The notes below the pieces were generated by a model. It ran no database searches. It was not told where the DNA came from and saw only the letters and a program-made list of their open reading frames with translations. The translations under genes and the position numbers were made by a program. Below, in pieces: positions 1 through 64,000 of a stretch of DNA of 64,000 nt. The stretch comes from Streptomyces sp. DG2A-72 (lineage in GTDB: Bacteria > Actinomycetota > Actinomycetes > Streptomycetales > Streptomycetaceae): contig NZ_JASTLC010000001.1 of NCBI RefSeq assembly GCF_030499575.1, forward strand, positions 8,952,001-9,016,000, read 5' to 3'. The stretch's first letter is position 1. Each line of letters starts with the position of its first letter.

Positions 1-907
1 GGGCTTCGATGGAGGCGCGGTTGGCCTCGGCCGGCCACTTGGGCAGGGTCACCCGCTCCAGGACGTCCGCCGGGATCTTCGTGTACGTCGTCATGATCGC
101 TCGGGCCTCGTCGGGGTGGGAGTCGGCGTAGGCCAGGGACTGGGCGGTGGCCTCCCGGAACCTCTTCACCACGTCCGGGTTCTGCTGCTCGTACTGCTGC
201 GAGGTGAAGTACATGGCGACGGTGAGGTCCGGGGCGATGTCGACCAGGGGAGAGGCGATCTCCACGCCGCCCTGGCTCCTGATCGTGGCGGTCGCCGGCT
301 CGACCACGCAGGCGGCGTCGATCTGTCCCTTGTCGAGCGCCGCGGGCATCTGGTCGAAGGCGAGCTCGACGAGCTGCACCTTGTCGGGGTCGCCGCCCGC
401 CGCGCGTACCGACTGACGCACCACGGTCTCGTTGATGTTCTTCAGGGTGTTGATGGCGACCTTCTTGCCCTCCAACTGCTTCGGCGACGTGATCGAGCTG
501 CCCTTCTTCACCATCAGGCCGTTGAAGTCCTTGCCCTTCACACCGGTCGAGGCGATGCCGTTCACCACGGCCTTGATGGGCACGTTGTTGGACTGGGCGA
601 CCATCAGCGAGGTCACATTCGAGAAGCCGAACTGGAACTGGCCACTGACCACACCCGGCACGATCGCGGCGCCGCCCTGCGCGGGCGTCAGCTCCAGTTT
701 CAGGCCGCGTTCACTGAAGAACCCCTTCTTCTGGCCCAGATAGAGGGGCGCGACATCGACAATCGGGATGATCCCCACCTTGACCGTGGTGGTGCCGCCG
801 GACGAGGCGTTCGGGTCCGACGCGCCACCGTCGTCGGACGAGCCGCACGCCGTCGCGGCGGCCAGAACGGATAGGGCCGTGAGGCCGATGAACAGACGAC
901 GACGCAT
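1..907 (-). CDS. ABC transporter substrate-binding lipoprotein (SsuA/TauA/THI5-like), 3' end cut by window edge
   Basis: About 302 codons are visible; the gene runs off the left edge. Translation begins MRRRLFIGLTALSVLAAATAC, a lipoprotein signal peptide with the lipobox cysteine near residue 21, then a Ser/Asp/Gly-rich linker. The mature part shows the NMT1/SsuA pattern: VKVGIIPIVDVAPLYLGQ at the first strand, GFF near the first helix, QFQFGFSNVTS, and VEPATATI late in the domain. Such proteins capture sulfonates, taurine, nitrate or small aromatic acids outside the membrane for an ABC importer. The start at 907 has a GGGGGAG ribosome site. It diverges from the IclR gene, which suggests shared control and perhaps an aromatic ligand; the ligand itself is inference. 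Confidence 0.85.
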   Translation of the reverse strand, partial: MRRRLFIGLTALSVLAAATACGSSDDGGASDPNASSGGTTTVKVGIIPIVDVAPLYLGQKKGFFSERGLKLELTPAQGGAAIVPGVVSGQFQFGFSNVTSLMVAQSNNVPIKAVVNGIASTGVKGKDFNGLMVKKGSSITSPKQLEGKKVAINTLKNINETVVRQSVRAAGGDPDKVQLVELAFDQMPAALDKGQIDAACVVEPATATIRSQGGVEIASPLVDIAPDLTVAMYFTSQQYEQQNPDVVKRFREATAQSLAYADSHPDEARAIMTTYTKIPADVLERVTLPKWPAEANRASIEA

Positions 908-1056
908 GACTCCCCCTGTGGGACCGGTCCTGGTGCTCCGAGAGGTTGTGCGCAGACTGCACGGGTGTGCTGTGTGGGAACGTAAGGCCCGGCCCCGGGC
1001 AGGGTCAATGTCCGTGTCATCACAGGTCGTTGACAGGGGGAGATGCGCGCTCTTAG

Positions 1057-1073
1057 CGTGCGCACAGCGCACG
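1057..1073. promoter_or_regulatory. Perfect inverted repeat before the IclR gene
   Basis: CGTGCGC-ACA-GCGCACG is a perfect 7-bp palindrome with a 3-bp spacer, ending 25 bp before the IclR start and lying in the divergent intergenic region. IclR-type regulators bind short palindromes and often autoregulate, so this is a candidate operator for the regulator and/or the divergent transporter. Binding is inferred from position and symmetry only. Confidence 0.4.
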
Positions 1074-1098
1074 TTCATGCGTCCGCCCGGAGGCTACG

Positions 1099-1914
1099 AT
1101 GCCCGCTGCACCCCGCGCACCGCACTTCGTCCGGTCCTTCGAGCGGGGTCTCGCCGTCATCCGCGCCTTCGACGCCGAGCACCCGGCTCTCACGCTCAGC
1201 GATGTCGCCCGCGCCTGCGGACTGACCCGCGCGGCTGCCCGCCGCTTCCTGCTCACGCTCGCCGACCTGGGCTACGTCCAGACCGACGGCCGGCGCTTCC
1301 GCCTCACCCCGCGCGTGCTGGAACTCGGCTACTCCTACCTCTCCAGCTTCACCCTGCCGCAGATCGCCGAACCGCATCTGGAGCAACTCGTCGCGCAGGT
1401 ACGGGAGTCGTCCTCGCTGTGCGTCCTCGACGGCGACGACGTCGTGTACGTCGCGAGGGTCCCCACCAGCCGCATCATGACCGCGTCCATCACGGTCGGC
1501 ACCCGCTTCCCGGCGCACGTCACCTCCGTGGGCCGGGTCATCCTCGCCCATCTGCCGGACGAGGAGATCGAGATCCGCCTCGCCCGCGCCGATCTGCGCC
1601 CCCTCACCGCCCGCACCGTCGTCACGGCGGACGCCCTGCGCGCCGAACTGCGCCGGGTACGGCGTCAGGGGCACGCCCTCGTCGACCAGGAACTGGAGGA
1701 GGGGCTGCGATCGGTCGCCGCCCCGGTGCGTGACCGGGACGGCGAGGTGGTGGCCGGCGTGAACATAGCCGTGCACGCCGGCCGCAACTCCGTCGAGTCC
1801 GTACGCCGCGATCTGCTGCCCCATCTGCTCGCGACGGTCGCCCGGATCGAGGCGGACGTACGGATCACAGGTCCAGCACGAGCCGCTTCCCCCGGCACCG
1901 GGACACACAGATGA
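1099..1914 (+). CDS. IclR-family transcriptional regulator (PcaR/PobR-like)
   Basis: 271 residues, the normal size for IclR regulators. The N-terminal winged helix runs roughly from residue 8 to 70 (SFERGLAVIRAF, LTLSDVARACGLTRAAARRFL, LGYV). The C-terminal effector domain follows (SSLCVLDGDDVVYVARV, TSVGRVILAHL, DQELEEGLRSVAAPVRD). The helix-turn-helix wording is closest to the PcaR/PobR/CatR branch, which controls aromatic acid catabolism. ATG at 1099 has GGAGG 7 bases upstream. Its 3' end overlaps the end of vanB on the other strand by 50 bp (1865-1914). With the vanillate demethylase and the divergent transporter nearby, it is a good candidate regulator of both; that link is inference. 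Confidence 0.9.
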   Translation: MPAAPRAPHFVRSFERGLAVIRAFDAEHPALTLSDVARACGLTRAAARRFLLTLADLGYVQTDGRRFRLTPRVLELGYSYLSSFTLPQIAEPHLEQLVAQVRESSSLCVLDGDDVVYVARVPTSRIMTASITVGTRFPAHVTSVGRVILAHLPDEEIEIRLARADLRPLTARTVVTADALRAELRRVRRQGHALVDQELEEGLRSVAAPVRDRDGEVVAGVNIAVHAGRNSVESVRRDLLPHLLATVARIEADVRITGPARAASPGTGTHR

Positions 1915-2803
1915 GCATGGTCTCCCCGGCCTCGCGCTCCTCCTCCGTGAGGACCGAGTCACGGTGGTCCGGGGTGCCCTCGATGACGTCGGTCTCGCAG
2001 GTGCCGCAGGTGCCCTCGGTGCAGGAGAAGAGCACCTCGACACCCGCGGCACGCACGGTGTCGAGCACGGAGACGTCCGGCGGGACGGTGAGGGTGCGCC
2101 CGCTCTGCTGCAGGACGACCTCGAACTCCTCGTCGTCTCCGGTCTGTTGCTGCTCCTTCGGGCTGAACCGCTCGACGTGCAGCACTCCGGCCGGGCAGCG
2201 CTCCTCCACCGCGTCCAGCAGCGGCCCGGGACCGCAGCAGTAGACGAGGGTGCCCTCGGGGAGGTCGTCGAGGACCGGGGCGAGGTCGAGCAGGCCGGCC
2301 TCGTCCTGCGGAGCGACGGTGACGCGGTCGCCGTACCGCCGCAACTCCCCGGTGAACGCCATGGACCGGCGGCTCCGTCCGCCGTAGAGCAGCGTCCACT
2401 CGGCGCCCGCCGCTTCCGCCGCCGCCAGCATCGGAAGGATCGGCGTGATGCCGATGCCGCCCGCGATGAAGCGGTAGCGGGGTGCCGGGGCCAGCGCGAA
2501 GTGGTTGCGGGGCCCGCGCACCCGCACCTTGTCGCCCGGCCCCAACTGCCCGTGCACGTGCGCAGATCCGCCCCGCCCGTCCGGCTCCCGCAGCACCGCG
2601 ATCCGCCACACCGAGCGGTCCGCCGGATCCCCGCACAGCGAGTACTGCCGCTCCAGCTCCGGACCCAGTACGACGTCGATGTGCGCCCCCGGCTCCCAGG
2701 CCGGGAGCTCCTCGCCCAGGGGATGGCGCAGGGTGAGGGCGAGCACGCCGTCGGCCGCGGCCTCCCGGCGGTCGACGACGAGTTCGGCTTCGTACACGGT
2801 CAT
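1865..2803 (-). CDS. vanB: Vanillate O-demethylase oxidoreductase (FMN / plant-type 2Fe-2S reductase)
   Basis: 312 residues from ATG 2803; a GAGGAAG ribosome site supports this start over the in-frame extension to 2887. Domain order is a ferredoxin-reductase FMN domain (residues about 1-105, with RQYSLCGDP), an NAD-binding domain (IAGGIGITPILPM; VYCCGPGPLLDAV), and a C-terminal plant-type ferredoxin with CTEGTCGTCETDV and a later Cys in LICVSRC binding the 2Fe-2S cluster. It passes electrons from NAD(P)H to the Rieske oxygenase that demethylates vanillate to protocatechuate. Its ATG overlaps the stop of the upstream small gene (ATGA), so translation is probably coupled. Related phenoxybenzoate or phthalate reductases share this layout. 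Confidence 0.9.
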   Translation of the reverse strand: MTVYEAELVVDRREAAADGVLALTLRHPLGEELPAWEPGAHIDVVLGPELERQYSLCGDPADRSVWRIAVLREPDGRGGSAHVHGQLGPGDKVRVRGPRNHFALAPAPRYRFIAGGIGITPILPMLAAAEAAGAEWTLLYGGRSRRSMAFTGELRRYGDRVTVAPQDEAGLLDLAPVLDDLPEGTLVYCCGPGPLLDAVEERCPAGVLHVERFSPKEQQQTGDDEEFEVVLQQSGRTLTVPPDVSVLDTVRAAGVEVLFSCTEGTCGTCETDVIEGTPDHRDSVLTEEEREAGETMLICVSRCRGKRLVLDL

Positions 2804-3000
2804 GAGTCGCTTCCTCGCGGCTGGTGTCCTTCGGGGTGGTGTCCTTCGGGGTGGTGTCCTTCGGGGTGGCCCAGCATCCACTCCCACATCTCGATCGGAT
2901 CCTGGGCGGTGTGCTCGGCGCCGCAGTGACAGGTGCCGTGCAGGATGTCGGTGCCCGGCAGCCAGTCGATGCGGTAGATCTCGCCCGTGGGGCTCGTCAC
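2800..3000 (-). CDS. Small His-rich protein inserted between vanA and vanB
   Basis: 66 residues starting at GTG 3000. The GTG overlaps the vanA stop (GTGA), and its TGA (2800-2802) overlaps the vanB start (ATGA), so it is locked into the operon by two 4-base overlaps. The N-terminal half holds a CHC pair (GTCHCGAEHTAQDP) and a WEWMLGHPEGH stretch. The C-terminus is built of HPEGH repeats from a 15-bp tandem repeat and is rich in His. I know no function for it. Metal handling or assembly of the Rieske centre is possible from the Cys/His content, but this is speculation. It is well supported as a gene by its position. Confidence 0.7.
   Translation of the reverse strand: MTSPTGEIYRIDWLPGTDILHGTCHCGAEHTAQDPIEMWEWMLGHPEGHHPEGHHPEGHQPRGSDS
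2822..2866. repeat. Three perfect 15-bp tandem repeats inside the small vanA-vanB gene
   Basis: TGGTGTCCTTCGGGG occurs three times in a row with no mismatch (2822-2836, 2837-2851, 2852-2866). Because 15 is a multiple of 3 the array keeps the reading frame and encodes the HPEGH repeat unit on the minus strand. Copy number could change by slippage without a frameshift. Confidence 0.95.
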
Positions 3001-4061
3001 TGGACCTTCTCCATCGGCTTGTCGCCCTCCTCCACCAGCCGGGCGAGGATACGCCGGGCTGCCAGGCCGCCGGTGTCGATGTTGATGCTCAGCTCCTGGT
3101 ACCCCGTCCGCTCGGTCCCGAGCGTCTTCTGGAGCAGGTTGAGGGCGTCGACGTCCTGCATGACGACGGTGTGGTTGTTGCCGCGCAGGAACTCGGTGAC
3201 CTCGTCGTCGTCCGTCGCCCAGTCCCGGGAGACCATCCAGAAGTCGTACACCTTGCCGTCCGAGGACGGCGTGATGGCGTACGTGATCTCGGTGTGGAAG
3301 CCGTTCGGATCGCTGCCGTCGGCCTCCGGCACCACGCCGACCGGGGCGATCCGGCTGTGCAACAGATAGAGGCAGGGGGCGTGGTACTCGATGTCCTGCC
3401 AGCGGGTGATGCGGCCCTCGATGCCGGTGGACTTGGCGTAGAACGGCGGGCACTCGGCGTCGTCCATGTGCCGGCTGACCCGCACGATCCCCGCGCCCTC
3501 GTCGACCTCGGTGGTGATCGGCGTCTCGGCGACCTCGGGGGTGCCGATGTAGCCGCCGTGCAGATACGTCTCGTGGGAGAGGTCGAGGAGGTTGTCGACG
3601 AGCAGTCCGTAGTCGGCGTCGATGGGCTCCATGCCGCGGACGGTGGTCCAGCCGGGGGCGTCGAGGTGCCGGGCGCGCGGGATGGTCTGCGGGTCCGCGA
3701 GCGCCGGGTCGCCGATCCACACCCAGATCAACGAATCCTGCTCGACCACCGGGTAGGAGGCGACGCGGGCCGTGCGCGGGATGCGTTTCTGCCCGGGCAC
3801 GTACACGCAAGCGCCCGTCGTGTCGTACGTGAAGCCGTGGTAGCCGCAGACGATCCGGTCGCCGTCGAGACCGCTCTCCGACAGCGGGTACCGGCGGTGC
3901 ACACACCGGTCGTGCAGCGCGACGGGCGTTCCGTCGCCCTCGGTGCGGTAGAAGACGAGCGGCTCACCGAGGACGGTCCGGCCGAGCAGCTCACGCCCGA
4001 CCTCGTGGCTGTAGGCGGCGACGTACCACTGGTTCCTGGCGAAAGTCGTCATGTGCGGCAT
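2997..4061 (-). CDS. vanA: Vanillate O-demethylase oxygenase, Rieske non-heme iron subunit
   Basis: 354 residues from ATG 4061 (GGGAG upstream); a second ATG lies 9 bases in. The N-terminal Rieske domain has C-x-H (DRCVHRRYPLS) and C-x2-H (VCGYHGF) ligands at about residues 50-75. The catalytic domain carries the mononuclear iron motif DNLLDLSHETYLH, with two His and the bridging Asp just before it. This matches VanA-type monooxygenases, which remove the methyl group of vanillate as formaldehyde and give protocatechuate in the cytoplasm with VanB as electron donor. It is the first gene of vanA - small gene - vanB. Related aromatic O-demethylases such as dicamba monooxygenase share the fold, so the exact methoxy-aromatic substrate is not proven. 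Confidence 0.88.
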   Translation of the reverse strand: MPHMTTFARNQWYVAAYSHEVGRELLGRTVLGEPLVFYRTEGDGTPVALHDRCVHRRYPLSESGLDGDRIVCGYHGFTYDTTGACVYVPGQKRIPRTARVASYPVVEQDSLIWVWIGDPALADPQTIPRARHLDAPGWTTVRGMEPIDADYGLLVDNLLDLSHETYLHGGYIGTPEVAETPITTEVDEGAGIVRVSRHMDDAECPPFYAKSTGIEGRITRWQDIEYHAPCLYLLHSRIAPVGVVPEADGSDPNGFHTEITYAITPSSDGKVYDFWMVSRDWATDDDEVTEFLRGNNHTVVMQDVDALNLLQKTLGTERTGYQELSINIDTGGLAARRILARLVEEGDKPMEKVQ

Positions 4062-4129
4062 TGGCTTCGGCTCCCGTCGTTGGGTGATGGCGACATCGTC
4101 CGGAAGGGTGTCACGGCGCCGCAATACCT

Positions 4130-4146
4130 CTTCCGCCTCACGGAAG
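4130..4146. promoter_or_regulatory. Palindromes upstream of vanA
   Basis: CTTCCG-CCTCA-CGGAAG is a 6-bp perfect inverted repeat about 70 bp before the vanA start. A second, smaller palindrome GGAAACTTCC lies close by at about 4154-4163. GGAA/TTCC half sites are common in IclR-family operators. This is a candidate control site for the van operon, not shown to be bound. Confidence 0.35.
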
Positions 4147-4163
4147 GCTCTGGGGAAACTTCC

Positions 4164-4706
4164 TGTTCAGGACGGGTGCTCGTTTGTGGGAGTGAAATCA
4201 GGAGTGCGCTGAGCCGGCGATCTCGCTGAGCGTTTCCGCCGATGGTTTGTGTCAGCCTGGCATTCCCGCTTTGCGATATATAACGGCTTTGAGCATTTTG
4301 TATCGATCGTTGCGCCGCAAACTGTCTGCACAGGAGCAGAAATTGCATCGTCGCAGATCAATCATGTTCGTCGGCTCGGGAGAGGGCTTCGGGGGCGAAT
4401 CCGGGTCGAATCTGCCCTCCTTTCGACTCTCCAGTGTGTTGTCGCAGGTCGGACAGGCAGCGCGAAGGCTTGGGGACAGGGATCGCGAGGAGGCTGCTGG
4501 ATTGACGGACGCGGGGACGCGGCCGTCGACCGGCTGTTCGTCTCCCGGTGGCACCCGTGAGACGCCAGCTCTCGCTTGCGGAAACGGGACTGCTGTCGGA
4601 TGGTGACTCGGCCCACGAGTGGCCCGGTTAGGTTTCGGGTGGCGCGGCCAGGACGGGTCCTGGTCCGGCTGCGTCCCCAGTCCTATGTCGGGGTTGGGCA
4701 GCGAGC
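4164..4706. other. Gene-free stretch with an AT-rich patch
   Basis: No convincing reading frame on either strand. At about 4270-4325 there is a patch much richer in A/T than its surroundings (TATATAACGG, CATTTTGTATCGATCG), which may hold promoter elements for vanA or be foreign DNA. The 15-base word CGAATCCGGGTCGAA at 4396-4410 recurs at 19823. Confidence 0.5.
4396..4410 (+). repeat. Direct repeat, left copy (partner at 19823-19837)
   Basis: CGAATCCGGGTCGAA is present in the same orientation at 4396 and 19823. The two copies bracket nearly the whole accessory region of insertion sequences, broken genes and the nuclease locus. A 15-bp match is short and could be chance or a remnant of tRNA-like T-arm sequence, so a boundary role is only a suggestion. 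Confidence 0.4.
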
Positions 4707-4783
4707 GGGGAGTGAATTCGGGTCGAGCAGAGCAGCGGACTCATAATCCGTCGGCCGTGGGTTCGAGTCCCACTCGCCCCACC
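4707..4783 (+). tRNA. tRNA-Met (CAU) with degenerate 5' half, probably a 3' fragment or attachment scar
   Basis: From about 4727 on the sequence is a textbook tRNA 3' part: anticodon stem GCGGA/TCCGT closing loop CTCATAA with anticodon CAT, variable loop, T arm GTGGG-TTCGAGT-CCCAC, acceptor strand TCGCCCC and ACC. The 77-base length fits a tRNA starting at GGGG 4707, but only five of seven acceptor pairs form and the D stem (ATTC/GAGC) is poor and lacks the usual D-loop bases. This is what remains when an element integrates in or excises from a tRNA 3' end. It could also be a decayed tRNA; a working tRNA is unlikely. Confidence 0.5.
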
Positions 4784-4822
4784 GGGCAGGCATCTGACCT
4801 GCGGAAACGTCTCATCGAGGGT

Positions 4823-4859
4823 GCGGATTCAGTCTGTTGGGTCAACGGACTGAATCCGC
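4823..4859. terminator. Strong hairpin downstream of the tRNA fragment
   Basis: GCGGATTCAGTC pairs perfectly with GACTGAATCCGC, and the inner bases continue the stem (one T-G pair and four Watson-Crick pairs) to leave a 3-base loop: 17 pairs in 37 bases. It lies 40 bases after the tRNA 3' end, as tRNA terminators do. There is no clear T run. Confidence 0.6.
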
Positions 4860-5081
4860 TGCTCGTGACTTCAACGGCGTTGCCGTCAAAGGTAGTTCGA
4901 ACTGTTCTGACCTGCACGGATGTCGTAGCTCATAGCCAGGAGAGGTCGCCGCATGTGGTCTCTGTGAGTGGCTGGGCGCTTGATTCGGGACGCTGGCAGG
5001 ACGCAGGGAAATCGGAAGTGGCTGCCGCGGCACTGTCCTGCCCGAGACTGCTGTGGTTGGTGGCCGGGTGGCGGACGATGA

Positions 5082-6038
5082 TCAGGGTGCTGGACGCCCC
5101 TTAGATGTGTACTGACCCGGGAGGTTGATCAAGCGGGCGATGGGCGGCTTGTTCCCGATGGCGGTGTGTGGCCGGTGGTGGTCATAGGTGTGGAGCCAGG
5201 CGGAGAGGGCGGCCCTGCGTTCGGCTTCTGAGACGTAGCAGCGGGCGTATCCCCAACCGTCAGCGAGGGTGCGGTGGAATCTCTCGATCTTCCCGTTGGT
5301 CTGCGGGCGGCGGGGTCGCGTGCGTGAGTGCTTGATCCGAAGTTCGGTGCAGGCGTCGCGCCAGAGGTGTGACACGGGCGGCGCCATTGTCGGAGAGCAC
5401 CCGCTCGACGGTGACGTCACGGTCGGCGAACCAGGTCACGGCTCGGCAAAGGCGACACGAGAGTGGTCGTCGATGACGGTGTGAACGAATGCGTAGCCCA
5501 TCTTCGGGTCGTGGTGCTGATTCTTCGGCTTCCCTTCCGTCCGCGCGCGGTTGCGTGTGCCTTGCGCGCGACCGACGAATCGCCATCCGCCTCCGTCGGG
5601 AATGTTGCCGAGCTTCTTGACGTCGACGTGGATCATCGACCCCGAGTGAGGGTGTTCGTAGCGGCGTACCGGGTCTCCCGTAGCACGATCGAGGTAGTTC
5701 AGACGGCTGATGTGGCAGCGCCGAAGCACCCGGTGCACGGTCGATGGCGCGACCCCGGTCAAGGCAGCGAGCTGGACAGGGCCGATGCGCTTGCGCAGGC
5801 GCAGCGAGACGATTCGTTTCGTCGTTGCTGCTGGCGTCTTCGCGGGGCTGGTGTGTGGTCGGGAGGATCGGTCGGTCATGGGCTGCCCGGCTGCGTACCT
5901 GCTCGCCCATCGCTTGACGGTTGGCCATGAGCATTGGAATCGGGCGGCGACTTCGCGGATCAGGACTCCTTGGTCGACGACCAGTTGGGCGACCTTGAGT
6001 CGCGCTCGCGGGGTCAGGGCGGAGTTGGCATGACTCAC
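5082..6038 (-). pseudogene. IS481-family transposase, frameshifted and internally deleted
   Basis: Begins at GTG 6038 (SHANSALTPRARLKVAQLVV), with a GAAGGA ribosome site and the helix-turn-helix typical of IS481. It reads through the first DDE aspartate region (HVDVKKLG, TVIDDHSRVAFAEP) to about 5440. The reading then needs a second frame (TWFADRDVTVERVLSDNGAA) and a third frame (SHLWRDACTELRIKH, RPQTNGKIERFHRTLADGW), and residues expected between the first two pieces are missing. So there are two frame changes and a small deletion, and the product cannot be functional. The GTG overlaps the stop of the MFS gene. The element end lies near 5102, where CTTAGATGTGTACTG meets flanking DNA; the last frame reads out to 5082. 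Confidence 0.85.
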
Positions 6039-7564
6039 AGACTCGGTTCCTTCACCCGGGCTGCCTCGGCGCGGGCCGTCGGCTGCTTGAACGCGTGCAG
6101 TGATAGCCACACGGCGACAAGGAGGCTCGCGATGCAGATTCCGAGTGCGACGTGGTAGCCGGTTTCGAATGCGTGACGGGCCGTGCCCTGCATCTGGGTG
6201 GGAACTGCATGGAGGTTTCCGGTGGCGATGGTGCCGGGGGCAGAGTGCGTGTGCCCGAATCGCGATGCGACCCAGGTGTGGTGCGTCACTGCCGCGCCGA
6301 TGGCGCCGACGAGCGCGAGGCCTACGGCGGTACCGAGCTGGCGCGAGGAGTTCAGCACCGCCGAGGCAGCACCCGCGACGGGCGCGGAGACGTCGCGCAT
6401 GGCCACGTGGGTGATCCCAGGAACCAGCAGTCCGAAACCGACTCCTGCGACCAGGTACCCGATGCCCGCCACGGCGAATGGGGTGGTTGGCGTCAAGGTG
6501 CTCAGTGCTGCCACACCGAGCGCTCCGGCCGCGCAGCCCGTGGTCACGATGGCACGTGGCGTGAAGCGTTGACTGAGTTTGCCGGCCATCTGCGCGGCCA
6601 CTAGGAACGGGGTGTTCATCAGCAGCCACGACAGGCCGGTGTGAAGTGCGGACCAGCCGAGAACGTTCTGGAACATCAAGGTGACGTAGTAGAGCGTGCC
6701 GCTGAAGGCCAGGTAGCTGGTGAAGTAGATGAAGCAGGCACCGATGAACGCTGAGTTGCTGCGCACCGCTCTCGGTACCAAAGGATCGCTGGCGCGGCGT
6801 TGCCACTGCACGAACGCCACGAGAACGAGCCCGCCACCGATGAGCGGCAACAGGGTTCGTGCCGGATCCCAGGACACGTCAGTCGCGGTGATCAGCCCGA
6901 AAGTCACTGATGTCAGGCCCACCGACGCGAGCACGACACCCGGCACGTCAAGCGGCCGCGACTCGGACGTCGTAGCGGCCCGTGGGATGGTCAGCAGAAT
7001 CAAGACAACCGTGACGACAATGATCGGGAGATTGGCCCAGAAGATCGTTGACCAGCCGAAGGCCGACAGCAGTAGGCCGCCGACGATCGGGCCCGCGCCG
7101 AAGCCAATGCCGCCGATCGCTGCCCACCAGCCGATCGCGTGACCGCGCTGTTCCGGCGGGTAGGTATCGGTCAGTACGGCGAGGGTGAGCGCCAAGATGT
7201 CGGCTCCGCCAACTCCCTGACCGATTCGCGCGCACACAAGCGCCACGGGGCTGGGTGCCAGCGCTGCTCCGGCGGAGCAGAGGCCGAAGACGACCAGACC
7301 GGCCAACAGGACCGGCCGGTGGCCAAGCCGATCACCGAGTGCACCCATCAACGGGATCAGTGCAGCCAGCCCGAGGGCGTAGCCGCTGATGATCCACTCC
7401 AACGAGCCTGGCGCCACTTGCAGCTCATGCTGGATCGTCGGGAGGGCGACATTGACGATCGTGACGTCGAGCTGGATCAAGAAGCCAGCCAGACACAAGG
7501 CCAGCAGCGCCATCCGGCGTCGTTGTCGGGCATCTAGGGTTGGCGCTGATTGGTTCGGGGTCAT
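6035..7564 (-). CDS. MFS drug-efflux transporter, DHA2 (14-helix) family
   Basis: 509 residues, rich in hydrophobic helices throughout. Motif A-like GALGDRLGHRPVLL follows the second helix, and motif C-like GIGFGAGPIVGGLLL lies in helix 5, as in EmrB/QacA exporters driven by the proton gradient. Start ATG 7564 has GGAG nine bases upstream; an in-frame GTG is at 7567. The last residues (RVKEPSL) lie in DNA shared with the IS481 transposase start, so the natural C-terminus was probably replaced when the element arrived; the membrane core is complete. It diverges from an ECF sigma gene across 78 bp and is a likely target of that sigma factor. Confidence 0.88.
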   Translation of the reverse strand: MTPNQSAPTLDARQRRRMALLALCLAGFLIQLDVTIVNVALPTIQHELQVAPGSLEWIISGYALGLAALIPLMGALGDRLGHRPVLLAGLVVFGLCSAGAALAPSPVALVCARIGQGVGGADILALTLAVLTDTYPPEQRGHAIGWWAAIGGIGFGAGPIVGGLLLSAFGWSTIFWANLPIIVVTVVLILLTIPRAATTSESRPLDVPGVVLASVGLTSVTFGLITATDVSWDPARTLLPLIGGGLVLVAFVQWQRRASDPLVPRAVRSNSAFIGACFIYFTSYLAFSGTLYYVTLMFQNVLGWSALHTGLSWLLMNTPFLVAAQMAGKLSQRFTPRAIVTTGCAAGALGVAALSTLTPTTPFAVAGIGYLVAGVGFGLLVPGITHVAMRDVSAPVAGAASAVLNSSRQLGTAVGLALVGAIGAAVTHHTWVASRFGHTHSAPGTIATGNLHAVPTQMQGTARHAFETGYHVALGICIASLLVAVWLSLHAFKQPTARAEAARVKEPSL

Positions 7565-7599
7565 CACATCGTGCTCCAGTCACGTTCTCGCTCGTAGGC

Positions 7600-7618
7600 G
7601 TGTCACAGGCACTGACAC
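7600..7618. promoter_or_regulatory. Inverted TGTCA elements between the MFS and ECF sigma genes
   Basis: GTGTCA-N7-TGACAC is a perfect 6-bp palindrome. Each arm offers a TGTCA word, the known -35 element of ECF41-type promoters. On the minus strand TGTCAGT is followed 16 bases later by CGAG, near the CGTC -10 element. The plus strand has the exact TGTCACA but no clear -10 at the right distance. I read it as a divergent sigma-dependent promoter, with moderate confidence for the MFS side. Confidence 0.45.
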
Positions 7619-7642
7619 CCCGCAACACGAGGACGTGACTGG

Positions 7643-8533
7643 ATGGACTCTGCTGAACAGCTCAGCCGACACTTCGAAGAGAGCCGTCAACGGCTGACCG
7701 CACTGGCCTACCGGATCCTCGGCAACAGCGCGGATGCAGAAGACGCTGTCCAAGATGCCTGGGTGCGCCTCAGCCGTCCCGGCGCAACAGACGTCGCCGT
7801 CGTCACCAACCTCGATGGATGGATGACGACCGTCGTCTCACGCACATGTCTCAACAAGCTGAGAGCGCGAACCGCGCGACCCGAGAGTCCAACAGACGCA
7901 GCCGGGCCCGAACTCCACGTGCGCCCCGACCAGGCACTGAGCCCAGAGGATCAGGCTCTTCTCGCCGAGCAGGTCAGCCTGGCGCTCCACATCGTTCTAC
8001 AAAGTCTGACGCCACCAGAGCGCCTCACGTTCGTGCTGCACGACTCCTTCGGAATGCCGTTCAGTGAGATCGCCAACGTCCTCGGCAAGTCGACCGAAGC
8101 TACCCGCAAACTCGCCAGCCGCGCGCGTCAACGAGTGCACGCCGTAGATCCCGCCGAGATTGAGACCAATCCCGCAAGTCAACGCAGCGTGGTCAACGCC
8201 TTCTTCGCAGCATCCCGCGACGGTGACATCGACACGCTTCTCACTCTGCTGCACCCCGAGATCACATTCCACGCCGACGGCGGAGCCACCCGGCCTGCCA
8301 CGTCCGCCACGATTCGCGGCCCAGAGAACGTGACACGACGCGCAGCGACATTCGCCATCCCGGACGCCACGTTCCAGCCCATCACGCTAAACGGCAGCGC
8401 GGCTGTCGTCGTCCGCACCAACCACCAGCCCGTCTCGATCATGGCTTTCGTGATCTCCCACGGCCGAATCGTCCAGATCTACTCACTGCTCGACCAACCA
8501 CGTATCGAGCAACTGGTCAACGGCATCGGGTAG
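7643..8533 (+). CDS. RNA polymerase ECF sigma factor with C-terminal SnoaL-like domain (SigJ / ECF41-ECF56 type)
   Basis: 296 residues, longer than a plain ECF factor. Sigma region 2 is near residues 10-80 (LTALAYRILGNSADAEDAVQDAWVRL, LDGWMTTVVSRTCLNKLR). Region 4 is near 110-170 (LQSLTPPERLTFVLHDSFGMPFSEIANVLGKSTEATRKLASRARQRV). A SnoaL/NTF2-like domain fills the last 110 residues (VVNAFFAASRDGDIDTLLTLLHPEITFHADGG). In this group the extra domain replaces a separate anti-sigma factor and tunes activity. The WLPEP linker motif of classical ECF41 is not visible, which points to the ECF56-like branch. ATG 7643 follows GAGGA. Confidence 0.9.
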   Translation: MDSAEQLSRHFEESRQRLTALAYRILGNSADAEDAVQDAWVRLSRPGATDVAVVTNLDGWMTTVVSRTCLNKLRARTARPESPTDAAGPELHVRPDQALSPEDQALLAEQVSLALHIVLQSLTPPERLTFVLHDSFGMPFSEIANVLGKSTEATRKLASRARQRVHAVDPAEIETNPASQRSVVNAFFAASRDGDIDTLLTLLHPEITFHADGGATRPATSATIRGPENVTRRAATFAIPDATFQPITLNGSAAVVVRTNHQPVSIMAFVISHGRIVQIYSLLDQPRIEQLVNGIG

Positions 8534-8540
8534 GCCCGCC

Positions 8541-8584
8541 GGCTCAGCGACAACGCATCTCCCCAGAGCGCCCCTCGCTGAGCC
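8541..8584. terminator. Inverted repeat after the ECF sigma gene
   Basis: GGCTCAGCGA pairs with TCGCTGAGCC across a 24-base loop, beginning 7 bases after the sigma gene stop. It may act as a terminator, although the loop is long and no T tract follows. The rest of the gap to 8687 holds nothing I recognise. Confidence 0.35.
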
Positions 8585-8687
8585 GCTCAACCAATGTCCC
8601 GGGTCAGTACAGCTAGGAAGGCCTCAGGGCGCAGCCGGCGATTCCGGTGGTGGTGCCTACGCACGAGCTTCACGCCGGACCGCCCAC

Positions 8688-8976
8688 TCATCGCAGGACA
8701 TGTTGCTGCCTGGCTCGCCGAGCCTCGAGCGCGCTCGTTGTGAGCGAGCGCCCCTGGGCCGTCAGCTCGTAGTACCGCCGGGGCGGACGCCCGGGATGCG
8801 GCTCGGTCTCGGTCCAGCTGGAGGCCCAGCCGTGCCCTTTGAGCCGATCGAGGATGGGGTACACGGTGCCGGAGCCGAGGTCGGCATCGCGGCAAATGCT
8901 GAGCCCCCACGCAGGGGCATCGTCCGTCGACGCCAGCAACACCTCCAGCACGGCGATGGTCGGCTTGGTCAGCCTA
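8688..8976 (-). pseudogene. PadR-family regulator, start codon removed by an IS630 insertion
   Basis: The frame reads RLTKPTIAVLEVLL, then WGLSICRDADLGSGTVYPILDRLKGHGW and HPGRPPRRYYELTAQGR, the winged-helix core of small PadR repressors. The left edge stops exactly where the insertion sequence begins (TA at 8975-8976), and no start codon is left ahead of RLTKPT. An internal GTG could give an 87-residue product lacking the first helix. PadR proteins usually control a nearby exporter or detoxification gene; here the partner is not evident. It is probably dead. Confidence 0.75.
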
Positions 8977-9582
8977 GTGCTGTGGCCGCATAGGTTCGCC
9001 GGTTTGGTGGTCGTGGCGGTTGGATGTGCGGTGACGTCCGATCTGATGGCTGGGGGTGTGGTGGCTGAGCCTGTCCGTGTGCGCCGGTTGACCGATCAGG
9101 AGGGGCAGAAGCTGCAGCAGATCGTTCGCCAGGGCAGCACGAGCACGGTGCCCTACCGGCGGGCGATGATGCTGCTGGCCTCGGCCGACGGGAACCGGGT
9201 ACCGGTGATCGCCCAGCTGGTGCAGGCCGATGAGGACACCGTCCGGGATGTGATCCACCGGTTCAACGAGATCAGCCTGGCCTGCCTGGACCCTCAGTGG
9301 GCGGGAGACCGTTCCCGCCTGCTCAACCGTGACGACGAGGAATTCGTCGTCCAGACGGCCACCACCCGCCCCACCAAACTCGGCCAGCCGTTCACCCGCT
9401 GGTCACTGCGCGAACGCGTCGCCTACCTGCGCAAAGTCCACGGCCGTGTGATCCGCATTGGCCGCGAGGCGTTACGCGAGTCCCCGGACCCCGAGCGGAA
9501 GGCGAAGCTGGACCGGATCGAAGAGGTCCTGGACCGCTTCCCGGACCGGGGCTTCGCGTTTGACGAGTTCGGTCGGCTATAA
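8975..9582 (+). pseudogene. IS630-family transposase, N-terminal part only
   Basis: From GTG 9061 (AEPVRVRRLTDQEGQKLQQIVRQG) the frame gives the winged HTH and linker of IS630 transposases. It breaks off at FAFDEFGRL, where an intact protein would continue into the first catalytic aspartate block. The element's left end is at the TA dinucleotide 8975-8976, the duplicated target of IS630/Tc1 elements, inside the PadR gene. The right end and the rest of the DDE domain are missing; unrelated DNA (the MarR promoter region) follows from about 9583. The protein is inactive. Confidence 0.85.
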
Positions 9583-9657
9583 CCACCTGTATGCCGGCGC
9601 TGTCAGGCCCCCCGGAACCCCGTCGGAGAGACGGCCCTCGAAGGAGCTCTCACTAGA

Positions 9658-10083
9658 GTGCGATCCATGGAACCCCGTTGGCTCTCCCCCGAGGAGCAGC
9701 GCGCCTGGCGCGCCTACCGCGACCTCAGCCTGGTACTGGAGGACGCTCTCGACCAGCAACTGCGGCACAAGGCCGACCTCAGCCACCTGCACTACTCGGT
9801 GATGGTGTTCCTCTCGGAGGCCCCCGAGCGACGGCTGCGCATGACAGACCTCGCCGAACAGCTGAAGATCGCCCGGACACGGCTCTCCTACACCGTCAGC
9901 CGCATGGAGGAGCGCGGCTGGGTGCGCCGCGAGGACGCGCCGGGGGACGGACGGGCCCAGCTCGCCGTGCTGACGGACGAGGGGCTGACCGCCCTAGAGC
10001 AGGCCGCCCCCAGTCACGTCGCCACTGTCCGGGCTGCCGTCTTCGACCGGCTGACACCCGAGTCGAAGACGTCCGTGACCTGA
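9658..10083 (+). pseudogene. MarR-family regulator with truncated C-terminus
   Basis: 141 residues from GTG 9658 (AAGGAG upstream; ATG 9667 is the alternative). The body is a standard MarR repressor: LHYSVMVFLSEAPERRLRMTDLAEQLKIARTRLSYTVSRMEERGWVRRE and the wing DGRAQLAVLTDEG. After FDRLTPE the family continues with a dimerisation helix, but this gene switches to SKTSVT and stops. The switch falls where it meets the tail of the MFS gene on the other strand, with a 70-bp overlap. A deletion has therefore joined two genes end to end. The DNA-binding part is intact, so residual function is possible. Confidence 0.65.
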
Positions 10084-11312
10084 AGGCGGCGTCGGCCGAA
10101 GCTGACCACTGCGGTGAAGCCGAGGATGCTCGCTATGCCGATGAGGAACGCCATCTTGTGACCGCTGTGTTCGATCACGGCTCCGCTCGCGGCCTGGCCG
10201 GCGGCGTTGCCCAGGGCGATGACGGTGGTGACCCATCCGAAGGCTTCCGAGACCTGATGGGGCGGTACGAGCGAGTCCAGGAGGGTGTTCTGAGTGGTGA
10301 GTTGGGGAGCCAGGGTGAGGCCCGTGAGGATCATCGCTGCTGCGATGCCGTAAAAGCCGCCGATGAAGACCGGGCAGAGCAGCAGGCCGAAGGCCGCCAT
10401 CAACAACGGCAACCGCAGGGATGCTTCGGAGGGCCGGGGGCGACGGTTGTAGCCGAGTCCGCCCACGACGGAACTGACGGACCAGGCGGCCAGCAGCAAT
10501 CCGGCGGCCGTCGGCATACCGAGTGCGCTTGCTGCGGCCGGTACACCGACCGCGACGAAACCGACTCCGACACCGAATCCCAGCGCGGCCATCAGCAGGA
10601 TCGGCATTCCTCGATGGTGCAGGACCGCTTGCGTGTGCTCCGGCGACTGCACGGCACTGCGTTCTGCGCCGCGGTGTCGACGTGCGGCCGGGGCCAGGGC
10701 AAAGCCGATGGCCGCCATGGTAATGACACCGGAGGCCAAAGTCAGAGGAGTTCCCGGCCACAGCGTTGCGGCCAGAGTGGCGGCGATGGCCGGGGCGATG
10801 AGATAGCAAGTTTCGGTGCTGATGGTCTCGTAGCTGTATGCCGTCCGACGCGGCGAGACCGCCGGGACGAGGCGCGGCCACATCGACCGGGACACGACGG
10901 CCAGCAACGGCTGTGTGGCGCTCTGGGCGAGGACCACGCAGACCAGCGGAAGATTCAGTGAACGCTGGGCAGAGACCATGGCGATCAGCGCGAGACTCAG
11001 CGGGCCGTACGCTGCTGCCAGGACGAGCAGGGGGCGGCTGGGCCCGAACCGGTCGATCAGTCGGCCTTGTCCGATCGCCCCGGCGGCCGTGCCGATCAGA
11101 CTGACCGCGGTCATGCTCCCGGCCAAGGCATAGGAACCGCTGGTCGCGCTCACGTACAGCAGCAGGCTCAGGTTCGTCATTGCGAACGCCAGCCGCCCCA
11201 GCAGTGACCACACCACCAGCGGCGGCGCCCCGTGCGCCGTGAGAACGGCGCGGTAGCCGGAGGCTCCGTCGTGCTGGGTGTCACGCCGTATCCGCCGTGA
11301 ACGTAACCGCAT
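10014..11312 (-). CDS. MFS transporter
   Basis: 432 residues from ATG 11312 (GGAATGGAG upstream); the longer frame to 11423 would add a non-helical leader over the divergent promoter. About 12 hydrophobic segments are evident (LLGRLAFAMTNLSLLLYV, GSMTAVSLIGTAAGAIGQGRLIDRFG and others), with the motif A-like GRLIDRFGPSRPLL. It belongs to the broad MFS_1 exporter group. The last 17 residues read antisense through the truncated MarR gene, so the original end is lost or extended. It diverges from a DeoR regulator 84 bp away, a common arrangement for a regulated exporter. Substrate unknown. Confidence 0.82.
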   Translation of the reverse strand: MRLRSRRIRRDTQHDGASGYRAVLTAHGAPPLVVWSLLGRLAFAMTNLSLLLYVSATSGSYALAGSMTAVSLIGTAAGAIGQGRLIDRFGPSRPLLVLAAAYGPLSLALIAMVSAQRSLNLPLVCVVLAQSATQPLLAVVSRSMWPRLVPAVSPRRTAYSYETISTETCYLIAPAIAATLAATLWPGTPLTLASGVITMAAIGFALAPAARRHRGAERSAVQSPEHTQAVLHHRGMPILLMAALGFGVGVGFVAVGVPAAASALGMPTAAGLLLAAWSVSSVVGGLGYNRRPRPSEASLRLPLLMAAFGLLLCPVFIGGFYGIAAAMILTGLTLAPQLTTQNTLLDSLVPPHQVSEAFGWVTTVIALGNAAGQAASGAVIEHSGHKMAFLIGIASILGFTAVVSFGRRRLQVTDVFDSGVSRSKTAARTVAT

Positions 11313-11395
11313 GGATGCTCCATTCCCTGCCGATCCGGCGTAGAGCGTTGCAGCCTCTCCTTGATAACGCACACCGGTAGCGATTGGATAGTCAT

Positions 11396-12154
11396 ATGGA
11401 GCTTTCGGAACGGCATCTGGCAATCATGAATTGTCTTCGTGAAAGCGGGCAGGTCGATGTGTCCGAGCTGGCCCAGGCGACGGGCGCTTCTGAGGTGACC
11501 ATCCGCCGGGATCTGGAGCAGCTGGCCGCGCTGGGTGCGCTGCGGCGGGTGCGGGGCGGGGCCGTCAGCGACCTCGCGCGCGGGGATGAACCCCCGTTCG
11601 TCTTCCGCGAACTGGACAACGCTGAGGCCAAGCACGCCATCGGCACTGCGGTCGCCGAGTTGGTCCAGGACGGGGAGGCGGTCCTGCTCGACGGCGGGAC
11701 CACCGCCTTGCATATCGCTCGCGCCCTGGCCGGACGCCGGGTGACGGTCATGCCACTGTCCCTGCAGGCGGCCAATGTCCTGTCGGCCGCGGCACCGACC
11801 CGGGTCATCCTGCCCGGCGGCGACCTGCGGCCCGGAGAATTGGCCGTCAATGGGCCGCTGGCCGAGGCGAGCCTGCGCGCCCTGCGCTTCGACACCGCGA
11901 TCCTCACCTGCTGCGGCGTCTCCGTCACGGACGGGATCACCACCTACAACCTGGCCGACGCCGCTGTGAAGCGTCTGGCCATTACCCAGGCACGACGCGT
12001 GCTGCTGGCCGCTGACGCCAGCAAGTTCACCCGCACCGCGCTGGCCATGATCGCACCACTCGACCGCGTCGATGTCCTGGTGACCGATGGCGCAGCACCA
12101 CAGGTCATCGTCGATGCCATCGAAGCTCTGGGCGTCGCAACGCACCGAGGCTGA
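11396..12154 (+). CDS. DeoR/GlpR-family transcriptional regulator
   Basis: 252 residues from ATG 11396; TTG 11384 is an in-frame alternative. An N-terminal DeoR winged helix (RHLAIMNCLRESGQVDVSELAQATGASEVTIRRDLEQLAALGALRRVRGGA) is followed by the sugar-phosphate-sensing DeoRC domain with DGGTTALHIARAL and, near the end, ADASKFTRTALAMIAPL. Such repressors respond to phosphorylated sugars. Its divergent neighbour is an MFS transporter, so local control of that transporter is the simplest guess. No kinase or sugar-catabolic gene is adjacent. Confidence 0.9.
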   Translation: MELSERHLAIMNCLRESGQVDVSELAQATGASEVTIRRDLEQLAALGALRRVRGGAVSDLARGDEPPFVFRELDNAEAKHAIGTAVAELVQDGEAVLLDGGTTALHIARALAGRRVTVMPLSLQAANVLSAAAPTRVILPGGDLRPGELAVNGPLAEASLRALRFDTAILTCCGVSVTDGITTYNLADAAVKRLAITQARRVLLAADASKFTRTALAMIAPLDRVDVLVTDGAAPQVIVDAIEALGVATHRG

Positions 12155-12477
12155 GCACCCAGCAGGAAGCCGCAACTAAGCTCCCACCAGCCGTACGCCA
12201 ACTGCGGGCCACTCCGGTACGCAAGCAAGCCGAGGCTTCACGGAAGAGCGGTCACAACCAACTGAAGCGCTCAGTCACATGAGCGTCACACCACTTGTGA
12301 CCTTCAGTGGTAAGTGGCCAGAGACGTCGAGAAGTCCGCTGGTGAGCGGCCGGTGTTCAACTACGGTTGGCCATTTTGCTCAGAGATAGTTGGCCACTCC
12401 AAGCATCGGAGTTGGCCACAGGGTAGTGCCCCCTGGGCGACTCTCCAGGGTGAGGGCTCTGCAACGTCCGGCGTCAT
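12155..12477. other. Gene-free stretch carrying four TGGCCA repeats
   Basis: No credible gene. TGGCCA occurs at 12315, 12368, 12391 and 12413. The last three are in the longer context (A/G)GTTGGCCA and are spaced 23 and 22 bases apart, about two helical turns. This resembles an operator array or iterons, but no replication or partition gene is next to it. Confidence 0.4.
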
Positions 12478-13026
12478 TCATCGCTTCGCACTGCCCGTCT
12501 CGTAGTCTGTCAGCGCGATTGAACAGTCCGTTCCCGAAGGCTCGACTCCTCCTGACTGTCGGGACCGTTCAGGCGGGATGGAGCCCACCGTGCGGCCGGT
12601 TCGCGCCTCGTAGACAGTGGCACGGTACCGGCCCTGGTAGTAGTCGACGCGATAGGACGAGCCGGAATGGTCCTTGTACGCGCAGGCGGCGATCGAGGTG
12701 TCCGACACGCGACCGATCAACGTGGCGCACGCCACCAACTGCACATCCTCCGGAGCCGGTTCCGGCCCTGTGACGAAGTCGGGATCCCCCGTCACAGGGA
12801 AGACCACCAGCGGATGCGGTGCCGGGTCGCGGTAGGCCGCCGCACTCTCATACCCGGCATGGTCCTCGCAGACGCGCTCCAAGTCTCATAGGCTGTCCAG
12901 CCGTTCGTCCCGGTGCTCGCCGTGGTCGGTATAGTTCGTCAGCTCAGCGACTGCGTACAGCACGAGCCACAGCGTGACCACGGCGGTCGCGATGCATCCC
13001 GGCGAGCGGACCGATTTTTTTCTCAT
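12478..13026 (-). pseudogene. Membrane-anchored or secreted hypothetical protein interrupted by one stop codon
   Basis: Starting at ATG 13026 the frame gives 46 residues with a signal/anchor helix (CIATAVVTLWLVLYAVAEL). It then meets TGA at 12886-12888 and continues in the same frame for another 135 residues (ERVCEDHAGYESAAAYRDPAPHPLVVF ... VQLVACATLIGRV ... YRVDYYQGRYRATVYEARTG). The two parts clearly belong together: Streptomyces has many small secreted proteins with the AAAYRDPAPHPLVVF pattern, of unknown function. A single CGA-to-TGA type change would explain the stop. It is either a recent pseudogene or a base-call error. Confidence 0.6.
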
Positions 13027-13109
13027 GGCGCGGAAGGCTAGGCGAAGACGCGCGGGACCGGACCCGGCGCTGGTACCGACGTCACGGAACTTGAAACTGC
13101 TGAACTTGA

Positions 13110-14064
13110 TTGAGCACTGTGCATCGTGAAGTTGCTGGTCACGGGTCTGGTGTGCGTGGGGTTCGGGGTGCTCGTGCTGGTCGTGGGCGGATGACTTCGG
13201 TGAAGATCGTCGGTCACCGGGAGACTTCGCGGTTCGTGAGGACGAGCAGGGACCTGACCAGGGCGGTCGCCCGCGTCGGGTCGGTGCGGACCTTGCCGAG
13301 CACGCGCCAGTTCTTGAGGTGGGCGAAGCCGTGCTCGACCGGTGCCCGGACCGCTTCCAGTGCGGTGTTCGAGAGTTTCTGTCCTCGTGTCAGGGGGCGG
13401 TTCCGGGCGGCCTTGTAGCCGGTGATCACCGCCGGGTCGATGTCGGGGCCGCTGTCGTCGAGGCCGACGAAGCCCAGGTCGGCGATGGCGCCAAGGCCGG
13501 CCGCCCGCAGCCTGGCGGTGAGCTGGTCGTGCTGGCAGGCGGTGATCTCCGAGGTCCGTCCGGGCCGGGCCGCCGAGACCCAGAGGAGCCGGCCGCGGTC
13601 GTCGGTGAGCGCGATGACGAGCAGGCCATGGCATTTGCTCTTGCCGGAGTAGTTCTTCCGGTCCTCTTTGCCGGTGCGCCGCCGGGTGCGGATCAGCGTG
13701 CCGTCCAGCAGCACCACCCCGCCACCCTTGTGGGCGATCTTTTTGAGGGCGCGGTCCGGGCGCAGGGCGCGGGCGGCCAGCAGGCCGACGACTTCCCGCA
13801 CCCACCGGGTCACGGTGGTGCGGTGTATCTGGTTGCCGCCGGCCAGGTCGCCCGGCCGCTGGTCACAGCGCAGTACCGCCAGCACGATGGCGGCGATCTT
13901 CCCCGCGGGCAGGGCCCGCCACCGCGAGCCGATCTTCTTCAGGTGGCCGCGTATCAGGCTGGCGAGCCAGTTCAGGGTGGCACTCGACAGCGGCAGGCAG
14001 GCAGTGCAGACAAGGTCGTCAGGGCCCTCGACGGGATGGTTGTTTTTCTTCACCCTAAACTCAA
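13110..14064 (-). mobile_element. IS5-family insertion sequence, apparently full length
   Basis: About 955 bp. The transposase-5' end reads TTGAGTTTAGGGTGAAG (minus strand, from 14064). The other end reads TTGAGCACTGTGCATCGTGAAG (plus strand, from 13110). Both share TTGAG ... GTGAAG, an imperfect terminal inverted repeat. The 13110 end is confirmed by a second partial copy at 18360-18659 that stops at the same TTGAG. No clear target duplication was identified. Confidence 0.7.
13214..14053 (-). CDS. IS5-family transposase (DDE)
   Basis: 279 residues from GTG 14053, which lies within the terminal repeat. An N-terminal HTH region (LSSATLNWLASLIRGHLKK ... GNQIHRTTVTRWVREVVGLL) precedes a DDE_4-type catalytic domain: first Asp in VLLDGTLI, second in ADLGFVGLDD, and Glu in VEHGFAHLKNWRVL. 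The KNYSGKSKCHGLLVIAL segment is typical of this group. The frame is unbroken, so the transposase may be active. It inserts the flanking IS. Confidence 0.9.
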   Translation of the reverse strand: MKKNNHPVEGPDDLVCTACLPLSSATLNWLASLIRGHLKKIGSRWRALPAGKIAAIVLAVLRCDQRPGDLAGGNQIHRTTVTRWVREVVGLLAARALRPDRALKKIAHKGGGVVLLDGTLIRTRRRTGKEDRKNYSGKSKCHGLLVIALTDDRGRLLWVSAARPGRTSEITACQHDQLTARLRAAGLGAIADLGFVGLDDSGPDIDPAVITGYKAARNRPLTRGQKLSNTALEAVRAPVEHGFAHLKNWRVLGKVRTDPTRATALVRSLLVLTNREVSR

Positions 14065-14117
14065 CTGCCGCCGGGGGCCCGCTAGTTACGCTCCGTCGGC
14101 GCCCGCATTGCCTACGC

Positions 14118-14573
14118 CTACGAGCGTGCGGTGAACCTGCCGTCGGGACGCTTGTGCAGTCGGCCGCGGTCGCCGAGCTTGGTCAGCTTCGCCCGCAGCG
14201 GTTCCAGCTTCCCGCGCACCGTCACCTCAAGGCCCAGCTCCTCGCTGACGGCCCTGACCTGCATCGGGCCGTCGGCAGCCCGCACGATCGCCAGGATCTT
14301 GCGGTAGTCGGCGGGCAGCGCGGCCTCGTCGGGATTCTCGCTGCGGTGTGGGATCAGCAGGACCGCCCGCCCCGCCACCCGGGCCGCCGTCGGGGCGACG
14401 GCCGCGGCGGCCTCCTGCGCAGCCCGGTCCTGTTCGGCCAGCCGGTTCAGGACCCGCTAGGCGATCACCAGTTCCTCCTGCTCGGCCTGGACCTCCGCCA
14501 GTTGCTTGGCCAACCCCTCGGCAAGCGTGTCGAGTTCATTCCGGCGAGCCGTGATCCGCTCCAGCTGCAGCAT
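14118..14573 (-). pseudogene. Hypothetical coiled-coil/winged-helix protein interrupted by one TAG
   Basis: From ATG 14573 the first 38 residues form a charged coiled coil (LERITARRNELDTLAEGLAK, then EVQAEQEELVIA). TAG at 14457-14459 stops the frame at codon 39. The same frame then continues for 112 residues ending in a winged-helix-like part (YRKILAIVRAADGPMQVRAVSEELGLE, LRAKLTKLGDRGRLHKRPDGRF). Without the stop it would be a 151-residue protein of a type I have seen near transposases in Streptomyces but cannot name. An 86-residue product from an internal start is conceivable. Second single-stop gene in 2 kb. Confidence 0.6.
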
Positions 14574-14684
14574 CTCCACGCCCTCCCCACGCCCTCCCGG
14601 CGCACCGGCCCGGCCACGGATCGTAGGAGCGGCACTGCGGTTGGCGCAGCAGAACCCGGCAACGGCCCCGGCCGACAGGTCAGA

Positions 14685-14775
14685 CGATCTTCACCATGGA
14701 CACCCGCCGACGACCAGCGCGAGTATCCTGCCCGCCCCGCACACCAGACCCATGACCTGCGTACTTCATGTTCCA
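14685..14775 (+). mobile_element. Degenerate 3' end of an IS5-family element
   Basis: The block GACGATCTTCACC ... ACGACCAGC ... CACACCAGACCC-TGACC ... CTTCA closely tracks the 3' end of the intact IS (reverse of 13119-13215) and of the copy at 18553-18650, with scattered substitutions. Translated, DDLHHGHPPTTSAS parallels DDLHRSHPPTTSTS of the better copy. It is an older, decayed remnant, in opposite orientation to the intact element. Confidence 0.6.
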
Positions 14776-14781
14776 CAGGTC

Positions 14782-15363
14782 TCATTGGGGCGCGGGCAGC
14801 TCGTCCTCCGTCCAGATCAACGTTCGGGGAAAGTCCGGATGGGCGTCCGTGGCCTCCCACTCCTCATCACCCGGCAGTATTGCGATCCAAGGGCGCGGCG
14901 AGGCGAGCAGGTTCCCGACGAAATCGAGAACCGACGACAAAGTTCCCCCGGGAAGTTGCGCGTCGGACGAGTAGGGGCTCTCGATGTCCCACCAGCCCAG
15001 CTTTCCCGTTCTGGTGTCAACAAGGAGCATGTTGCTACTCAGAGCGGCTATGGGCACGATGAAGGGTTTATCGGTTTCGCTCAGGTTACTGTCGTCCGTC
15101 ATGGCGAAACGTAGCCATGATGCGTGCTTCTTAAGAATGTCTTCGGTGCTGAGCAGCGTGAAGCCGGGAGGGATGATCGTGGTGATGCCGGAGCCGTCGT
15201 GGCGGAGCAGGGAACGTTCCACGTCCTCCGGTAGGTGTACCCCGAGCTGATCATGAAGTTGTTGGATGCCCGAGGGAGTGCACGGCCCTGGCAAAGCAGG
15301 CTCGTTCGGTGCATGCCGGACTATCCACTGTTCGATCTTCTCCCAGGACTCTTCAACCGACAT
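14782..15363 (-). CDS. SUKH-domain (SMI1/KNR4) protein, candidate immunity protein
   Basis: 193 residues from ATG 15363 with GGAGTGGAAC upstream. Features of the SUKH fold: WEKIEQWIVRHAP at the N-terminus, GIQQLHDQLGVHLPEDVERSLLRHDG (the hallmark helix and loop), then FTLLSTEDILKKH, LLVDTRTGKLGWWD and a C-terminal strand-rich region. SUKH proteins often neutralise nuclease toxins made by the same cell. It lies just downstream of the secreted nuclease-domain gene on the same strand, separated by a strong hairpin. A toxin-immunity pair is likely but inferred; some SMI1 proteins have unrelated roles. Confidence 0.8.
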   Translation of the reverse strand: MSVEESWEKIEQWIVRHAPNEPALPGPCTPSGIQQLHDQLGVHLPEDVERSLLRHDGSGITTIIPPGFTLLSTEDILKKHASWLRFAMTDDSNLSETDKPFIVPIAALSSNMLLVDTRTGKLGWWDIESPYSSDAQLPGGTLSSVLDFVGNLLASPRPWIAILPGDEEWEATDAHPDFPRTLIWTEDELPAPQ

Positions 15364-15398
15364 GTTCCACTCCTTCGTCGTCGTAGATGACGGTCACA

Positions 15399-15440
15399 GT
15401 GTGGTGTCCGCGCTGCCGGACGGCAGCGCGGACACCACAC
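15399..15440. terminator. Perfect 20-bp hairpin between nuclease and SUKH genes
   Basis: GTGTGGTGTCCGCGCTGCCG pairs without mismatch with its complement across a 2-base (GA) centre, giving an almost perfect 42-base palindrome. It begins about 20 bases after the nuclease stop and ends 36 bases before the SUKH start. It should strongly weaken readthrough from the nuclease gene, or protect its mRNA 3' end, implying the SUKH gene has its own promoter. Being palindromic, it could also bind a dimeric protein. Confidence 0.7.
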
Positions 15441-15458
15441 ATGCCGAGCAGTTATGCG

Positions 15459-18008
15459 TTACGGGCAGGGTTTTCCGCGGACCAGGGAGAATACCCCGGC
15501 CAGAGGGCGTTGTTCTGGTCGACAGGGTATCGCTGTCTTCTGCGGTTGCTGGGTCGAGTACTTGATGTTCGCTTCGCTCCGTTTGACGTTGGAAGTCTCC
15601 AGAGTGAACGAAACGAATCGCGGCCGGTAGATCGTGGGATCACGATAGTGTGCGGCGCCGGGCGCGATGTTGCTGTCGAAGTTATTCACGTTGTAGGACA
15701 GGATCCAGCGGCTGTCACTCGACAGTGAAGGGTGGACGTGTGCGTTGTAAGAGAAGCACTTTCCGTCTTCTTCTTTCTCGGTGCAGTCTCCGTAAGGACC
15801 CGGTTCAGGCATTTGATAGACCTCGTCGTGGCCTACCCAGGAGCCAAAGGGGCCGTAGGGATCGCAGCCGTTCCACATACGGATCTTTCCGCTGAACGCT
15901 ACGGTGCTGTCCTGGCTGACGAGGACGTAGTTGCCCTTGAATGGGGTGACGCTGTATTCGTTGGCGACGCCCGTCAGTGCGTTGTCGCCCTCGGTCTCGC
16001 CATACATCCACTCGCCTCTGGCGGAGTTGAGGTATTGCCACTTGTCCGGGTCGGCAATGTTGGTTCCCTTGACGCGAGCAATCCTCATGCCCTTGTGGGT
16101 GGGTGCGTCATCGACACCGTAGATGTAGGTGTACCCGTCGTCGCTCTGATCGGCTGACATGACGGCTGCTCCCCACTGGACGCCTGCTTCGGCGGGCAGC
16201 GGCTGCATCCACTCGGGAGCGGTGAGATCGTCAGGGTCGAAGGTTGCCACGAGTGATCGCTTGATCTTGAAGTCCCAGAGGCCCTCGCCGAACTTGTACC
16301 ACTCGTGGAAGACGACCTGTAGTTTCTTCTTTCCCCCGATGGTGGTGATGAGGCCGTCTCCGAGCCAGTACCAGTGTTTGTCCGCCTGGGGAGGCATGAG
16401 TGCTTTGGGGTTGCTGTCCGAGCCTCCCTTAATGGTGGTGAGGTTGTCTCCGACCTGGGCCACGAAGGAGCTGTTGATCAGGCCCGCACTTGTCGGCCGG
16501 GTGCCGTCGTCGTTCAGCGGACCGAGGAAAGTGTCGGAGAACATCCACAAGCGGCGACCGTCGGGCATGGTGACGCTGTAGGTGGAGTCCCCTCCCGTCC
16601 AGCCATTGCGCGTGGTGGCGGCATACTTGTTGAACACGTCCTCCGGGTACGCCTTGGGGGCTGCTTGTTTGGCTTCCACCACGGCATTTCCCTCGCACTG
16701 GTGGTAGGTGACGGGAGCAGCGGCCCCGCTCGGTTTATTGGGCCCGTTGTACTCGCCCCCGGAGGGGGTGATCAGGTGGACGTAGAACCTGTCGCCGTCG
16801 AGTATGCGACTTGATACGTAGAAGTGCGCCGTGAGGTCGGTTCCAGCGAGCTGATTGTGTTCGGCGTTGATCGGCTTCACGGAGAAATGCCGGAACCCGT
16901 CATTGGGTTCGATCCCGTTCACGCCCGTTGCGGATCCCTCATAGGTGGATGCGTACGGGTACTCGTCACAGTCGCGGGGATACGACAGCGCGTCAGAGTA
17001 ACGGCCGAAGTAGTTCCTGCACTGAAGGGTGGACCTGTCTCTGTTCGCCCTGTTGTCGCTTGCGCTGAAGCGCCTCGTGAGCGGATCTTTACTCTTGGGG
17101 GAGCCAGGTATCTGCTTCTTGTATTGCGAGGAAGGCTTCGTCCGGTCGGGAGTGTTCTGTGCCTCCCAGACGTGTTCCGTCTGCTCTACCCACTCAGGAC
17201 GCGAATCGAATCGATAGGTGACCGGCTCATCGTCATCGAAGACACATCCACGCGCGGACCCCACGTAGGTAGCCGAGTCGCAGCGGAAGGGAACATCTTC
17301 GATCCTGTTCACCTCCTGCGCGGTGAACTCGATGTCGAAGGTCGAGTTTGCGACCTTGTCGCCGGACAACGATCCTTCCGGGGAAAAGAAGGTCACCCAC
17401 TCGTTGACGTCATCGAGGTAACGCCACTCGCTGAGCGGGGCAGTTCGGCCACCTTGGTCGTTGCAGGTCACGCCACCCGTCTTTGGGTGGCATATCCCTT
17501 TCAGCCCGAAGCGCTGGGTCCAGTCCGGGGTCCCGGTAGTGCGCCAGTTGTCCAGGTGGATCCACACATCGACGTTGCGGTCAGCTTCCGCCGGCCCTGA
17601 GCTCGCTTTGCCCAGGGCCGTCAGCCGGAACCGGATGGAGCCGCGGCTGGTCTGGTACAGGATGTCACCCATGGCGCACCAGGTCAGCCGGTCCATGATC
17701 ATGTGGCGTTTGCCGGCCGGGTAGGGGGCGTTGCGGCAGGTTTCTAAGTCTGCCTCGGCAACCGCCTTCCGCTTCTTCTGCGACGCCAGCTCTTCGTAGT
17801 CGGGGGAGTGCTGGTGCATGTACCGGGAAAGTTCTGTTCTTTCCTCGGGTGTCATCGGCTTCTTCGACCGTTCCCAGACCTTGGTGTCACTGGTCTTCTC
17901 TCCCGATGAAGACCCGTGGTCGGCGTCCTGGCCAGCAGTCAGGGCCGTCGCGAGAAGTGCTGCGATCACAAAAGTGATCAAGGTTCGTAACTTGCGTCTT
18001 CGTTTCAA
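15459..18008 (-). CDS. Large secreted protein with NucA/NucB-type nuclease motif and a C-terminal beta-propeller-like domain
   Basis: 849 residues from TTG 18008, chosen for the strong GGAGGCGAGAA ribosome site. The N-terminus is a Sec signal (KRRRKLRTLITFVIAALLATALTAG). The middle part has the NucA/NucB deoxyribonuclease signature LQCRNYFGRYSDALSYPRDC followed by DEYPYASTYEG near residues 330-360. From about residue 465 comes a repeat-rich region (WTGGDSTYSVTMPDGRRLWMFSDTFLG, LINSSFVAQVGDNL, YIYGVDDAP, YRDPTIYRPRFVSFTL) resembling DUF4185/GH43-like five-bladed propellers. The long N-terminal region (about 40-320) is unrecognised. The likely role is an exported DNase with a surface- or glycan-binding propeller, possibly an antagonism toxin given the SUKH neighbour. 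Base composition is lower in GC than typical Streptomyces genes, suggesting transfer. Confidence 0.75.
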   Translation of the reverse strand: MKRRRKLRTLITFVIAALLATALTAGQDADHGSSSGEKTSDTKVWERSKKPMTPEERTELSRYMHQHSPDYEELASQKKRKAVAEADLETCRNAPYPAGKRHMIMDRLTWCAMGDILYQTSRGSIRFRLTALGKASSGPAEADRNVDVWIHLDNWRTTGTPDWTQRFGLKGICHPKTGGVTCNDQGGRTAPLSEWRYLDDVNEWVTFFSPEGSLSGDKVANSTFDIEFTAQEVNRIEDVPFRCDSATYVGSARGCVFDDDEPVTYRFDSRPEWVEQTEHVWEAQNTPDRTKPSSQYKKQIPGSPKSKDPLTRRFSASDNRANRDRSTLQCRNYFGRYSDALSYPRDCDEYPYASTYEGSATGVNGIEPNDGFRHFSVKPINAEHNQLAGTDLTAHFYVSSRILDGDRFYVHLITPSGGEYNGPNKPSGAAAPVTYHQCEGNAVVEAKQAAPKAYPEDVFNKYAATTRNGWTGGDSTYSVTMPDGRRLWMFSDTFLGPLNDDGTRPTSAGLINSSFVAQVGDNLTTIKGGSDSNPKALMPPQADKHWYWLGDGLITTIGGKKKLQVVFHEWYKFGEGLWDFKIKRSLVATFDPDDLTAPEWMQPLPAEAGVQWGAAVMSADQSDDGYTYIYGVDDAPTHKGMRIARVKGTNIADPDKWQYLNSARGEWMYGETEGDNALTGVANEYSVTPFKGNYVLVSQDSTVAFSGKIRMWNGCDPYGPFGSWVGHDEVYQMPEPGPYGDCTEKEEDGKCFSYNAHVHPSLSSDSRWILSYNVNNFDSNIAPGAAHYRDPTIYRPRFVSFTLETSNVKRSEANIKYSTQQPQKTAIPCRPEQRPLAGVFSLVRGKPCP

Positions 18009-18359
18009 TTCTCGCCTCCGTGGTTCAGGCCATTACTGAGGAGGCCACAGTAAAACTGACGCATTCTTGATCAAACAAGGCGCGATATTCTGTAAAGGTG
18101 TGTTTGGCTTAAAACAGCTACTCCAGCGTGGAGTTGCTTCCCTTCACGACGCGTCGCGGGCGCCCCCGGCGCGAGCCGTGGCCTCTTCGTCGTAGTGGGC
18201 GAAGGGCCTGCTCGGTACTCTCCGTGGCGGCTGGCGAACCGGCCGGTAGCATGCCCGCATGCGCCCGCTCACCTCCGTCAGCAGCGCCAACGATGCTCCG
18301 CCACCGCTCGCCGACTGACGGTACGTGACCGCCACATGATCTTCGCTACTTCGTAAACC
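18009..18359. other. Promoter region of the nuclease gene and anonymous DNA
   Basis: Just upstream of the nuclease start lies an A/T-rich stretch (18045-18120, with TTGATCAAACAAGG and GATATTCTGTAAAGG) that probably holds its promoter. From about 18120 to 18359 I see no convincing gene. Confidence 0.4.
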
Positions 18360-18659
18360 CGCCCGGAGCCGCCCCCTGACACGAGGACAGAAACTGTCGA
18401 ACACCGCACTGGAAGCGGTCCGGGCACCGGTCGAGCACGGCTTCGCCCACCTCAAGAACTGGCGCGTGCTCGGCAAGGTCCGCACCGACCCGACGCGGGC
18501 GACCGCCCTGGTCAGGTCCCTGCTCGTCCTCACGAACCGCGAAGTCTCCCGGTGACCGACGATCTTCACCGAAGTCATCCGCCCACGACCAGCACGAGCA
18601 CCCCGAACCCCACGCACACCAGACCCGTGACCAGCAACTTCACGATGCACAGTGCTCAA
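18360..18659 (+). mobile_element. 3'-terminal fragment of the IS5-family element (second copy, inverted)
   Basis: The last 300 bp of the element at 13110-14064 are repeated here in opposite orientation with very few differences, beginning at about CGCCCGGA and ending at the same CTCAA terminus. It encodes the transposase C-terminus (LEAVRAPVEHGFAHLKNWRVLGKVR). The 5' two thirds are absent. Together with the intact copy it brackets the 14.1-18.4 kb nuclease/SUKH segment as inverted repeats. Confidence 0.88.
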
Positions 18660-18929
18660 TGGTGCCGTGCTCGGGCTGAGCCGGTCGGCGGAGAATCGGA
18701 CACTCACGACCGACTGCGCCGTGCTGCCCTTGCGCAGATTGCAGGAACCGCAGATTGCCTGGAGGTTCTCGCTGCTGGTCCGCTCGCCCTGGCTCCATGG
18801 CACGATGTGGTCGCCCTGCATCAGGTCGAAGGGAATCGCGCGCCTGCAGAGATTGCAGACGCAGCCCTGCAACTGCCATGCACGCCAGGTCTCCTGGCAC
18901 GTAAATGTTCGCCGGGCATCGACTGTCAC
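18660..18929 (-). pseudogene. HNH endonuclease domain fragment, cut by the IS5-family end
   Basis: The minus frame reads VTVDARRTF, WRAWQLQGCVCNLCRRAIPFDLMQGDHIVPWSQGERTSSENLQAICGSCNLRKGS. This is a complete HNH zinc-type motif: C-x2-C, GDHIVP, and C-x2-CN ... KG. After SPSTAPL the sequence enters the IS end at TTGAG and homology stops. In other actinomycetes similar sequence lies at the start of larger helicase- or restriction-like proteins (recollection, not checked), so this is probably the severed N-terminal part of such a gene. GTG 18929 is a possible start without a good ribosome site. Confidence 0.65.
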
Positions 18930-18965
18930 GTAGGGAGGGTAGTGAGCGGGGACCAGGGGAGGCGG

Positions 18966-19854
18966 ATGACCATCGAGATGTCCTAAGCTCGCACGACAGG
19001 TCGCCGTCGACCTCACCCCCGACCAACTCGCCTTCCTCTCCGTAGCCGGGCATACCGTCGGCACCCGCACAGCCGAGACAACGAACCGCCGCCGCGGCCG
19101 CCGGTCGTGGTGGGGGATGCCGGACCGCCCCCCGGGACATTCAGAGGGACAGGGCCGACTCACCGAGGAGGTGGCTGTCCGCCTGATTGGAGCGGCAGTA
19201 CGGCGTTCTTCGTGAGGAATCCTGGAAGCCCGGGCCACGCCAGTACGTCCTCGCTGATGCCTCGGCTACGACTTCCTCATCACGACGGGGATCGCACTCT
19301 CCTGTACGAGGCGAAGGCCTTGGCCGTTCGCAGACTTGCGTCTACTGCGATCGCAGCAGGCGGGGTGGCGAGGGATGGCCTGCCCTCCCCTCGTGGGCGG
19401 AGGTGCACGCCGCCGGGTCCGGCGTACTGGGCAGGGTCGGCGGCACCGCGGACCTCGACCGGCGGTTCATGAGGGCCGGAGCGCTGCAGCTGTCATGGAG
19501 CTCGGTTCTCTGTGGCTGTCCCGATCGTGCCGTATCGACAGGCCGCGGTGGCGATCGTGCTCCGGGGCCCATCAGGGCCGACTCACCCTGGCACAGAGCC
19601 GCCCGCATTCGGGCGGGCCGCCGACGCCCAGCTGGGCTGGTCGGGGTCCCAACGGGGTGATCCGGCTTGTGATGGCCACCACCGACCCGACCACCCTGCC
19701 CGAGACACCATGACCCGCCGCCACCATAGCCTCGTGAACTGCGCGTATAGCCTGACTCGTCTGCCGCTCTGCATTTCCGCAGGTCAGAGGTCATGTTTTT
19801 CAGGCAAACAAACCGTCGGGGTCGAATCCGGGTCGAAGGACCGCCACGAGAACC
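18966..19854. other. Degenerate region without recognisable genes
   Basis: All long frames here are composition shadows; none shows a family motif or a ribosome site. A short plus-strand stretch at about 18990-19100 (VAVDLTPDQLAFLSVAGHTVGTRTAETTNRR) could be a gene scrap. The region ends with the direct repeat at 19823. Confidence 0.4.
19823..19837 (+). repeat. Direct repeat, right copy (partner at 4396-4410)
   Basis: Identical 15 bases CGAATCCGGGTCGAA, same orientation as the left copy, lying at the right limit of the insertion-sequence-rich region just before a gene scrap. Confidence 0.4.
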
Positions 19855-20010
19855 ATCGAGCGGTTCGTGCACGCCATCGGCGTGCCGACCGGTTCCCCGA
19901 CGCTCCCGGGTCGGCTGATTGCTCCGGTTCCCGAGGACTACGAGGCCGCCGGTAAGGAATTCGGCATCGAGTTCCACCCGGAGTGGGACCCGAGGACCGC
20001 GGAGAGTTGA
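19855..20010 (+). pseudogene. C-terminal remnant of a cupin-like protein
   Basis: 51 codons to TGA read IERFVHAIGVPTGSPTLPGRLIAPVPEDYEAAGKEFGIEFHP. This resembles the last helix and tail of small single-domain cupins of actinomycetes, where a short ERFVHA... helix follows the barrel. No barrel and no start codon precede it; the upstream DNA is unrelated. It is a cut-off 3' end, and the cut lies within 20 bases of the 15-bp direct repeat. Confidence 0.5.
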
Positions 20011-20072
20011 GTTCAGACAGCAGTCCTGGGTGGTCCCGACTGCAGTCGGAGTGCACGGGGCGGAGGTATCGG

Positions 20073-20237
20073 ATGTTCCACCGTCAGGGACCGGAGCCGC
20101 GGTACCAGTTTGTAAGCCGTGATGACGCACCGGTCGGACTGACAGTGACGCAACGGGAGGCGAGCTGCACCTGCTCAGGGAAGGATGTGTCCTTCCCTCT
20201 TCTCCGGAGCGAGGTAAAGGATGCCCGTGATGGCTGA
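20073..20237 (+). CDS. Small hypothetical protein
   Basis: 54 residues from ATG 20073 with a strong GGAGG seven bases upstream: MFHRQGPEPRYQFVS ... REASCTCSGKDVSFPLLRSEVKDARDG. It has a CTC pair and no recognised family. The ribosome site is the main support; the surrounding 20011-20630 stretch has no other gene I can defend. Confidence 0.3.
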   Translation: MFHRQGPEPRYQFVSRDDAPVGLTVTQREASCTCSGKDVSFPLLRSEVKDARDG

Positions 20238-20630
20238 CAATGCGACCCAAGCCAAGCGCTCGTCTTCCAGTCGGCATCGTGACCGCGGCCTCCGTGCGCA
20301 AGAGACATGCCGCGCGAGCACGTCGACCAGGCCACAGGAACGGCCCGAGAGGACTGGTCAGAAAAAGAACGTCATCGGTCGGCTGGGGCTCGGCGTCGAG
20401 CGCATCGGCGATCTCCCGTAGTCGGGATCAGTGAAATGCCTGCTCAGAGCAAGCACTCGCCCGCAGGGGCGTTGTCAGGGACGGCCTGAGAGGCCGCCGG
20501 CGCGCTGGTGTGACGCGCGTTCGAACGGTGGGACAACGCCGAGGCCCGCCCGGGAACGGCGGCGCATGCCTCGTACGTGCTTCAGAGGGAGTTCGCGCTG
20601 CAGGGCGGAGCCGGTTGCTGGGACGGTCGG

Positions 20631-21362
20631 TCAGGCGGGGAACGCGGACCGGGCCAAGCCGCCGAAGTCGAGTACGTGGGTGGTGCCGTTCACACCCCGG
20701 GCCAGGTCGGAGACGAGATAGCAGACGGCCGCCGCGATCTCCTCGGGGCGGTGTACCGGGAACGGCTGGTCGTCGAAGCCGGCCTCGACGAGCCCGAGGT
20801 CGGCCCGGGACATCGGGGTGTCGACGATGCTGGGGGCCACGCAGTTGACCCGCACGCCGTACGGGTCGAGGTCGGTGGCGAGCGCCTTGGCCAGCATCAG
20901 GACGCCGCCCTTGGAGGCGCAGTACGCGGCCATGCCGGGCGCGGCGACGAAGCCGGAGTTGGAGGCGACGAACACGATCGCCCCGCCGCCCCACTCCCGC
21001 ATGGCCCCCGCCGCGTGCTTGGCCAGCAGGAACTGGCCGGTGAGGTTCACCTCGACGGTACGGGAGAAGTCGGCGCGGGAGATGTCGGTGGGTGCCTTGC
21101 CCATGGGGCCGGAGATGCCGGCGCAGCCCACGGCGACGGCGAGGCCTTCGCAGTCCCGTACGGCGCCCGCGACCGCGTCCTCGTCGGTCACGTCGCCGGT
21201 GTGCCAGTGGACGGAGCCGGGCAGGTCCGCCGGCCGCGGGGCGCGGTCGAGGACCGTGACCCGCGCCCCCTCGGCGAGCAGCGCGGTGACGACGGCACGG
21301 CCGATGCCGCTGGCGCCGCCCGTTACCAGGGCCGTACGGCCGGTCAGTTTCAGATCCATCAT
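20631..21362 (-). CDS. Short-chain dehydrogenase/reductase (SDR) 1
   Basis: 243 residues. Classical SDR landmarks: NAD-binding TGGASGIGRAV near residue 14, a CAGISG variant of NNAG near 80, the catalytic Ser region VFVASNSG, Tyr-x3-Lys in AYCASKGG, and a C-terminal GVNGTTHVLDFGG. The Asp after beta-2 (VLDRAPRP) suggests NAD preference. It is the last gene of the permease-SDR-SDR operon; its ATG directly follows the TGA of SDR 2, with a second ATG at 21359. It probably oxidises an alcohol or imine intermediate of the amine/aromatic pathway in this locus. The substrate is inferred only from context. Confidence 0.88.
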   Translation of the reverse strand: MMDLKLTGRTALVTGGASGIGRAVVTALLAEGARVTVLDRAPRPADLPGSVHWHTGDVTDEDAVAGAVRDCEGLAVAVGCAGISGPMGKAPTDISRADFSRTVEVNLTGQFLLAKHAAGAMREWGGGAIVFVASNSGFVAAPGMAAYCASKGGVLMLAKALATDLDPYGVRVNCVAPSIVDTPMSRADLGLVEAGFDDQPFPVHRPEEIAAAVCYLVSDLARGVNGTTHVLDFGGLARSAFPA

Positions 21363-22178
21363 TCAGTCCTGGTTCTGACGTGGGGTGATCCGGAAGTCGA
21401 AGGGCACCGCGCCGGGGTCGATGACCGTGGTGCCGCCGTCGACGGTGAGGGTCGTGCCGTTGACGTACGAGGACCGCGGTCCGAGGAGCCACAGCACGGC
21501 GTCGGCGATCTCCTCGGCGGCGGCCGGGCGGCGCTGGGGGACCAGCGCGGTGACGGCCTCGTACGACTCCTCGACGCTCATGCCCAGCGGGCCGCCGAAC
21601 TCGCGCATCTCCTCGTCGGCCATCTCGGTGCGGGTCCAGCCGGGACAGACCGTGTTGGCGCGCACGCCGAGCGGGCCGAACTCGGCCGCGATGGTGGTGG
21701 TCAGCATCGCCGCGCCGGCCTTGGATGCGGCGTAGGCGGACATGCCGGTGGGCGCGCGCAGGCCGGCGATGGAGCCGACGGTGACGAACGCGCCCCGGGT
21801 GGCGGTGAGTTGGCCGATGGTGGCGCGGGCGAGCAGGAAGACCGAGGTGAGGTTGGTGGCCAGGGTGGCGTCCCAGTCCTCGTCGCTGAGGTCGAGGACC
21901 CCGCCGGGGCGCATGACCCCGGCGTTCGCCACGACCCCGTCGAGCCGGCCGTGTTCGCGTACGACCGACTCGACCAGGTGCTCCACATCCGTGCGGCTGG
22001 TGACGTCGGCGACGTGCGCGGTGGCGCCGCAGCGGGCGGCGACCGCCGCGAGGGCGTCCGGTCGCCGTCCGCAGACGGCGACCCGGGCCCCGGCGGCGCA
22101 CGCGCGCTCGGCGACGGCGGCGCCGATGCCACTGCTCGCTCCGGCGACCAGATAGACGGGCGGCTGTGCTGCGGTCAA
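21363..22178 (-). CDS. Short-chain dehydrogenase/reductase (SDR) 2
   Basis: 271 residues from TTG 22178, whose TTGA overlaps the permease stop, so it is translationally coupled. Motifs: VAGASSGIGAAVAERA (nucleotide binding), CGRRPDAL (the Arg-Arg after beta-2 suggests NADP), VANAGVM, VTVGSIAG, SAYAASKAG (Tyr and Lys), and YVNGTTLTVDGGTTV. Family length is normal. With SDR 1 it forms a pair downstream of an amino acid/amine permease under the shared palindrome at 23702. It may act on a gamma-glutamylated or free aromatic alcohol or aldehyde; not determinable from sequence. Confidence 0.88.
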   Translation of the reverse strand: MTAAQPPVYLVAGASSGIGAAVAERACAAGARVAVCGRRPDALAAVAARCGATAHVADVTSRTDVEHLVESVVREHGRLDGVVANAGVMRPGGVLDLSDEDWDATLATNLTSVFLLARATIGQLTATRGAFVTVGSIAGLRAPTGMSAYAASKAGAAMLTTTIAAEFGPLGVRANTVCPGWTRTEMADEEMREFGGPLGMSVEESYEAVTALVPQRRPAAAEEIADAVLWLLGPRSSYVNGTTLTVDGGTTVIDPGAVPFDFRITPRQNQD

Positions 22179-23614
22179 CGTGTCACCGCCGTACGGGACT
22201 TGACCGCGACGGCGGCGACCACGGCGAGCGCGCACCAGCCGATGGCCCCCAGCGCCGCCCAGATGGTGGGGGAGGGCACCTTGTACACGGAGCCGAAGAG
22301 CGCGCCTCCGGTGATCAGCACGCCTATGACCGCGGCGCCCCAGACCTTGGCCGGGCTCGCGTGCCCACGCAGTCCGCGGGGTGCGCCGAAGCACATCGCG
22401 AGGTAGATCGAGGCCAGGCAGAAGATGCCGAACGCCGACAGCCAGGCGTACCAGCTGAAGTAGTCCGGCAGGCCGGGCACGGAGACGCCCTTCGGGAACG
22501 CCTGGCTGACGAGGAGGATCAGCAGGTAGGCGACGGCGACCACCGCGGTGCCGCCGATCGGGGTGCCGCGCCGGGCGTTCACCCGGGTGAGCTGCTTGGG
22601 CAGCCAGCCGTCGCGGGCCATCGTCAGCACACCGCGGGTGACGGAGACCGAGATGCCGATGTAGACGGCCAGCATGTCGAGGAGGATGACGAGTTCGACC
22701 AGGCGGGCCAGCCAGGTGGCGCCGTACATGCCCGGCGAGGCGAGCGTGGTGAGCGGGGCTCCGGCGTTCTCTGCGACGGCGGAGACGTCGAAGTGGAAGC
22801 CGGCGATCTGGGCGTAGCAGCCGAGCAGGAAGAAGACGGCGGAGGCGATCAGTGAGATGAGGACGGCCCGGGGGATGGACCGCTGGGGTTCGGCCGTCTC
22901 CTCGGCCAGGTTGGCTGCGGCCTCGAAGCCGGTGAAGAGCAGTACGCCGTAGATCACGGAGAAGGCGATGCCGCTGAGGCCCTGGGCCGAGCTGGAGGGC
23001 TTGAAGGCGGTCAGGCTGTTGTCGCCGCCGACCTTGACGATCAGGTAGACGAAGAAGACGGTCAGTACGGCCATGGAGACCAGCGCGAGCGCCAGCTGCA
23101 TCTTGACCGAGATCTGGACGCCGATGTGCACGACGGCGACGACGATCGCCAGGACGATCAGCTGCCAGGCCCACACGGGCACGGCGTCGAAGCCGAACTC
23201 GGCCTTGAGGTCGTCGTACAGAGTGCCGCCGATCAGTACGGCGATGCCCGCGCCGAGGACGAGGACGCCCAGGTAGTAGACGTATCCGGCGGCGGCGCCG
23301 AGGCGGGTGCCGAGACCTTCGGTGACGTAGTTGTAGAGCGATCCGGCGGCGCGGATGCGGCGGGCGTAGGCGGAGACGATCCAGCCGATGCCGAGCATGC
23401 CGATGGTGCCGATGAGCACCGCGAGCGGGGCGGCGGCGCCGGCGCCGTTACCCGTGGCGGTGGTGATGCCCACGAGCATCGGGAGCAGGACGGAGACGGA
23501 GAAGACCGGGCCCATGAAGCCGACCGACTGTGCCACCACGTCGGTGAGGGACAGGGTGCCCGCGGTGGGTGCGGCTTGGGGCGTGGTGCTCGGTGGTGCG
23601 GTCTGGTGCGACAT
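22175..23614 (-). CDS. APC-superfamily amino acid/amine permease
   Basis: 479 residues from ATG 23614; GGAGCGATCC just upstream decides this start over 23626. About 12-13 hydrophobic helices follow a short polar N-terminus. APC marks include VAQSVGFMGPVFSVS in helix 1 with its Gly-rich break, GSLYNYVTEGLGTRLGAAAGYVYYLG, and GFEAAANLAEETAEPQRSIPRAVLIS (consensus GFE....AEE...P.R..P) in the middle. It imports an amino acid or amine across the cell membrane. Heading the permease-SDR-SDR operon, opposite the glutamine-synthetase-like ligase, it is the likely entry point of the pathway. Confidence 0.9.
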   Translation of the reverse strand: MSHQTAPPSTTPQAAPTAGTLSLTDVVAQSVGFMGPVFSVSVLLPMLVGITTATGNGAGAAAPLAVLIGTIGMLGIGWIVSAYARRIRAAGSLYNYVTEGLGTRLGAAAGYVYYLGVLVLGAGIAVLIGGTLYDDLKAEFGFDAVPVWAWQLIVLAIVVAVVHIGVQISVKMQLALALVSMAVLTVFFVYLIVKVGGDNSLTAFKPSSSAQGLSGIAFSVIYGVLLFTGFEAAANLAEETAEPQRSIPRAVLISLIASAVFFLLGCYAQIAGFHFDVSAVAENAGAPLTTLASPGMYGATWLARLVELVILLDMLAVYIGISVSVTRGVLTMARDGWLPKQLTRVNARRGTPIGGTAVVAVAYLLILLVSQAFPKGVSVPGLPDYFSWYAWLSAFGIFCLASIYLAMCFGAPRGLRGHASPAKVWGAAVIGVLITGGALFGSVYKVPSPTIWAALGAIGWCALAVVAAVAVKSRTAVTR

Positions 23615-23701
23615 GGATCGCTCCATCCGGGAAGAGCCGCGGACGTGCGGCGGCGATGGCGGTCGGGAGACGGGCGGCGGGCGCGGGTGGAGCCGATGCT
23701 T

Positions 23702-23723
23702 ATCGTTTGGGCCCGTACGTTAT
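23702..23723. promoter_or_regulatory. Operator A of the catabolic regulon (permease side)
   Basis: ATCGTTTG-GGCC-CGTACGTTAT: left arm CGTTTG, four-base spacer, right arm CGTACG. It has the same geometry as sites B, C and D. It lies about 90 bp before the permease start in the divergent promoter region. The right arm differs from the CAAACG consensus at two positions, so it may be the weaker site. Confidence 0.6.
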
Positions 23724-23818
23724 TCCGGGTTCCGCCTGTCGGCAATGGTCTGGATGTCTCGACTCGGCAAAGGGGTGTGCACTGGGCGCGCCTCTTGCCG
23801 TGCGGTCCGGTCGTGTCT

Positions 23819-23840
23819 ATTGTTTGGTCTCAAACGAAAT
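23819..23840. promoter_or_regulatory. Operator B of the catabolic regulon (ligase operon)
   Basis: ATTGTTTG-GTCT-CAAACGAAAT: arms GTTTG and CAAAC are perfectly complementary across a 4-base spacer. It ends 22 bases before the GTG of the ligase gene, so a bound protein would sit on the core promoter or transcription start. Consensus with A, C and D is CGTTTG-N4-CAAACG. Confidence 0.7.
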
Positions 23841-23862
23841 TCCGGCGAACCGGAGGCCCCCG

Positions 23863-25230
23863 GTGTCAGACAGCACTCCGCCCGCACGCGCCGAACGGCT
23901 CGCGGCCCTCGCCGACGACCTGTCCGGCCGGGGCATCGACCTTGTCCGTGTCCTGTGGAGCGACCTGCACGGCGTCGCCCGGGGCAAGGAGATCGCCACC
24001 GCCGAACTGCCGCACTTCGCCGACCACGGAGTGGCGTTCTGCCAGGCCCTGATGGTCACCGACCTCGGCGGCAACCCGCTCGACGTACCGGAGTCGGCGG
24101 CCAGTGGCTGGCCCGACGCGGACGCCCTGATCGACCCCGACACACTCGCTCTGCCCGGCTACGCGCCCGGCATCGCCTACCTGCTGGCCGAGGTCACCGA
24201 CCCCGCAGCGGGCGGCGCTCCGCTGGGCTTCGACCCGCGGTCCATGCTGCGCGGGCAGATCGACCGGCTGGCCGCCCGCGGACTGCACCCCGTCGTCGCC
24301 CCCGAGCTGGAGTTCTACCTGCTCCGTGAGGATGCCACCGCCACCCACGGCTGGCGTCGCTACCTGGACCGCGACACTGCCGGCTACGTCGTCGGCACGG
24401 CCTACGACCCCGACGACATGCTCCCCCTGCTGATCCGCGAGTGCCGCGCGCTCGGCCTCCAGGTCCACGCGGGATTCCAGGAGTTCAGCGGTGGCCAGTA
24501 CGAGATCAACCAGTGGCACGGCCCCGCGCTCGGGGCGGCCGACCGGGCCTTCCTGTTCAAGTACGCGGTCAAGGAGATCGCGGCGAAACGCGGGATGCGG
24601 GCCACCTTCATGGGCAAGCCATTCGCCGACCGCTCCGGCAGCGGCCAGCACATTCACGTCTCCGTCACTGACGAGCAGGGCACCAACCTCTTCGCCGACA
24701 GCAACGCCGACGACGGGCTCGCCCCGCTCGCCAAGTCCTTCCTGGCCGGCGTCCTGGAGCACGCCCCGGCCCTGATGGCCGTCCTCAACCCGACCGTCAA
24801 CGCCTTCAAGCGCCTCGCCGATCCCGGCTCACTGGCCCCCGTCACCGCCAACTGGGGCTACGACAACCGGCTCGCCTTCGCCCGCATCCCGCCCGAGCGC
24901 GGCCACGGCACCCGCGTCGAGGTCCGCATCGGCGACGGGGCGGCCAATCCCTACCTGGCGATCGCCGCCCTGCTCGCGGCCGGACTCGACGGCATGGAAC
25001 GGGACCTGACACCTCCGCCGCCCATCGCAGGCGCCCGCGGCGACGACGGCGCCCCGCTGCCCACCTCGCTCGGCGCGGCACTCACCGCCCTGGAGACGGA
25101 CAAACTCCTCGCTCAGGCGCTGGGCGACCGCTTCGCCGAGGTGTTCACCGCCCTGAAGCGGCAGGAACTGGCGCGCTTCGACAGGGCCGTCACCGACTGG
25201 GAGTTCCACGAGTACTCGTGGATGCTCTGA
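23863..25230 (+). CDS. Glutamine-synthetase-like gamma-glutamyl-amine ligase (PuuA / GlnA4-like)
   Basis: 455 residues from GTG 23863 with CGGAGG upstream. N-terminal beta-grasp (LVRVLWSDLHGVARGKEI) and a C-terminal catalytic domain with the metal and ATP motifs APELEFYLL, EINQWHGPALGAADRAFLFKYAVKEIA, GSGQHIHVS, NPTVNAFKRL and FARIPPERGHGTRVEVRIGDGAANPY. The adenylylation tyrosine region and signature of true GlnA are absent. This is the homologue group that joins glutamate to amines (polyamines, ethanolamine, aromatic amines) using ATP. First gene of the operon ligase-LLM-ADC-hpaE-hpaD-hpaG, so an amine feeding the Hpa route is the likely substrate (inference). Confidence 0.88.
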   Translation: MSDSTPPARAERLAALADDLSGRGIDLVRVLWSDLHGVARGKEIATAELPHFADHGVAFCQALMVTDLGGNPLDVPESAASGWPDADALIDPDTLALPGYAPGIAYLLAEVTDPAAGGAPLGFDPRSMLRGQIDRLAARGLHPVVAPELEFYLLREDATATHGWRRYLDRDTAGYVVGTAYDPDDMLPLLIRECRALGLQVHAGFQEFSGGQYEINQWHGPALGAADRAFLFKYAVKEIAAKRGMRATFMGKPFADRSGSGQHIHVSVTDEQGTNLFADSNADDGLAPLAKSFLAGVLEHAPALMAVLNPTVNAFKRLADPGSLAPVTANWGYDNRLAFARIPPERGHGTRVEVRIGDGAANPYLAIAALLAAGLDGMERDLTPPPPIAGARGDDGAPLPTSLGAALTALETDKLLAQALGDRFAEVFTALKRQELARFDRAVTDWEFHEYSWML

Positions 25231-25250
25231 AGAACGGAGTGCGTACGACC

Positions 25251-26219
25251 ATGACGACCGTCCCAGCACCCCGCATGCAACTGGTGCTCAGCGAGAACTG
25301 GACCATGACCGGAGGCCGGGCCGACCTGCCCACGCTGGTGCGCTGGGCCCGCGAGGCCGAAGACGCCGGGTTCGACTCCGTGATGATCAGCGAGCACATC
25401 GTGCTCGGCCCCGACGCGGGCGTGAACGGCGTCATGGGCAACCCGCGCGACTACGCCCTGCCGGGCAACCAGGACCCGTACACCCCCTGGCCCAACTCCC
25501 TGATCCTGCTCGGCGCGATCGCGGCCGTGACCGAGCGCCTCCGCCTCGCCGCCTCCGCCGTGATCGCCCCGCTGCGCCACCCGCTGCTGCTCGCCCGCGA
25601 GTTGGGCACCCTCGACCTGCTCTCCGAGGGACGCCTGATGGTGCTGCCCAACGTGAGCTGGAGCCGCGACGAGTACGACGCCCTGGGCGTCCCCTACTCC
25701 CGGCGCGGGAAGCTGCTCGACGAACACCTGGAGATCTGGGCGAAGTTGTGGGGCCCGTCCCCCGTGTCGTACAAGGGCGAGCACTACAGATTCGAGAACG
25801 TCTACTTCGAGCCCAAGGCCCACCGGCCCGACGGCCCGAGGCTCTGCTTCGGCGGCGCCGGCATGCACGACGCCATGGTGCGCCGGATCGTCCGCCACGG
25901 CCACGCCTTCAACCCGCTCGGCCGGCCGACATCCGAGCAGATGCGCATCCTCGCCGACGCGATGGCGGCCGAGGGCCGTGACCTCGCCGACCTGGAGATG
26001 ATCGGCGGCACCCGCGCGGTGTTCCCGGACGATCGCTCGTGCGCCGACCTCGGCCGGGCGCTGGAGTCGATCCCCGAGCAACTGGAGCAGGGCTTCACGA
26101 CGTTCTGTGTGAAGCCCTCGCAGTTCACCGACGACCCGCACGGCGTCGGGGCCTTCTGCCGCGACGTCATACGCCGGGTGGAGTCGCTCACCTCCACCTC
26201 CCCCTCATCCAGCGCCTAA
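25251..26219 (+). CDS. LLM-class flavin / F420-dependent oxidoreductase
   Basis: 322 residues from ATG 25251 (GGAG upstream; GTG 25239 also in frame). It shows the luciferase-like TIM barrel: AREAEDAGFDSVMISEHIVLG, RLRLAASAVIAPLRHPLLLARELGTLDLLSEGRLMVLPNVSW, and EIWAKLWGPSPVSYKGEHYRFENVYFEPK. In actinomycetes such proteins use F420 or FMN to oxidise or hydroxylate small organic substrates. The operon starts 20 bases before it with the ligase gene. It could supply the oxidation of the glutamylated amine that the flavin oxidase PuuB performs in enteric bacteria, but no such activity can be read from the sequence. Confidence 0.88.
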   Translation: MTTVPAPRMQLVLSENWTMTGGRADLPTLVRWAREAEDAGFDSVMISEHIVLGPDAGVNGVMGNPRDYALPGNQDPYTPWPNSLILLGAIAAVTERLRLAASAVIAPLRHPLLLARELGTLDLLSEGRLMVLPNVSWSRDEYDALGVPYSRRGKLLDEHLEIWAKLWGPSPVSYKGEHYRFENVYFEPKAHRPDGPRLCFGGAGMHDAMVRRIVRHGHAFNPLGRPTSEQMRILADAMAAEGRDLADLEMIGGTRAVFPDDRSCADLGRALESIPEQLEQGFTTFCVKPSQFTDDPHGVGAFCRDVIRRVESLTSTSPSSSA

Positions 26220-26227
26220 GGAACGTC

Positions 26228-27037
26228 ATGGCCAGTGTCCGTGGTTACTTCCCTCCCAAGACGGCGACCGGTTCGTCGTCGCTGATCCCCTCCCCGCCGT
26301 GGCACTACTCGGGCGACCTGCTCACCGTCGAGTACCGCACGGATCCCTCGCGGGTACGTGAACTGCTGCCCGAGCCCTTGGAGTTGGCCGACGACGATCC
26401 CGGTGCGGTCGCGCTGATCTGGGCGGACTGGCAGTCCTGCTCGGCGTCGGCCGAAGAACTCCTCGACCCGGTACGAGCCCAGTACAAGGAGGCGTTCGCG
26501 GTCGTCCGCTGCCAGTACCGGGGGCAGACGTACTCGCGCTGTGTGTACATCTGGGTCGACAAGGACTTCGCCATCGCGCGCGGGCTGCACCAGGGGTATC
26601 CGAAGAAGCTCGGGTCCATCCACCAGACGCGTCCGCATCCGTACGGGCCCGCTCCACGGATCGAGGCGGGAGCGCGGTTCGGGGCGACCCTGGCCGCGGC
26701 GGACCGGCGCCTGGCGCAGGCGGTCGTCACTCTGCGGGAGCCGTCGCAGACGAACGGGTTCGTCAACGGGCACGCCATGGCCCATCACCGATGGCTGCCT
26801 TCGATCGAGAAGGGCAAGGGGCTCGCTCTCGATGAGCTGATCGAGTCCGGTGCGGCCTCATTCGAAGGGGGGCAACCCTGGCTCGGTGACGCCGAGCTGG
26901 AGCTCTTCGAGGCGCCGACGGAGGAACTGGCCCGGCTGGAGATCCGGGAGCCGATCGCCGCGTACTACCGCCAGGTCGGGGTGGTGTGGGACGGGGGGCG
27001 GTTGCTGGAGGCCGGTACGTCGTCTGCGCGCCCCTGA
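26228..27037 (+). CDS. Acetoacetate-decarboxylase-fold protein
   Basis: 269 residues from ATG 26228 with AAGGAACG upstream, 8 bases after the LLM gene. It belongs to the ADC family: PPPWHYSG-like N-terminus, DPGAVALIWADWQSCS, RVxELLPEPLEL, and above all GLHQGYPKKLGSI, where the second Lys corresponds to the Schiff-base lysine of acetoacetate decarboxylase and the first Lys lowers its pKa. Members include decarboxylases, aldolases and dehydratases of alpha- and beta-keto acids. Located between the LLM gene and hpaE, it may process a keto-acid product of ring cleavage, possibly replacing a step whose usual gene is missing here. Confidence 0.85.
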   Translation: MASVRGYFPPKTATGSSSLIPSPPWHYSGDLLTVEYRTDPSRVRELLPEPLELADDDPGAVALIWADWQSCSASAEELLDPVRAQYKEAFAVVRCQYRGQTYSRCVYIWVDKDFAIARGLHQGYPKKLGSIHQTRPHPYGPAPRIEAGARFGATLAAADRRLAQAVVTLREPSQTNGFVNGHAMAHHRWLPSIEKGKGLALDELIESGAASFEGGQPWLGDAELELFEAPTEELARLEIREPIAAYYRQVGVVWDGGRLLEAGTSSARP

Positions 27038-27075
27038 TAGGCGTACTCACCCTTCGTTCAAATGGAGCACTTCTC

Positions 27076-28527
27076 ATGTCTGACAAGATCACTGTCGCCG
27101 GGGTTTCCGTCGACACCCGGCACTGGATCGGGGGTCGACGCGTCGCGTCCGCCGAGACGTTCACCGATGTCTCGCCGATCGACGGAAACGCCCTCGGTGA
27201 GGTCGCCCGCGGCGGCCCGGCCGAAGCCGAAGCCGCCGTTGCCGCCGCTCGTGAGGCGTTCCCCGCGTGGGCGGCCACCCCGCGTGCGGAGCGGGCCCGC
27301 ATCCTGCACGCCATTGCCGACGGCGTCGAGAAGCGGATCGAGGAGCTGGCGATCGTCGAGACGAACGACAACGGCGCTCTCCTGCGTTCGCACCGCCGTG
27401 GTGTGATGCCCCGCGTCGCGCACAACTTCCGGTTCTTCGCGGACTGGTTGCTGAAGCTGGACCACGAGGACTTCGAGACGCGCGGCCACACGAACCGGGT
27501 GAGCTGGGACCCGGCGGGCCCGAGTGTGCTGATCACGCCGTGGAACGCGCCGCTGATGCTGGCGACGTGGAAGATCGCCCCGGCCCTCGCCGCCGGCAAC
27601 ACGGTGATCCTCAAGCCCGCCGAGTGGACCCCGCTGACCGCCTCACTGCTCGCGGACATCGCCGCCGCGGCCGGGTTGCCCGCCGGGGTGTTCAACGTCG
27701 TCCAGGGTTACGGCTCCGAGATCGGCGACGCTCTCACCTCGCACCCGGACGTGCGCCGGATCAGCTTCACCGGGTCCGTGCCGACGGCCCAGCGCATCGC
27801 CGGGTCCGCCGCCGTGAATCTCACCCCGCTCAGCCTCGAACTCGGCGGCAAATCACCCCTGTTGGTGTTCGCCGATGCCGACCTGGACCTCGCCGTGGAC
27901 CTCGCGGTGGAGCAGTACGACAACGCCGGGCAGGTCTGCCTCGCGGCGACCCGGTTCCTCGTCGAGGAGTCGGTCGTCGAGGAGTTCACGCGCCGGTTCG
28001 TCGAGAAGGCGAGCGCGCTGAAGCAGGGCGACCCGCGTGACGAGGCCACCGACATCGGGCCCAACATCCACCCCCGTCAGCTGGAGAAGATCGACGGGTT
28101 CGTGCAGCGGGCGCTCGCCGCCGGAGCCCATGCGGTCATCGGCGGACACCGCGGCGACGGGCAGTACTATGCGCCGACGCTGCTCACCGATGTCGCGCAG
28201 GACTCGGAGATCGTGCAGGAGGAGGTCTTCGGACCCGTTCTCACGCTCCAGACCTTCACCACCGAGGACGAAGCCGTCCGCCTCGCCAACGACACCCGCT
28301 TCGGCCTCGCCGCCACCGTCGCCACCGGCGACAAGGAGCGCGCCGAACGTGTCACCGCACAGCTCGTCGCGGGCACGGTCTGGGTCAACTGCTTCTTCGT
28401 CCGCGACCTCCAGGCCCCCTTCGGCGGCTCACGCCAGTCCGGCGTCGGGCGTGAGGGCGGCACCTGGAGCTTCGACTTCTACTGCGACCTCAAGAACACC
28501 GTCACCGCACCGAACGGATGGCAGTAA
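27076..28527 (+). CDS. hpaE: 5-carboxymethyl-2-hydroxymuconate semialdehyde dehydrogenase (HpaE-like ALDH)
   Basis: 483 residues from ATG 27076 with GGAG upstream. ALDH landmarks: PWNAPLMLATWKIAPALAAGNTVILKPAEWTP, the catalytic base Glu in LELGGKSPL, the nucleophile Cys in NAGQVCLAATR, and EEVFGPVLTL. Among ALDHs the wording and the place directly before hpaD match HpaE. That enzyme oxidises the ring-fission product of homoprotocatechuate with NAD to 5-carboxymethyl-2-hydroxymuconate. Its last bases overlap an alternative start of hpaD, so translation is tightly linked. A gamma-glutamyl-aldehyde role is less likely because a separate PuuC-like ALDH exists at 31723. Confidence 0.85.
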   Translation: MSDKITVAGVSVDTRHWIGGRRVASAETFTDVSPIDGNALGEVARGGPAEAEAAVAAAREAFPAWAATPRAERARILHAIADGVEKRIEELAIVETNDNGALLRSHRRGVMPRVAHNFRFFADWLLKLDHEDFETRGHTNRVSWDPAGPSVLITPWNAPLMLATWKIAPALAAGNTVILKPAEWTPLTASLLADIAAAAGLPAGVFNVVQGYGSEIGDALTSHPDVRRISFTGSVPTAQRIAGSAAVNLTPLSLELGGKSPLLVFADADLDLAVDLAVEQYDNAGQVCLAATRFLVEESVVEEFTRRFVEKASALKQGDPRDEATDIGPNIHPRQLEKIDGFVQRALAAGAHAVIGGHRGDGQYYAPTLLTDVAQDSEIVQEEVFGPVLTLQTFTTEDEAVRLANDTRFGLAATVATGDKERAERVTAQLVAGTVWVNCFFVRDLQAPFGGSRQSGVGREGGTWSFDFYCDLKNTVTAPNGWQ

Positions 28528-28529
28528 CC

Positions 28530-29474
28530 ATGGGCGAGATCGTCGGAGCCGGGCTGCTCGCCCACGTACCCACCATCGTGCTCCCCGAGGCCGACCGGCT
28601 GGAATTGAATGAGGGCAAGGAGATCACCCTCGTCACCGGCCTGCACCAGCTCCGCAAGGACGTCTTCGAGTCCGACGACTACGACACCGTCGTCGTCCTC
28701 GACTCCCACTGGGCCACCACCGTCGAATTCGTCGTCACCGCGCAGCAGCGCCGGGCCGGGCTGTTCACCTCCGAGGAACTGCCGCGCGGCATGTGCCGGA
28801 TGCCGTACGACTTCCCCGGCGACCCCGAACTCGCCCACAACATCGCGAAGTTCGCGGACCGGCACGGCACCTGGATCACCGCGATCGAGGACGAGTACCT
28901 GCCGATCTACTACGCCACCATCAACCTCTGGAAGTTCCTGGGGGAGGGGCTGCCGGACAAGCGGTGGGTGACCATCGGGGTCTGCCAGACCGGCGACATG
29001 GAGGACCATCTGCGCCTGGGCCGCGCTCTCGCGGACGGCATCGCCGCCACCCCAGGCCGTCGTGTTCTGGTCATCGCCTCCGGTGCGCTGTCGCACACCT
29101 TCTGGCCGCTGCGCGAGATCCGCGACCACGAGGCCAGCGACCCGGTGCACATCTTCACGCCCGAGGCGCGGGCCGCCGACGAGGAGCGCATCGCCTGGTT
29201 CAAGGAGGGCCGCCACGACAAGGTCCTCGACACCATGGACGCGTTCTGGAAGTACAAGCCGGAGGCGAAGTTCTTCCACTACCTGATGCTTGCCGGCGCC
29301 CTCGGCGAACAGGCGTGCACCGCCAAGGCCCGACAGTACGGCCAGTACGAGAACTCCGTCGGCACCGGCCAGGTCCACCTCTGGTTCGACCGCCCCGCCG
29401 GCGGGTGGACCGGCACCACTCTGCCCGCAGCCGCTTCCCCACGCACCCCGCACAGCCGCCCCCAGGAGGCCTGA
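28530..29474 (+). CDS. hpaD: 3,4-dihydroxyphenylacetate 2,3-dioxygenase, class III extradiol (LigB fold)
   Basis: 314 residues from ATG 28530, matching the usual MGEIVGAGLLAHVPTIVLPE start; ATG 28518 inside hpaE is an alternative. Iron-ligand His residues appear in LLAHVPT and VLDSHWATT; FVVTAQQRRAGLFTSEELPRGMCRMPYDFPGDPELA and VLVIASGALSHTFWPLREIRDHEA are typical of this group. It splits the ring of homoprotocatechuate next to the two hydroxyls using Fe(II) (or Mn) and O2 to give 5-carboxymethyl-2-hydroxymuconate semialdehyde. The C-terminal tail (about 25 residues after LWFDRP) is Pro/Ser-rich and probably disordered. It lies between hpaE and hpaG with almost no gaps. Confidence 0.9.
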   Translation: MGEIVGAGLLAHVPTIVLPEADRLELNEGKEITLVTGLHQLRKDVFESDDYDTVVVLDSHWATTVEFVVTAQQRRAGLFTSEELPRGMCRMPYDFPGDPELAHNIAKFADRHGTWITAIEDEYLPIYYATINLWKFLGEGLPDKRWVTIGVCQTGDMEDHLRLGRALADGIAATPGRRVLVIASGALSHTFWPLREIRDHEASDPVHIFTPEARAADEERIAWFKEGRHDKVLDTMDAFWKYKPEAKFFHYLMLAGALGEQACTAKARQYGQYENSVGTGQVHLWFDRPAGGWTGTTLPAAASPRTPHSRPQEA

Positions 29475-29475
29475 C

Positions 29476-30321
29476 ATGCCTGAATACCGCCGTATCCTCC
29501 TGGACGGCGCCGCCGTCCAGGTCACCGTCGAGGGTGACGAACTGGTCGCCGGGGACGGCCGCCGCGTCAAGACGGAGGAGGCGCGGCACCTTCCGCCGGT
29601 CGTGCCGTCGAAGGTGATCGCCGTCCACCTCAACCACCGCAGCCGCGTGGACGAGTTCCAGATCCGACTGACTCCGACCCCGACGTACTTCCACAAGCCG
29701 ACCTCGGCCCTGAACTCACACCAGGGTGCGATCGTCCGCCCCGAGGGCTGCAAGTGGCTCAACTACGAGGGCGAGGTCGCGATCGTCATCGGCAAGACCG
29801 CGCGCAACATCTCCCCGGCCGAGGCGGGGGAGTACATCGCCGGCTACACCATCGCCAACGACTACGGGCTGCACGACTTCCGGGACACCGACGCCGGGTC
29901 CATGCTCCGCGTCAAGGGCTCCGACACCCTCTGCCCGCTCGGCCCCGGCCTGGTCACCAACTGGGACTTCCACGGCAAGTACCTGAAGACGTATGTCAAC
30001 GGGGAGGTGGTACAGGACGGTTCGACCGACGAGATGGAGTGGGACATGCACTACCTCGTCGCCGACATCGCCCGCACCATCACCCTCTACCCGGGCGATG
30101 TCCTCCTGTCCGGGACGCCCGCCAACTCCCGTCCCGTACGACCCGGTGACATCGTCGAGGTGGAGGTCGAGGGCCTGGGCCGGCTCACCAACCACATCGT
30201 CACCGGCCCGACCCCGATCCGCAGCGACGTGGGCGCGCAGCCCACGGAGTCGGAGGAGGTGCTGTCCACGGCGCTCGGCGGCGACTGGGAGTTCCGTGGC
30301 ATCCGCCCGCCGCAGCGGTAG
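29476..30321 (+). CDS. hpaG: Fumarylacetoacetate-hydrolase-fold decarboxylase/isomerase of the homoprotocatechuate pathway
   Basis: 281 residues from ATG 29476, one base after the hpaD stop, with CAGGAGG upstream. FAH superfamily motifs: KVIAVHLNHRSR, NYEGEVAIVIGKTARN (metal-binding Glu-x-Glu), GYTIANDYGLHDFR, DTLCPLGPGLV and GDVLLSGTPANSRPVRPGDIVEVEVEGLG. In this gene order it should be the 5-oxopent-3-ene-1,2,5-tricarboxylate decarboxylase (and/or isomerase) step. Only one FAH domain is present, so it is half of the duplicated E. coli HpaG. No hpaF, hpaH or hpaI follow it, so later steps must be encoded elsewhere or done by the ADC-fold protein. Confidence 0.85.
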   Translation: MPEYRRILLDGAAVQVTVEGDELVAGDGRRVKTEEARHLPPVVPSKVIAVHLNHRSRVDEFQIRLTPTPTYFHKPTSALNSHQGAIVRPEGCKWLNYEGEVAIVIGKTARNISPAEAGEYIAGYTIANDYGLHDFRDTDAGSMLRVKGSDTLCPLGPGLVTNWDFHGKYLKTYVNGEVVQDGSTDEMEWDMHYLVADIARTITLYPGDVLLSGTPANSRPVRPGDIVEVEVEGLGRLTNHIVTGPTPIRSDVGAQPTESEEVLSTALGGDWEFRGIRPPQR

Positions 30322-30334
30322 ACAGGGGTCACTC

Positions 30335-30360
30335 ACCTGCGTCGATGACCTGTCGCAGGT
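30335..30360. terminator. Inverted repeat after hpaG
   Basis: ACCTGCG and CGCAGGT face each other across 12 bases, starting 13 bases after the hpaG stop and ending just before operator C. It is a possible weak terminator of the six-gene operon. Confidence 0.4.
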
Positions 30361-30365
30361 AACAC

Positions 30366-30388
30366 GTATGATTTGACGCCGAACGAAT
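30366..30388. promoter_or_regulatory. Operator C of the catabolic regulon (MarR autoregulation)
   Basis: TATGATTTG-ACGC-CGAACGAATT: same spacing as A, B and D, with GATTTG and CGAACG as near-consensus arms. It lies 45 bases before the MarR start, which is where an autorepressor site is expected. Confidence 0.6.
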
Positions 30389-30432
30389 TCGTGGGGAACC
30401 CATACGGTTCAGTGGCGCATCGGAGGTGTGCG

Positions 30433-31005
30433 GTGTCCGGGCAACGATCCATCGTCGAGACCGAGAAACTGGTCAAGGCCAAGCTGGGCGACACCCCCAT
30501 CCGCCATGAGCAGATGGCAGTCGTCGCGAACATCCACCGGGCCGCTGCCGCGGTCCGTCAGCACGTGGAGAACTCCGTGCTGCGGGGTTGCGACCTGACC
30601 TGGACCGGGTTCGTCGTGCTCTGGGTCGTGTGGATCTCGGGCGAGACGGAGACGCGGCTCGTCGCCGAGGAGGCCGGGATCTCCAAGGGCACGCTCACGG
30701 GTGTCGCCCGGACACTGGAGTCGCGAGGACTGGTGCGGCGCGTCGAGCACCCCTCCGACGGCCGACGGGTCCTGCTCGGACTCACGGACGCGGGGGAGGC
30801 CCTGATGCAGAGCCTCTTCCCGGAGTTCAACGCGGAGGAGGCCTTCGTCGCCTCCCCGCTGAGCGACGAGGAGTGCCTGGCGACCGCGGACGCGTTGCGC
30901 CGGATCGTCGTCCAGGTCGAGACCCACGGCGAGGAACGCCGCCTGGAACTGCTCGACGGTGCCGAGCCCGCCCCGCGGCGCAGCGGGCGTCGCCCCAGGA
31001 CCTGA
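30433..31005 (+). CDS. MarR-family transcriptional regulator of the catabolic locus
   Basis: 190 residues from GTG 30433 with CGGAGG seven bases upstream; the longer frame to 30373 would run through operator C and is rejected. Winged helix of MarR type: LTWTGFVVLWVVWISGETETRLVAEEAGISKGTLTGVARTLESRGLVRRVEHPSDGRRVLLGLTDAG, flanked by dimerisation helices. These dimers bind 16-22 bp palindromes and release them on binding an aromatic ligand. The four CGTTTG-N4-CAAACG sites in this locus, one directly before this gene, make it the probable repressor of all 13 genes. The ligand may be the amine or a phenylacetate intermediate. Confidence 0.9.
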   Translation: MSGQRSIVETEKLVKAKLGDTPIRHEQMAVVANIHRAAAAVRQHVENSVLRGCDLTWTGFVVLWVVWISGETETRLVAEEAGISKGTLTGVARTLESRGLVRRVEHPSDGRRVLLGLTDAGEALMQSLFPEFNAEEAFVASPLSDEECLATADALRRIVVQVETHGEERRLELLDGAEPAPRRSGRRPRT

Positions 31006-31024
31006 GCCGCGTCGCGCGGGGCGC

Positions 31025-31726
31025 TCAGTCCGTGTCGCGCGCGACGCGTACGAGGGCGTCGAACAGCCCTTGCTGGGCGGGGTCGGTGTGTGCGGTGTCC
31101 TCGGGATGCCACTGCACAGCAGTGAACCAGTTCCGTGTGTCCGGGAGTTCGAGGCCCTCCACGGTGTCGTCGGCGGCGCGGGCGGTCACCGAGAGGCCGG
31201 TGCCGAGGCGGTCCACGCGCTGGTGGTGGTAGCAGGACGCCTCTGTCTTCTCGCCGCCGGTAGCCTGTTCCACCAGCGTGCCGCGTCGGAGCGTCACAGG
31301 GTGCACAAGGTGCCGGTGTTCGCGATCCGGGCCGCCCATGTCCTGTTCGAGGGTGCCGCCGAGGGCGACGTTGACAGCCTGCAGACCACGACAGATCGCC
31401 AGCAGCGGCAGACCCAGGTCCAGTGCGGTACGGGCGACTTCGAGGTCGAAGGCGTCCTGGAGGTCGTCGACGTCGTACACGCTGTCGTGGGTGTCGGTGG
31501 CGCCGTAACGGTGCGGAGCGAGGTCGCCGCCGCCGGGGAGCAGCACGCCGTCGAAGCGGGTGAGACGGGCGGCTACGTCGGTCATCTCCGGGTGGATGCT
31601 CACCGGCTCGCCGCCGGCCCGCCACACGGCCTCGATCAGGGCGCGGGCGTTGACCTCGGCGGCGTACCGGAGCGCGGAGGTGGTGGCGGCGAAGCGTGCC
31701 GGTATGGCGATCAGGGGTCGGGTCAC
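31025..31726 (-). CDS. Gamma-glutamyl-gamma-aminobutyrate hydrolase-like peptidase C26 (PuuD-like)
   Basis: 233 residues from GTG 31726, whose GTGA overlaps the stop of the aldehyde dehydrogenase, so the two are coupled. Class I glutamine-amidotransferase fold of the C26 type: DGVLLPGGGDLAPHRYG, nucleophile Cys in LLAICRGLQAVNVALGGTLEQD, and catalytic His-Glu in AVQWHPED. PuuD-type enzymes cut the gamma-glutamyl amide at the end of the glutamylated-amine route and return free glutamate. The ALDH-hydrolase pair with a glutamine-synthetase-like ligase is the strongest sign that this locus uses gamma-glutamylation. It meets the MarR gene tail to tail 19 bp away. Confidence 0.85.
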   Translation of the reverse strand: MTRPLIAIPARFAATTSALRYAAEVNARALIEAVWRAGGEPVSIHPEMTDVAARLTRFDGVLLPGGGDLAPHRYGATDTHDSVYDVDDLQDAFDLEVARTALDLGLPLLAICRGLQAVNVALGGTLEQDMGGPDREHRHLVHPVTLRRGTLVEQATGGEKTEASCYHHQRVDRLGTGLSVTARAADDTVEGLELPDTRNWFTAVQWHPEDTAHTDPAQQGLFDALVRVARDTD

Positions 31727-33213
31727 AGCTGGATCCAGGTCGTCTTGAGCTCCGTGTACTTCTCCAGGGCGTGTGCGGACTTGTCGCGGCCGTTGCCCGA
31801 CTGCTTCATGCCGCCGAAGGGGACGGTCAGGTCGCCCTCCTCGTAGCAGTTGACCCAGACGGTGCCGGCTCTGAGTGCGCGCGAGACCCGGTGGGCGGTG
31901 GACAGGTCGGAGGTCCACAGGCCGGCGGCCAGACCGTACTCGGTGGCGTTGGCCAGCCGTACGGCCTCGTCGAGGTCGTCGAAGGTGAGCACGGACAGCA
32001 CCGGGCCGAAGATCTCCTCGCGGGCCAGCCGCATCCCCGGGTCCACCCCGTCGAAGACGGTGGGCCGCAGATAGCTGCCGCCGGACTCGGCCAGCGTCCG
32101 GCCACCGCCGGCCCGCAGCCGGGCGCCTTCCTCCAGCCCGGTGCCGATGTGGTCGAGGACGCGCCCGAGGTGGCTCTCGCCCACCATCGCGCCCATCTCG
32201 GTGGCCGGGTCGAGCGGATCACCGACCCGCAGCTCGCCCGCCCGGGCCACGATCGCCTCGGTGACGCGTTCGGCGACCGAGGAGTGCACGAGCAGCCGGG
32301 AGGGGGCGGTGCACATCTCGCCCTGGTTGAAGAAGATGCCCCAGGCCGCGGTGGCGGCGGCCTTCTCCAGGTCGGGGGCGTCCGGGAGGATGATGTTCGG
32401 CGACTTGCCGCCGAGTTCCAGCCAGACGCGCTTGAGGTTGGAGTCCGCCGCGTAGCGCAGGAAGTGGCGGCCGACCGCGGTGGAGCCGGTGAAGGCCAGG
32501 ACGTCCACGTCCGGGTGCAGGCCGAGTGCCCGTCCGGCGACCGGTCCGTCACCGGCGACGACGTTGAGCACGCCGGGCGGCAGCCCTGCCTCGGTGGCGA
32601 TCCGGCCCAGCAGCAGCGCGGACAGCGGGGAGTTCTCCGAAGGCTTGAGCACCACCGTGCAGCCCGCGGCCAGCGCCGGGGCGATCTTCCAACTCGCCAG
32701 TGTCAGCGGGAAGTTCCACGGGACGACCGCCCCGACGACTCCGGCCGGTTCCCGGGTGACCAGGGCGAGCGCTTCCGGTGCGGTGTGCGGCGACTCATCG
32801 GTGAGCTTGTCGGCCAACTGCCCGTACCAGCGGAACGTGTTGATGGCGGCGCGCAGTTCGATGGCGTAGGCGTCGGTGATGGGCTTGCCCATCTCCAGGC
32901 TGACGGCGAGCGCGAGAGTTTCGCGGTACTCCTCCAGCAGGTCGGCGAGGCGCAGCAGGATTCTGCCCCGGTCGGCCGGGGAAAGGCGCGGCCAGGGGCC
33001 GGAATCGAAGGCCCGGCGCGCCGCGGACACCGCCGAGTCCACCTCCCCGGGCCCGGCGTCGGCCACCTGGGCGAGCACCTGGCCGTCACGGGGTGAGACC
33101 ACCGGAAAACTGCGACCGCTCCCGGCTTCCCCGACACCGTCGATGTGGTGGGTCGTCGGCAGCGTCAGCGCCTTGGCCAGGTGCAGCCACTCGTCATGGG
33201 TGCGGTCCGCCAT
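31723..33213 (-). CDS. Aldehyde dehydrogenase (PuuC/BetB-like)
   Basis: 496 residues from ATG 33213 with GGGAGACATCC upstream. ALDH core: VGAVVPWNFPLTLASWKIAPALAAGCTVVLKPSENSPL, Glu in WLELGGKSPNIIL, nucleophile Cys in FNQGEMCTAPSRLLV, and EEIFGPVLSVLTF. Length and the VNCYEEGDLTVPFGGMKQSGNGRDKS ending match gamma-glutamyl-aminobutyraldehyde/aminoaldehyde dehydrogenases. Coupled to the C26 hydrolase gene and headed by operator D 28 bp upstream. Its likely job is oxidation of a gamma-glutamylated aldehyde to the acid, the step before glutamate removal. The true aldehyde is not known. Confidence 0.88.
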   Translation of the reverse strand: MADRTHDEWLHLAKALTLPTTHHIDGVGEAGSGRSFPVVSPRDGQVLAQVADAGPGEVDSAVSAARRAFDSGPWPRLSPADRGRILLRLADLLEEYRETLALAVSLEMGKPITDAYAIELRAAINTFRWYGQLADKLTDESPHTAPEALALVTREPAGVVGAVVPWNFPLTLASWKIAPALAAGCTVVLKPSENSPLSALLLGRIATEAGLPPGVLNVVAGDGPVAGRALGLHPDVDVLAFTGSTAVGRHFLRYAADSNLKRVWLELGGKSPNIILPDAPDLEKAAATAAWGIFFNQGEMCTAPSRLLVHSSVAERVTEAIVARAGELRVGDPLDPATEMGAMVGESHLGRVLDHIGTGLEEGARLRAGGGRTLAESGGSYLRPTVFDGVDPGMRLAREEIFGPVLSVLTFDDLDEAVRLANATEYGLAAGLWTSDLSTAHRVSRALRAGTVWVNCYEEGDLTVPFGGMKQSGNGRDKSAHALEKYTELKTTWIQL

Positions 33214-33240
33214 GGATGTCTCCCGGGGTGCGCGATGCAT

Positions 33241-33262
33241 TACGTTTGAAGCCAAACGATAT
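33241..33262. promoter_or_regulatory. Operator D of the catabolic regulon (ALDH / amidotransferase divergent promoter)
   Basis: TACGTTTG-AAGC-CAAACGATAT has perfect complementary arms ACGTTTG/CAAACG(A) around a 4-base spacer, the best match of the four sites. It lies 28 bp before the ALDH start and 77 bp before the divergent amidotransferase start, so one dimer could control both. Confidence 0.7.
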
Positions 33263-33338
33263 CGCCGGGTCGGCGCTCCCCACAAGAGCCGTCCGCTCCC
33301 GCACCATCGCCGCCGAAAAGCCGAGAAGAGGAGAGCCC

Positions 33339-34043
33339 GTGCGCGCCCTCGTCATACGTCACGACCACGCGTCCCTGTCCGGTCCCATCGGCGACCGTGT
33401 CGCCCAGCTCGGTTACCGGATCGACGAGGTGACGGTCGTCCCCGAGGCCCGTCACCGGACCCCCGCCCTGGACTTCGACTTCCCCGACCCCGCCGGCTAC
33501 GACCTGCTGATCCCGCTCGGCGCCCCCTGGTCGGTCTACGACCGGAGCACGGTCGCCCCGTGGATCGACGGCGAACTGGAGCTGCTGCGCACCGCGCACG
33601 CCTCGGACCTGCCCGTCCTCGGTATCTGCTTCGGCGCCCAGGTCCTGGCGACGGCCCTGGGCGGGAGCGTGGAGCAGGCGCCCCGTCCGGAGATCGGCTG
33701 GATGACCGTCGAGTCCGACGCGCCGGAGCTCATCCCGCCAGGTCCCTGGTTCCAGTGGCACTTCGACCGCTTCGTGACGCCGCCGGGAGCCGTGGAGCTC
33801 GCCCGCAGCGCCGTCGGCCCACAGGCGTTCCGGGCCGGCCGGGCCCTCGGGGTGCAGTTCCACCCCGAACTCACCGAGGAGACGCTACAGCGGTGGCTCG
33901 ACCTTGGCGGACGCCGGCAGGCCAGGGAACACGGCATGGACCCCGATCGACTGCTCGCCGAGACTCGGAGCCTGCAAGAGGAGTCCGTGCGGAGGGCGTA
34001 CGGCATCGTGGACGCGTTTCTGGCACAGGTGGCCCGGAACTGA
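33339..34043 (+). CDS. Class I glutamine amidotransferase (GATase1, GuaA-N-like)
   Basis: 234 residues from GTG 33339 with GAGGAGAG upstream. Triad elements: LGICFGAQVLATALGG (Cys nucleophile) and LGVQFHPELTEE (His-Glu). Early strands RALVIRHDHASLSGPIGDRV resemble stand-alone amidotransferases related to GMP synthase N-domains and to proteins found beside GlnA-like ligases. It is therefore a second glutamyl hydrolase in the locus, distinct from the C26 enzyme. It may act on a different gamma-glutamyl intermediate or recycle glutamine. Divergent from the ALDH over operator D. Confidence 0.82.
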   Translation: MRALVIRHDHASLSGPIGDRVAQLGYRIDEVTVVPEARHRTPALDFDFPDPAGYDLLIPLGAPWSVYDRSTVAPWIDGELELLRTAHASDLPVLGICFGAQVLATALGGSVEQAPRPEIGWMTVESDAPELIPPGPWFQWHFDRFVTPPGAVELARSAVGPQAFRAGRALGVQFHPELTEETLQRWLDLGGRRQAREHGMDPDRLLAETRSLQEESVRRAYGIVDAFLAQVARN

Positions 34044-34549
34044 GAGCGCTGCCCCGGCATCGTGCCGCGATACCGGGACGGCGTCAGCGTCAGCGACGGT
34101 TCCGGCCAGGAACGTCGGCTTGCGCGTGAGGCAGCAGCCGCACTGGTCCGAGGAGGCCGTGGCCGAGCTCGGCCTGGCCGTCCAGGTGTCGGGCCCTCTC
34201 GGAATCCATCGGGTCGGAGCCGTCTTGGTCGGGGAAGCGGTCGGCGGAGCCAGGGCCGGGTGCCCGGGCAGGACAACGGCCGAGCCGGAGCGGATCGCGA
34301 CGGTCGCCTCGTGGCCCCGGTTCGGCTCGGCCGCGGCGATACGGGAGCCGTCATGCCAGTGACACCGATCAAGAGCTTACGGCCGTGCGCGCCCCTGCAC
34401 CGTGCCGCGTGCGGAGTGGGCCAACAGCTTGGTCACCAGCTCGCGCAGGATCAGCCGCTCGACCGGGGCATCCGGCTGGTCAACGCCGGCCTCGAACGCA
34501 GCCCGCCCATGCACAGCCGGGCCCGCCGTCGGGCTCGGCCCCGCGGCGT
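34044..34549. other. Gene-free stretch
   Basis: No supported gene. On the minus strand at about 34377-34520 a short frame (AAFEAGVDQPDAPVERLILRELVTKLL) looks protein-like, perhaps the tail of a lost regulator, but it has no start and no clear family. Confidence 0.4.
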
Positions 34550-36559
34550 TCACTCGCCCCGTGCTCCCACCTGCCGGGTGACCGCGCGCAGCAGAGGACG
34601 GCTCAGTCCGCCTGCCGCCACGATCCCGCCGACCCCGGCGGCGCAGCACACCGCGAGAACGATCAGGCCGCGCGCGTCGAACGACGAGTCGCCGCCGGCC
34701 GGCATCATCGATCCCCCGCACATCAGCCCTGCCGCGACGGCCCCGCCCGCCAGCACCGTCACCGGGATCAGCGTCTCCCGGCTGCGGGCGGCGTCCAGGA
34801 CCCGCAGGGGAGTCCCGGCCAGGTGGAGCAGGGCGTAGGTGCGGCGGCGGTCCAGGACGGAGGAGGCCGCGGTGATCCCGGCCGAGGTGATGGCGACGGC
34901 GAAGGTCACCACGAGCACCACCCGGGTGATGGTGTTGAAGTCCCGGGTGAGCCGTGCCTCGGACCAGTTCACCTCGACGCCGGTGACCGGGTACTGGTCG
35001 GGCATCAGGCCGGTGAGCGCGGTACGGGCACGGTCCAGCTCGGCCGGGCCGCCGGACACGGTGGCGGTGACCTGGCGGCTGTCGTAGGGGGCTTGGGCCA
35101 CGAAGCCGTCGTCCACGCCGACCACGGCGGTCACCCCGGCGGCGTGCAGGCGCTGTTCGGCCAGCGTCCGTACGTGCGTCACCTTGTTGTGCGGGACGGC
35201 GATGGCGAGCTGGTCGGGCCCTCCTCCCCACGTGGGAGCGGCGTCCAGGCTGAGCAGGGCGAAGAACCCGGCGACGAAACCGGCCAGGGTGAGCCCGGAG
35301 ACGATCCGCCAGGCGGCCTTGGGATCGTCGAGCAGCCGGCGCCCGGCCAGCAGCGTCGCGGGGCGCTTGGCCCGGGCGGTGACGACCCTGCCGAGCAGCC
35401 GGACCACCCAGGGCCCGATCACGGCCAGTGCAAGGAAGACCGCGGCGAACGCGGACAGCGCCACGACGTCGTCGCTGCCGTACTTCCTGGTGATCCAGCC
35501 GTACACGGCGACCACGGCCACGAAGACCAGCGCCCGTACGGCGCTCGCTCCCCGGCCGCGCGAGCGGCGGGCCACGCCCAGTGGGCCGACGACCACCTGA
35601 CGGAGACCGGCGAGCGCGCTGACCACGACCAGCGCGACCACCCCGGCCGTCACCGCCAGCAGCGGCGGTGCGCCGATCCACAGGTCGGCTGTGTACCAGG
35701 AGCCGCCCGCGATCGGCAGACTCGCCGCCGCCGGCAGCAGCACCGCGTACCCCACGGCACCGAGCAGTGCCCCGGCCGCCCCGGTGAGCAGTGCCTCGGC
35801 GGCCGTCATCCCGGCGATACGGCCCGGCGTGGCACCGATCAGGCGCAGCGCGGCGAGCCGCTGATCGCGGCGGGAGACCGACAGCCGCGCGGCGGAGGCA
35901 CCCAGCACCAGCAGCGGTACGACGACGAGGATGGTGGCGAGCCGGGCGAGGAGCGTGTACATGTCGCCCACGCCTTCCTTCAGCGGCGTGCCGGTGAAGG
36001 AGGCGACGGGGGTGGGAGAGACGGTGTCGCCGATCCGGCGCGGGTCGGGCGCGCGCTCGGCGGTGACCGCCGGGTCGGTGGAGCGGTGTCCGATCACCGC
36101 GACGAGTTCGTCGGGGTGTGCGAGCGCCGCGCGGCCCAGTGTTCCGGTGGGCGTGCCGGGGACCGGGTGGCGGTCGGCGGGCAGCCGGTCGAGCAGGGCG
36201 CCGAGCGCCGGGGAGACCCACAGCTGGCCGGGGGCGGGGAAGCGGTCGAGGCCGGGCGGGGCGGGAGCGGTGCGCCCGGGCAGCTGCGCCACGTCCACGA
36301 CGGTGACGGGCACTCCTTGGGTGAATGTGGTCCCGACCGCCTCGATGGCCGCCGGGCGGGAGGACTCCACCGGGTTGCGCCAGTCGGTGTGGTCCGAGCG
36401 GTGCTGGAAGCCGAGGTTCATCGCGACGCACAGCAGCAGCAGTGTGGTGGACACGGCAGCCGCCGCGACCGCGAGCCCGGTGGCGAGCAGGCCGGTGCGG
36501 CCGCCGGCCCGGGTGAGCCGCCAGGTCAGCGTCCAGGTGGTGCGGTCCAGTGCCCTCAT
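34550..36559 (-). CDS. ABC transporter permease, FtsX/MacB-like
   Basis: 669 residues from ATG 36559, which overlaps the ATPase stop (ATGA). Two FtsX units: a first cytoplasmic-anchored helix (GLLATGLAVAAAAVSTTLLLLCVAM), a long extracellular segment, three helices (LLARLATILVVVPLLVLGASAARLS, RRDQRLAALRLIGATPGRI with the typical LRLIGAT motif, then LLGAVGYAVLLPA), a middle pair, and a C-terminal repeat with RRTYALLHLAGTP. Such permeases work with a LolD-type ATPase to expel peptides or antibiotics, or for mechanotransmission, not for import. The neighbouring two-component system suggests a bacitracin-resistance-like (Bce-like) envelope stress module. Confidence 0.88.
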   Translation of the reverse strand: MRALDRTTWTLTWRLTRAGGRTGLLATGLAVAAAAVSTTLLLLCVAMNLGFQHRSDHTDWRNPVESSRPAAIEAVGTTFTQGVPVTVVDVAQLPGRTAPAPPGLDRFPAPGQLWVSPALGALLDRLPADRHPVPGTPTGTLGRAALAHPDELVAVIGHRSTDPAVTAERAPDPRRIGDTVSPTPVASFTGTPLKEGVGDMYTLLARLATILVVVPLLVLGASAARLSVSRRDQRLAALRLIGATPGRIAGMTAAEALLTGAAGALLGAVGYAVLLPAAASLPIAGGSWYTADLWIGAPPLLAVTAGVVALVVVSALAGLRQVVVGPLGVARRSRGRGASAVRALVFVAVVAVYGWITRKYGSDDVVALSAFAAVFLALAVIGPWVVRLLGRVVTARAKRPATLLAGRRLLDDPKAAWRIVSGLTLAGFVAGFFALLSLDAAPTWGGGPDQLAIAVPHNKVTHVRTLAEQRLHAAGVTAVVGVDDGFVAQAPYDSRQVTATVSGGPAELDRARTALTGLMPDQYPVTGVEVNWSEARLTRDFNTITRVVLVVTFAVAITSAGITAASSVLDRRRTYALLHLAGTPLRVLDAARSRETLIPVTVLAGGAVAAGLMCGGSMMPAGGDSSFDARGLIVLAVCCAAGVGGIVAAGGLSRPLLRAVTRQVGARGE

Positions 36560-37278
36560 CGCCGGTACCCCGCCTTCGACTCGGCCCCGGCCTCTGCCGC
36601 AGCTCGGTCTCCGGCCAGCCGGCCGTCGCGGACCTCCACCGTGCGATCGCACCAACGGGCCACGTTCGCGTCGTGGGTGACCAGGACCAGGGCGGCGCCC
36701 TGGCCACGGCTGACCTCCGTCAGCAGGTGGATCACTTCCATGCCGGTGGCCTGGTCCAGCGCGCCGGTCGGCTCGTCCGCGAAGATCACCTTCGGACGGC
36801 CGACCAGGGCCCGGGCGATGGCCACCCGCTGCGCCTGACCTCCGGACAGCTGTCCGGGACGCCGACTTTCCAGGCCCTGCAGGCCCAGTGGACCGAACCA
36901 CTGCCGGGCCTGCTCGACGGCTGCCCGGCGCGTCGTGCCGCCGAGCATCAGCGGCAGGGCCACGTTCTCGTCGGCGGGCAGTTCCGGCAGCAGCTGGCCG
37001 GACTGGAAGACGAAGCCGAACGCGGTGCGGCGCAGCTCGCTGCGGGCCGGTTCGCGGAGCTGGTCGACCCGCTTGCCGTCCAGCCGGACTTCACCGGAGT
37101 CGGGTCGTTCGATCCCGGCCAGGCAGTGCAGCAGGGTGGATTTGCCGGAGCCGGACGGGCCCATGACGGCCAGCGACTCGCCGGCCGTCACTTCGATGTC
37201 GACGCCGGCCAGGGCGCGGGCCATGCCGTAGGACTTGAACAGGCCGGTGCCGGTCAGGACGGCGGAGGGGGTGCTCAT
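36556..37278 (-). CDS. ABC transporter ATP-binding protein, LolD/MacB type
   Basis: 240 residues from ATG 37278 with GGGAGACC upstream. Walker A GPSGSGKST near residue 41, Q-loop FQSGQLLPELPADENV, signature LSGGQAQRVAIARAL, Walker B VIFADEPTGALD and switch His VTHD. This is the subfamily that partners FtsX-like permeases, and the permease gene follows with a 4-base overlap. It energises the exporter from the cytoplasmic side. The likely control gene pair lies divergently upstream. Confidence 0.93.
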   Translation of the reverse strand: MSTPSAVLTGTGLFKSYGMARALAGVDIEVTAGESLAVMGPSGSGKSTLLHCLAGIERPDSGEVRLDGKRVDQLREPARSELRRTAFGFVFQSGQLLPELPADENVALPLMLGGTTRRAAVEQARQWFGPLGLQGLESRRPGQLSGGQAQRVAIARALVGRPKVIFADEPTGALDQATGMEVIHLLTEVSRGQGAALVLVTHDANVARWCDRTVEVRDGRLAGDRAAAEAGAESKAGYRR

Positions 37279-37438
37279 CGGGCGGTCTCCCGGGGGGAAG
37301 CGGTGTTCAGCGGGTTCATGCCGTCCACGATCGGGGCGCACGTTTCCGGCGGGCTCGGCCGGACGGCCGGTTGTGGCGGCCGGACATCGGCCATTCGGCC
37401 GAGTCCGCCGGGAATCGCCGCTTCCGTATCCTGCGGGC

Positions 37439-38632
37439 GTGAACTCCAAAACTCCGCTGCTCCGTCGGGCGCTGACCGCCGTCGGCTGGATCATCCTCGG
37501 CCTGATGGGGCTGTTCGACATGTTCGCCAAGGGGGCGCCCGACTACAGCTGGCCGAGCTTGCTGCAGATGGTGTCCGGCTTGCTCGCCTGCATGGCGCTG
37601 CTGTGGCCCGCTCGTCGGCCGAGCGTGCCGGTACGTGCCGTGCTCGTCGCGGGCGGCTCGCTGGTCCTCACGGCCGTGATCGCCACGTGGGCGGGCCCGG
37701 GCGCCCGTACGTTCGGGGCGCTGGAGAGCGTTGCTCTGCTGGTGCTGCTGTCCCGCGCGGTGTGGGCGGTACCGGGCCCGAGGACCGCGGTGGCCGTTTG
37801 TGCCGCACTGAGCGTGGCGGGCGTCGCGATCCCGCAGCGCTTGCTGCCGAACGACATCCGGAACGACGGCCAGGACGCCCTCAGCGGGTCCCTGCTGATG
37901 ACGCTCGCCGTCGGCCTGGCTCTCGCCTGGGGTTCGCGGGTACGACTGATGGAGGAGCGGCGGGCCCGCGACATCGCCGCCGTGCGCCAGCGCCAGCGCC
38001 TGGAACTCGCCCACGACCTGCACGACTTCGTCGCCCACCACGTCACCGGCATCATCGTCCAGGCCAATGCCGCGCTGACCCTTCAGCACACCGCGCCGGA
38101 ACAGGTCGGACCGCTGCTGCAGAACATCACCCGCTCCGGATCGGAGGCACTGGACTCGATGCGCCGTCTGGTGCGGGTCCTGCGCGAGGACGACCACGCG
38201 GGCGTGCGGCCCGGCGAGGTGTGGGCGGAACTCGCCCGCCTGGTTTCCGCGTTCTCCGGAGACGAAGAGGACGCCCAGTTGCACGTGGCGGCGGCGGCCC
38301 GCGAGGTGCGGCTCGCCCCCGAGGTGGAGACGTCCGTGCACCGCGTGGTGCAGGAGGCGTTGACCAACGTGCGCCGGCACGCGCCCGGCGCCGTGGTCGC
38401 CGTACGGATCGATGTGGACGGGAACCGGCTGCGGGTCGAGGCGTACAACACGGCACCGGCCGCGCGCCACCCCGGCCCGGTCGGCGGGCGCGGCGGCTTC
38501 GGGCTGGTCGGCCTGCGGGAACGCGTCGAGGCGGTGGAGGGCACGCTGACCGCCGCCCCCACCGACGACGGCGGCTGGCGGGTGACCGCCGCCTTCCCGG
38601 TGCTGGCCGCTGTGGCAGGATCACCGGCATGA
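37439..38632 (+). CDS. Sensor histidine kinase, NarL-system (HisKA_3) type
   Basis: 397 residues from GTG 37439. Several N-terminal hydrophobic helices (VGWIILGLMGLFDMF, MVSGLLACMALLW, AVLVAGGSLVLTAVIATWAG, and two more) form a membrane sensor with little extracellular part. HisKA_3 with phospho-His in ELAHDLHDFVAHHVTG is followed by HATPase_c (VHRVVQEALTNVRRHA, GGFGLVGLRERV). It probably senses envelope stress or drug through the membrane or the adjacent ABC exporter, which is divergently encoded 160 bp away. It phosphorylates the response regulator that overlaps its stop codon. Confidence 0.9.
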   Translation: MNSKTPLLRRALTAVGWIILGLMGLFDMFAKGAPDYSWPSLLQMVSGLLACMALLWPARRPSVPVRAVLVAGGSLVLTAVIATWAGPGARTFGALESVALLVLLSRAVWAVPGPRTAVAVCAALSVAGVAIPQRLLPNDIRNDGQDALSGSLLMTLAVGLALAWGSRVRLMEERRARDIAAVRQRQRLELAHDLHDFVAHHVTGIIVQANAALTLQHTAPEQVGPLLQNITRSGSEALDSMRRLVRVLREDDHAGVRPGEVWAELARLVSAFSGDEEDAQLHVAAAAREVRLAPEVETSVHRVVQEALTNVRRHAPGAVVAVRIDVDGNRLRVEAYNTAPAARHPGPVGGRGGFGLVGLRERVEAVEGTLTAAPTDDGGWRVTAAFPVLAAVAGSPA

Positions 38633-39288
38633 ACGATGCGGCGATCCGGGTGCTGATCGCGGACGACCAGGAGCTCGTCCGCATGGGTTTCCGGCTGATC
38701 CTCGGTGCCCAGCCCGGTATCGAGGTGGTCGGTGAGGCCGCCGACGGCGCCGCCTGCGTGGAACTCGCCCGCCGGCTGCGGCCGGACGTGTGTCTGGTCG
38801 ACATCCGGATGCCGAAACTGGACGGCCTGGATGTCACCCGGGCGCTGGCGGGCCCCGGAGTCCACGCCCCGATGCGGGTCGTCGTGATCACCACGTTCGA
38901 CCAGGACGACTACGTGCACACCGCGCTGCGCAACGGGGCCTGCGGCTTCCTGCTCAAGGACGCCCCGCCCGGCCTGCTGATCGAGGCGGTGCGGGCCGCC
39001 TCCCGCGGCGACGCGCTGGTTTCCCCCGCCGTCACCGTCCGGCTGCTGAAGGAACTGTCCTCCACGCCGCCCGAGCCGGATGCCGCCTGCCCGCTGACCG
39101 AACGGGAACTCGACGTGGCCCGGCTCGTCGCGGTGGGCCGGACCAACCAGGAGATCTGCGACGAGCTGGTGGTGTCGCTGTCCACCGTCAAGACGCACCT
39201 GGCCAACATCCAGCAGAAGATCGACGCCCGCAACCGGGTCGAGATCGCCGCCTGGGCGTGGGAGTGCGGCATGGTCCGGGAGCGATAG
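38629..39288 (+). CDS. Response regulator, NarL/LuxR family
   Basis: 219 residues; ATG 38629 overlaps the kinase stop (ATGA). Receiver domain with acidic pair in IADDQELVRMGF, phospho-Asp in CLVDIRMPKLDG, conserved Thr in VVITTFDQDDYV and Lys in GFLLKDAPP. C-terminal LuxR helix-turn-helix LTERELDVARLVAVGRTNQEICDELVVSLSTVKTHLANIQQKI. Partner of the upstream kinase and probable activator of the divergent ABC exporter operon. Confidence 0.93.
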   Translation: MNDAAIRVLIADDQELVRMGFRLILGAQPGIEVVGEAADGAACVELARRLRPDVCLVDIRMPKLDGLDVTRALAGPGVHAPMRVVVITTFDQDDYVHTALRNGACGFLLKDAPPGLLIEAVRAASRGDALVSPAVTVRLLKELSSTPPEPDAACPLTERELDVARLVAVGRTNQEICDELVVSLSTVKTHLANIQQKIDARNRVEIAAWAWECGMVRER

Positions 39289-39294
39289 GGGCAG

Positions 39295-39545
39295 CTGAGC
39301 CCGGAACGCCTCCACGATCCCGTTGCGGGACTTGGGTGTCCCGCCGGGCCTTGTGGTCCGGCCGGTCCACCTCCGCCACCGTGACCTCGTTCGAGGAGGA
39401 ACCGCGCGACCTCGGCGCCGTAGGCGCCGGTCCCCTCGACTCCGACGGCGAGGACGTCGCCATGGGACCGGACGACCACGGCCTGGTGGACATCGGTGTG
39501 GGTCTCGGTCCCGCCGATCACCGCCATCTCGTCGGCTCGGGGCAC
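39295..39545 (-). pseudogene. IS110-family transposase, N-terminal remnant
   Basis: Two overlapping minus frames give ADEMAVIGGTETHTDVHQAVVV and LAVGVEGTGAYGAEVARFLLERGH, then in another frame EVDRPDHKARRD. Together these are the RuvC-like DEDD start of IS110 transposases (catalytic Asp/Glu in this region). There is a frameshift after RGH, and everything downstream is missing. Dead remnant between the two-component genes and the esterase. Confidence 0.7.
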
Positions 39546-39587
39546 CGCCCGCCCTGTTGCCCGAGCGGTGCTCCGACAGGTCCCGGG

Positions 39588-40901
39588 TCAGACGCGGCGG
39601 CGGGTGAAGCGCTGGTTGGCGTTGCCGCTGTAGGTGTACTGGGTGATGCGGGCGCCGTTGGCGGTGGAGTATTCCCAGACGTCCATGGCCAGGCCGGACT
39701 CCCGGTTGACGAGGCTGATCACGTCACCGCCGTGGTCGATCACGCGCCACTGCTGGACGGTGGCGCCGCTGTCGGCCTGCTGGACTACGTCCGCGCCGGT
39801 CGTGGTGCCCGCGGGCTGGAGGAACAGGCCACTGTGCCGGGCCTTGATGCGGACGTGGCCGTCGCCGGCGTCCACGAACTCGAACTGCTGGTTGGGGCGG
39901 CTGTTGGCGGTGTACTGGGCGAGCCTGGCGCCGGCGGCGGTGGAGGCCTCGTAGATGTCGGCGGCCTTGCCGCTGTGCTGGGCCACCAGGCTGTAGACCC
40001 CGGGGCCGCCGGTCGAGTCACCCAGCTGTGCTTCCCACCTGGTGTTGGATCCGGCCGCGTCGGCGGGGAGGCGGTCGCGTGCGGCGGTGTCGCCGTACAT
40101 GGTCCAGCGGGCCCAGTCGACGACGGTCCTTGGGAAGCGTTGGTCGCTCCAGAAGCTGGTGTGGCTGCCGCCGACGAAGGTGAGGAACGCCTTGGGCCAG
40201 GTCATCTCGGTGTATGCCTGCCGGGCCGAGGAGTACGACGTGGTTGAGTCCCGGTCGCCGTGGACGAACAGGACCTTGGCGGAGACCGAGGCGGCGGGGT
40301 TGCCCATGTCCACGCAGGACTGGGGGTTGGCGGAGATGATCCGGCTGTCGGGCCAGGAGGTGAGCAGGCCGTGGGTGACCATGCCGCCCAGGGAGTGGCC
40401 GGAGACGCCGACGCCGATGCCGGTGTTGATGTGTCCGGCCAGCGGTCCGCTTGTGTTGAGGGCGAGGGTGTTGGTGAGGATCTGCGAGACGTCCTTGGAG
40501 GTGTTGCCGTTGTTGACGTCGGTGAAGTTGTGGTTGAAGTGCGGGGCGGGGACGATGAAGCCTGCCGCGGCCAGGGCTCGGATGATGAACAGGGAGTTCT
40601 GCGGGCTGCTTCCGTAGCCGTGGGTCATGTTGTAGACGGGGAAGACGCCGCCTGCGACCGGGGCGTCGGTCACGGGGTTGCCGCCGGGGGTGCCGGTGGC
40701 GGGGTAGTAGACGTAGGTGGTGCACGGGCGGCTGCCGCGGGTCCAGTTGTACCTGCGCACGCCGACCGCGAACGGCGTGGTCGGCGCCGTGTCCAACGGC
40801 CCGACGGCGGCCGGCGCCTGTCCTGCGCCGAGCAGGGACAGACCCACGCCCGTCGCTCCGGCCGCGCTCATGCTGAGGAATGTCCGTCGTTGCATGGCCA
40901 T
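39588..40901 (-). CDS. Secreted alpha/beta-hydrolase (PET-hydrolase/cutinase-like) with C-terminal ricin-B lectin domain
   Basis: 437 residues from ATG 40901 (AGGAGACATCC upstream; ATG 40895 also possible). Tat-type signal QRRTFLSMSAAGATGVGLSLL. The hydrolase core has Ser in GVSGHSLGGMV, Asp in LFVHGDRDSTT and His in VGGSHTSFW, a typical triad of the dienelactone/polyesterase group. From about residue 300 a RICIN/CBM13-like domain follows with QxF/QxW repeats (NQQFEF, VQQWRV, NQRFTR). Exported ester hydrolase that probably removes ester groups from plant polymers, with the lectin part holding it to glycans. The catalytic region is nearly identical at DNA level to the gene at 55968. Confidence 0.85.
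   Translation of the reverse strand: MAMQRRTFLSMSAAGATGVGLSLLGAGQAPAAVGPLDTAPTTPFAVGVRRYNWTRGSRPCTTYVYYPATGTPGGNPVTDAPVAGGVFPVYNMTHGYGSSPQNSLFIIRALAAAGFIVPAPHFNHNFTDVNNGNTSKDVSQILTNTLALNTSGPLAGHINTGIGVGVSGHSLGGMVTHGLLTSWPDSRIISANPQSCVDMGNPAASVSAKVLFVHGDRDSTTSYSSARQAYTEMTWPKAFLTFVGGSHTSFWSDQRFPRTVVDWARWTMYGDTAARDRLPADAAGSNTRWEAQLGDSTGGPGVYSLVAQHSGKAADIYEASTAAGARLAQYTANSRPNQQFEFVDAGDGHVRIKARHSGLFLQPAGTTTGADVVQQADSGATVQQWRVIDHGGDVISLVNRESGLAMDVWEYSTANGARITQYTYSGNANQRFTRRRV
40030..40787. repeat. 758-bp near-identical block shared by two esterase genes (copy 1)
   Basis: Matches 55981-56738 in the same orientation. By eye only three bases differ (40237, 40238, 40245), which turn one Gln codon into a Ser codon and change one silent site. 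Identity ends sharply at both sides: the signal peptides and C-terminal parts are divergent. This indicates recent duplication or gene conversion limited to the catalytic domain. Confidence 0.9.
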
Positions 40902-41002
40902 GGATGTCTCCTGGGGTGCGGGGATGGATGTAGCGATTGGCGTTCGGCGGGGCAGAGGTCTTCGTGCACGCCGTCTTCTGGTCCTTCGCTCGGCGATGGA
41001 GG

Positions 41003-42934
41003 CTATGAGGTGGTCAAGTCGTGTTCGCCGCGTCCGGGAACGACGTCGATGACCGCCGTCACCGGTCCTGTGTCGGTCATCCCGGTGACTGTCACCTCAC
41101 CCGGCCTGTCGGTCGCGCCAGGTGGCAACGGCTGCCAGCGGACGGGAACACGGGTGATCCTGTTGTCGGCGGTGGTGAGCATGCGGATGGAGGAAGGCAG
41201 CTTCGGGGCGGCCCCCACCACGGTGGCGGTGTAGATGGTGTCCTGGAGGATGTGCTTGGCGCGGCTGGCGTTGAAGACGTTGATGGAGGCGTGCGGCTCC
41301 CATGTGTTCGCCAGCCCGGGCACGGCCCGGAACATCGGCTGGTAGCCGGCCGGCTCCCACACCAGTACACCTGAACCTCGGTTGTCGACCACGTCGTTGG
41401 CGGCCTGGAACACCCTCCGGACAGCGTCCGCCTGGCCCTGAATCGTTCGCGGGAAGGGTGAGTTGGGCAACGGCGAGCCGTCGCCGCCCGAGGCGGGGTA
41501 GGCGGTTTCCGCGATGTCGATCTCGTAGCCGGGATAGGCGGTGGCCATGGTGTTCAGGTTGAGATCCAGAGCCTCGGGCGTACCGTGCCACTCCGGGTAG
41601 TACGAGATGGCCAGCACATCGGGGTTCTGCCCCTTTGCCTTCACCCGGGTGACGAACTGGTGCCAGAACTCCATGGTTTTGGCGAGCCGGTCCTTGCCGA
41701 CGATCACGTGTATCTCGACCTTGGATGTCGGTGACGCGTCGCGGACGGCTTTGATCCCGGCCGCGGCCAGGGTGGTGAACCGGTCCCACGCCTGGTCGTA
41801 GAGCTGCTGCTCCACCGGGTCGGTTGACCCCCAGTACTGCCACAGCAGGCCACCGCCGGGCTTCGACTGGTAGATATCGGCCTGGTCGACGAAATACGGC
41901 GGACTCGTCGTGCCGATGTGGGCCGCCTCGCTGCCGTACATGAAACCGTTGATGATCTCGTTACCGACGGCCACCTTCTCCGGCGTGGTGCCCTGCTGGA
42001 TCAACCGGTCCAGATAGTCAGCGGTGAAGTCGTACACGGCCTGGGACAGGTCCGCGAACTCCAGCTCGGCCCAGGCGCGTGGTTTTGGTTGCTTGCTCGG
42101 GTCCGCCCATGAGTCCGCGTAGTGGAAGTCGATACCCAGGCCCATGCCCCGCTGCTTGATCCCCTTCGCTGAGACCAGTGAACGCTCCGGGCCTTGGCGC
42201 GGTATCGGCGTCGGCCGACCGGTGCTCTCGCTGCGCGGCTCGTTGAATATCCGCAGCCGGGTGTGCTGCATGCCGCGGTCCTTGGCCACGTCGAGCAGGT
42301 GTGGCCCGGCGCCGCGGTCTTCGGCCAGGGGGTCGACCCAGTATTGCCGGTCCTGGACGTCGTCCATCCAGGACAGATCGGCGCCGAGGATGAGGTCGTC
42401 GCGCAGGTAGTTGAAGACCTGGAGCTCGCTGACGCCGGCTTGGGCACGGCCCGGCCCCCCAGTGAACATCAGCCGGACGAAGCGCGTTGCCGGCCGGGTG
42501 AACAGGTGTACTTCCCCTCGTGACACGGCTTGGTTGTGGGACCTGTCGGCGATGGTCTTCCACCGGCGACCGTCGGATGAAGCCTCGACGATGTACCGAT
42601 AGGCCACGCCACGGTCCGGGAACATCACCTTGACCTTGCGCAGGTTGTCGTAAGTTCCACCGAGGTCGACGGTGAGCCACTGCCGACCGCCGGCACGACC
42701 GGGTTGCCAGGACGTCGTCGGGTCGCCGTCGATGGCCAGTCCGGCGTTCGACGAACCGGTGGCGGCTGTCGCCGAGGCCCAGGGTTTGGCAGCGATATTG
42801 CTTTCGATCGGCTTGATGTCCGCGGTGCCGAAGGTCGCATGGGCCGGCGCGGGCACCATGAGCAATGTCGCGGACACCATGGTGGCCAACGTCGTCATGC
42901 CCGCGACGACGCGGGGCAGACGCTTGCTGCTCAT
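41003..42934 (-). CDS. GH53 endo-beta-1,4-galactanase with N-terminal discoidin-like domain
   Basis: 643 residues from ATG 42934 with AGGAGAAGG upstream; Sec signal to about APAHA. Residues 45-175 form an F5/8-type carbohydrate-binding domain (SNAGLAIDGDPTTSWQP, QWLTVDLGG, FVRLMFTGG, ELQVFNY). The GH53 barrel follows (LGADLSWMDDVQ, TRLRIFNEP, GIDFHYADSWADP, acid/base Glu in VAVGNEIING, nucleophile Glu in EIDIAETAYPAS). A C-terminal bacterial Ig-like domain (RVPVRWQPLPPGATDRPGEVTVTG) closes it. It hydrolyses galactan side chains of rhamnogalacturonan I. Same strand as the GH43, PL9 and PL11 genes upstream, so part of one saccharolytic transcription unit. Confidence 0.9.
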   Translation of the reverse strand: MSSKRLPRVVAGMTTLATMVSATLLMVPAPAHATFGTADIKPIESNIAAKPWASATAATGSSNAGLAIDGDPTTSWQPGRAGGRQWLTVDLGGTYDNLRKVKVMFPDRGVAYRYIVEASSDGRRWKTIADRSHNQAVSRGEVHLFTRPATRFVRLMFTGGPGRAQAGVSELQVFNYLRDDLILGADLSWMDDVQDRQYWVDPLAEDRGAGPHLLDVAKDRGMQHTRLRIFNEPRSESTGRPTPIPRQGPERSLVSAKGIKQRGMGLGIDFHYADSWADPSKQPKPRAWAELEFADLSQAVYDFTADYLDRLIQQGTTPEKVAVGNEIINGFMYGSEAAHIGTTSPPYFVDQADIYQSKPGGGLLWQYWGSTDPVEQQLYDQAWDRFTTLAAAGIKAVRDASPTSKVEIHVIVGKDRLAKTMEFWHQFVTRVKAKGQNPDVLAISYYPEWHGTPEALDLNLNTMATAYPGYEIDIAETAYPASGGDGSPLPNSPFPRTIQGQADAVRRVFQAANDVVDNRGSGVLVWEPAGYQPMFRAVPGLANTWEPHASINVFNASRAKHILQDTIYTATVVGAAPKLPSSIRMLTTADNRITRVPVRWQPLPPGATDRPGEVTVTGMTDTGPVTAVIDVVPGRGEHDLTTS

Positions 42935-43024
42935 TCCTTCTCCTGACGATGTGACGGTGTCGTGGACTCAAGGACGCGACCCTGCACGCTCTGCCGGTCG
43001 AAGCGACCGGCAGAGCGTGGGATG

Positions 43025-45268
43025 TCAGCCAGTCGCGGCACCGACATCGAGGTAGTCGACGTTGGGCAGACCGGCTGCCGTCGTCGGATCCAACCGGATG
43101 GTGTTGCTGCCGGCGTTCAGCGGGACGGTCGCGGTCTTGGTCGACCACGTCGTCCACGCACCGGTGGACTCGAACGAAACCGTCCCCACCGTGGTCCCGT
43201 TGACGACCAGGTTCGCCGGCCTCGCACCGGTACTGGCGCCATTGGCGAACCGGATCGCCAGCGTGGCCGTACCAGCGGCCTGCGAGGTCACCGTGAACTG
43301 TGCGTAGGACCCCGCGGCGGCATTGCCGTTGCAGAACCCGCTACCGGAATAGCCCGCTTGGTTCGAGTCGATCGTGCCCTGGCACTCCGCCGGCGCGGTC
43401 TCCGCCTCGTACCGCTGTCCCGATGGCGCGTCGGCAGAGGTCTTGACCAGTGAGAGCTGGTCGACGATGACGCCGCCCGAACCCGACGCCCGCACGGTGA
43501 CGGTGGCGGCCCCGCTGGGTAGCTGGATGCCGGTGAGCTCGCGCTTGGCCCAGCCGCTCGACGACGGGATGCTGAGGGTGCGCTGGCTGCCGTTGGCGCC
43601 GGTGATCACGACCTGTCCGGCGCTACCCCGAGCGTGCAGGGACAGGGTGTAGGTGCCTTCGGGCACCGACGCGATCCGCTGCTCGACGCCGCCGCTGTTG
43701 CTCACCTGGAGGGCGAAGCGAGACCCGTTCACACCGCCGTTGACGTTGGTCACCGAACCGCCGAGGTTCCGCCATCCGCGCACACTGGAGACGATGATGC
43801 GGTCGGCCTGGATGTCCGGGTTGAGGATGTAGTTGTTCGCCGGCCCGACACGCCACTCTCCGGTCGTGACGTTGAACTGCCACTGGCTCACCGAGTGGAA
43901 CTGCGGCCTCGCGCCGGTCTTGGTGATCGGCACCCACTGGTTGTATCCGATGCCGTTCCAGGCGAAGTCGGCCCAGCGGTCGCCGGCGTAGATCACCGTG
44001 TTCTGCTTGGTGCCCTTGACCGTCACGAAGAACCCGGTCTGGGTCACGTGGCTGTAGTCCATCTCGGTGCCGGCAAGGACGTACTCGCTGCTGTAGGAGC
44101 CCTGGACGTTGCTGCTGGTCGACTCATTGACGTAGTTGACAGAGGTGTTCCAGCCGTGCAGGTCCGACGCCGCGTGGTAGTACTTGCCGTCGAGCTTGAA
44201 CATGGCGTTGCCCTCGCGACCGTCACCGCGACGGATCTCCACGCCTGGCTCGATCCGCAGCGAGTCGGACTCCCGGAACTTGGCCACGAAGCCGCGCGAC
44301 CGTCCTTCGCGGTTGGAGAAGATCAGGTAGTCCTTGCCGTCGTCGTCGGTGAAGACGGTCTGGTCTCCGGTGCCGGTCGTCGGCGAGTTGGTGATCTGGG
44401 TCTGGAAGTAGCCGTAGTCGAAGGTGTCGGTCGGCGAGTCACCCTGCAGCAGCAGGACGCCGTGCCCGCCCCTGCCCGTGTGCCACATCTGCACGGCGAG
44501 CACGTATTTGCCGGTGTTCTCGTTGTACGAGACACCGAGCCGCCCGACCCAGCCCGCGCCGCCCATGTTGGCGCCGCTGCCGACGCCGGTGGAGCGCGTC
44601 GCGACGCGGTTCTCGAACTTCCAGTTCACCAGGTCCTTGGACGAGTACACCGGGATGGACCTGAAGCTGACCTCGCCGTCGTACTTCCTCGTCGGATTGG
44701 CCCGGTAGGACTCGGCGCCGAGGTAGTGCACGCCGTACCAGTAGTAGGTGTCACCGAACTTGAAGACCCCACCGCCCTGCGAATAGATGGGGTTGCCGCT
44801 GGTGTCGTTCCAGAAGGTGTTGTTCGTGATGGTCTGGAACGTGCCCTCGTCGGCAGCCTGCAGATCGCCGGCGGCGTTCATCAGCGCCGTCTTCGCCTCG
44901 GCGACCTCCGACTTGGTGGCCGATGTGTCGTCGGCTACCGCGTCCGCGGAACGCAACGCCTTGGCGAAGGGTTTCCAGGAGCCGGCCGTGTACTTCGACG
45001 GAGCGCGGGTCTCGTACTCGGACACCAGGTACTTCAGGCCGCGATCCACCACCGGTCCAGCAGCGGCACCCTGGTCTTGGAGCGCCGTCGCCGGTGTCCG
45101 CGTGGCCTGTGTCTGTGTTGTTGCCTGTGTCCGCGTCGCAGGTGTCTCCGCCGCAGCGGTGCTCGCCGAGAGCGGTGCCGCCAACGCCACGGACAACAAT
45201 GCGGCGGCGGCCACCTTCCAGTACTTCGAGAGGACGCGCGATCTTTGCCTCAAGATGTCACCTTCCAT
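43025..45268 (-). CDS. Secreted GH43-family glycosidase with FIVAR-like and C-terminal carbohydrate-binding domains
   Basis: 747 residues from ATG 45268, which lies inside the end of the PL9 gene; TTG 45253, preceded by GGAAGGTGA, is an equally good start. Signal peptide (VAAAALLSVALAAPLSASTAAAE), a Thr/Gln-rich linker, then a FIVAR-like helix pair (about 75-140). The GH43 five-bladed propeller follows (NDTSGNPIYSQGGGVFKFGDTYYWYGV, MGGAGWVGRLGVSYNENTGKYVLAVQ, GDQTVFTDDDGKDYLI). After that come a jelly-roll module (residues about 500-610) and a CBM35-like module at the end (YEAETAPAECQG ... VDYLDV). It probably trims galactan or arabinan side chains; exo-beta-1,3-galactanase is a reasonable subclass guess. 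Confidence 0.85.
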   Translation of the reverse strand: MEGDILRQRSRVLSKYWKVAAAALLSVALAAPLSASTAAAETPATRTQATTQTQATRTPATALQDQGAAAGPVVDRGLKYLVSEYETRAPSKYTAGSWKPFAKALRSADAVADDTSATKSEVAEAKTALMNAAGDLQAADEGTFQTITNNTFWNDTSGNPIYSQGGGVFKFGDTYYWYGVHYLGAESYRANPTRKYDGEVSFRSIPVYSSKDLVNWKFENRVATRSTGVGSGANMGGAGWVGRLGVSYNENTGKYVLAVQMWHTGRGGHGVLLLQGDSPTDTFDYGYFQTQITNSPTTGTGDQTVFTDDDGKDYLIFSNREGRSRGFVAKFRESDSLRIEPGVEIRRGDGREGNAMFKLDGKYYHAASDLHGWNTSVNYVNESTSSNVQGSYSSEYVLAGTEMDYSHVTQTGFFVTVKGTKQNTVIYAGDRWADFAWNGIGYNQWVPITKTGARPQFHSVSQWQFNVTTGEWRVGPANNYILNPDIQADRIIVSSVRGWRNLGGSVTNVNGGVNGSRFALQVSNSGGVEQRIASVPEGTYTLSLHARGSAGQVVITGANGSQRTLSIPSSSGWAKRELTGIQLPSGAATVTVRASGSGGVIVDQLSLVKTSADAPSGQRYEAETAPAECQGTIDSNQAGYSGSGFCNGNAAAGSYAQFTVTSQAAGTATLAIRFANGASTGARPANLVVNGTTVGTVSFESTGAWTTWSTKTATVPLNAGSNTIRLDPTTAAGLPNVDYLDVGAATG

Positions 45269-46610
45269 CGTTCTCAAAGGCGCCGAGATCCGGCGCACTT
45301 CCGCTGAAGGGCAGTCCCACGCCGGTGCCCTTGTCGATCAGGGCACTGTTCGCCGCGAGACGGAGGTGGGGCAGCACGGGCAGGCTTCCGTCGGTCTGGC
45401 GGGGCGCGTCCCAGCCGGATGTCGACACACTCTGGAACTCGGAGTTCGACAGGGGGCTGCCGAGGTTCCAGGAGTTGTACGCGGCGTTCGTGCCGGTCAT
45501 GTACGACGTCGGCGTTCCGGTGTAGGCGATGTTGTTGCGCAGGTTGCCCCGGCCGACGGCGGCGCCGCTCGAGTCGACGCCACGCATGTTGAAGTTGGGG
45601 CTGTTTCCGTAGCCGGTGTTGTTGAAGAAGTCGTTGGCCACCGGGTGGTGGTTGGCGTAGAAGCCGGCCGCCTTGTTGAGGAACGCCACCGAGAAGCGGA
45701 CGGTGTGCTTGGGCGCGTTGGTCTCGTAGTCGCCCCCGTAGCCGCCCGACTTGAAGCCGGCTCCGTTGCCGGAGGGCGTCGTCGTCCCCGGCACGTACCC
45801 GTTGCGCCAGGCCCACGAGTTCTCGATGATCACGGGCGAGTAGGTGGAGATGAGGTCGAACCCGTCATCGGCGTTCCACCACGCGCGGCAACCCCGGAAC
45901 ACGTTCGCGGCGCGGCCGGCCGGCGTGTAATGCGAACCGAACCCGTCGGCGTTCTCACCGGGCCCGTCATTGCTGCGCAGGTCGTAGTTGTCATGCGAGT
46001 CCGAGTTGAGGACGAGGTTGCCGCCCCCGCCGTTGATGAACAGGCCGGTTCCCATGTGGTGGTGGGTGTTGATCTGCTCGAAGACGTTGTTGCTGCCGGA
46101 GACCCAGATCCCCCAGGACTCGGCGTTCCGGTTGTTGTTCTGCGGAACGCCCTTGACTTCCAGTCCTTTGAGGTGGATCCAGCTGCCGGTGACGTTGAAG
46201 CCCTTGATGCGGCAGTTGTCCGTCATCCGCGAGAAGTCGAAGACCGGCTTCTCGCCCGGCTGGGCCACGTACCGGATCGGGCTGCCCGAACTGCCGCTCT
46301 TGTTCAGGGTGATCGCGTCGACTCTGGCGGACTGGCTCGAACAGGCGCTGTTCGCGCGGGTGTAGGTGTAGGTGCCGCCCCGGAAGTGGACCGTGTCACC
46401 CGCCTTGGCGACGGACTGCGCACGGGCGATCGATGCCCACGGAGCGGCCTGCGTACCCGCTGCGCCGTCGTTCCCGTTCGGGGCGACGTAATAGGTGTTT
46501 CCGGCCGCCGCGTCGCTGGCGGACGCCGAGTCGGCGACCATCACGAGAGAGCTCACCGTGACCACCGAGAGCAGGAGAGCGGCAGGGGGGACGAACTTCG
46601 CGGTTCTCAC
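45258..46610 (-). CDS. Secreted PL9-like pectate / rhamnogalacturonan lyase (right-handed beta-helix)
   Basis: 450 residues from GTG 46610, four bases after the PL11 stop. Signal peptide ends near DSASAS. The mature protein starts NTYYVAPNGNDGAAGTQAAPWASIARAQSVAKAGDTVHFRGGTY, the capping strand of parallel beta-helix lyases, followed by Asn- and Gly-rich turns. PL9 signatures are GENADGFGSHY, CRAWWNADDGFDLIS and NNNRNAESWGIWV, where Asp residues bind the catalytic calcium and a Lys acts as base. It cleaves the galacturonan backbone by beta-elimination. Its 3' end overlaps the GH43 start. Confidence 0.85.
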   Translation of the reverse strand: MRTAKFVPPAALLLSVVTVSSLVMVADSASASDAAAGNTYYVAPNGNDGAAGTQAAPWASIARAQSVAKAGDTVHFRGGTYTYTRANSACSSQSARVDAITLNKSGSSGSPIRYVAQPGEKPVFDFSRMTDNCRIKGFNVTGSWIHLKGLEVKGVPQNNNRNAESWGIWVSGSNNVFEQINTHHHMGTGLFINGGGGNLVLNSDSHDNYDLRSNDGPGENADGFGSHYTPAGRAANVFRGCRAWWNADDGFDLISTYSPVIIENSWAWRNGYVPGTTTPSGNGAGFKSGGYGGDYETNAPKHTVRFSVAFLNKAAGFYANHHPVANDFFNNTGYGNSPNFNMRGVDSSGAAVGRGNLRNNIAYTGTPTSYMTGTNAAYNSWNLGSPLSNSEFQSVSTSGWDAPRQTDGSLPVLPHLRLAANSALIDKGTGVGLPFSGSAPDLGAFENDGR

Positions 46611-46614
46611 AGCG

Positions 46615-48468
46615 TCATCTCCCGGGGTAGGTGATGTTCGGCCGTGGTGGCCGGGCCATGCCGGCGCCGAGGAAGTAGTCGACGTGGTGGGACTGCATGT
46701 ATCCCTTGAACGTCATGGCGTTGCGGTAGGCGGGGTTGTGCGCGAGCGTGTACAGCCGTGTGCTCGACGGGCGATCGGTGGTGAAGATGATCAGCTGGTT
46801 GTGGCTCGCGTTGGTGTACACGGCTTCCTCACGCCAGTCGCCGAGGATGTCGCCGTAGAAGGTGGGCTGGACGTTCTGGCTCGCGTCGACCGCTCCGTAG
46901 TTCGAGGTGGTGAGCAGCCGTGTCAGGCTGTTGGTGGGCTTGGGGTTGTTCGGGTCCCACTTCTCGAACTTGCCGTCGTTGAGCAGCTCCATCGTGATGT
47001 CGCCGTCCCACCACAGGCCCAGCTGCGGCCAGGGACGCAGTGAGGTGTTCGGTTCGGTGAGGCGGTTGGCGGGTGCGTTGTAGAGGCCTGAGAAGGACCA
47101 GACCTCCATGCCGGGGAACCGCGGGTCGATGTCGCCGGCCATGCCGCGTCCCACGTCGGCGGTGCCGGACGCGGTGTGCCGCCAGATGATGGAGCCGTTG
47201 GTGGCGTCGTAGTAGTACTCGCGCAGACCGCTGGGGTTGTCCTGCTGGACGCCGTAGCCCTGCAGGCCCGGGCGGTTGGGGTCCATTTTGGCGATGTGGA
47301 AGCGGTCGCCGTGGATGACGCCCGCGGGGCCCAGGGAGTACCGCAGGGTGCCGTTGCCGTTGAGCACGAACCCGATCTCGGCGACCTCGTCGGTCCCGTC
47401 GCCGTCGACGTCGATGGCGCGGGTGTTGTGCCCGTCGGGTGTGTTCTGGTTGCCGCGCAGCCACTTCCACTGCTGGGTCAGGGACTGGCCGTTGAACTGC
47501 CAGGCGCCCATCATGAGGTTGAACGCCCCGTTGCCGATCCGGTTCTTCATGAAGGCGACCAGACTGGGCCGGGAGCCGTCGAGGTAGCCCACGCCGAACC
47601 GGGCGTACATCGGGCCGTCCGCCAGGTAGTCCGTCGGCACGGGAGCGGTCGCGCGAGGCGCCCCGGTCATGCCGTCGAGGATCGCGATGAACTGGCGGTT
47701 GTTGTTGCTGTTGGTGAATGTGGTGCCGTCGCCGAAGCGGACACCGTTGGCGATCCGCACGGCGACCTCGGCGCGGCCGTCACTGTCGAAGTCGTAGACG
47801 GTCACGCCGTCGTTGTGGCCGACGTCGATGGTGGACGATCCGCCTTCGATGTTGTTCTGGTTGGTGCTGTTCGGCCCCATGTTGACCGACCAGAGGAGCT
47901 GCCCGTCGCGCCGGTAGGCCTCGAGTGTCTGCGGCGATGTCTGGCGGTCCAGGACGAAGTCGTATTCACCGTCGCCGTCGAGGTCGCCGACCCAGACGAA
48001 CTTCACCGGGCCCCCGGCGCGCAGCGGTACGCGAAGGGCCGGCTCGACGGCGTGGTTGGCGGTCAGGGTGAAGGCGCCGCTCGGTGACTGCTCCGCGCCG
48101 TCGATCACGGGCCGTACCCGGTAGCTGTTGGACCGGGTCAAGTCGGCCGTGGAGTCGGTGAAGTTGGTGCCTTGGGTCAGGACCGCGGAGTTGAGCTTGA
48201 CCTCCTGGCCTCCGGCTGTGGACCGGTACACGTTGAACCCGATGCCGTCCGGATCGAGCCCCAGCAGCCGCCAGGAGACGAGAACACTGGTGTTGCTCGA
48301 CCGCACGGCCACGACGCCGCGGCCGAGGTTCTCCATCGGTCTGGCGGCTGCCGCTGCGAGGCCGTCCGTCGGCGTCGCGGCACCCGCGTCGACTGCGAGC
48401 GTCGTAGTCGCGGCGGACAGGAGTACGGCTGTGGCCCCGGCTAACGAGACCTTGATGGAACGTTTCAT
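46615..48468 (-). CDS. Secreted PL11 rhamnogalacturonan lyase (YesW/YesX-like), copy 1
   Basis: 617 residues from ATG 48468 with GGGAGGATT upstream; signal peptide to about DAGAA. Fibronectin-like start (MENLGRGVVAVRSSNTSVLVSWRLLG), then the eight-bladed propeller with calcium loops DLDGDGEYDFVLD, DFDSDGRAEVAV and DVDGDGTDEVAE, the active-site region SSTIDVGHNDG, and GDILGDWREEAVY near the end. It breaks the Rha-GalA bonds of RG-I by beta-elimination outside the cell. It is the first gene of the PL11-PL9-GH43-GH53 run; the LacI operator pair lies in its upstream region. Confidence 0.92.
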   Translation of the reverse strand: MKRSIKVSLAGATAVLLSAATTTLAVDAGAATPTDGLAAAAARPMENLGRGVVAVRSSNTSVLVSWRLLGLDPDGIGFNVYRSTAGGQEVKLNSAVLTQGTNFTDSTADLTRSNSYRVRPVIDGAEQSPSGAFTLTANHAVEPALRVPLRAGGPVKFVWVGDLDGDGEYDFVLDRQTSPQTLEAYRRDGQLLWSVNMGPNSTNQNNIEGGSSTIDVGHNDGVTVYDFDSDGRAEVAVRIANGVRFGDGTTFTNSNNNRQFIAILDGMTGAPRATAPVPTDYLADGPMYARFGVGYLDGSRPSLVAFMKNRIGNGAFNLMMGAWQFNGQSLTQQWKWLRGNQNTPDGHNTRAIDVDGDGTDEVAEIGFVLNGNGTLRYSLGPAGVIHGDRFHIAKMDPNRPGLQGYGVQQDNPSGLREYYYDATNGSIIWRHTASGTADVGRGMAGDIDPRFPGMEVWSFSGLYNAPANRLTEPNTSLRPWPQLGLWWDGDITMELLNDGKFEKWDPNNPKPTNSLTRLLTTSNYGAVDASQNVQPTFYGDILGDWREEAVYTNASHNQLIIFTTDRPSSTRLYTLAHNPAYRNAMTFKGYMQSHHVDYFLGAGMARPPRPNITYPGR

Positions 48469-48648
48469 GAATCCTCCCGTGCGGGTGCGGGTGCAAGGCA
48501 GATGATCACCGTCGGCCGCGGTTGCGCCGGTACGGCCGCCTGGCCCGTCGGGGTGGTGGGGGAAAGCTCGCCGCCGCGGGGGTGCTGCGTCGGCCGGGGG
48601 AGAGCGACGGGAAGGTTCGGGCATCGGGGCCCTCCACCCAAGACGGTG

Positions 48649-48661
48649 TTAAAACGTTTAC
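48649..48661. promoter_or_regulatory. LacI-type operator 1
   Basis: TTAAAACGTTTAC with the central ACGT typical of LacI-family sites, 181 bp before the PL11 start in the divergent region. Its complement-strand partner is at 48762. Confidence 0.65.
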
Positions 48662-48761
48662 TATCCCGATGTCATGATCGTGTCAAGACTCGTCGTCGCT
48701 ATCCGTTGTCATTGCTGGTATTGATCGTGTTGCGACGCGGCCATAAGCTCGAGCCATCGGT

Positions 48762-48774
48762 GCAAACGCTTTAA
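48762..48774. promoter_or_regulatory. LacI-type operator 2
   Basis: GCAAACGCTTTAA; its reverse complement TTAAAGCGTTTGC matches operator 1 at 11 of 13 positions. It lies 88 bp before the LacI gene. Two sites about 113 bp apart allow looping and joint control of the pectin operon and the regulator. Confidence 0.65.
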
Positions 48775-48861
48775 CCGATGCTCCCCCGGGCGGCGGATCG
48801 CTGTCTCCCTGCACGGGATGGCCCAGGCGCACTGGGAAGCGGGGAAGGCTGGTGGTGGACG

Positions 48862-49932
48862 ATGGCGCGACGGGCGAGCGAGCCCGGGGGCGGCCGACGG
48901 CGGCCCACGATCCGCGAGGTGGCGGACCGGGCAGGCGTGTCCGTCGCCACCGTCTCCCGAATCCTGACCGGCGACTACCCCGCCTCCCCCGCCACTCGCA
49001 AGCGCGTCATGCGCGCCGTCGAGGAACTGGACTACGTGGCGAATGCCCACGCCCGCGCTCTGGCGGGCACATCCGCCAAGAGCATCGCCATCGTGCTCAA
49101 CTCGGTGATCTCGCCGCACTACGCGCATGTCGCCCAGGGAGTGGAGGCCCAGACCGCCGTCGAAGGCCGGCTGTGCCTGATCGGCACGACCGGCGGTGAC
49201 CCCGAGCGCGAACTCGCCATGGTGAAGTTCATGCGGGAGCAGCATGCCGAGGCGGTCATTCTGGTCGGCAACGTCATCGCGGACGAGAAGTACCGGCAGC
49301 GTATGAGCCAGTACGCACACGCCCTGGCCGCCATCGGGTCCCAGCTGGTGCTGTGCGGCCGCCCGCCGCTCGGCCCCGACGTGCCCGCGGTCGCCGTGGA
49401 GTACGACAACGCCGGTGGCGCGTTCGCCGCGACCAGCCACCTGCTGTCCGCGGGACACGAGCGGATCCTGTGCCTCGGCCACCGTCCCGGCTACACCACG
49501 GCCGAAGGCCGGGTGGCCGGGTACCGCCGGGCGCTGGCCGCGCACCGTGTGCCGCACGACCCGGCACTGGAGGTCGAGGGCGGCCCGTTGGAATGGCACG
49601 AGGGTTACCGGATGATGAAGGAGCGGCTGGCCACCGGTCCTCGCGACTTCACCGCGGTGTTCGCCCTCAACGACCTCATCGCCGGGGGCGCCTGCCGGGC
49701 ACTGACCGAGCACGGGCTCGGGGTTCCCGACGACGTGTCGATGGTGGGATTCGACGATCTTCAGTCCTCGCTCGACCTCAATCTGACCACTGTGCACCTG
49801 CCGCACGAGGAGGTCGGGCGTACCGCCGTACGTCTCGCACTGGAGCACGAGGCACGCGGCGGCACACCTGCGCACGTAGTCCTCGGTACGCACCTGGTGG
49901 TCCGCGATTCGGTCCGCCCCCGCGTGTCCTGA
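48862..49932 (+). CDS. LacI-family transcriptional regulator of the pectin operon
   Basis: 356 residues from ATG 48862. The HTH and hinge are TIREVADRAGVSVATVSRILTGDYPASPATRKRVMRAVEELDYVANAHARALAG, with the hinge helix ending in the usual ALAG form. The periplasmic-binding-like effector domain continues (SIAIVLNSVISPHYAHVAQGVEA, AVFALNDLIAGGACRALTEHGLGVPDDVSMVGFDD, TTVHLPHEEVG). It diverges from the PL11 operon with two matching operators between them, so it very likely represses it until an RG-I-derived sugar binds. Confidence 0.92.
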   Translation: MARRASEPGGGRRRPTIREVADRAGVSVATVSRILTGDYPASPATRKRVMRAVEELDYVANAHARALAGTSAKSIAIVLNSVISPHYAHVAQGVEAQTAVEGRLCLIGTTGGDPERELAMVKFMREQHAEAVILVGNVIADEKYRQRMSQYAHALAAIGSQLVLCGRPPLGPDVPAVAVEYDNAGGAFAATSHLLSAGHERILCLGHRPGYTTAEGRVAGYRRALAAHRVPHDPALEVEGGPLEWHEGYRMMKERLATGPRDFTAVFALNDLIAGGACRALTEHGLGVPDDVSMVGFDDLQSSLDLNLTTVHLPHEEVGRTAVRLALEHEARGGTPAHVVLGTHLVVRDSVRPRVS

Positions 49933-49989
49933 CGCCTGGGCGGCGGGCTTGGCCGGCGGCGGTGTACTCCTTGGCCGGTGGTCCAGTCG

Positions 49990-50136
49990 GTGCCCGGCGC
50001 GGAGCTGGCCCGCCTGGAGGACCGTGGCCAACCCGAACGCAGGCCGCACCCTCGCCACCGTCATGTGCAGGAGCTCCACGTCACCGACGCCGGCCGCGAA
50101 GCCCTGCGCCGGGCCGACGCCGTCCAGGAGATGTGA
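49990..50136 (+). pseudogene. MarR-family regulator remnant
   Basis: 49 codons read ELARLEDRGQPERRPHP ... VQELHVTDAGREALRRADAVQEM, the recognition-helix end, wing and following helix of a MarR protein. The start of the gene and its last helix are missing and the wing is shortened. The following 240 bases to the next gene hold nothing recognisable. Confidence 0.5.
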
Positions 50137-50376
50137 TCGGCGGCCTCGCGGCGCCGCGTGATCAGCAGGCTGGAGGGCCGTAGCCTGCCGCTCCGGGCGG
50201 CGGTGACGCTCGCCACCGTCGCCGCAGGCAGACACCCGGGTCCGCCACGATCGGCGGATCCGGGCGTTGCAAGGTGCCCTCAGACTTGGGCCGGGCCGCT
50301 TCCGTACTCCGTCGACATGACGGACGTTGTCCATCTCGCCCGTTGCACCGCCTTCACCGGAGGCCACCACGGCGCG

Positions 50377-51243
50377 CTACCTGAGATACGCGGCGAGCGG
50401 GAGGCTCTGCCGGCGCACGTCACCGGCGACGAGCCCGGCTGTCTGCTGCGCGCCATGGGTTTCGAAGTGGGTCCGGTCGTTGCAGAAGAAGGCGCCCACG
50501 GGGCCCGATCCGAAGTCGCCGTTGTGCGGGCAGAAGCGCAGGCTGTTGTAATGCGAGACGCTGAGCGTCTGCAGGTCGATGACCGGCGCCCCGGTGGCGG
50601 TTCCGGCGGCGAAGGTCTCGTTCACGAAGCCTCGGTTCTTGGTCGCCGTACTGCCGGAGCAGGTGATGGCGGCCACCGAGGTGAGCAGCACCGGATGCGC
50701 GCCCCGGGCCAGGGCGGCCTGCGCCATCATGGTCATCAGCTGTTGGTACCGGGCCGGGCCGACGTGCCGGGGGCAGGTCGAGGAGGAGTCGTTGATGCCG
50801 AACTGGATGAACAGGTAGTCGCCCGCCTTCATCCCGGTGCTCGCGTTCAGCATCGCCTGCCAGCGTGACGAGTACGTGTTGGACGTGAGGCGGCACTCGC
50901 CGTCGGAGCCCTTGGTGCTGCTCACGTTCCCCTCGTACAGCCAGGTCTGGATGCTGCGGCCTCCTACGGCCTGGTTCTTGACGGTCACGTCGCTGTTGAA
51001 CAGGGCGTCGAACTGGCTGCCCCAGCCGACCGGGCACCGGGCGGAGCCCGGGTTGGCCATGGTGGAGTCACCGGCCAGCCACACGGTGACCGGTGCGGCC
51101 GCCGCTCGAGCGGCCGGGGCCTGGGCGCGGGAGGCGTCGGTGCAGTTCGGCGCGGAGCGGTCGGCCGCCGAGGCGGCGCTGACGCCGAGGCTCGACAGGG
51201 CGATCACCAGCGCGGTCGTGATCAGTGTCCGGAATTTCTGCAT
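50377..51243 (-). CDS. Secreted SGNH-hydrolase, rhamnogalacturonan acetylesterase (CE12-like), copy 1
   Basis: 288 residues from ATG 51243 with GGGAGAGACC upstream. Signal peptide (FRTLITTALVIALSSLGVSAASA). SGNH blocks: Ser in VWLAGDSTMA, Gly in VGGRSIQTWL, Asn in FGINDSSS, and Asp-x2-His in NDRTHFETHGA. Two additional Cys pairs (CRLTSNTYSS/ C in TCPR; C in CSGS) fit an exported protein. CE12 enzymes remove acetyl groups from RG-I galacturonate so that lyases can act. Followed on the same strand order by a second CE12 gene upstream of it. Confidence 0.88.
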   Translation of the reverse strand: MQKFRTLITTALVIALSSLGVSAASAADRSAPNCTDASRAQAPAARAAAAPVTVWLAGDSTMANPGSARCPVGWGSQFDALFNSDVTVKNQAVGGRSIQTWLYEGNVSSTKGSDGECRLTSNTYSSRWQAMLNASTGMKAGDYLFIQFGINDSSSTCPRHVGPARYQQLMTMMAQAALARGAHPVLLTSVAAITCSGSTATKNRGFVNETFAAGTATGAPVIDLQTLSVSHYNSLRFCPHNGDFGSGPVGAFFCNDRTHFETHGAQQTAGLVAGDVRRQSLPLAAYLR

Positions 51244-51280
51244 GGGGTCTCTCCCAGAGACGGGCGCCGCCGCGCGTCGG

Positions 51281-52369
51281 TCAACGCAGGTACGTGGCCA
51301 GGGGCAGGCGTTGCTCCCGGATGCTCTGGAGCACCAGCCCGCCGAACTGGGTCGCGCCGTACTGGGAGAAGTGGGTGTTGTCGTTGACGCCGTCGACGGA
51401 GGAGCGGAGGAAGAGTTGCGCGGAGGCGGACGGGCCGAGGGACTCCACCAACGTCTTGCTCTTGGTGGTCAGGTCGATCACCGGCACGTTCTGCGCCGCG
51501 CCGAGCGAGCGCATCTCGGCGGGCAGGTTCACGCCGACGCCGTTGACATGCAGCGCCGTTGGCGTGAGCCGGTTGCCGTTGAACTGTCGGCGGACCGGCG
51601 GGGTCACCAGGACCGGGACGCCGCCCTTCGCACGGACCTGCGTGATCATGGACGTGAGGTTGCTCCGGAAGGCGGACGCGCTGGTCTGCTTGTCGTTGTG
51701 GCCGAACTGGATGAAGACCGCGTCGTTCGCCCTGACCTTCGACAACAGGGCCGGGAAGAGCGCCGAGTTGCTCCGGAAGCTGCCCGAACTCTCTCCGGAA
51801 TCGGCGTAGTTGGCGATGACTGCGCCCGGACGCACCGCAGGCGTGATCATCTGGCCCCATCCGGTGTACGGGGCGATCAGCTGGTCGCACACGGTCGAGT
51901 CGCCGGCCAGGTAGGCGACCATCGGCTGGGTCGCCGGTTTCACCGAGACGGCCGAGACCTGGGGGTTGGACCCCGCGAACCGGATGTCCAGACCAGGGTT
52001 TCCGGTGCCGCCCTGGCCGGTCGGCTGCCCCTCCGGCTGCCGCACGTTGACCGTGAACGAGTACGAGGCGACGGCTCCGGCCGCCGTTCTCGTCGCCGGA
52101 AGCATCAGCCGCCGGGCCTCCACCCACATCTCGGTCTGCCCGTCGGAGGCGCCGCCACCGATGGAGACCGTCACGTCGTAGTTGCCGGGTGAGACCGCGT
52201 AGTGACACTTGACCGGCGCAGTGCCGGAACAACCGGCCGGCAGAGCCCGTGTGGCGGCATGGGCATGCGCCGCACCGGTGCCGACCAGCGTCGCAAGGGT
52301 CAGGAGCCCTGCGGCCCCCAGCCTGACCCCATGCCCCTCCAGGCTGAATGTCATGCGCATTTCAATCAC
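51281..52369 (-). CDS. Secreted rhamnogalacturonan acetylesterase (CE12-like), copy 2, with N-terminal accessory domain
   Basis: 362 residues from GTG 52369; ATG 52360 and 52354 are in-frame alternatives. Signal peptide (VRLGAAGLLTLATLVGTGAAHAHA). Residues about 45-140 form a beta-rich module (HYAVSPGNYDVTVSIGG ... YSFTVNVRQPEGQPTG). The SGNH domain has Ser in AYLAGDSTVCDQ, Gly in YADSGESSGSF, Asn in FGHNDKQT and Asp-x2-His in NDNTHFSQYGA. The added module is absent in copy 1. It deacetylates RG-I in the same extracellular route. 37 bp separate the two CE12 genes. Confidence 0.88.
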   Translation of the reverse strand: MIEMRMTFSLEGHGVRLGAAGLLTLATLVGTGAAHAHAATRALPAGCSGTAPVKCHYAVSPGNYDVTVSIGGGASDGQTEMWVEARRLMLPATRTAAGAVASYSFTVNVRQPEGQPTGQGGTGNPGLDIRFAGSNPQVSAVSVKPATQPMVAYLAGDSTVCDQLIAPYTGWGQMITPAVRPGAVIANYADSGESSGSFRSNSALFPALLSKVRANDAVFIQFGHNDKQTSASAFRSNLTSMITQVRAKGGVPVLVTPPVRRQFNGNRLTPTALHVNGVGVNLPAEMRSLGAAQNVPVIDLTTKSKTLVESLGPSASAQLFLRSSVDGVNDNTHFSQYGATQFGGLVLQSIREQRLPLATYLR

Positions 52370-52423
52370 CAGTTCCCATCCTTGACCGGGGAGACGCCCG
52401 GGTTGAGGTCCACTGCCTGTCGC

Positions 52424-53479
52424 TCAGGCCTGGGTGAAGCCGTCCATGATGACGGTGGGTCGCTGCGTGGAGGAGTCCCAGGCGCCCATGTTGTAGCCGG
52501 TGAACGGGGACATGCACTCCGGCTCCCAGTAGAAGATGCCCTGCCCTCCGTTGGCCTTCAGCGCCGTGGTGTAGGCGACCAGCGCGGCCCGGGTGGAGGA
52601 GGCCCTGTCCACCCGACCGCCGAACTCGCTGTGCAGGAACGGTTTGCCGTAGGCATCGGAGATCTTCTTCATGTTCGCCACGATCCCGGGGGCGACGTCG
52701 GCGCTGCCGTACGAGGAGAACACCGACATGTCCCACTTGCCGCCGTTCGCGGCGTAGCGGCTGAAGAAGGTCGTCATCACGTCGTACTTCTGCGGCTGGG
52801 CCAGGTGGATGCACACGGTCGAGTTCGGTGACACCGCCTTGACCTGGGTGTACGCCGCATTGAGCAGCCCGGTCATCTGCGCCGGGTTGGAGACGCTGCC
52901 GACGGGGCGGCAGATCCCGCTGTTGATCTCGTTGCCGATCTGCACCCACGTGGGGAGCACGTCGTTGTTCTTCATGACCGTCATGGTCTGGTTCACGTAC
53001 GTGCTCATCGCGGTGCGCATCTGGCTGTAGCTCATGTTCCGCCAGGCGGCGGGCGGGTTCTGCACACCGACGGAGTTCCAGGTGTCGCCGAACATGTAGT
53101 CCAGCATGATCGACATTCCGGCGGCCTTGACCCGCTTGGCGAAGGCGGCGACCTCGTTGATGCCGCAGTGCCCGTCGGTCGGGCTGCTGGAGGGGTTGAC
53201 GAACGTGCGCAACCGCACGGCGGTGATGCCGTACCCCTTGAGAATGGTCAGCAGGTCCTGCGTCTGCCCGCTCGCGTTCTTCCAGGAGAAGCCGCGCGCC
53301 TCCATCTGCGGCACCCAGCTGATGTCGACGCCCTTGACGAAACCCGCGGCGGCGTTGGCCGGCGTCTCGAGTTCGGCGAACACGGCGGCGGTGGCGATCG
53401 CCCCGGTGGTGGCGGTGGTGGCCTTGAGCAGGGTTCTGCGGCTGATGCGTTCGGAACGTGATGCCTCGGTGGGGTGCAT
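52424..53479 (-). CDS. Secreted GH53-like endo-galactanase, single domain
   Basis: 351 residues from ATG 53479 with CAAGGAGCG upstream. Twin-arginine signal (ISRRTLLKATTATTGAIATAA). Barrel motifs: GVDISWVPQMEARGFSW, ITAVRLRTFVNP, MLDYMFGDTW, acid/base Glu in VQIGNEINSG and nucleophile Glu in FLHSEFGG. Compared with the enzyme at 41003 it lacks binding modules. It probably cuts beta-1,4-galactan. Lies 54 bp before the CE12 pair and appears co-transcribed with them. Confidence 0.85.
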   Translation of the reverse strand: MHPTEASRSERISRRTLLKATTATTGAIATAAVFAELETPANAAAGFVKGVDISWVPQMEARGFSWKNASGQTQDLLTILKGYGITAVRLRTFVNPSSSPTDGHCGINEVAAFAKRVKAAGMSIMLDYMFGDTWNSVGVQNPPAAWRNMSYSQMRTAMSTYVNQTMTVMKNNDVLPTWVQIGNEINSGICRPVGSVSNPAQMTGLLNAAYTQVKAVSPNSTVCIHLAQPQKYDVMTTFFSRYAANGGKWDMSVFSSYGSADVAPGIVANMKKISDAYGKPFLHSEFGGRVDRASSTRAALVAYTTALKANGGQGIFYWEPECMSPFTGYNMGAWDSSTQRPTVIMDGFTQA

Positions 53480-53683
53480 GGTCGCTCCTTGCTGCGCGCC
53501 GGCCGCGCGTGAGTCGTGGCGGCCGACGGGCAGTTGGTCGTGGGGGGTGGGTGTTTCCAGGGCTTGGTGAAGGCGAGTAGGGGGTGCGTGATCGCAGGAG
53601 GTGTTCTTTCGCGCCGAACCAGCCCTCCCACGCCCCTGGTCGGCCGCCCATGCGGTGGAGCACGGGCGGCCACACGGCGGGGT

Positions 53684-55588
53684 TCAGGGCGTGTAGACGG
53701 TGGGCCGTGGAGCCGTCGGCATTCCGTTGCCGATGAAGAAGCTCGGGTGCGGCGGCTGGTTGTAGGCGGTGTTCTGCCAGGCGAGGGCCGTACGGTACTG
53801 GGTGTCGTGGAGCAGGGTTGTGATGCGGGTGTTCGTCTGGTGCGGCGTGGAGTAGATCCGCAGGGCCGTGTTGTTCGACGTCGGCCAGATGACCTCTTCA
53901 CGCCAGTCGCCGAGGATGTCTCCGGACAGCGACGGGGTGGCCTTGGTGCCGTTGTTGGAGTGGACGCCGGAGCCGGTGAGCAGGCGGGTGTCGCCGGAGG
54001 TGCCGTACTTGTCGATGCGGGTGCCGTCGAGGAGTTCGCGCACGGGGTCGCCGTCCCACCAGCTGACGAAGTTCGTGCTGGACGGCTCCCGGCCCAGGGA
54101 GGAGCCGGTGGCCGAGCGCAGGGTGGTGTCGGAGGCGGACCATGCCTCGGCACCCGGGCTGCCGGCGTGGATGTCGGCGGCGACGCCACGGCCGTTGTCC
54201 GAGCCGGAGGCCGTCCGCCACAGGATCTGGCCGGTGCGCGCGTCGGCCATCCACGAGCCGGGCTGGCTGGAGCTTTCCGAGACCTTGAAGTACTCCAGGC
54301 CCGCGCGGGACGGGTTGAGGTCCCCGACATGGCCCGCGTCCCCGTGGCCCAGCCTGGTCGTCCAGAGCCCGGCGCCGTTGTCGTCCACCGTCATCGCGCC
54401 GTAGACGATCTCGTCCTTGCCGTCGTTGTCGACATCGGCGACGGACAGGCTGTGGTTGCCCTGCCCGTCGTAGCCCTTGCCGCTGTTGGTGGAGGAGCTG
54501 GTGTCGAAGGTCCAGCGGCGGGTGAAGGCACCGTTTCGCCAGTCCCAGGCGGCTATCACCGTACGGGTGTAGTAGCCACGCGCCATGATCAGCGACGGGC
54601 GGGCGCCGTCCAGGTACGCCGTTCCGGCCAGGAAGCGGTCGACGCGGTTGCCGTAGTTGTCGCCCCAGGAGGAGACGTTGCCGCGGCCCGGGACGTAGTC
54701 GACGGTCCCCATCGCCTTGCCGGTCTGGCCGTTGAACATGGTCAGGTACTCGGGGCCGGACAGTATGTAGCCGCTGGAGTTGCGGTGGTCGGCGGACGCG
54801 CTGCCGATCACCGCTCCGGTGCCGTCCCGGGTGCCGTCAGCGGTCTTCATGGCGACCTCGGCCTTGCCGTCGCCGTCGTAGTCGTACACCTGGAACTGCG
54901 TGTAGTGCGCGCCGGAGCGGATGTTGCGGCCCAGGTCGACGCGCCACAGCCGGGTGCCGTCGAGCTTGATGCCCTCGATGATGGTGTTGCCGGTGTAGCC
55001 GGACTGGGCGTTGTCCTTGGCGTTGGTGGGATACCACTTCAGGACGAGGTCGAGCCTGCCGTCGCCGTCCAGGTCGCCGAGACTGGCGTCGTTGGCCTCG
55101 TAGGTGTACGCCGAGTTGCCCGGGGCGGTGCCTCCGGCCGGCGGCGAGATCGGCACGTCCAGGTAACCCGACCGGAACTGCAGCGCGCGCTCGGAAGGGG
55201 CCTGCTCGGTGCCGTTCACCACCGGGCGCACCGTGTAGTCGGCGGAGTCCTGGGCGCCGGAGTCGAAGTAGTTCGTGGAGCCGGTGATCGGCGAGGAGTT
55301 GAGCTTGGTGGCGCCGCGGTAGACGTTGAACGCCACGTCGTTCGGGTCGGTGGCCAGCCAGCGCCACGACACCAGATTCCCGCTGCTGGTGTGGACACTG
55401 GTCAGTCCTCGGTCGAGGCGCTCCACCTGCCGCGCGGTCGCGGCCTGCGCGGTCTGGGGCAGCATGGTGAGCGCGGAGGCGGCCAGCACGACGGCGGCGG
55501 TGAGAACGCCTGCCACACGGCCGCCCGAGGCTCGGCGGATTCTTCGTGGACCCGGCGCCGTGCGGGGGCGCCGGTACGACTCGGTCAC
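53684..55588 (-). CDS. Secreted PL11 rhamnogalacturonan lyase, copy 2
   Basis: 634 residues from GTG 55588, decided by GGAGG five bases upstream. Signal peptide (VAGVLTAAVVLAASALTMLPQTAQA). FN3-like start (ARQVERLDRGLTSVHTSSGNLVSWRWLATDPNDVAFNVYR), propeller loops DLDGDGRLDLVLK, DYDGDGKAEVAMK and DVDNDGKDEIVYG, and GDILGDWREEVIW. Identity to copy 1 is moderate, so the two are old paralogues, perhaps one endo- and one exo-acting as in B. subtilis YesW/YesX. It heads a second RG-I group with the GH53 and CE12 genes. Confidence 0.92.
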   Translation of the reverse strand: MTESYRRPRTAPGPRRIRRASGGRVAGVLTAAVVLAASALTMLPQTAQAATARQVERLDRGLTSVHTSSGNLVSWRWLATDPNDVAFNVYRGATKLNSSPITGSTNYFDSGAQDSADYTVRPVVNGTEQAPSERALQFRSGYLDVPISPPAGGTAPGNSAYTYEANDASLGDLDGDGRLDLVLKWYPTNAKDNAQSGYTGNTIIEGIKLDGTRLWRVDLGRNIRSGAHYTQFQVYDYDGDGKAEVAMKTADGTRDGTGAVIGSASADHRNSSGYILSGPEYLTMFNGQTGKAMGTVDYVPGRGNVSSWGDNYGNRVDRFLAGTAYLDGARPSLIMARGYYTRTVIAAWDWRNGAFTRRWTFDTSSSTNSGKGYDGQGNHSLSVADVDNDGKDEIVYGAMTVDDNGAGLWTTRLGHGDAGHVGDLNPSRAGLEYFKVSESSSQPGSWMADARTGQILWRTASGSDNGRGVAADIHAGSPGAEAWSASDTTLRSATGSSLGREPSSTNFVSWWDGDPVRELLDGTRIDKYGTSGDTRLLTGSGVHSNNGTKATPSLSGDILGDWREEVIWPTSNNTALRIYSTPHQTNTRITTLLHDTQYRTALAWQNTAYNQPPHPSFFIGNGMPTAPRPTVYTP

Positions 55589-55653
55589 AGTGACCTCCGG
55601 GGTGGGGGAGTGCGATGTGTGCGGGGAAGTGGGGATGTGTGCCTTGTGGTGGA

Positions 55654-55800
55654 TCACGCGGTGGTGGCCGACGGGGTGCTTCTCCCGCGGAAGACGTAGG
55701 TGGTGATGCTCTGCGCCGGCAGGTTCGGTTGCCGCGCGGGCGACATGGTCAGGATCTGCACACCGCTCGGCGGCCCGGCCGCCGGGGACACGGAGCCGGG
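55654..55800 (-). pseudogene. C-terminal scrap of a secreted glycoside hydrolase
   Basis: The frame ending at 55654 reads LTMSPARQPNLPAQSITTYVFRG. The (L/V)PAQS(I/V)TTYV ending is typical of the last strand of GH30 and related enzymes. There is no catalytic part: the 3' end of the second esterase precedes it within 170 bases. It is probably what is left of a gene removed when the esterase copy arrived. The rest of 55589-55967 is empty. Confidence 0.45.
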
Positions 55801-55967
55801 ACACGCACGAACTTTTGGGTCGTTTCCGGGCCGCATACCGCTCGCCCGAAACCGCGGTATCCACGCCGGGTTCGAGTCGTTGGCGAGTGGACGGCCAGGA
55901 GTGCCCCCACCCCCGAGGCTGACTCGGCCATGACAATTCGGGGGCGGGGCGGAGATCAGAAGCCTCT

Positions 55968-56852
55968 TCAGCTCAGGACGGCTTCCCACCTGGTGTTGGA
56001 TCCGGCCGCGTCGGCGGGGAGGCGGTCGCGTGCGGCGGTGTCGCCGTACATGGTCCAGCGGGCCCAGTCGACGACGGTCCTTGGGAAGCGTTGGTCGCTC
56101 CAGAAGCTGGTGTGGCTGCCGCCGACGAAGGTGAGGAACGCCTTGGGCCAGGTCATCTCGGTGTATGCCTGCCGGGCCGAGGAGTACTGCGTGGTCGAGT
56201 CCCGGTCGCCGTGGACGAACAGGACCTTGGCGGAGACCGAGGCGGCGGGGTTGCCCATGTCCACGCAGGACTGGGGGTTGGCGGAGATGATCCGGCTGTC
56301 GGGCCAGGAGGTGAGCAGGCCGTGGGTGACCATGCCGCCCAGGGAGTGGCCGGAGACGCCGACGCCGATGCCGGTGTTGATGTGTCCGGCCAGCGGTCCG
56401 CTTGTGTTGAGGGCGAGGGTGTTGGTGAGGATCTGCGAGACGTCCTTGGAGGTGTTGCCGTTGTTGACGTCGGTGAAGTTGTGGTTGAAGTGCGGGGCGG
56501 GGACGATGAAGCCTGCCGCGGCCAGGGCTCGGATGATGAACAGGGAGTTCTGCGGGCTGCTTCCGTAGCCGTGGGTCATGTTGTAGACGGGGAAGACGCC
56601 GCCTGCGACCGGGGCGTCGGTCACGGGGTTGCCGCCGGGGGTGCCGGTGGCGGGGTAGTAGACGTAGGTGGTGCACGGGCGGCTGCCGCGGGTCCAGTTG
56701 TACCTGCGCACGCCGACCGCGAACGGCGTGGTCGGCGCGTTCTGCGGCCTGGCGATGGCACCTGCCGCCTGCCCGGTGCCGAGCAGGGACGCGCCCACGC
56801 CTGCTACTCCGGCCGCGCTCAGGGTGAGGAACGTGCGCCTTTGCATGTTCAT
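55968..56852 (-). CDS. Secreted alpha/beta-hydrolase (PET-hydrolase/cutinase-like), short paralogue
   Basis: 294 residues from ATG 56852 with AGGAGTCGC upstream. Tat-type signal QRRTFLTLSAAGVAGVGASLLG. Same triad as the long form: GVSGHSLGGMV, VHGDRDSTT, VGGSHTSFW. It ends at RWEAVLS just where the long form goes on into its ricin-like domain, so it has no lectin part. Its catalytic region matches 40030-40787 almost base for base, while the signal peptide differs. It either lost the lectin domain or is the older form that donated the block. Confidence 0.85.
   Translation of the reverse strand: MNMQRRTFLTLSAAGVAGVGASLLGTGQAAGAIARPQNAPTTPFAVGVRRYNWTRGSRPCTTYVYYPATGTPGGNPVTDAPVAGGVFPVYNMTHGYGSSPQNSLFIIRALAAAGFIVPAPHFNHNFTDVNNGNTSKDVSQILTNTLALNTSGPLAGHINTGIGVGVSGHSLGGMVTHGLLTSWPDSRIISANPQSCVDMGNPAASVSAKVLFVHGDRDSTTQYSSARQAYTEMTWPKAFLTFVGGSHTSFWSDQRFPRTVVDWARWTMYGDTAARDRLPADAAGSNTRWEAVLS
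55981..56738. repeat. 758-bp near-identical block shared by two esterase genes (copy 2)
   Basis: Partner of 40030-40787, direct orientation, 15.95 kb apart. Recombination between the copies would delete the whole RG-I gene set lying between them. Confidence 0.9.
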
Positions 56853-56913
56853 GAGCGACTCCTGTGTGGGGGGTTGCTTGCGGGGAGGGGGGACGTGACG
56901 CCTTGTGGGAGGT

Positions 56914-57066
56914 TCAGGGACTCGGACGCCGCACTGGTGGGGCAGCACCAGGAATGGTGACGGCGGCGGCACGACCCTGCTGACGTGGAACACGGCCGTT
57001 GTCCAACGCCCTTGCCGATCCGTGAACCACCGCGGCATCCGTGCCGACCAGCCGTAACTCACGCAT
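56914..57066 (-). CDS. Small hypothetical ORF
   Basis: 50 residues from ATG 57066 with a strong ACAGGAGGC ribosome site: MRELRLVGTDAAVVHGSARALDNGRV and a basic tail. No family recognised; it may be the start of a decayed gene. The remaining DNA from 57067 to 57268 shows no gene. Confidence 0.3.
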   Translation of the reverse strand: MRELRLVGTDAAVVHGSARALDNGRVPRQQGRAAAVTIPGAAPPVRRPSP

Positions 57067-57268
57067 GGAGATGCCTCCTGTCACCACTGATGCGGAGGTA
57101 CAAACGCCCGAGGCGGCGAGGAGCGATGCATGCGGTCTGCTCGGTGCGCACCACATGACTGTGAACGCTCCCACACCATTCCGAATAACAGAAAGAGTCG
57201 CGACCGCACACTCATCTGTCAATCGCTGCGACCCAATCCCTCTGAACTCAGGGTCGGACCGCCGGCCA

Positions 57269-58249
57269 TCAGCCGTGGCTGTGACCGATACCAGCACTCA
57301 TGCCGGCGATCGTATGGGCACTGATGTCGAGGTGCGGACCGTCCGCGGACCGGGCCGCCACCGAACGGACGTGTTCCTGGGCCGGTTGGGCCAGACCGTC
57401 GTACACCGCGACGCACACTTCCCGCGCCCGGGACCGAGGCCAGTCGGCCGGCAGCAGATCGATGGGCAGCAGGGGATCCAGCACCGGGAAGTGGCGGTAG
57501 GTGTTCATCACCTCGGTGCGGGCGCGCACCGCAGCGGCGCCGGTGACGCGGCCGGCACTGATACGGGGCAGCAGGCCGCTCCACCGCCGGATGAAGATCT
57601 CGTACTGGTCGGCGATGCCGGGCAGGTCCCATGATTCGATCGGGTTGCGGTTGGCCTCCGTCTCGAGATCCACCTGTCGCGCGTGGAACACACTCACCGC
57701 CCCCAGCGCCAAGTCGGCCAGTTCGACACGCCCTTTGGTGGTGAGCGGGTGCGGCGAGGCCCAGACCGCGTCGTACAGCGGCGCGTACCCCCGCCACCGC
57801 AACGCCGTGCGCAGCGCGCGCCGTCGCGTGCTCTCCCGTTCCGGCACGGAGAAGGCGACCAGTGTCCACCATCCGTCCCATGAGTCGGGTTGCGTGGTGA
57901 ACGTGGCGATCGAGCCACCGCCGCTCCACAGATCGACAGCGGCCTCCCGCGTCAGCCGGTACGAGCTGTACCGCCCCTGCCGACTGCCCTCCAGCACCCC
58001 TCGACCCGCCAGCCTGCTGATCGTCGTACGGGCGGCTCCCTCGGCCACGTCGAACTCCCTCAGCAACGCCACGATCGCCGCCGCCGGCAACCAAGCCCGA
58101 GCCGGGAACGTGTAGTCGGCGATCAAGGTGACCGCCAAACCCGCTGGTGAACCGCCGGCCTGCCAGCGCGGCAACCGCATCGGCCTGGTGCCGTCGCCGG
58201 AGAAGATCTCCTCGAGGTGGGACAGGTTCGCCAAGGTCTGCTCCGACAC
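57269..58249 (-). CDS. PaaX-family transcriptional regulator
   Basis: 326 residues from GTG 58249. N-terminal winged helix (VTLIADYTFPARAWLPAAAIVALLREFDVAEGAARTTISRLAGRGVLEGSRQGRYSSYRLT). The central domain with WDGWWTLVAFSVPERESTRRRALRTALRWRGYAPLYDAVWASPH is the PaaX signature. The C-terminal PaaX_C part has FHARQVDLE and FIRRWSGLLP. The founding member represses phenylacetate catabolism through phenylacetyl-CoA. Here no paa genes are next to it; the neighbours are polysaccharide enzymes and the esterase, so its target is uncertain. The homoprotocatechuate locus 24 kb away is a remote possibility. Confidence 0.9.
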   Translation of the reverse strand: MSEQTLANLSHLEEIFSGDGTRPMRLPRWQAGGSPAGLAVTLIADYTFPARAWLPAAAIVALLREFDVAEGAARTTISRLAGRGVLEGSRQGRYSSYRLTREAAVDLWSGGGSIATFTTQPDSWDGWWTLVAFSVPERESTRRRALRTALRWRGYAPLYDAVWASPHPLTTKGRVELADLALGAVSVFHARQVDLETEANRNPIESWDLPGIADQYEIFIRRWSGLLPRISAGRVTGAAAVRARTEVMNTYRHFPVLDPLLPIDLLPADWPRSRAREVCVAVYDGLAQPAQEHVRSVAARSADGPHLDISAHTIAGMSAGIGHSHG

Positions 58250-58869
58250 GTCGAATACGGCGGGCCTCGCGCCAGGGAACGCGCACCGGATGTCGCCTGA
58301 CTGACGTAGTTGAATCTCAGTTCGATGCCCGGTCGGACACTGAGTGAAGCACGATTCCGAGTAACAGAGGGATCTGGCCTGCCGCCCTGGCGGCGAGTGC
58401 CGCGTCGCGCCTGGGTCGAGCGGCGCCAGGCCGTCGACGAGGACAGGCAGCCGTTGCAGATGACCGGCGACGAACCGATGAGCCTGTCCCGGATCCCGGC
58501 ATTCTGTGCACGTTCACACTAGTTCGCGCGCGCTCGTCGGGCACGGGTCCTCGGCGTGGCCCCCCTCGTTGCGGCCCCCGCGTCACAGGTCGTTCTTGCA
58601 GGTCAGGCAGGTCGGCGGCGTCCGGACGGTTGCTGGCCGGTTCGCTGATCCCCATGCCCGGAACGCGTCGTACTTCGGCGTCGGCACCTTTGGAGCTGTG
58701 ACCTCGTGAGGCCGGTCGGTTCCGTTCGGCTTTGGTCGTTCCTGTTCGGCCCGTTGACCGAGACTACGACAGGCATTGAAGTTTCTTCATCAGTCCACCA
58801 GGGGGCGGCGATAGCGCTGCGTCACGACGCACGGTGCTGCCCGCGTCACCTTCCAACGAGGAGAGCGCC
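58250..58869. other. Gene-free intergenic region upstream of the GH30 gene
   Basis: About 620 bp with no supported gene between divergent PaaX and GH30 genes. The last 130 bp include TTCGGC words repeated about 30 bases apart (58721-58755) and probably the GH30 promoter. The rest looks like decayed sequence. Confidence 0.4.
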
Positions 58870-60345
58870 ATGGACTTACCGGCAAGGATCAACCGCCGGA
58901 CCCTGCTCGCCGCGGCCGGCGGCACGGTCGCCGCCGGAGCCCTGGGCACCGGCGTGGCGCACGCCGACGCTACCGTGCGCGTCGACCCCGCCGCCGATCA
59001 GGGCGCCTGGGAAGGCTGGGGCACCTCGCTCGCATGGTGGGCCAACGTGTTCGGCGACCGGGACGACTTCGCCAACCTGTTCTTCACCACCAAGACGGTG
59101 AGCTACAACGGCGCTTCGCTGCCCGGCCTCGGCATGAACATCGCCCGCTACAACCTCGGCGCGTGCAGCTGGAACGCCGTCGGCAGCGCGCGCATGGCCG
59201 TCTCGCCCAACATCCCGCGGTTCAAGCAGATCGAGGGCTTCTGGCAGGACTGGCGCAACGAGGACCCGGCGTCCTCGGCGTGGAACTGGAACGCCGACGC
59301 CAAGCAGCGCGCGATGCTGGTCAAGGCGACCGAGCGCGGCGCGATGAGCGAGCTGTTCGCCAACTCGCCGATGTGGTGGATGTGCTCGAACCACAACCCG
59401 TCCGGCGCGGCAAACGGTGGCAACAACCTCCAGTCGTGGAACCACCGCCAGCACGCGCTGCACCTGGCCACCACGGCCCGCCGCGCCCGTGACCAGTGGG
59501 GCGTGACCTTCCGGACGGTGGAGCCGTTCAACGAGCCGTCGTCGAACTGGTGGAGGGCGGACGGCAAGCAGGAAGGTTGCCACATCGACGCGACGACCCA
59601 GCGCAGCGTCATCGCCAACATGCGTACCGAACTGGACCGGCTGGGCTTGAGTGGCGTGGCGATCGCGGCCTCCGACGAGACGAGCTACGACCTCGCCCGC
59701 ACCACCTGGAACAGCTTCGACTCGGCCACCAAGAACCGGGTGCGCCAGGTCAATGTGCACGGGTACCAGGGCCTCAGCGGCCGTCGCGATCTGCTGGGCA
59801 ATGACGTGCGCGCGGCGGGCAAGATCCTGTGGAACTCCGAGCACGGTGACAACAATGGCAGCGGCATGATGACGGCCCGCTGTCTGCTGTCGGACTTCCG
59901 TTGGCTCAAGCCGACGGCCTGGTGCTACTGGCAGGTGATGGACCCCACGGCCGGCTGGGGTGCGATCCGCTACGACGGCAACTCAGGGCAGGCCGGCGCG
60001 GTGGAGACGAAGTTGTACGTGCTGGCGCAGTTCACCCGGCATATCCGGCCCGGAATGCGGATCATCAACGCCGGCGTGGATTACGCGGTGGCGGCGCACG
60101 ATCCGGCCGCGCACCGCCTGGTGATCGTTGCCGCGAACAACGGTGCCGCGCAGAACCTGACGTTCGACCTCTCGCCGTTCGGTACGGTGCCGAACGGCAC
60201 GGCCACCCGCTGGTCAACGCTGACGTCGGGATCCGGCGACCGGTACACGCGGCGCCAAGACCTCACGGTGAGCGGCAAGCTCGTACGCGTGCCGTTCGCG
60301 GCGGGCGCCGTACAGACGATCCAAGTGGACGGGGTGGTCCGGTGA
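58870..60345 (+). CDS. Secreted GH30 endo-beta-1,6-galactanase-like enzyme
   Basis: 491 residues from ATG 58870 with GAGGAGAGCG upstream. Tat signal INRRTLLAAAGGTVAAGALG. GH30 barrel: WEGWGTSLAWWANVFG, GLGMNIARYNLGAC, NSPMWWMCSNHNPSG, acid/base Glu in VEPFNEPSSNWW, nucleophile Glu in ILWNSEHGDNNG, WCYWQVMDPTAGWG. A C-terminal beta-sandwich (VIVAANNGAAQNLTFDLSPF) follows. These features fit actinomycete beta-1,6-galactanases acting on arabinogalactan side chains. Its stop overlaps the start of the next gene (GTGA). Confidence 0.88.
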   Translation: MDLPARINRRTLLAAAGGTVAAGALGTGVAHADATVRVDPAADQGAWEGWGTSLAWWANVFGDRDDFANLFFTTKTVSYNGASLPGLGMNIARYNLGACSWNAVGSARMAVSPNIPRFKQIEGFWQDWRNEDPASSAWNWNADAKQRAMLVKATERGAMSELFANSPMWWMCSNHNPSGAANGGNNLQSWNHRQHALHLATTARRARDQWGVTFRTVEPFNEPSSNWWRADGKQEGCHIDATTQRSVIANMRTELDRLGLSGVAIAASDETSYDLARTTWNSFDSATKNRVRQVNVHGYQGLSGRRDLLGNDVRAAGKILWNSEHGDNNGSGMMTARCLLSDFRWLKPTAWCYWQVMDPTAGWGAIRYDGNSGQAGAVETKLYVLAQFTRHIRPGMRIINAGVDYAVAAHDPAAHRLVIVAANNGAAQNLTFDLSPFGTVPNGTATRWSTLTSGSGDRYTRRQDLTVSGKLVRVPFAAGAVQTIQVDGVVR

Positions 60346-61739
60346 GGAGCGTGGTGGCGGCGATGGTGCTCGCCGCCTCCGTGGTCCAGATCCAGCCCCC
60401 CGTCGCACACGCGGCGCCAGGTGTGACCCTGCTGGCGGACACCGTGCTGGACCAGTCCGCGTTGTACTTCGTGTCGTACGACGGATTGGTCAACAACAAC
60501 GCGTTCCAGGACGCGCTGATCACCTACAACGGGTACCAATACGCGGCGTGGTACACGTCCAGCCGCAACGCCGTGGTCGCGCGGCGTGCGTTGAGCGGTG
60601 GCGGTTGGGAGAAGGCCGTGCTGCCGCACCGGCTGAGCGTCAACGATTCGCACAACGTGATCTCGATCGGGATCTCGCCGCAGGACGGCACCCTGCACGT
60701 CGCGATGGACACCCACAACACCCGGCTGTACTACTCGAAGTCGGTGGCGGGGCTCGCCACGCAGCCCGGTTCGCACCGGTGGTCGTCGTCGGTCTTCGGT
60801 GCGGTGCAACGGACTCTGGGGGGCGTTGAGCTGGGGAACATGACGTACCCGCAGTTCGTCGTGGAGCCCGGGGGCGCGTTGCAGTTCAGCTACCGGACCG
60901 GCGGATCGGGCAACGGCGTGAACGAGTTGGCCGAGTACACGGGCGGCACGTGGCGGAAGCTCGGCGGGTGGTCGTCCGCGACTGGGAACTACACCGGGCC
61001 GAACGGTGTCGTGTCCACGACGCGGAACATGTACCTGCACGGTCTCACCTACGACCGGCGGGGGCGGCTGCACGCGGCGTTCACCTGGCGCGAGGGCAAC
61101 ACCAGGGTGCTGTGCAACTCCGGCGGCCTGACCAACCACGACACCGGTTACGTCTACAGCGACGATCGGGGTCGGACCTGGCGCAACGGCGCGGGCACGG
61201 TCGTCGGGACCACCGGCGGCACGCGGGTCTCGGTCAACTCGCCGGGCCTGATCGCAGACCCCCTGGACCCGAACCACGGCCTGATGAACCAGGAGGGCCA
61301 GGGCGCGGACTCCATCGGCACACCCCACGTCGTGATCAGCTACGTGCCGGGCCGGTTCACGCAGTGCGTCTCGAACTACGCGCAGCAACGCACCCAGTAC
61401 GGCCGCACCTTCCACCTCGTGCGCAACGCGAACGGCACATGGACCAAACGCGAGGTCCCGGTCGCTCCGGGGAGCACGCAACGCACGAAACTGGTCTTCG
61501 ACCGCAACGACAACGCCTACCTGGTGATGCCGCGTGGCCGGATCGTCTCGGCGAGCAAGGCCGACGGCTGGACCGACTGGACCCTGGTCTTCGACCGGCC
61601 GTCGATGAACGCGTTCGGCGAGGTCAACATCGACACGTCCAGAGTGGCGGTGGACGGTGTCCTGTCGTTCCAGTACCAACAACGCTCCACCGGCACCACA
61701 CCGTCGGCGATCCGGGTGGTCGACGTTCGCCTCGGCTGA
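60342..61739 (+). CDS. Secreted BNR_4-type beta-propeller protein, candidate rhamnosyl-glucuronate-acting enzyme (PL42/GH145-like)
   Basis: 465 residues from GTG 60342, coupled to the GH30 gene. Signal peptide (SVVAAMVLAASVVQIQPPVAHA). The mature part is a sevenfold propeller with repeated Asp/His blades: GYQYAAWYTSSRNAVVARR, SVNDSHNVISIGISPQDGTLHVAMDTHNTRLYYSKS, GNMTYPQFV, SYRTGGSGNGVNELAEY, YLHGLTYDRRGRLHAAFTWREG, STQRTKLVFDRNDNAYLVMP. Known relatives include lyases and hydrolases releasing L-rhamnose linked to glucuronate at arabinogalactan ends, which fits the GH30 partner. The assignment to that activity is inference. Confidence 0.75.
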   Translation: MRSVVAAMVLAASVVQIQPPVAHAAPGVTLLADTVLDQSALYFVSYDGLVNNNAFQDALITYNGYQYAAWYTSSRNAVVARRALSGGGWEKAVLPHRLSVNDSHNVISIGISPQDGTLHVAMDTHNTRLYYSKSVAGLATQPGSHRWSSSVFGAVQRTLGGVELGNMTYPQFVVEPGGALQFSYRTGGSGNGVNELAEYTGGTWRKLGGWSSATGNYTGPNGVVSTTRNMYLHGLTYDRRGRLHAAFTWREGNTRVLCNSGGLTNHDTGYVYSDDRGRTWRNGAGTVVGTTGGTRVSVNSPGLIADPLDPNHGLMNQEGQGADSIGTPHVVISYVPGRFTQCVSNYAQQRTQYGRTFHLVRNANGTWTKREVPVAPGSTQRTKLVFDRNDNAYLVMPRGRIVSASKADGWTDWTLVFDRPSMNAFGEVNIDTSRVAVDGVLSFQYQQRSTGTTPSAIRVVDVRLG

Positions 61740-62200
61740 TCGTTGGGGCCTGTCTTCAAAGGGAGTTGGGGGCCTCATTTGGTGCGTCGTACGACGGCAT
61801 GAGCGAGTGATGCGGGAGACCGTGGCCCTGTTCGGCGAGTAGCACATGACGGTCTCCTCGGCGCCGCGGCCGCTGCGACATGCTCGAGCACGCTTCGGAG
61901 CCGTCCCGCCTGCGGCTGCCCGCTTCGCCCGATGAGGTGACCCCGGCGGGTGTCATTCGTGCCGGTCACATGGATCTCACCGGCCTGAGGGAGCCGACGC
62001 GCTCGTGGCGATGACGCCGGGCGCAGCGTGATGTTCGAGTGCGAATGAGTGTGGTCGTTTGTGGGCGATCTGTAGAGGCCCCGAACGGTGCCGTTGTGCC
62101 ATGTTCACGCGCCCGACGCCGCATTCGCCTGCCGAGGCTGCCAGCACCGACCTGGGCCGCCACGCGCAGGCCACGACGAAGGCCAAGGAGTCGAAGCTGG
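61740..62200. other. Gene-free region with an inverted repeat at 61815-61857
   Basis: No supported gene. GGAGACCGT (61815-61823) pairs with ACGGTCTCC (61849-61857) across 25 bases, about 75 bases after the previous stop; it could end transcription or be an operator. The 62100-62200 part includes the promoter of the next gene. Confidence 0.4.
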
Positions 62201-64000
62201 ATGAGTATGCACAAGAGACTGAGATGGGCATCGCTCGCTGCGGCAGCCGCCGTGACCCTGGGGTCAGGGCTGATCGCCGCGCCTCCCACCCACGCCGCGG
62301 CCGAGCCGGTGGACGTCGTGATCGACGGGGACGACGTGCGCAGCGACAACCGGAACGGCCTGCCGTACAAGGGCCTCGGCGTGCTCAGCTGCAACAGCAC
62401 AAGCAATCTGTTGATGGACTACAAGGCGCAGCACCCGGGCCGGTACTGGCAGCTCGTCAGGGTTCTGTTCGGCGGGAAGCGCCCTCTGATCAACCATGTC
62501 AAGGTCGAGATGGGGTCGGACACGAACACGTCGACCGGCGCCGATCCGGCGACCATGCGCACTCCGGACGAGTTCGCCGACGCGTCGCGTTCTCCCGGAT
62601 TCCAGCTGGCCGCCGACGCCAAGACGGTCAACCCAAAGCTGAAGGTCTCGATTCTCCGCTGGGAAATGCCCGCATGGGTCCAGAAGGAATGGGACAAGGG
62701 CTCGGGCGACGACGAGATGTACAAGTGGTACAAGGAGACGATCCTCGACGCGTACGAGAAGTACGGATACATGGTCGACTACGTCGATCCGGACAAGAAC
62801 GAGACGCGAAATCCGGACGAGGCCTTCATCAAGCGGTACAAGAACGCGATGGTGACCGACCAGGACTTCGCGAATCCGAGGTACGGCATCCCGGCGGACC
62901 AGCGGGAGAAGGCCGAGAAGGCCTACCACGACATCAAGATCATCGCCTCTGACGAGAACGAGACCCACCACATCGGGCCGGCGATGCTCAGCGACAAGGA
63001 ACTCTTCGGCATCGTCGACGCGGTGGGCTATCACTACAACACCGAGGACCGGCGTGAAGGTGCCGCCGACAGCGACACGTATCTGCCGTACACCAAGCTG
63101 GCCACCGGCAAGAACAAGTACAACGAGGACAAGGAGGTCTGGTACAGCGAAGGCGTCGCCTCGTTCGGCTACACCGACTACCGCGTCAACAACACCGAAG
63201 GCCCGAACGGATCGAGCACCGGCATCGGCGGTGTCCAGAGCGCCCTCGACCTCGCGAACCGCTCCATCAAGTCGTACGCGAACTCGAAGCGGACGCACTA
63301 CATCTTCCAGCCGGCGATCGGTTCCTTCTACGAAGGTGCGCAGTACAGCCACAAGGAGCTCGTCAGCGCCCGCGACCCCTGGTCGGGCCACCTCCACTAC
63401 GACGCGTCCCTTTATGTGATGCAGCACCTCACCCAGTTCGCGAAGACCGGCTGGGAGAACGACACGAATACAGCGGGTATCTGGCGCACCGTGCCGGAGG
63501 CCAGTTACAGCGGGGTGAGCGGCACCGTCGACCTCGACGGCTCGAACGGGGCCCCGAGTTACATGACGCTCGCCGATCCCCGCAAGAAGGACTTCTCGAC
63601 GGTCGTCGTCAACGACAGTGACCAGCCCAAGACGTACCGCATCAGAGCCGAGAACATGCGGCTCGGCGACCCGGCCATGGAGATCTGGGAAACACGGGCG
63701 GCGGACAGGGGTCAGGCCTACGACGCCAACTTCAAGCACCTCGTCGACGAGATCCGCCCCGACGGTGACGGCTACTACGCGTACACGGTCAAGCCGCGAT
63801 CGATCGTGACCCTGACGACGCTCGACCGGAGCGCCGACCCGGAGACCAGGCAGCGGCTGCCCCGGTCCGGGGACCGCACCGTGCTCGACACCGATACGAG
63901 CGGCAAGCGGCACAACACCCGTGACAGGCTCCTGTACGCCGACGACTTCGGCTACGAGGAGGAGGGCAAGGTCCGGGTGGGGACGGCCGACGGCGCGCGC
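62201..64000 (+). CDS. Secreted GH59-like galactosidase (galactocerebrosidase fold), 3' end beyond window
   Basis: 600 codons visible from ATG 62201 with AAGGAG ten bases upstream; runs off the right edge. Signal peptide (RLRWASLAAAAAVTLGSGLIAAPPTHAAA). GH59 pattern: GVLSCNSTSNLLMDY, HVKVEMGSDTNTSTGADP, LRWEMPAWV, VDYVDPDKNET (Asn-Glu as likely acid/base), IKIIASDENE, VDAVGYHYNTED, nucleophile Glu in VWYSEGVASFGY, and SARDPWSGHLHYDASLYVMQHLTQFAKTGW. After residue 430 comes the beta-sandwich. Probably releases beta-galactose from plant galactans or glycolipids outside the cell, continuing the arabinogalactan theme of GH30. Confidence 0.85.
   Translation, partial: MSMHKRLRWASLAAAAAVTLGSGLIAAPPTHAAAEPVDVVIDGDDVRSDNRNGLPYKGLGVLSCNSTSNLLMDYKAQHPGRYWQLVRVLFGGKRPLINHVKVEMGSDTNTSTGADPATMRTPDEFADASRSPGFQLAADAKTVNPKLKVSILRWEMPAWVQKEWDKGSGDDEMYKWYKETILDAYEKYGYMVDYVDPDKNETRNPDEAFIKRYKNAMVTDQDFANPRYGIPADQREKAEKAYHDIKIIASDENETHHIGPAMLSDKELFGIVDAVGYHYNTEDRREGAADSDTYLPYTKLATGKNKYNEDKEVWYSEGVASFGYTDYRVNNTEGPNGSSTGIGGVQSALDLANRSIKSYANSKRTHYIFQPAIGSFYEGAQYSHKELVSARDPWSGHLHYDASLYVMQHLTQFAKTGWENDTNTAGIWRTVPEASYSGVSGTVDLDGSNGAPSYMTLADPRKKDFSTVVVNDSDQPKTYRIRAENMRLGDPAMEIWETRAADRGQAYDANFKHLVDEIRPDGDGYYAYTVKPRSIVTLTTLDRSADPETRQRLPRSGDRTVLDTDTSGKRHNTRDRLLYADDFGYEEEGKVRVGTADGAR

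Follow-up and report, generated by a model that had tools for sequence, protein, structure and literature searches.

The window analysed here, a 64,000-nucleotide stretch of Streptomyces sp. DG2A-72 DNA, carries between positions 20631 and 34043 genes for 13 proteins, each of which was typed by its nearest Pfam or NCBIfam family, and all genes named in an earlier sequence-only reading are present there. A plus-strand directon with intergenic gaps of 1-38 bases encodes a GS-like ligase (23863..25230; GS catalytic domain PF00120), proposed to be a gamma-glutamyl amine ligase, an LLM flavin/F420 oxidoreductase (25251..26219; PF00296), an ADC/MppR-fold protein (26228..27037; PF06314), an HpaE-like semialdehyde dehydrogenase of the ALDH family (27076..28527), a LigB/HpaD-like extradiol dioxygenase (28530..29474; PF02900; PDB 8iq8, E 1.1e-17) and a single-domain FAH protein (29476..30321). 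It is followed on the same strand by a MarR/HpaR-like regulator (30433..31005; PF01047), whose start was placed from homologues in a frame open from 30373. On the minus strand, a gene for a C26 amidotransferase-fold hydrolase of the PuuD type (31025..31729; PF07722) overlaps that of a PuuC/KauB-type ALDH (31726..33213), and a class-I glutamine amidotransferase-like protein (GATase) closes the region on the plus strand (33339..34043; PF00117; PRK07053, 127 bits against a cut-off of 250). At the opposite end, the minus strand encodes two SDRs (20631..21362, best NCBIfam SDR model 167 bits with a cut-off of 215, and 21363..22178, likewise typed by NCBIfam SDR models) and an APC-family permease (22175..23614; PF00324/PF13520; start codon inferred, the open frame extending to 23626). 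The permease matches the ethanolamine-permease NCBIfam model weakly (69 bits, cut-off 382) and is, from its sequence, a probable importer of an amine or amino acid. Three copies of a putative operator palindrome, all given on the plus strand, lie in the permease/ligase intergenic region (23822..23837, exact match), 5' of the regulator gene (30371..30386, a 15-base core with one mismatch) and between the PuuC-like ALDH and GATase genes (33244..33259, exact match).

The names Hpa and Puu are used in the sense of 'nearest family', because the curated NCBIfam cut-off is reached for none of the Hpa and Puu models in the region. Scores are 532.9 bits for HpaE (TIGR02299, cut-off 638), 127 for HpaD (316), 46 for HpaR (121), 562 for PuuC (850) and 64 for PuuD (266), and when each of the 13 proteins is taken with its best model, the LLM protein alone exceeds the cut-off (TIGR03619, 173.8 bits, cut-off 166.9). 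As had been noted before, the ORFs read at 20631-34043 include no PuuB, and those read in the window include no HpaBC, hpaF, hpaH or hpaI. Two HpaH matches in the genome (212 and 168 bits) fall under the cut-off of 351, which is exceeded in none of 14 control genomes either. Pfam revealed no Rieske oxygenase components among the 10 proteins scanned; the remaining three of the 13 are the two SDRs and an ALDH. Database records call the dioxygenase simply a 3,4-dihydroxyphenylacetate 2,3-dioxygenase, and sometimes 'catechol 1,2-dioxygenase'.

The FAH protein, a proposed decarboxylase/isomerase, scores best with the generic FAH family PRK12764 (227 of 444 bits) and second with HpaG-C, the C-terminal half of HpaG (207 of 276 bits). 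Neither a second FAH domain nor a CHM isomerase was seen in the region; the canonical decarboxylation is described as performing best with three proteins in the excerpted text of PMC12718150. The ADC-fold protein, a proposed hydratase-aldolase, is closest in the PDB to MppR (4jm3, 158 bits) and 5upb (100 bits), and reaches 175 of the 380 bits set for the MppR equivalog TIGR04460. Its GYPKKLG motif aligns with GMPKQFG of MppR and places Lys126 at the Schiff-base lysine position, the aligned lysine of the PK motif being what we take to be the catalytic lysine of MppR. The local ALDH belongs, in the PDB comparison, with the gamma-Glu-aminobutyraldehyde dehydrogenase group (4lih, 585 bits; KauB 6b4r, 579 bits), which leads the next named function by 130 bits (7uyy, of no named function, 500 bits; phenylacetaldehyde dehydrogenase 4o5h, 451 bits), and its nearest NCBIfam model leads the next by 71 bits. 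The C26 hydrolase, a candidate gamma-Glu-GABA hydrolase, matches 3fij (116 bits), 7d4r (83 bits) and PuuD itself (6vtv, 58 bits).

The ring-cleavage genes travel with a glutamylating-type ligase well beyond this strain. LigB occurs at 72% identity or more in 44 of 293 genomes of the order (about 15%), and the cluster-type ligase, GSb, was found in all 44 of them compared to 1 of the 249 others (Fisher p 1e-51, shared ancestry ignored). Outside the 44, four genomes have a LigB of 53-57% identity, and their loci (L120-L123) share only LigB with the cluster. Gene content was compared in the best 80 of 269 loci, which come from close relatives and so are not independent. HpaE, LigB and FAH are present in all 80, ADC in 79, the ligase in 74, ferredoxin and ferredoxin reductase in 73 each, a P450 in 68, the PuuC-like ALDH in 73 and C26 in 72. 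In the six ligase-free loci the contig ends at most 4.5 kb upstream of LigB, and three Streptomyces loci (L018, L039 and L083) lack ALDH2 and C26 on contigs long enough to hold them. A more distant set comprised 34 matches outside the genus, from which 15 loci with LigB of 42-58% identity were read and compared with 15 other regions at arbitrary positions in 10 of the 15 genomes. GS was counted in 11 distant loci versus 2 controls (including L163, whose ligase groups with a different type, that of L003), HpaE in 11 versus 1, ADC and P450 each in 10 versus 1, a PLP decarboxylase in 6 versus 0 and GabT-like genes in 5-6 versus 1. PuuC-like ALDH (3 of 15) and C26 (2 of 15) are scarce there, with 2 and 0 in the controls. 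On the control side, the ADC and FAH genes both come from L175, a region some 16 kb away from LigB on the contig of genome G328 that carries it, and they may be part of the LigB cluster there. Other actinobacteria hold relatives of this Streptomyces gene set.

The window ligase is a rarer type and not the orthologue of GSb. It forms its own branch in the tree, apart from GSb, and at E 1e-150 its type was found in its own genome only among the 293. Its top model is type III glutamate-ammonia ligase (302 bits, cut-off 470), with gamma-Glu-putrescine synthetase (PuuA) second (279 bits, cut-off 650). Where a GlnA1-like paralogue has the flap motif PGFEAP, the window ligase has PGSLAP and GSb has PDTLAP, and the glutamate is missing from this column in all 13 cluster-linked ligases shown (L163 has a Glu one column earlier) as well as in two paralogues, L003 and L006, that this genome encodes away from the cluster. 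With regard to the two losses taken as marks of glutamyl organic amide synthetase (GoaS), the window ligase has lost the flap Glu and retains Asp50, as do all 17 sequences shown; in the 1-naphthylamine enzyme NpaA1 Asp50 is lost, according to the excerpted text of PMC11335346. Identity with GlnA4 was considered and rejected on the indirect ground that the own-genome GS with an ALDH neighbour (L003), a presumed counterpart of GlnA4 guessed from that neighbour alone, is 35% identical and sits on another branch.

The common operator postulated in the sequence-only reading proved to be real. At no more than one mismatch, TTTGRNNYCAAACGA occurs at six places in the 10.58-Mb genome, of which three lie in the cluster and two in a locus on the other chromosome arm that encodes a P450, ferredoxin, reductase and ligase, while the reversed pattern used as a control gave two matches. 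The sixth site (C1:4301288), which by eye lies ahead of genes for a lipoprotein-like protein and a two-component system, probably matches by chance. In the window alone the operator is weakly enriched at three mismatches (14 matches versus 7.3 expected, a number reached in 3 of 100 shuffles), and its 14-mer was found, by a count without shuffle control, in 76 of the best 80 of 269 loci. The association of a glutamylating-type ligase with homoprotocatechuate-type ring-cleavage genes, proposed from the window, was borne out by co-occurrence as well as by this operator. The P450/ferredoxin/reductase set, which stands beside the ligase both in the widespread cluster and on the other arm of this genome, is most likely the missing hydroxylase. 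The LLM protein and the SDRs, earlier suggested as gap fillers, are rejected for that role in view of the P450, ferredoxin and reductase that accompany the ligase in the widespread cluster; an LLM gene is also present in loci such as L008, L014 and L025. The ADC-fold protein, suggested at the same time as a gap filler, does fit.

Further hints at the substrate come from variants of the cluster. Four of the best 80 of 269 loci have no P450 or reductase but a PLP decarboxylase, for which tyrosine decarboxylase models are nearest at scores below cut-off; a fifth (L085) lacks P450 and reductase and has no decarboxylase. Plasmid pSLUN1 combines a tyrosine-decarboxylase-like gene with the ligase, LigB, HpaE, FAH, ADC, ALDH, C26, MarR and permease genes, with no P450 within the 29 kb read. 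In the genome analysed here, the decarboxylase (80% identity) is encoded 37 kb past the edge of the window, with no operator copy nearby at one mismatch or less. Such a decarboxylase was counted in 13 of the 44 genomes with LigB and in another 13 genomes, and for those of the distant loci diaminobutyrate decarboxylase models are nearest. Given the co-occurrence, the common operator and the decarboxylase variants, the tyramine- or dopamine-like amines originally suggested would be the best candidate substrates.

The window probably encodes one ligase and the ring-cleavage and later steps of a route for catecholic amines of the phenethylamine type, with the amine kept masked by a gamma-glutamyl group all through ring cleavage. 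The putative substrates are dopamine and, after ring hydroxylation, tyramine. The amine would be imported, or produced by decarboxylation of an amino acid, and converted by the GS-like ligase to the gamma-glutamyl amine, to which the P450/ferredoxin/reductase set of the other arm would add a second hydroxyl if required. LigB would then open the ring with the tag on, the HpaE-like enzyme would oxidise the semialdehyde, the FAH protein would decarboxylate and perhaps also isomerise, and the ADC/MppR-fold enzyme would hydrate the product and cleave it by a retro-aldol reaction to pyruvate and 4-(gamma-glutamylamino)butanal. Homoprotocatechuate itself yields succinic semialdehyde at the aldolase step (PMC12718150, as excerpted). 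On chemical grounds, replacing the side chain CH2COOH by CH2CH2NH-gammaGlu would shift the aldolase product to the substrate of PuuC. Since the tag would be kept through ring cleavage and the aldolase product would be this aldehyde, the PuuC-like ALDH and then the PuuD-like hydrolase would act last and release glutamate and GABA. The homoprotocatechuate and Puu pathways would thereby be welded at 4-(gamma-glutamylamino)butanal, with the amine ending as GABA; PuuB and hpaH/hpaI would be superfluous, and a GABA transaminase gene adjoining the dioxygenase gene fits such an end product. The mask would also prevent condensation between a free amine and the aldehyde formed on ring opening. Chances are about even that the pathway is complete, widespread and sometimes plasmid-borne, with gamma-glutamyl serving as a protecting group of the catecholamine amine that is attached first and removed last as gamma-Glu-GABA. 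The LLM protein, the SDRs and the GATase are left outside these steps, and the last of them may undo surplus glutamylation by analogy with the GAT-like partner in aniline systems.

The same masking logic could serve another catecholic amine, of the benzylamine type (leading to beta-alanine), methoxylated, or beta-hydroxylated as in octopamine or noradrenaline, the LLM protein and SDRs handling the extra group. Such a substrate would suit the window variant, which lacks a local P450 and decarboxylase and has the LLM protein and two SDRs; LLM genes occur in 4 of the 15 distant loci versus 0 of 15 controls and SDR-like genes in 4 versus 2, and a second P450 is found in 15 of the best 80 of 269 loci. 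However, tyrosine-decarboxylase-like variants and GabT-like genes are better suited to a C2 side chain, and we regard this possibility as unlikely. Slightly less probable still is a conventional homoprotocatechuate route, in which deamination of the amine yields 3,4-dihydroxyphenylacetate for ring cleavage and the ligase and Puu-like genes serve polyamines or ethanolamine as mere neighbours under one regulator. HpaD, HpaE and HpaR are indeed the nearest families of the ring-cleavage genes, and HpaG-C comes second for FAH. Beside LigB, some distant clusters have an aminotransferase together with an SSADH-like ALDH, and genes of this kind (class-III aminotransferase, SSADH-like) are also compatible with a conventional route to succinic semialdehyde. 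A precedent is the catabolon of Pseudomonas putida U, which, to judge by the title of a 2010 report by Arcos, is said to take tyramine and dopamine through 3,4-dihydroxyphenylacetate; it would share with the present cluster the catabolism of tyramine and dopamine and differ in that intermediate. The conventional route is at odds with the joint presence of ligase and dioxygenase in all 44 genomes with the cluster-type LigB and with an operator common to both, with the lack of an amine oxidase, by eye, in the Streptomyces clusters read gene by gene, and with the PuuC/PuuD-like pair, which it leaves without explanation.

In the order of events initially proposed, oxidation of the glutamylated amine would give a glutamylated acid, whose release would precede the cleavage of free 3,4-dihydroxyphenylacetate. 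This order can draw on the PuuC- and PuuD-like genes under the common operator. It is considered very improbable, because glutamylation blocks the carbon beside the nitrogen, so that in an arylethylamine no acid can form at this position as long as the tag is on, and because a PuuB-like ORF was not seen in the window. Hardly any weight is given to a biosynthetic cluster in which the product of ring cleavage would serve as a building block: three of the four loci with LigB at 53-57% identity were read by eye, look secondary-metabolite-like and contain asparagine-synthase-like and HpaB-like genes, but all four have LigB alone in common with the cluster, in which no assembly-line genes were seen by eye.

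The proposed masked route would merge two known pathways. With hpa/hpc meta-cleavage it has in common a LigB-type dioxygenase, HpaE-like, FAH/HpaG-like and HpaR-like proteins and the logic by which the ring is opened and the product is oxidised, decarboxylated and split by an aldolase, whereas HpaBC, hpaF, hpaH and hpaI were not seen alongside in the cluster described here, a single FAH domain is present, and the unit additionally includes an ADC/MppR-fold protein, Puu-like enzymes and a GS-like ligase. The Puu putrescine pathway likewise comprises a GS-like ligase, a PuuC-like ALDH, a PuuD-like hydrolase and the gamma-Glu-GABA end proposed here; in contrast to Puu, no PuuB was seen in the window, and the aldehyde would arise when an aldolase splits the opened aromatic ring. 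In the AtdA1 and NpaA1 systems for aniline and 1-naphthylamine, a GS-like enzyme with a GATase-like partner glutamylates the arylamine before oxygen attack, and a Rieske dioxygenase converts the product to a diol (PMC11335346, as excerpted), whereas the present route would use a P450 and extradiol cleavage, with the tag proposed to remain. The GlnA4 ethanolamine cluster of Streptomyces coelicolor also combines a GS-like ligase, SDR, ALDH, transporter, regulator and GATase, and ring-cleavage genes are not listed in the excerpted part of its description (PMC6529630); the presumed counterpart of GlnA4 in the genome analysed here (L003) lies on another branch. Genes outside annotated records were called by GC frame for these comparisons.

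No such pathway is described in the open-access titles and abstract openings searched. If true, it would be a new route for the mineralisation of catecholamines and tyramine in about 15% of the sampled genomes of the order, would account in one scheme for Puu-like and Hpa-like genes together without PuuB or hpaH/hpaI, and would give the ADC-fold protein a catabolic aldolase role. It would also bear on the encounters of streptomycetes with catechols: siderophore production in these bacteria rises with epinephrine and dopamine, and catechol elicits angucyclines, according to the excerpted text of PMC9814775.

The cluster at 20631-34043 of the window carries on its plus strand a directon of ligase, LLM, ADC/MppR-fold (ADC), HpaE, HpaD-like extradiol dioxygenase (LigB) and single-domain FAH genes, together with a MarR and a GATase gene, and on its minus strand two SDRs with an APC permease and a PuuD-like hydrolase (C26) with a PuuC-like ALDH. 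The genes listed by the sequence-only reading were correct. Each Hpa or Puu name denotes the nearest family, with scores under the curated cut-offs; a generic family model outscores the Hpa-type model for FAH, and a glutamate-ammonia ligase model scores above the Puu-type model for the ligase. The gene set is real, and its ligase and dioxygenase are co-inherited and share an operator; it is best read as a hybrid, itself new, between two pathways already known, acting on a predicted substrate.

Close LigB relatives of this 10.58-Mb genome come from Streptomyces. A LigB query returned 269 relatives, of which the best 80 were compared (79 titled Streptomyces, one Kitasatospora). Among these best 80 of 269, HpaE, LigB and FAH are present in 80/80, ADC in 79/80, ferredoxin, its reductase, PuuC-like ALDH and TetR in 73/80 each, C26 in 72/80, the permease in 71/80, P450 in 68/80 and a second P450 in 15/80. 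The ligase is of the conserved GS-like type GSb in 70/80 and of type GSc in 4/80, and in the six loci lacking it the sequence stops at most 4.5 kb upstream of LigB. From these counts, P450, ferredoxin and reductase accompany the ligase in the common form. MarR (46/80), GATase (20/80), LLM (19/80) and an amidohydrolase (3/80) are less frequent; in a few clusters (L008, 19028-20752; L124, 3245-5002) the amidohydrolase gene adjoins that for LLM.

A search of 293 genomes of the order (LigB threshold E 1e-30) found LigB in 48, 44 of them at 72% identity or more, and GSb in 45, including all 44; the sole genome with GSb and without LigB (G050) has a partial GSb match. In G204 some 12 kb separate the ligase from LigB; in G124 and G021 the two are on different contigs, and in the window's own genome GSb is on the other chromosome arm. 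There, contig positions 596894-604542 (loci L118 and L119) hold intact reductase, ferredoxin, GSb and P450 genes, a TetR gene, a broken second P450 and remnants of FAH (fragments covering residues 1-88 and 128-281), of LigB (183-309) and of ADC (10-167); HpaE was not found in this interval. This pattern of intact and remnant genes indicates that, of the common cluster, the upstream half was kept on the other arm and the ring-cleavage half in the window. With at most one mismatch, the operator occurs at six places genome-wide, three in the window cluster, two on the other arm between reductase and GSb (601685-601808) and one elsewhere, and this operator connects the two half clusters.

Gene sets, identities, co-occurrence and the operator are observations; each reaction below and the substrate are inferred. 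The canonical route, as outlined in PMC12718150, converts 3,4-dihydroxyphenylacetate to pyruvate and succinic semialdehyde. If CH2CH2NH-gammaGlu replaced CH2COOH as side chain, the same steps would yield pyruvate and 4-(gamma-glutamylamino)butanal, the substrate of PuuC. The nearest solved relatives of this ALDH are gamma-Glu-aminobutyraldehyde dehydrogenases (585 and 579 bits), followed by an unnamed ALDH (500) and the next named function (451); those of C26 are 3fij, 7d4r and PuuD (6vtv). With ring opening while the tag is on, PuuB and hpaH/hpaI would be dispensable. ADC is nearest to MppR, whose family PMC7820114 proposes as aldolase in archaeal phenol meta-cleavage, two members being up 77- and 82-fold on phenol. 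A weak point is that a single FAH domain would have to stand in for up to three proteins; another is that the scheme gives no step to LLM, the SDRs, GATase or the second P450.

The window's ligase differs from GSb, forms its own tree branch and, at E 1e-150, was found in its own genome only among the 293. In two other sources, relatives of this ligase and of LigB lie on contigs of equal listed size (51,214 and 10,912 bases), which suggests, short of proof, that they are linked. Cluster ligases lack the GS flap Glu and keep Asp50, matching half of the residue pattern reported for NpaA1 (PMC11335346); two unlinked ligase paralogues likewise lack the flap Glu.

In four of the 80 loci (L031, L046, L060, L084), which lack P450 and reductase, FAH and ADC flank a PLP decarboxylase gene; L085 lacks all three. 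The top models of this decarboxylase are tyrosine decarboxylases, far under cut-off (122/905 and 121/299 bits), and its nearest solved relatives are 5hsi (putative decarboxylase) and 6ebn (aromatic amino acid decarboxylase). The decarboxylase occurs in 13/44 LigB genomes versus 13/249 others (p 9e-6, counted across genomes with phylogeny ignored). An 80% identical copy lies in the window's own genome 37 kb beyond the window end (9053317-9054675; L147, L150), where the cluster operator was not found; a MarR-like gene adjoins it.

Plasmid pSLUN1 of Streptomyces lunaelactis carries decarboxylase (annotated as aminotransferase class V-fold PLP enzyme), FAH, LigB, HpaE, ALDH, ADC, MarR, ligase, amino-acid permease and an annotated 'gamma-glutamyl-gamma-aminobutyrate hydrolase family protein', 62-87% identical to the query set, with a SpoIIE phosphatase gene inside. 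Operator-like palindromes (looser 13-base pattern) separate its units. Those preceding the permease and an M14 zinc carboxypeptidase (L182, 15370-18664) hint that the set may be fed by peptide-derived amino acids. The P450 form is present on an Embleya megaplasmid, in a record without gene annotation there.

Across 396 genomes of the phylum, LigB (E 1e-30) was positive in 37, 34 outside the genus. Fifteen of these 34 loci were read, with 15 further regions taken from ten of those genomes for comparison: the ligase was present in 11 versus 2, HpaE 11 versus 1, ADC, FAH and P450 10 versus 1 each, PLP decarboxylase and MarR 6 versus 0, GabT-like 6 versus 1, SSADH-like and APC 5 versus 0, LLM 4 versus 0, SDR 4 versus 2, GATase 3 versus 0, PuuC-like ALDH 3 versus 2 and C26 2 versus 0. 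Gene order and strand are rearranged, yet a large share of the set is retained. The GabT-like gene (L151, L153, L154, L159, L160, L161) adjoins LigB except in L160, and five of these six loci have SSADH-like genes; the L160 protein scores 376 bits with the GABA transaminase model (cut-off 507) and higher with a broader aminotransferase subfamily model (476/574). All three distant decarboxylases scanned have diaminobutyrate decarboxylase as top model, under cut-off. LigB relatives at 53-57% in L120-L122 sit beside asparagine-synthase-like and HpaB-like proteins, in clusters that by eye resemble the secondary-metabolite type.
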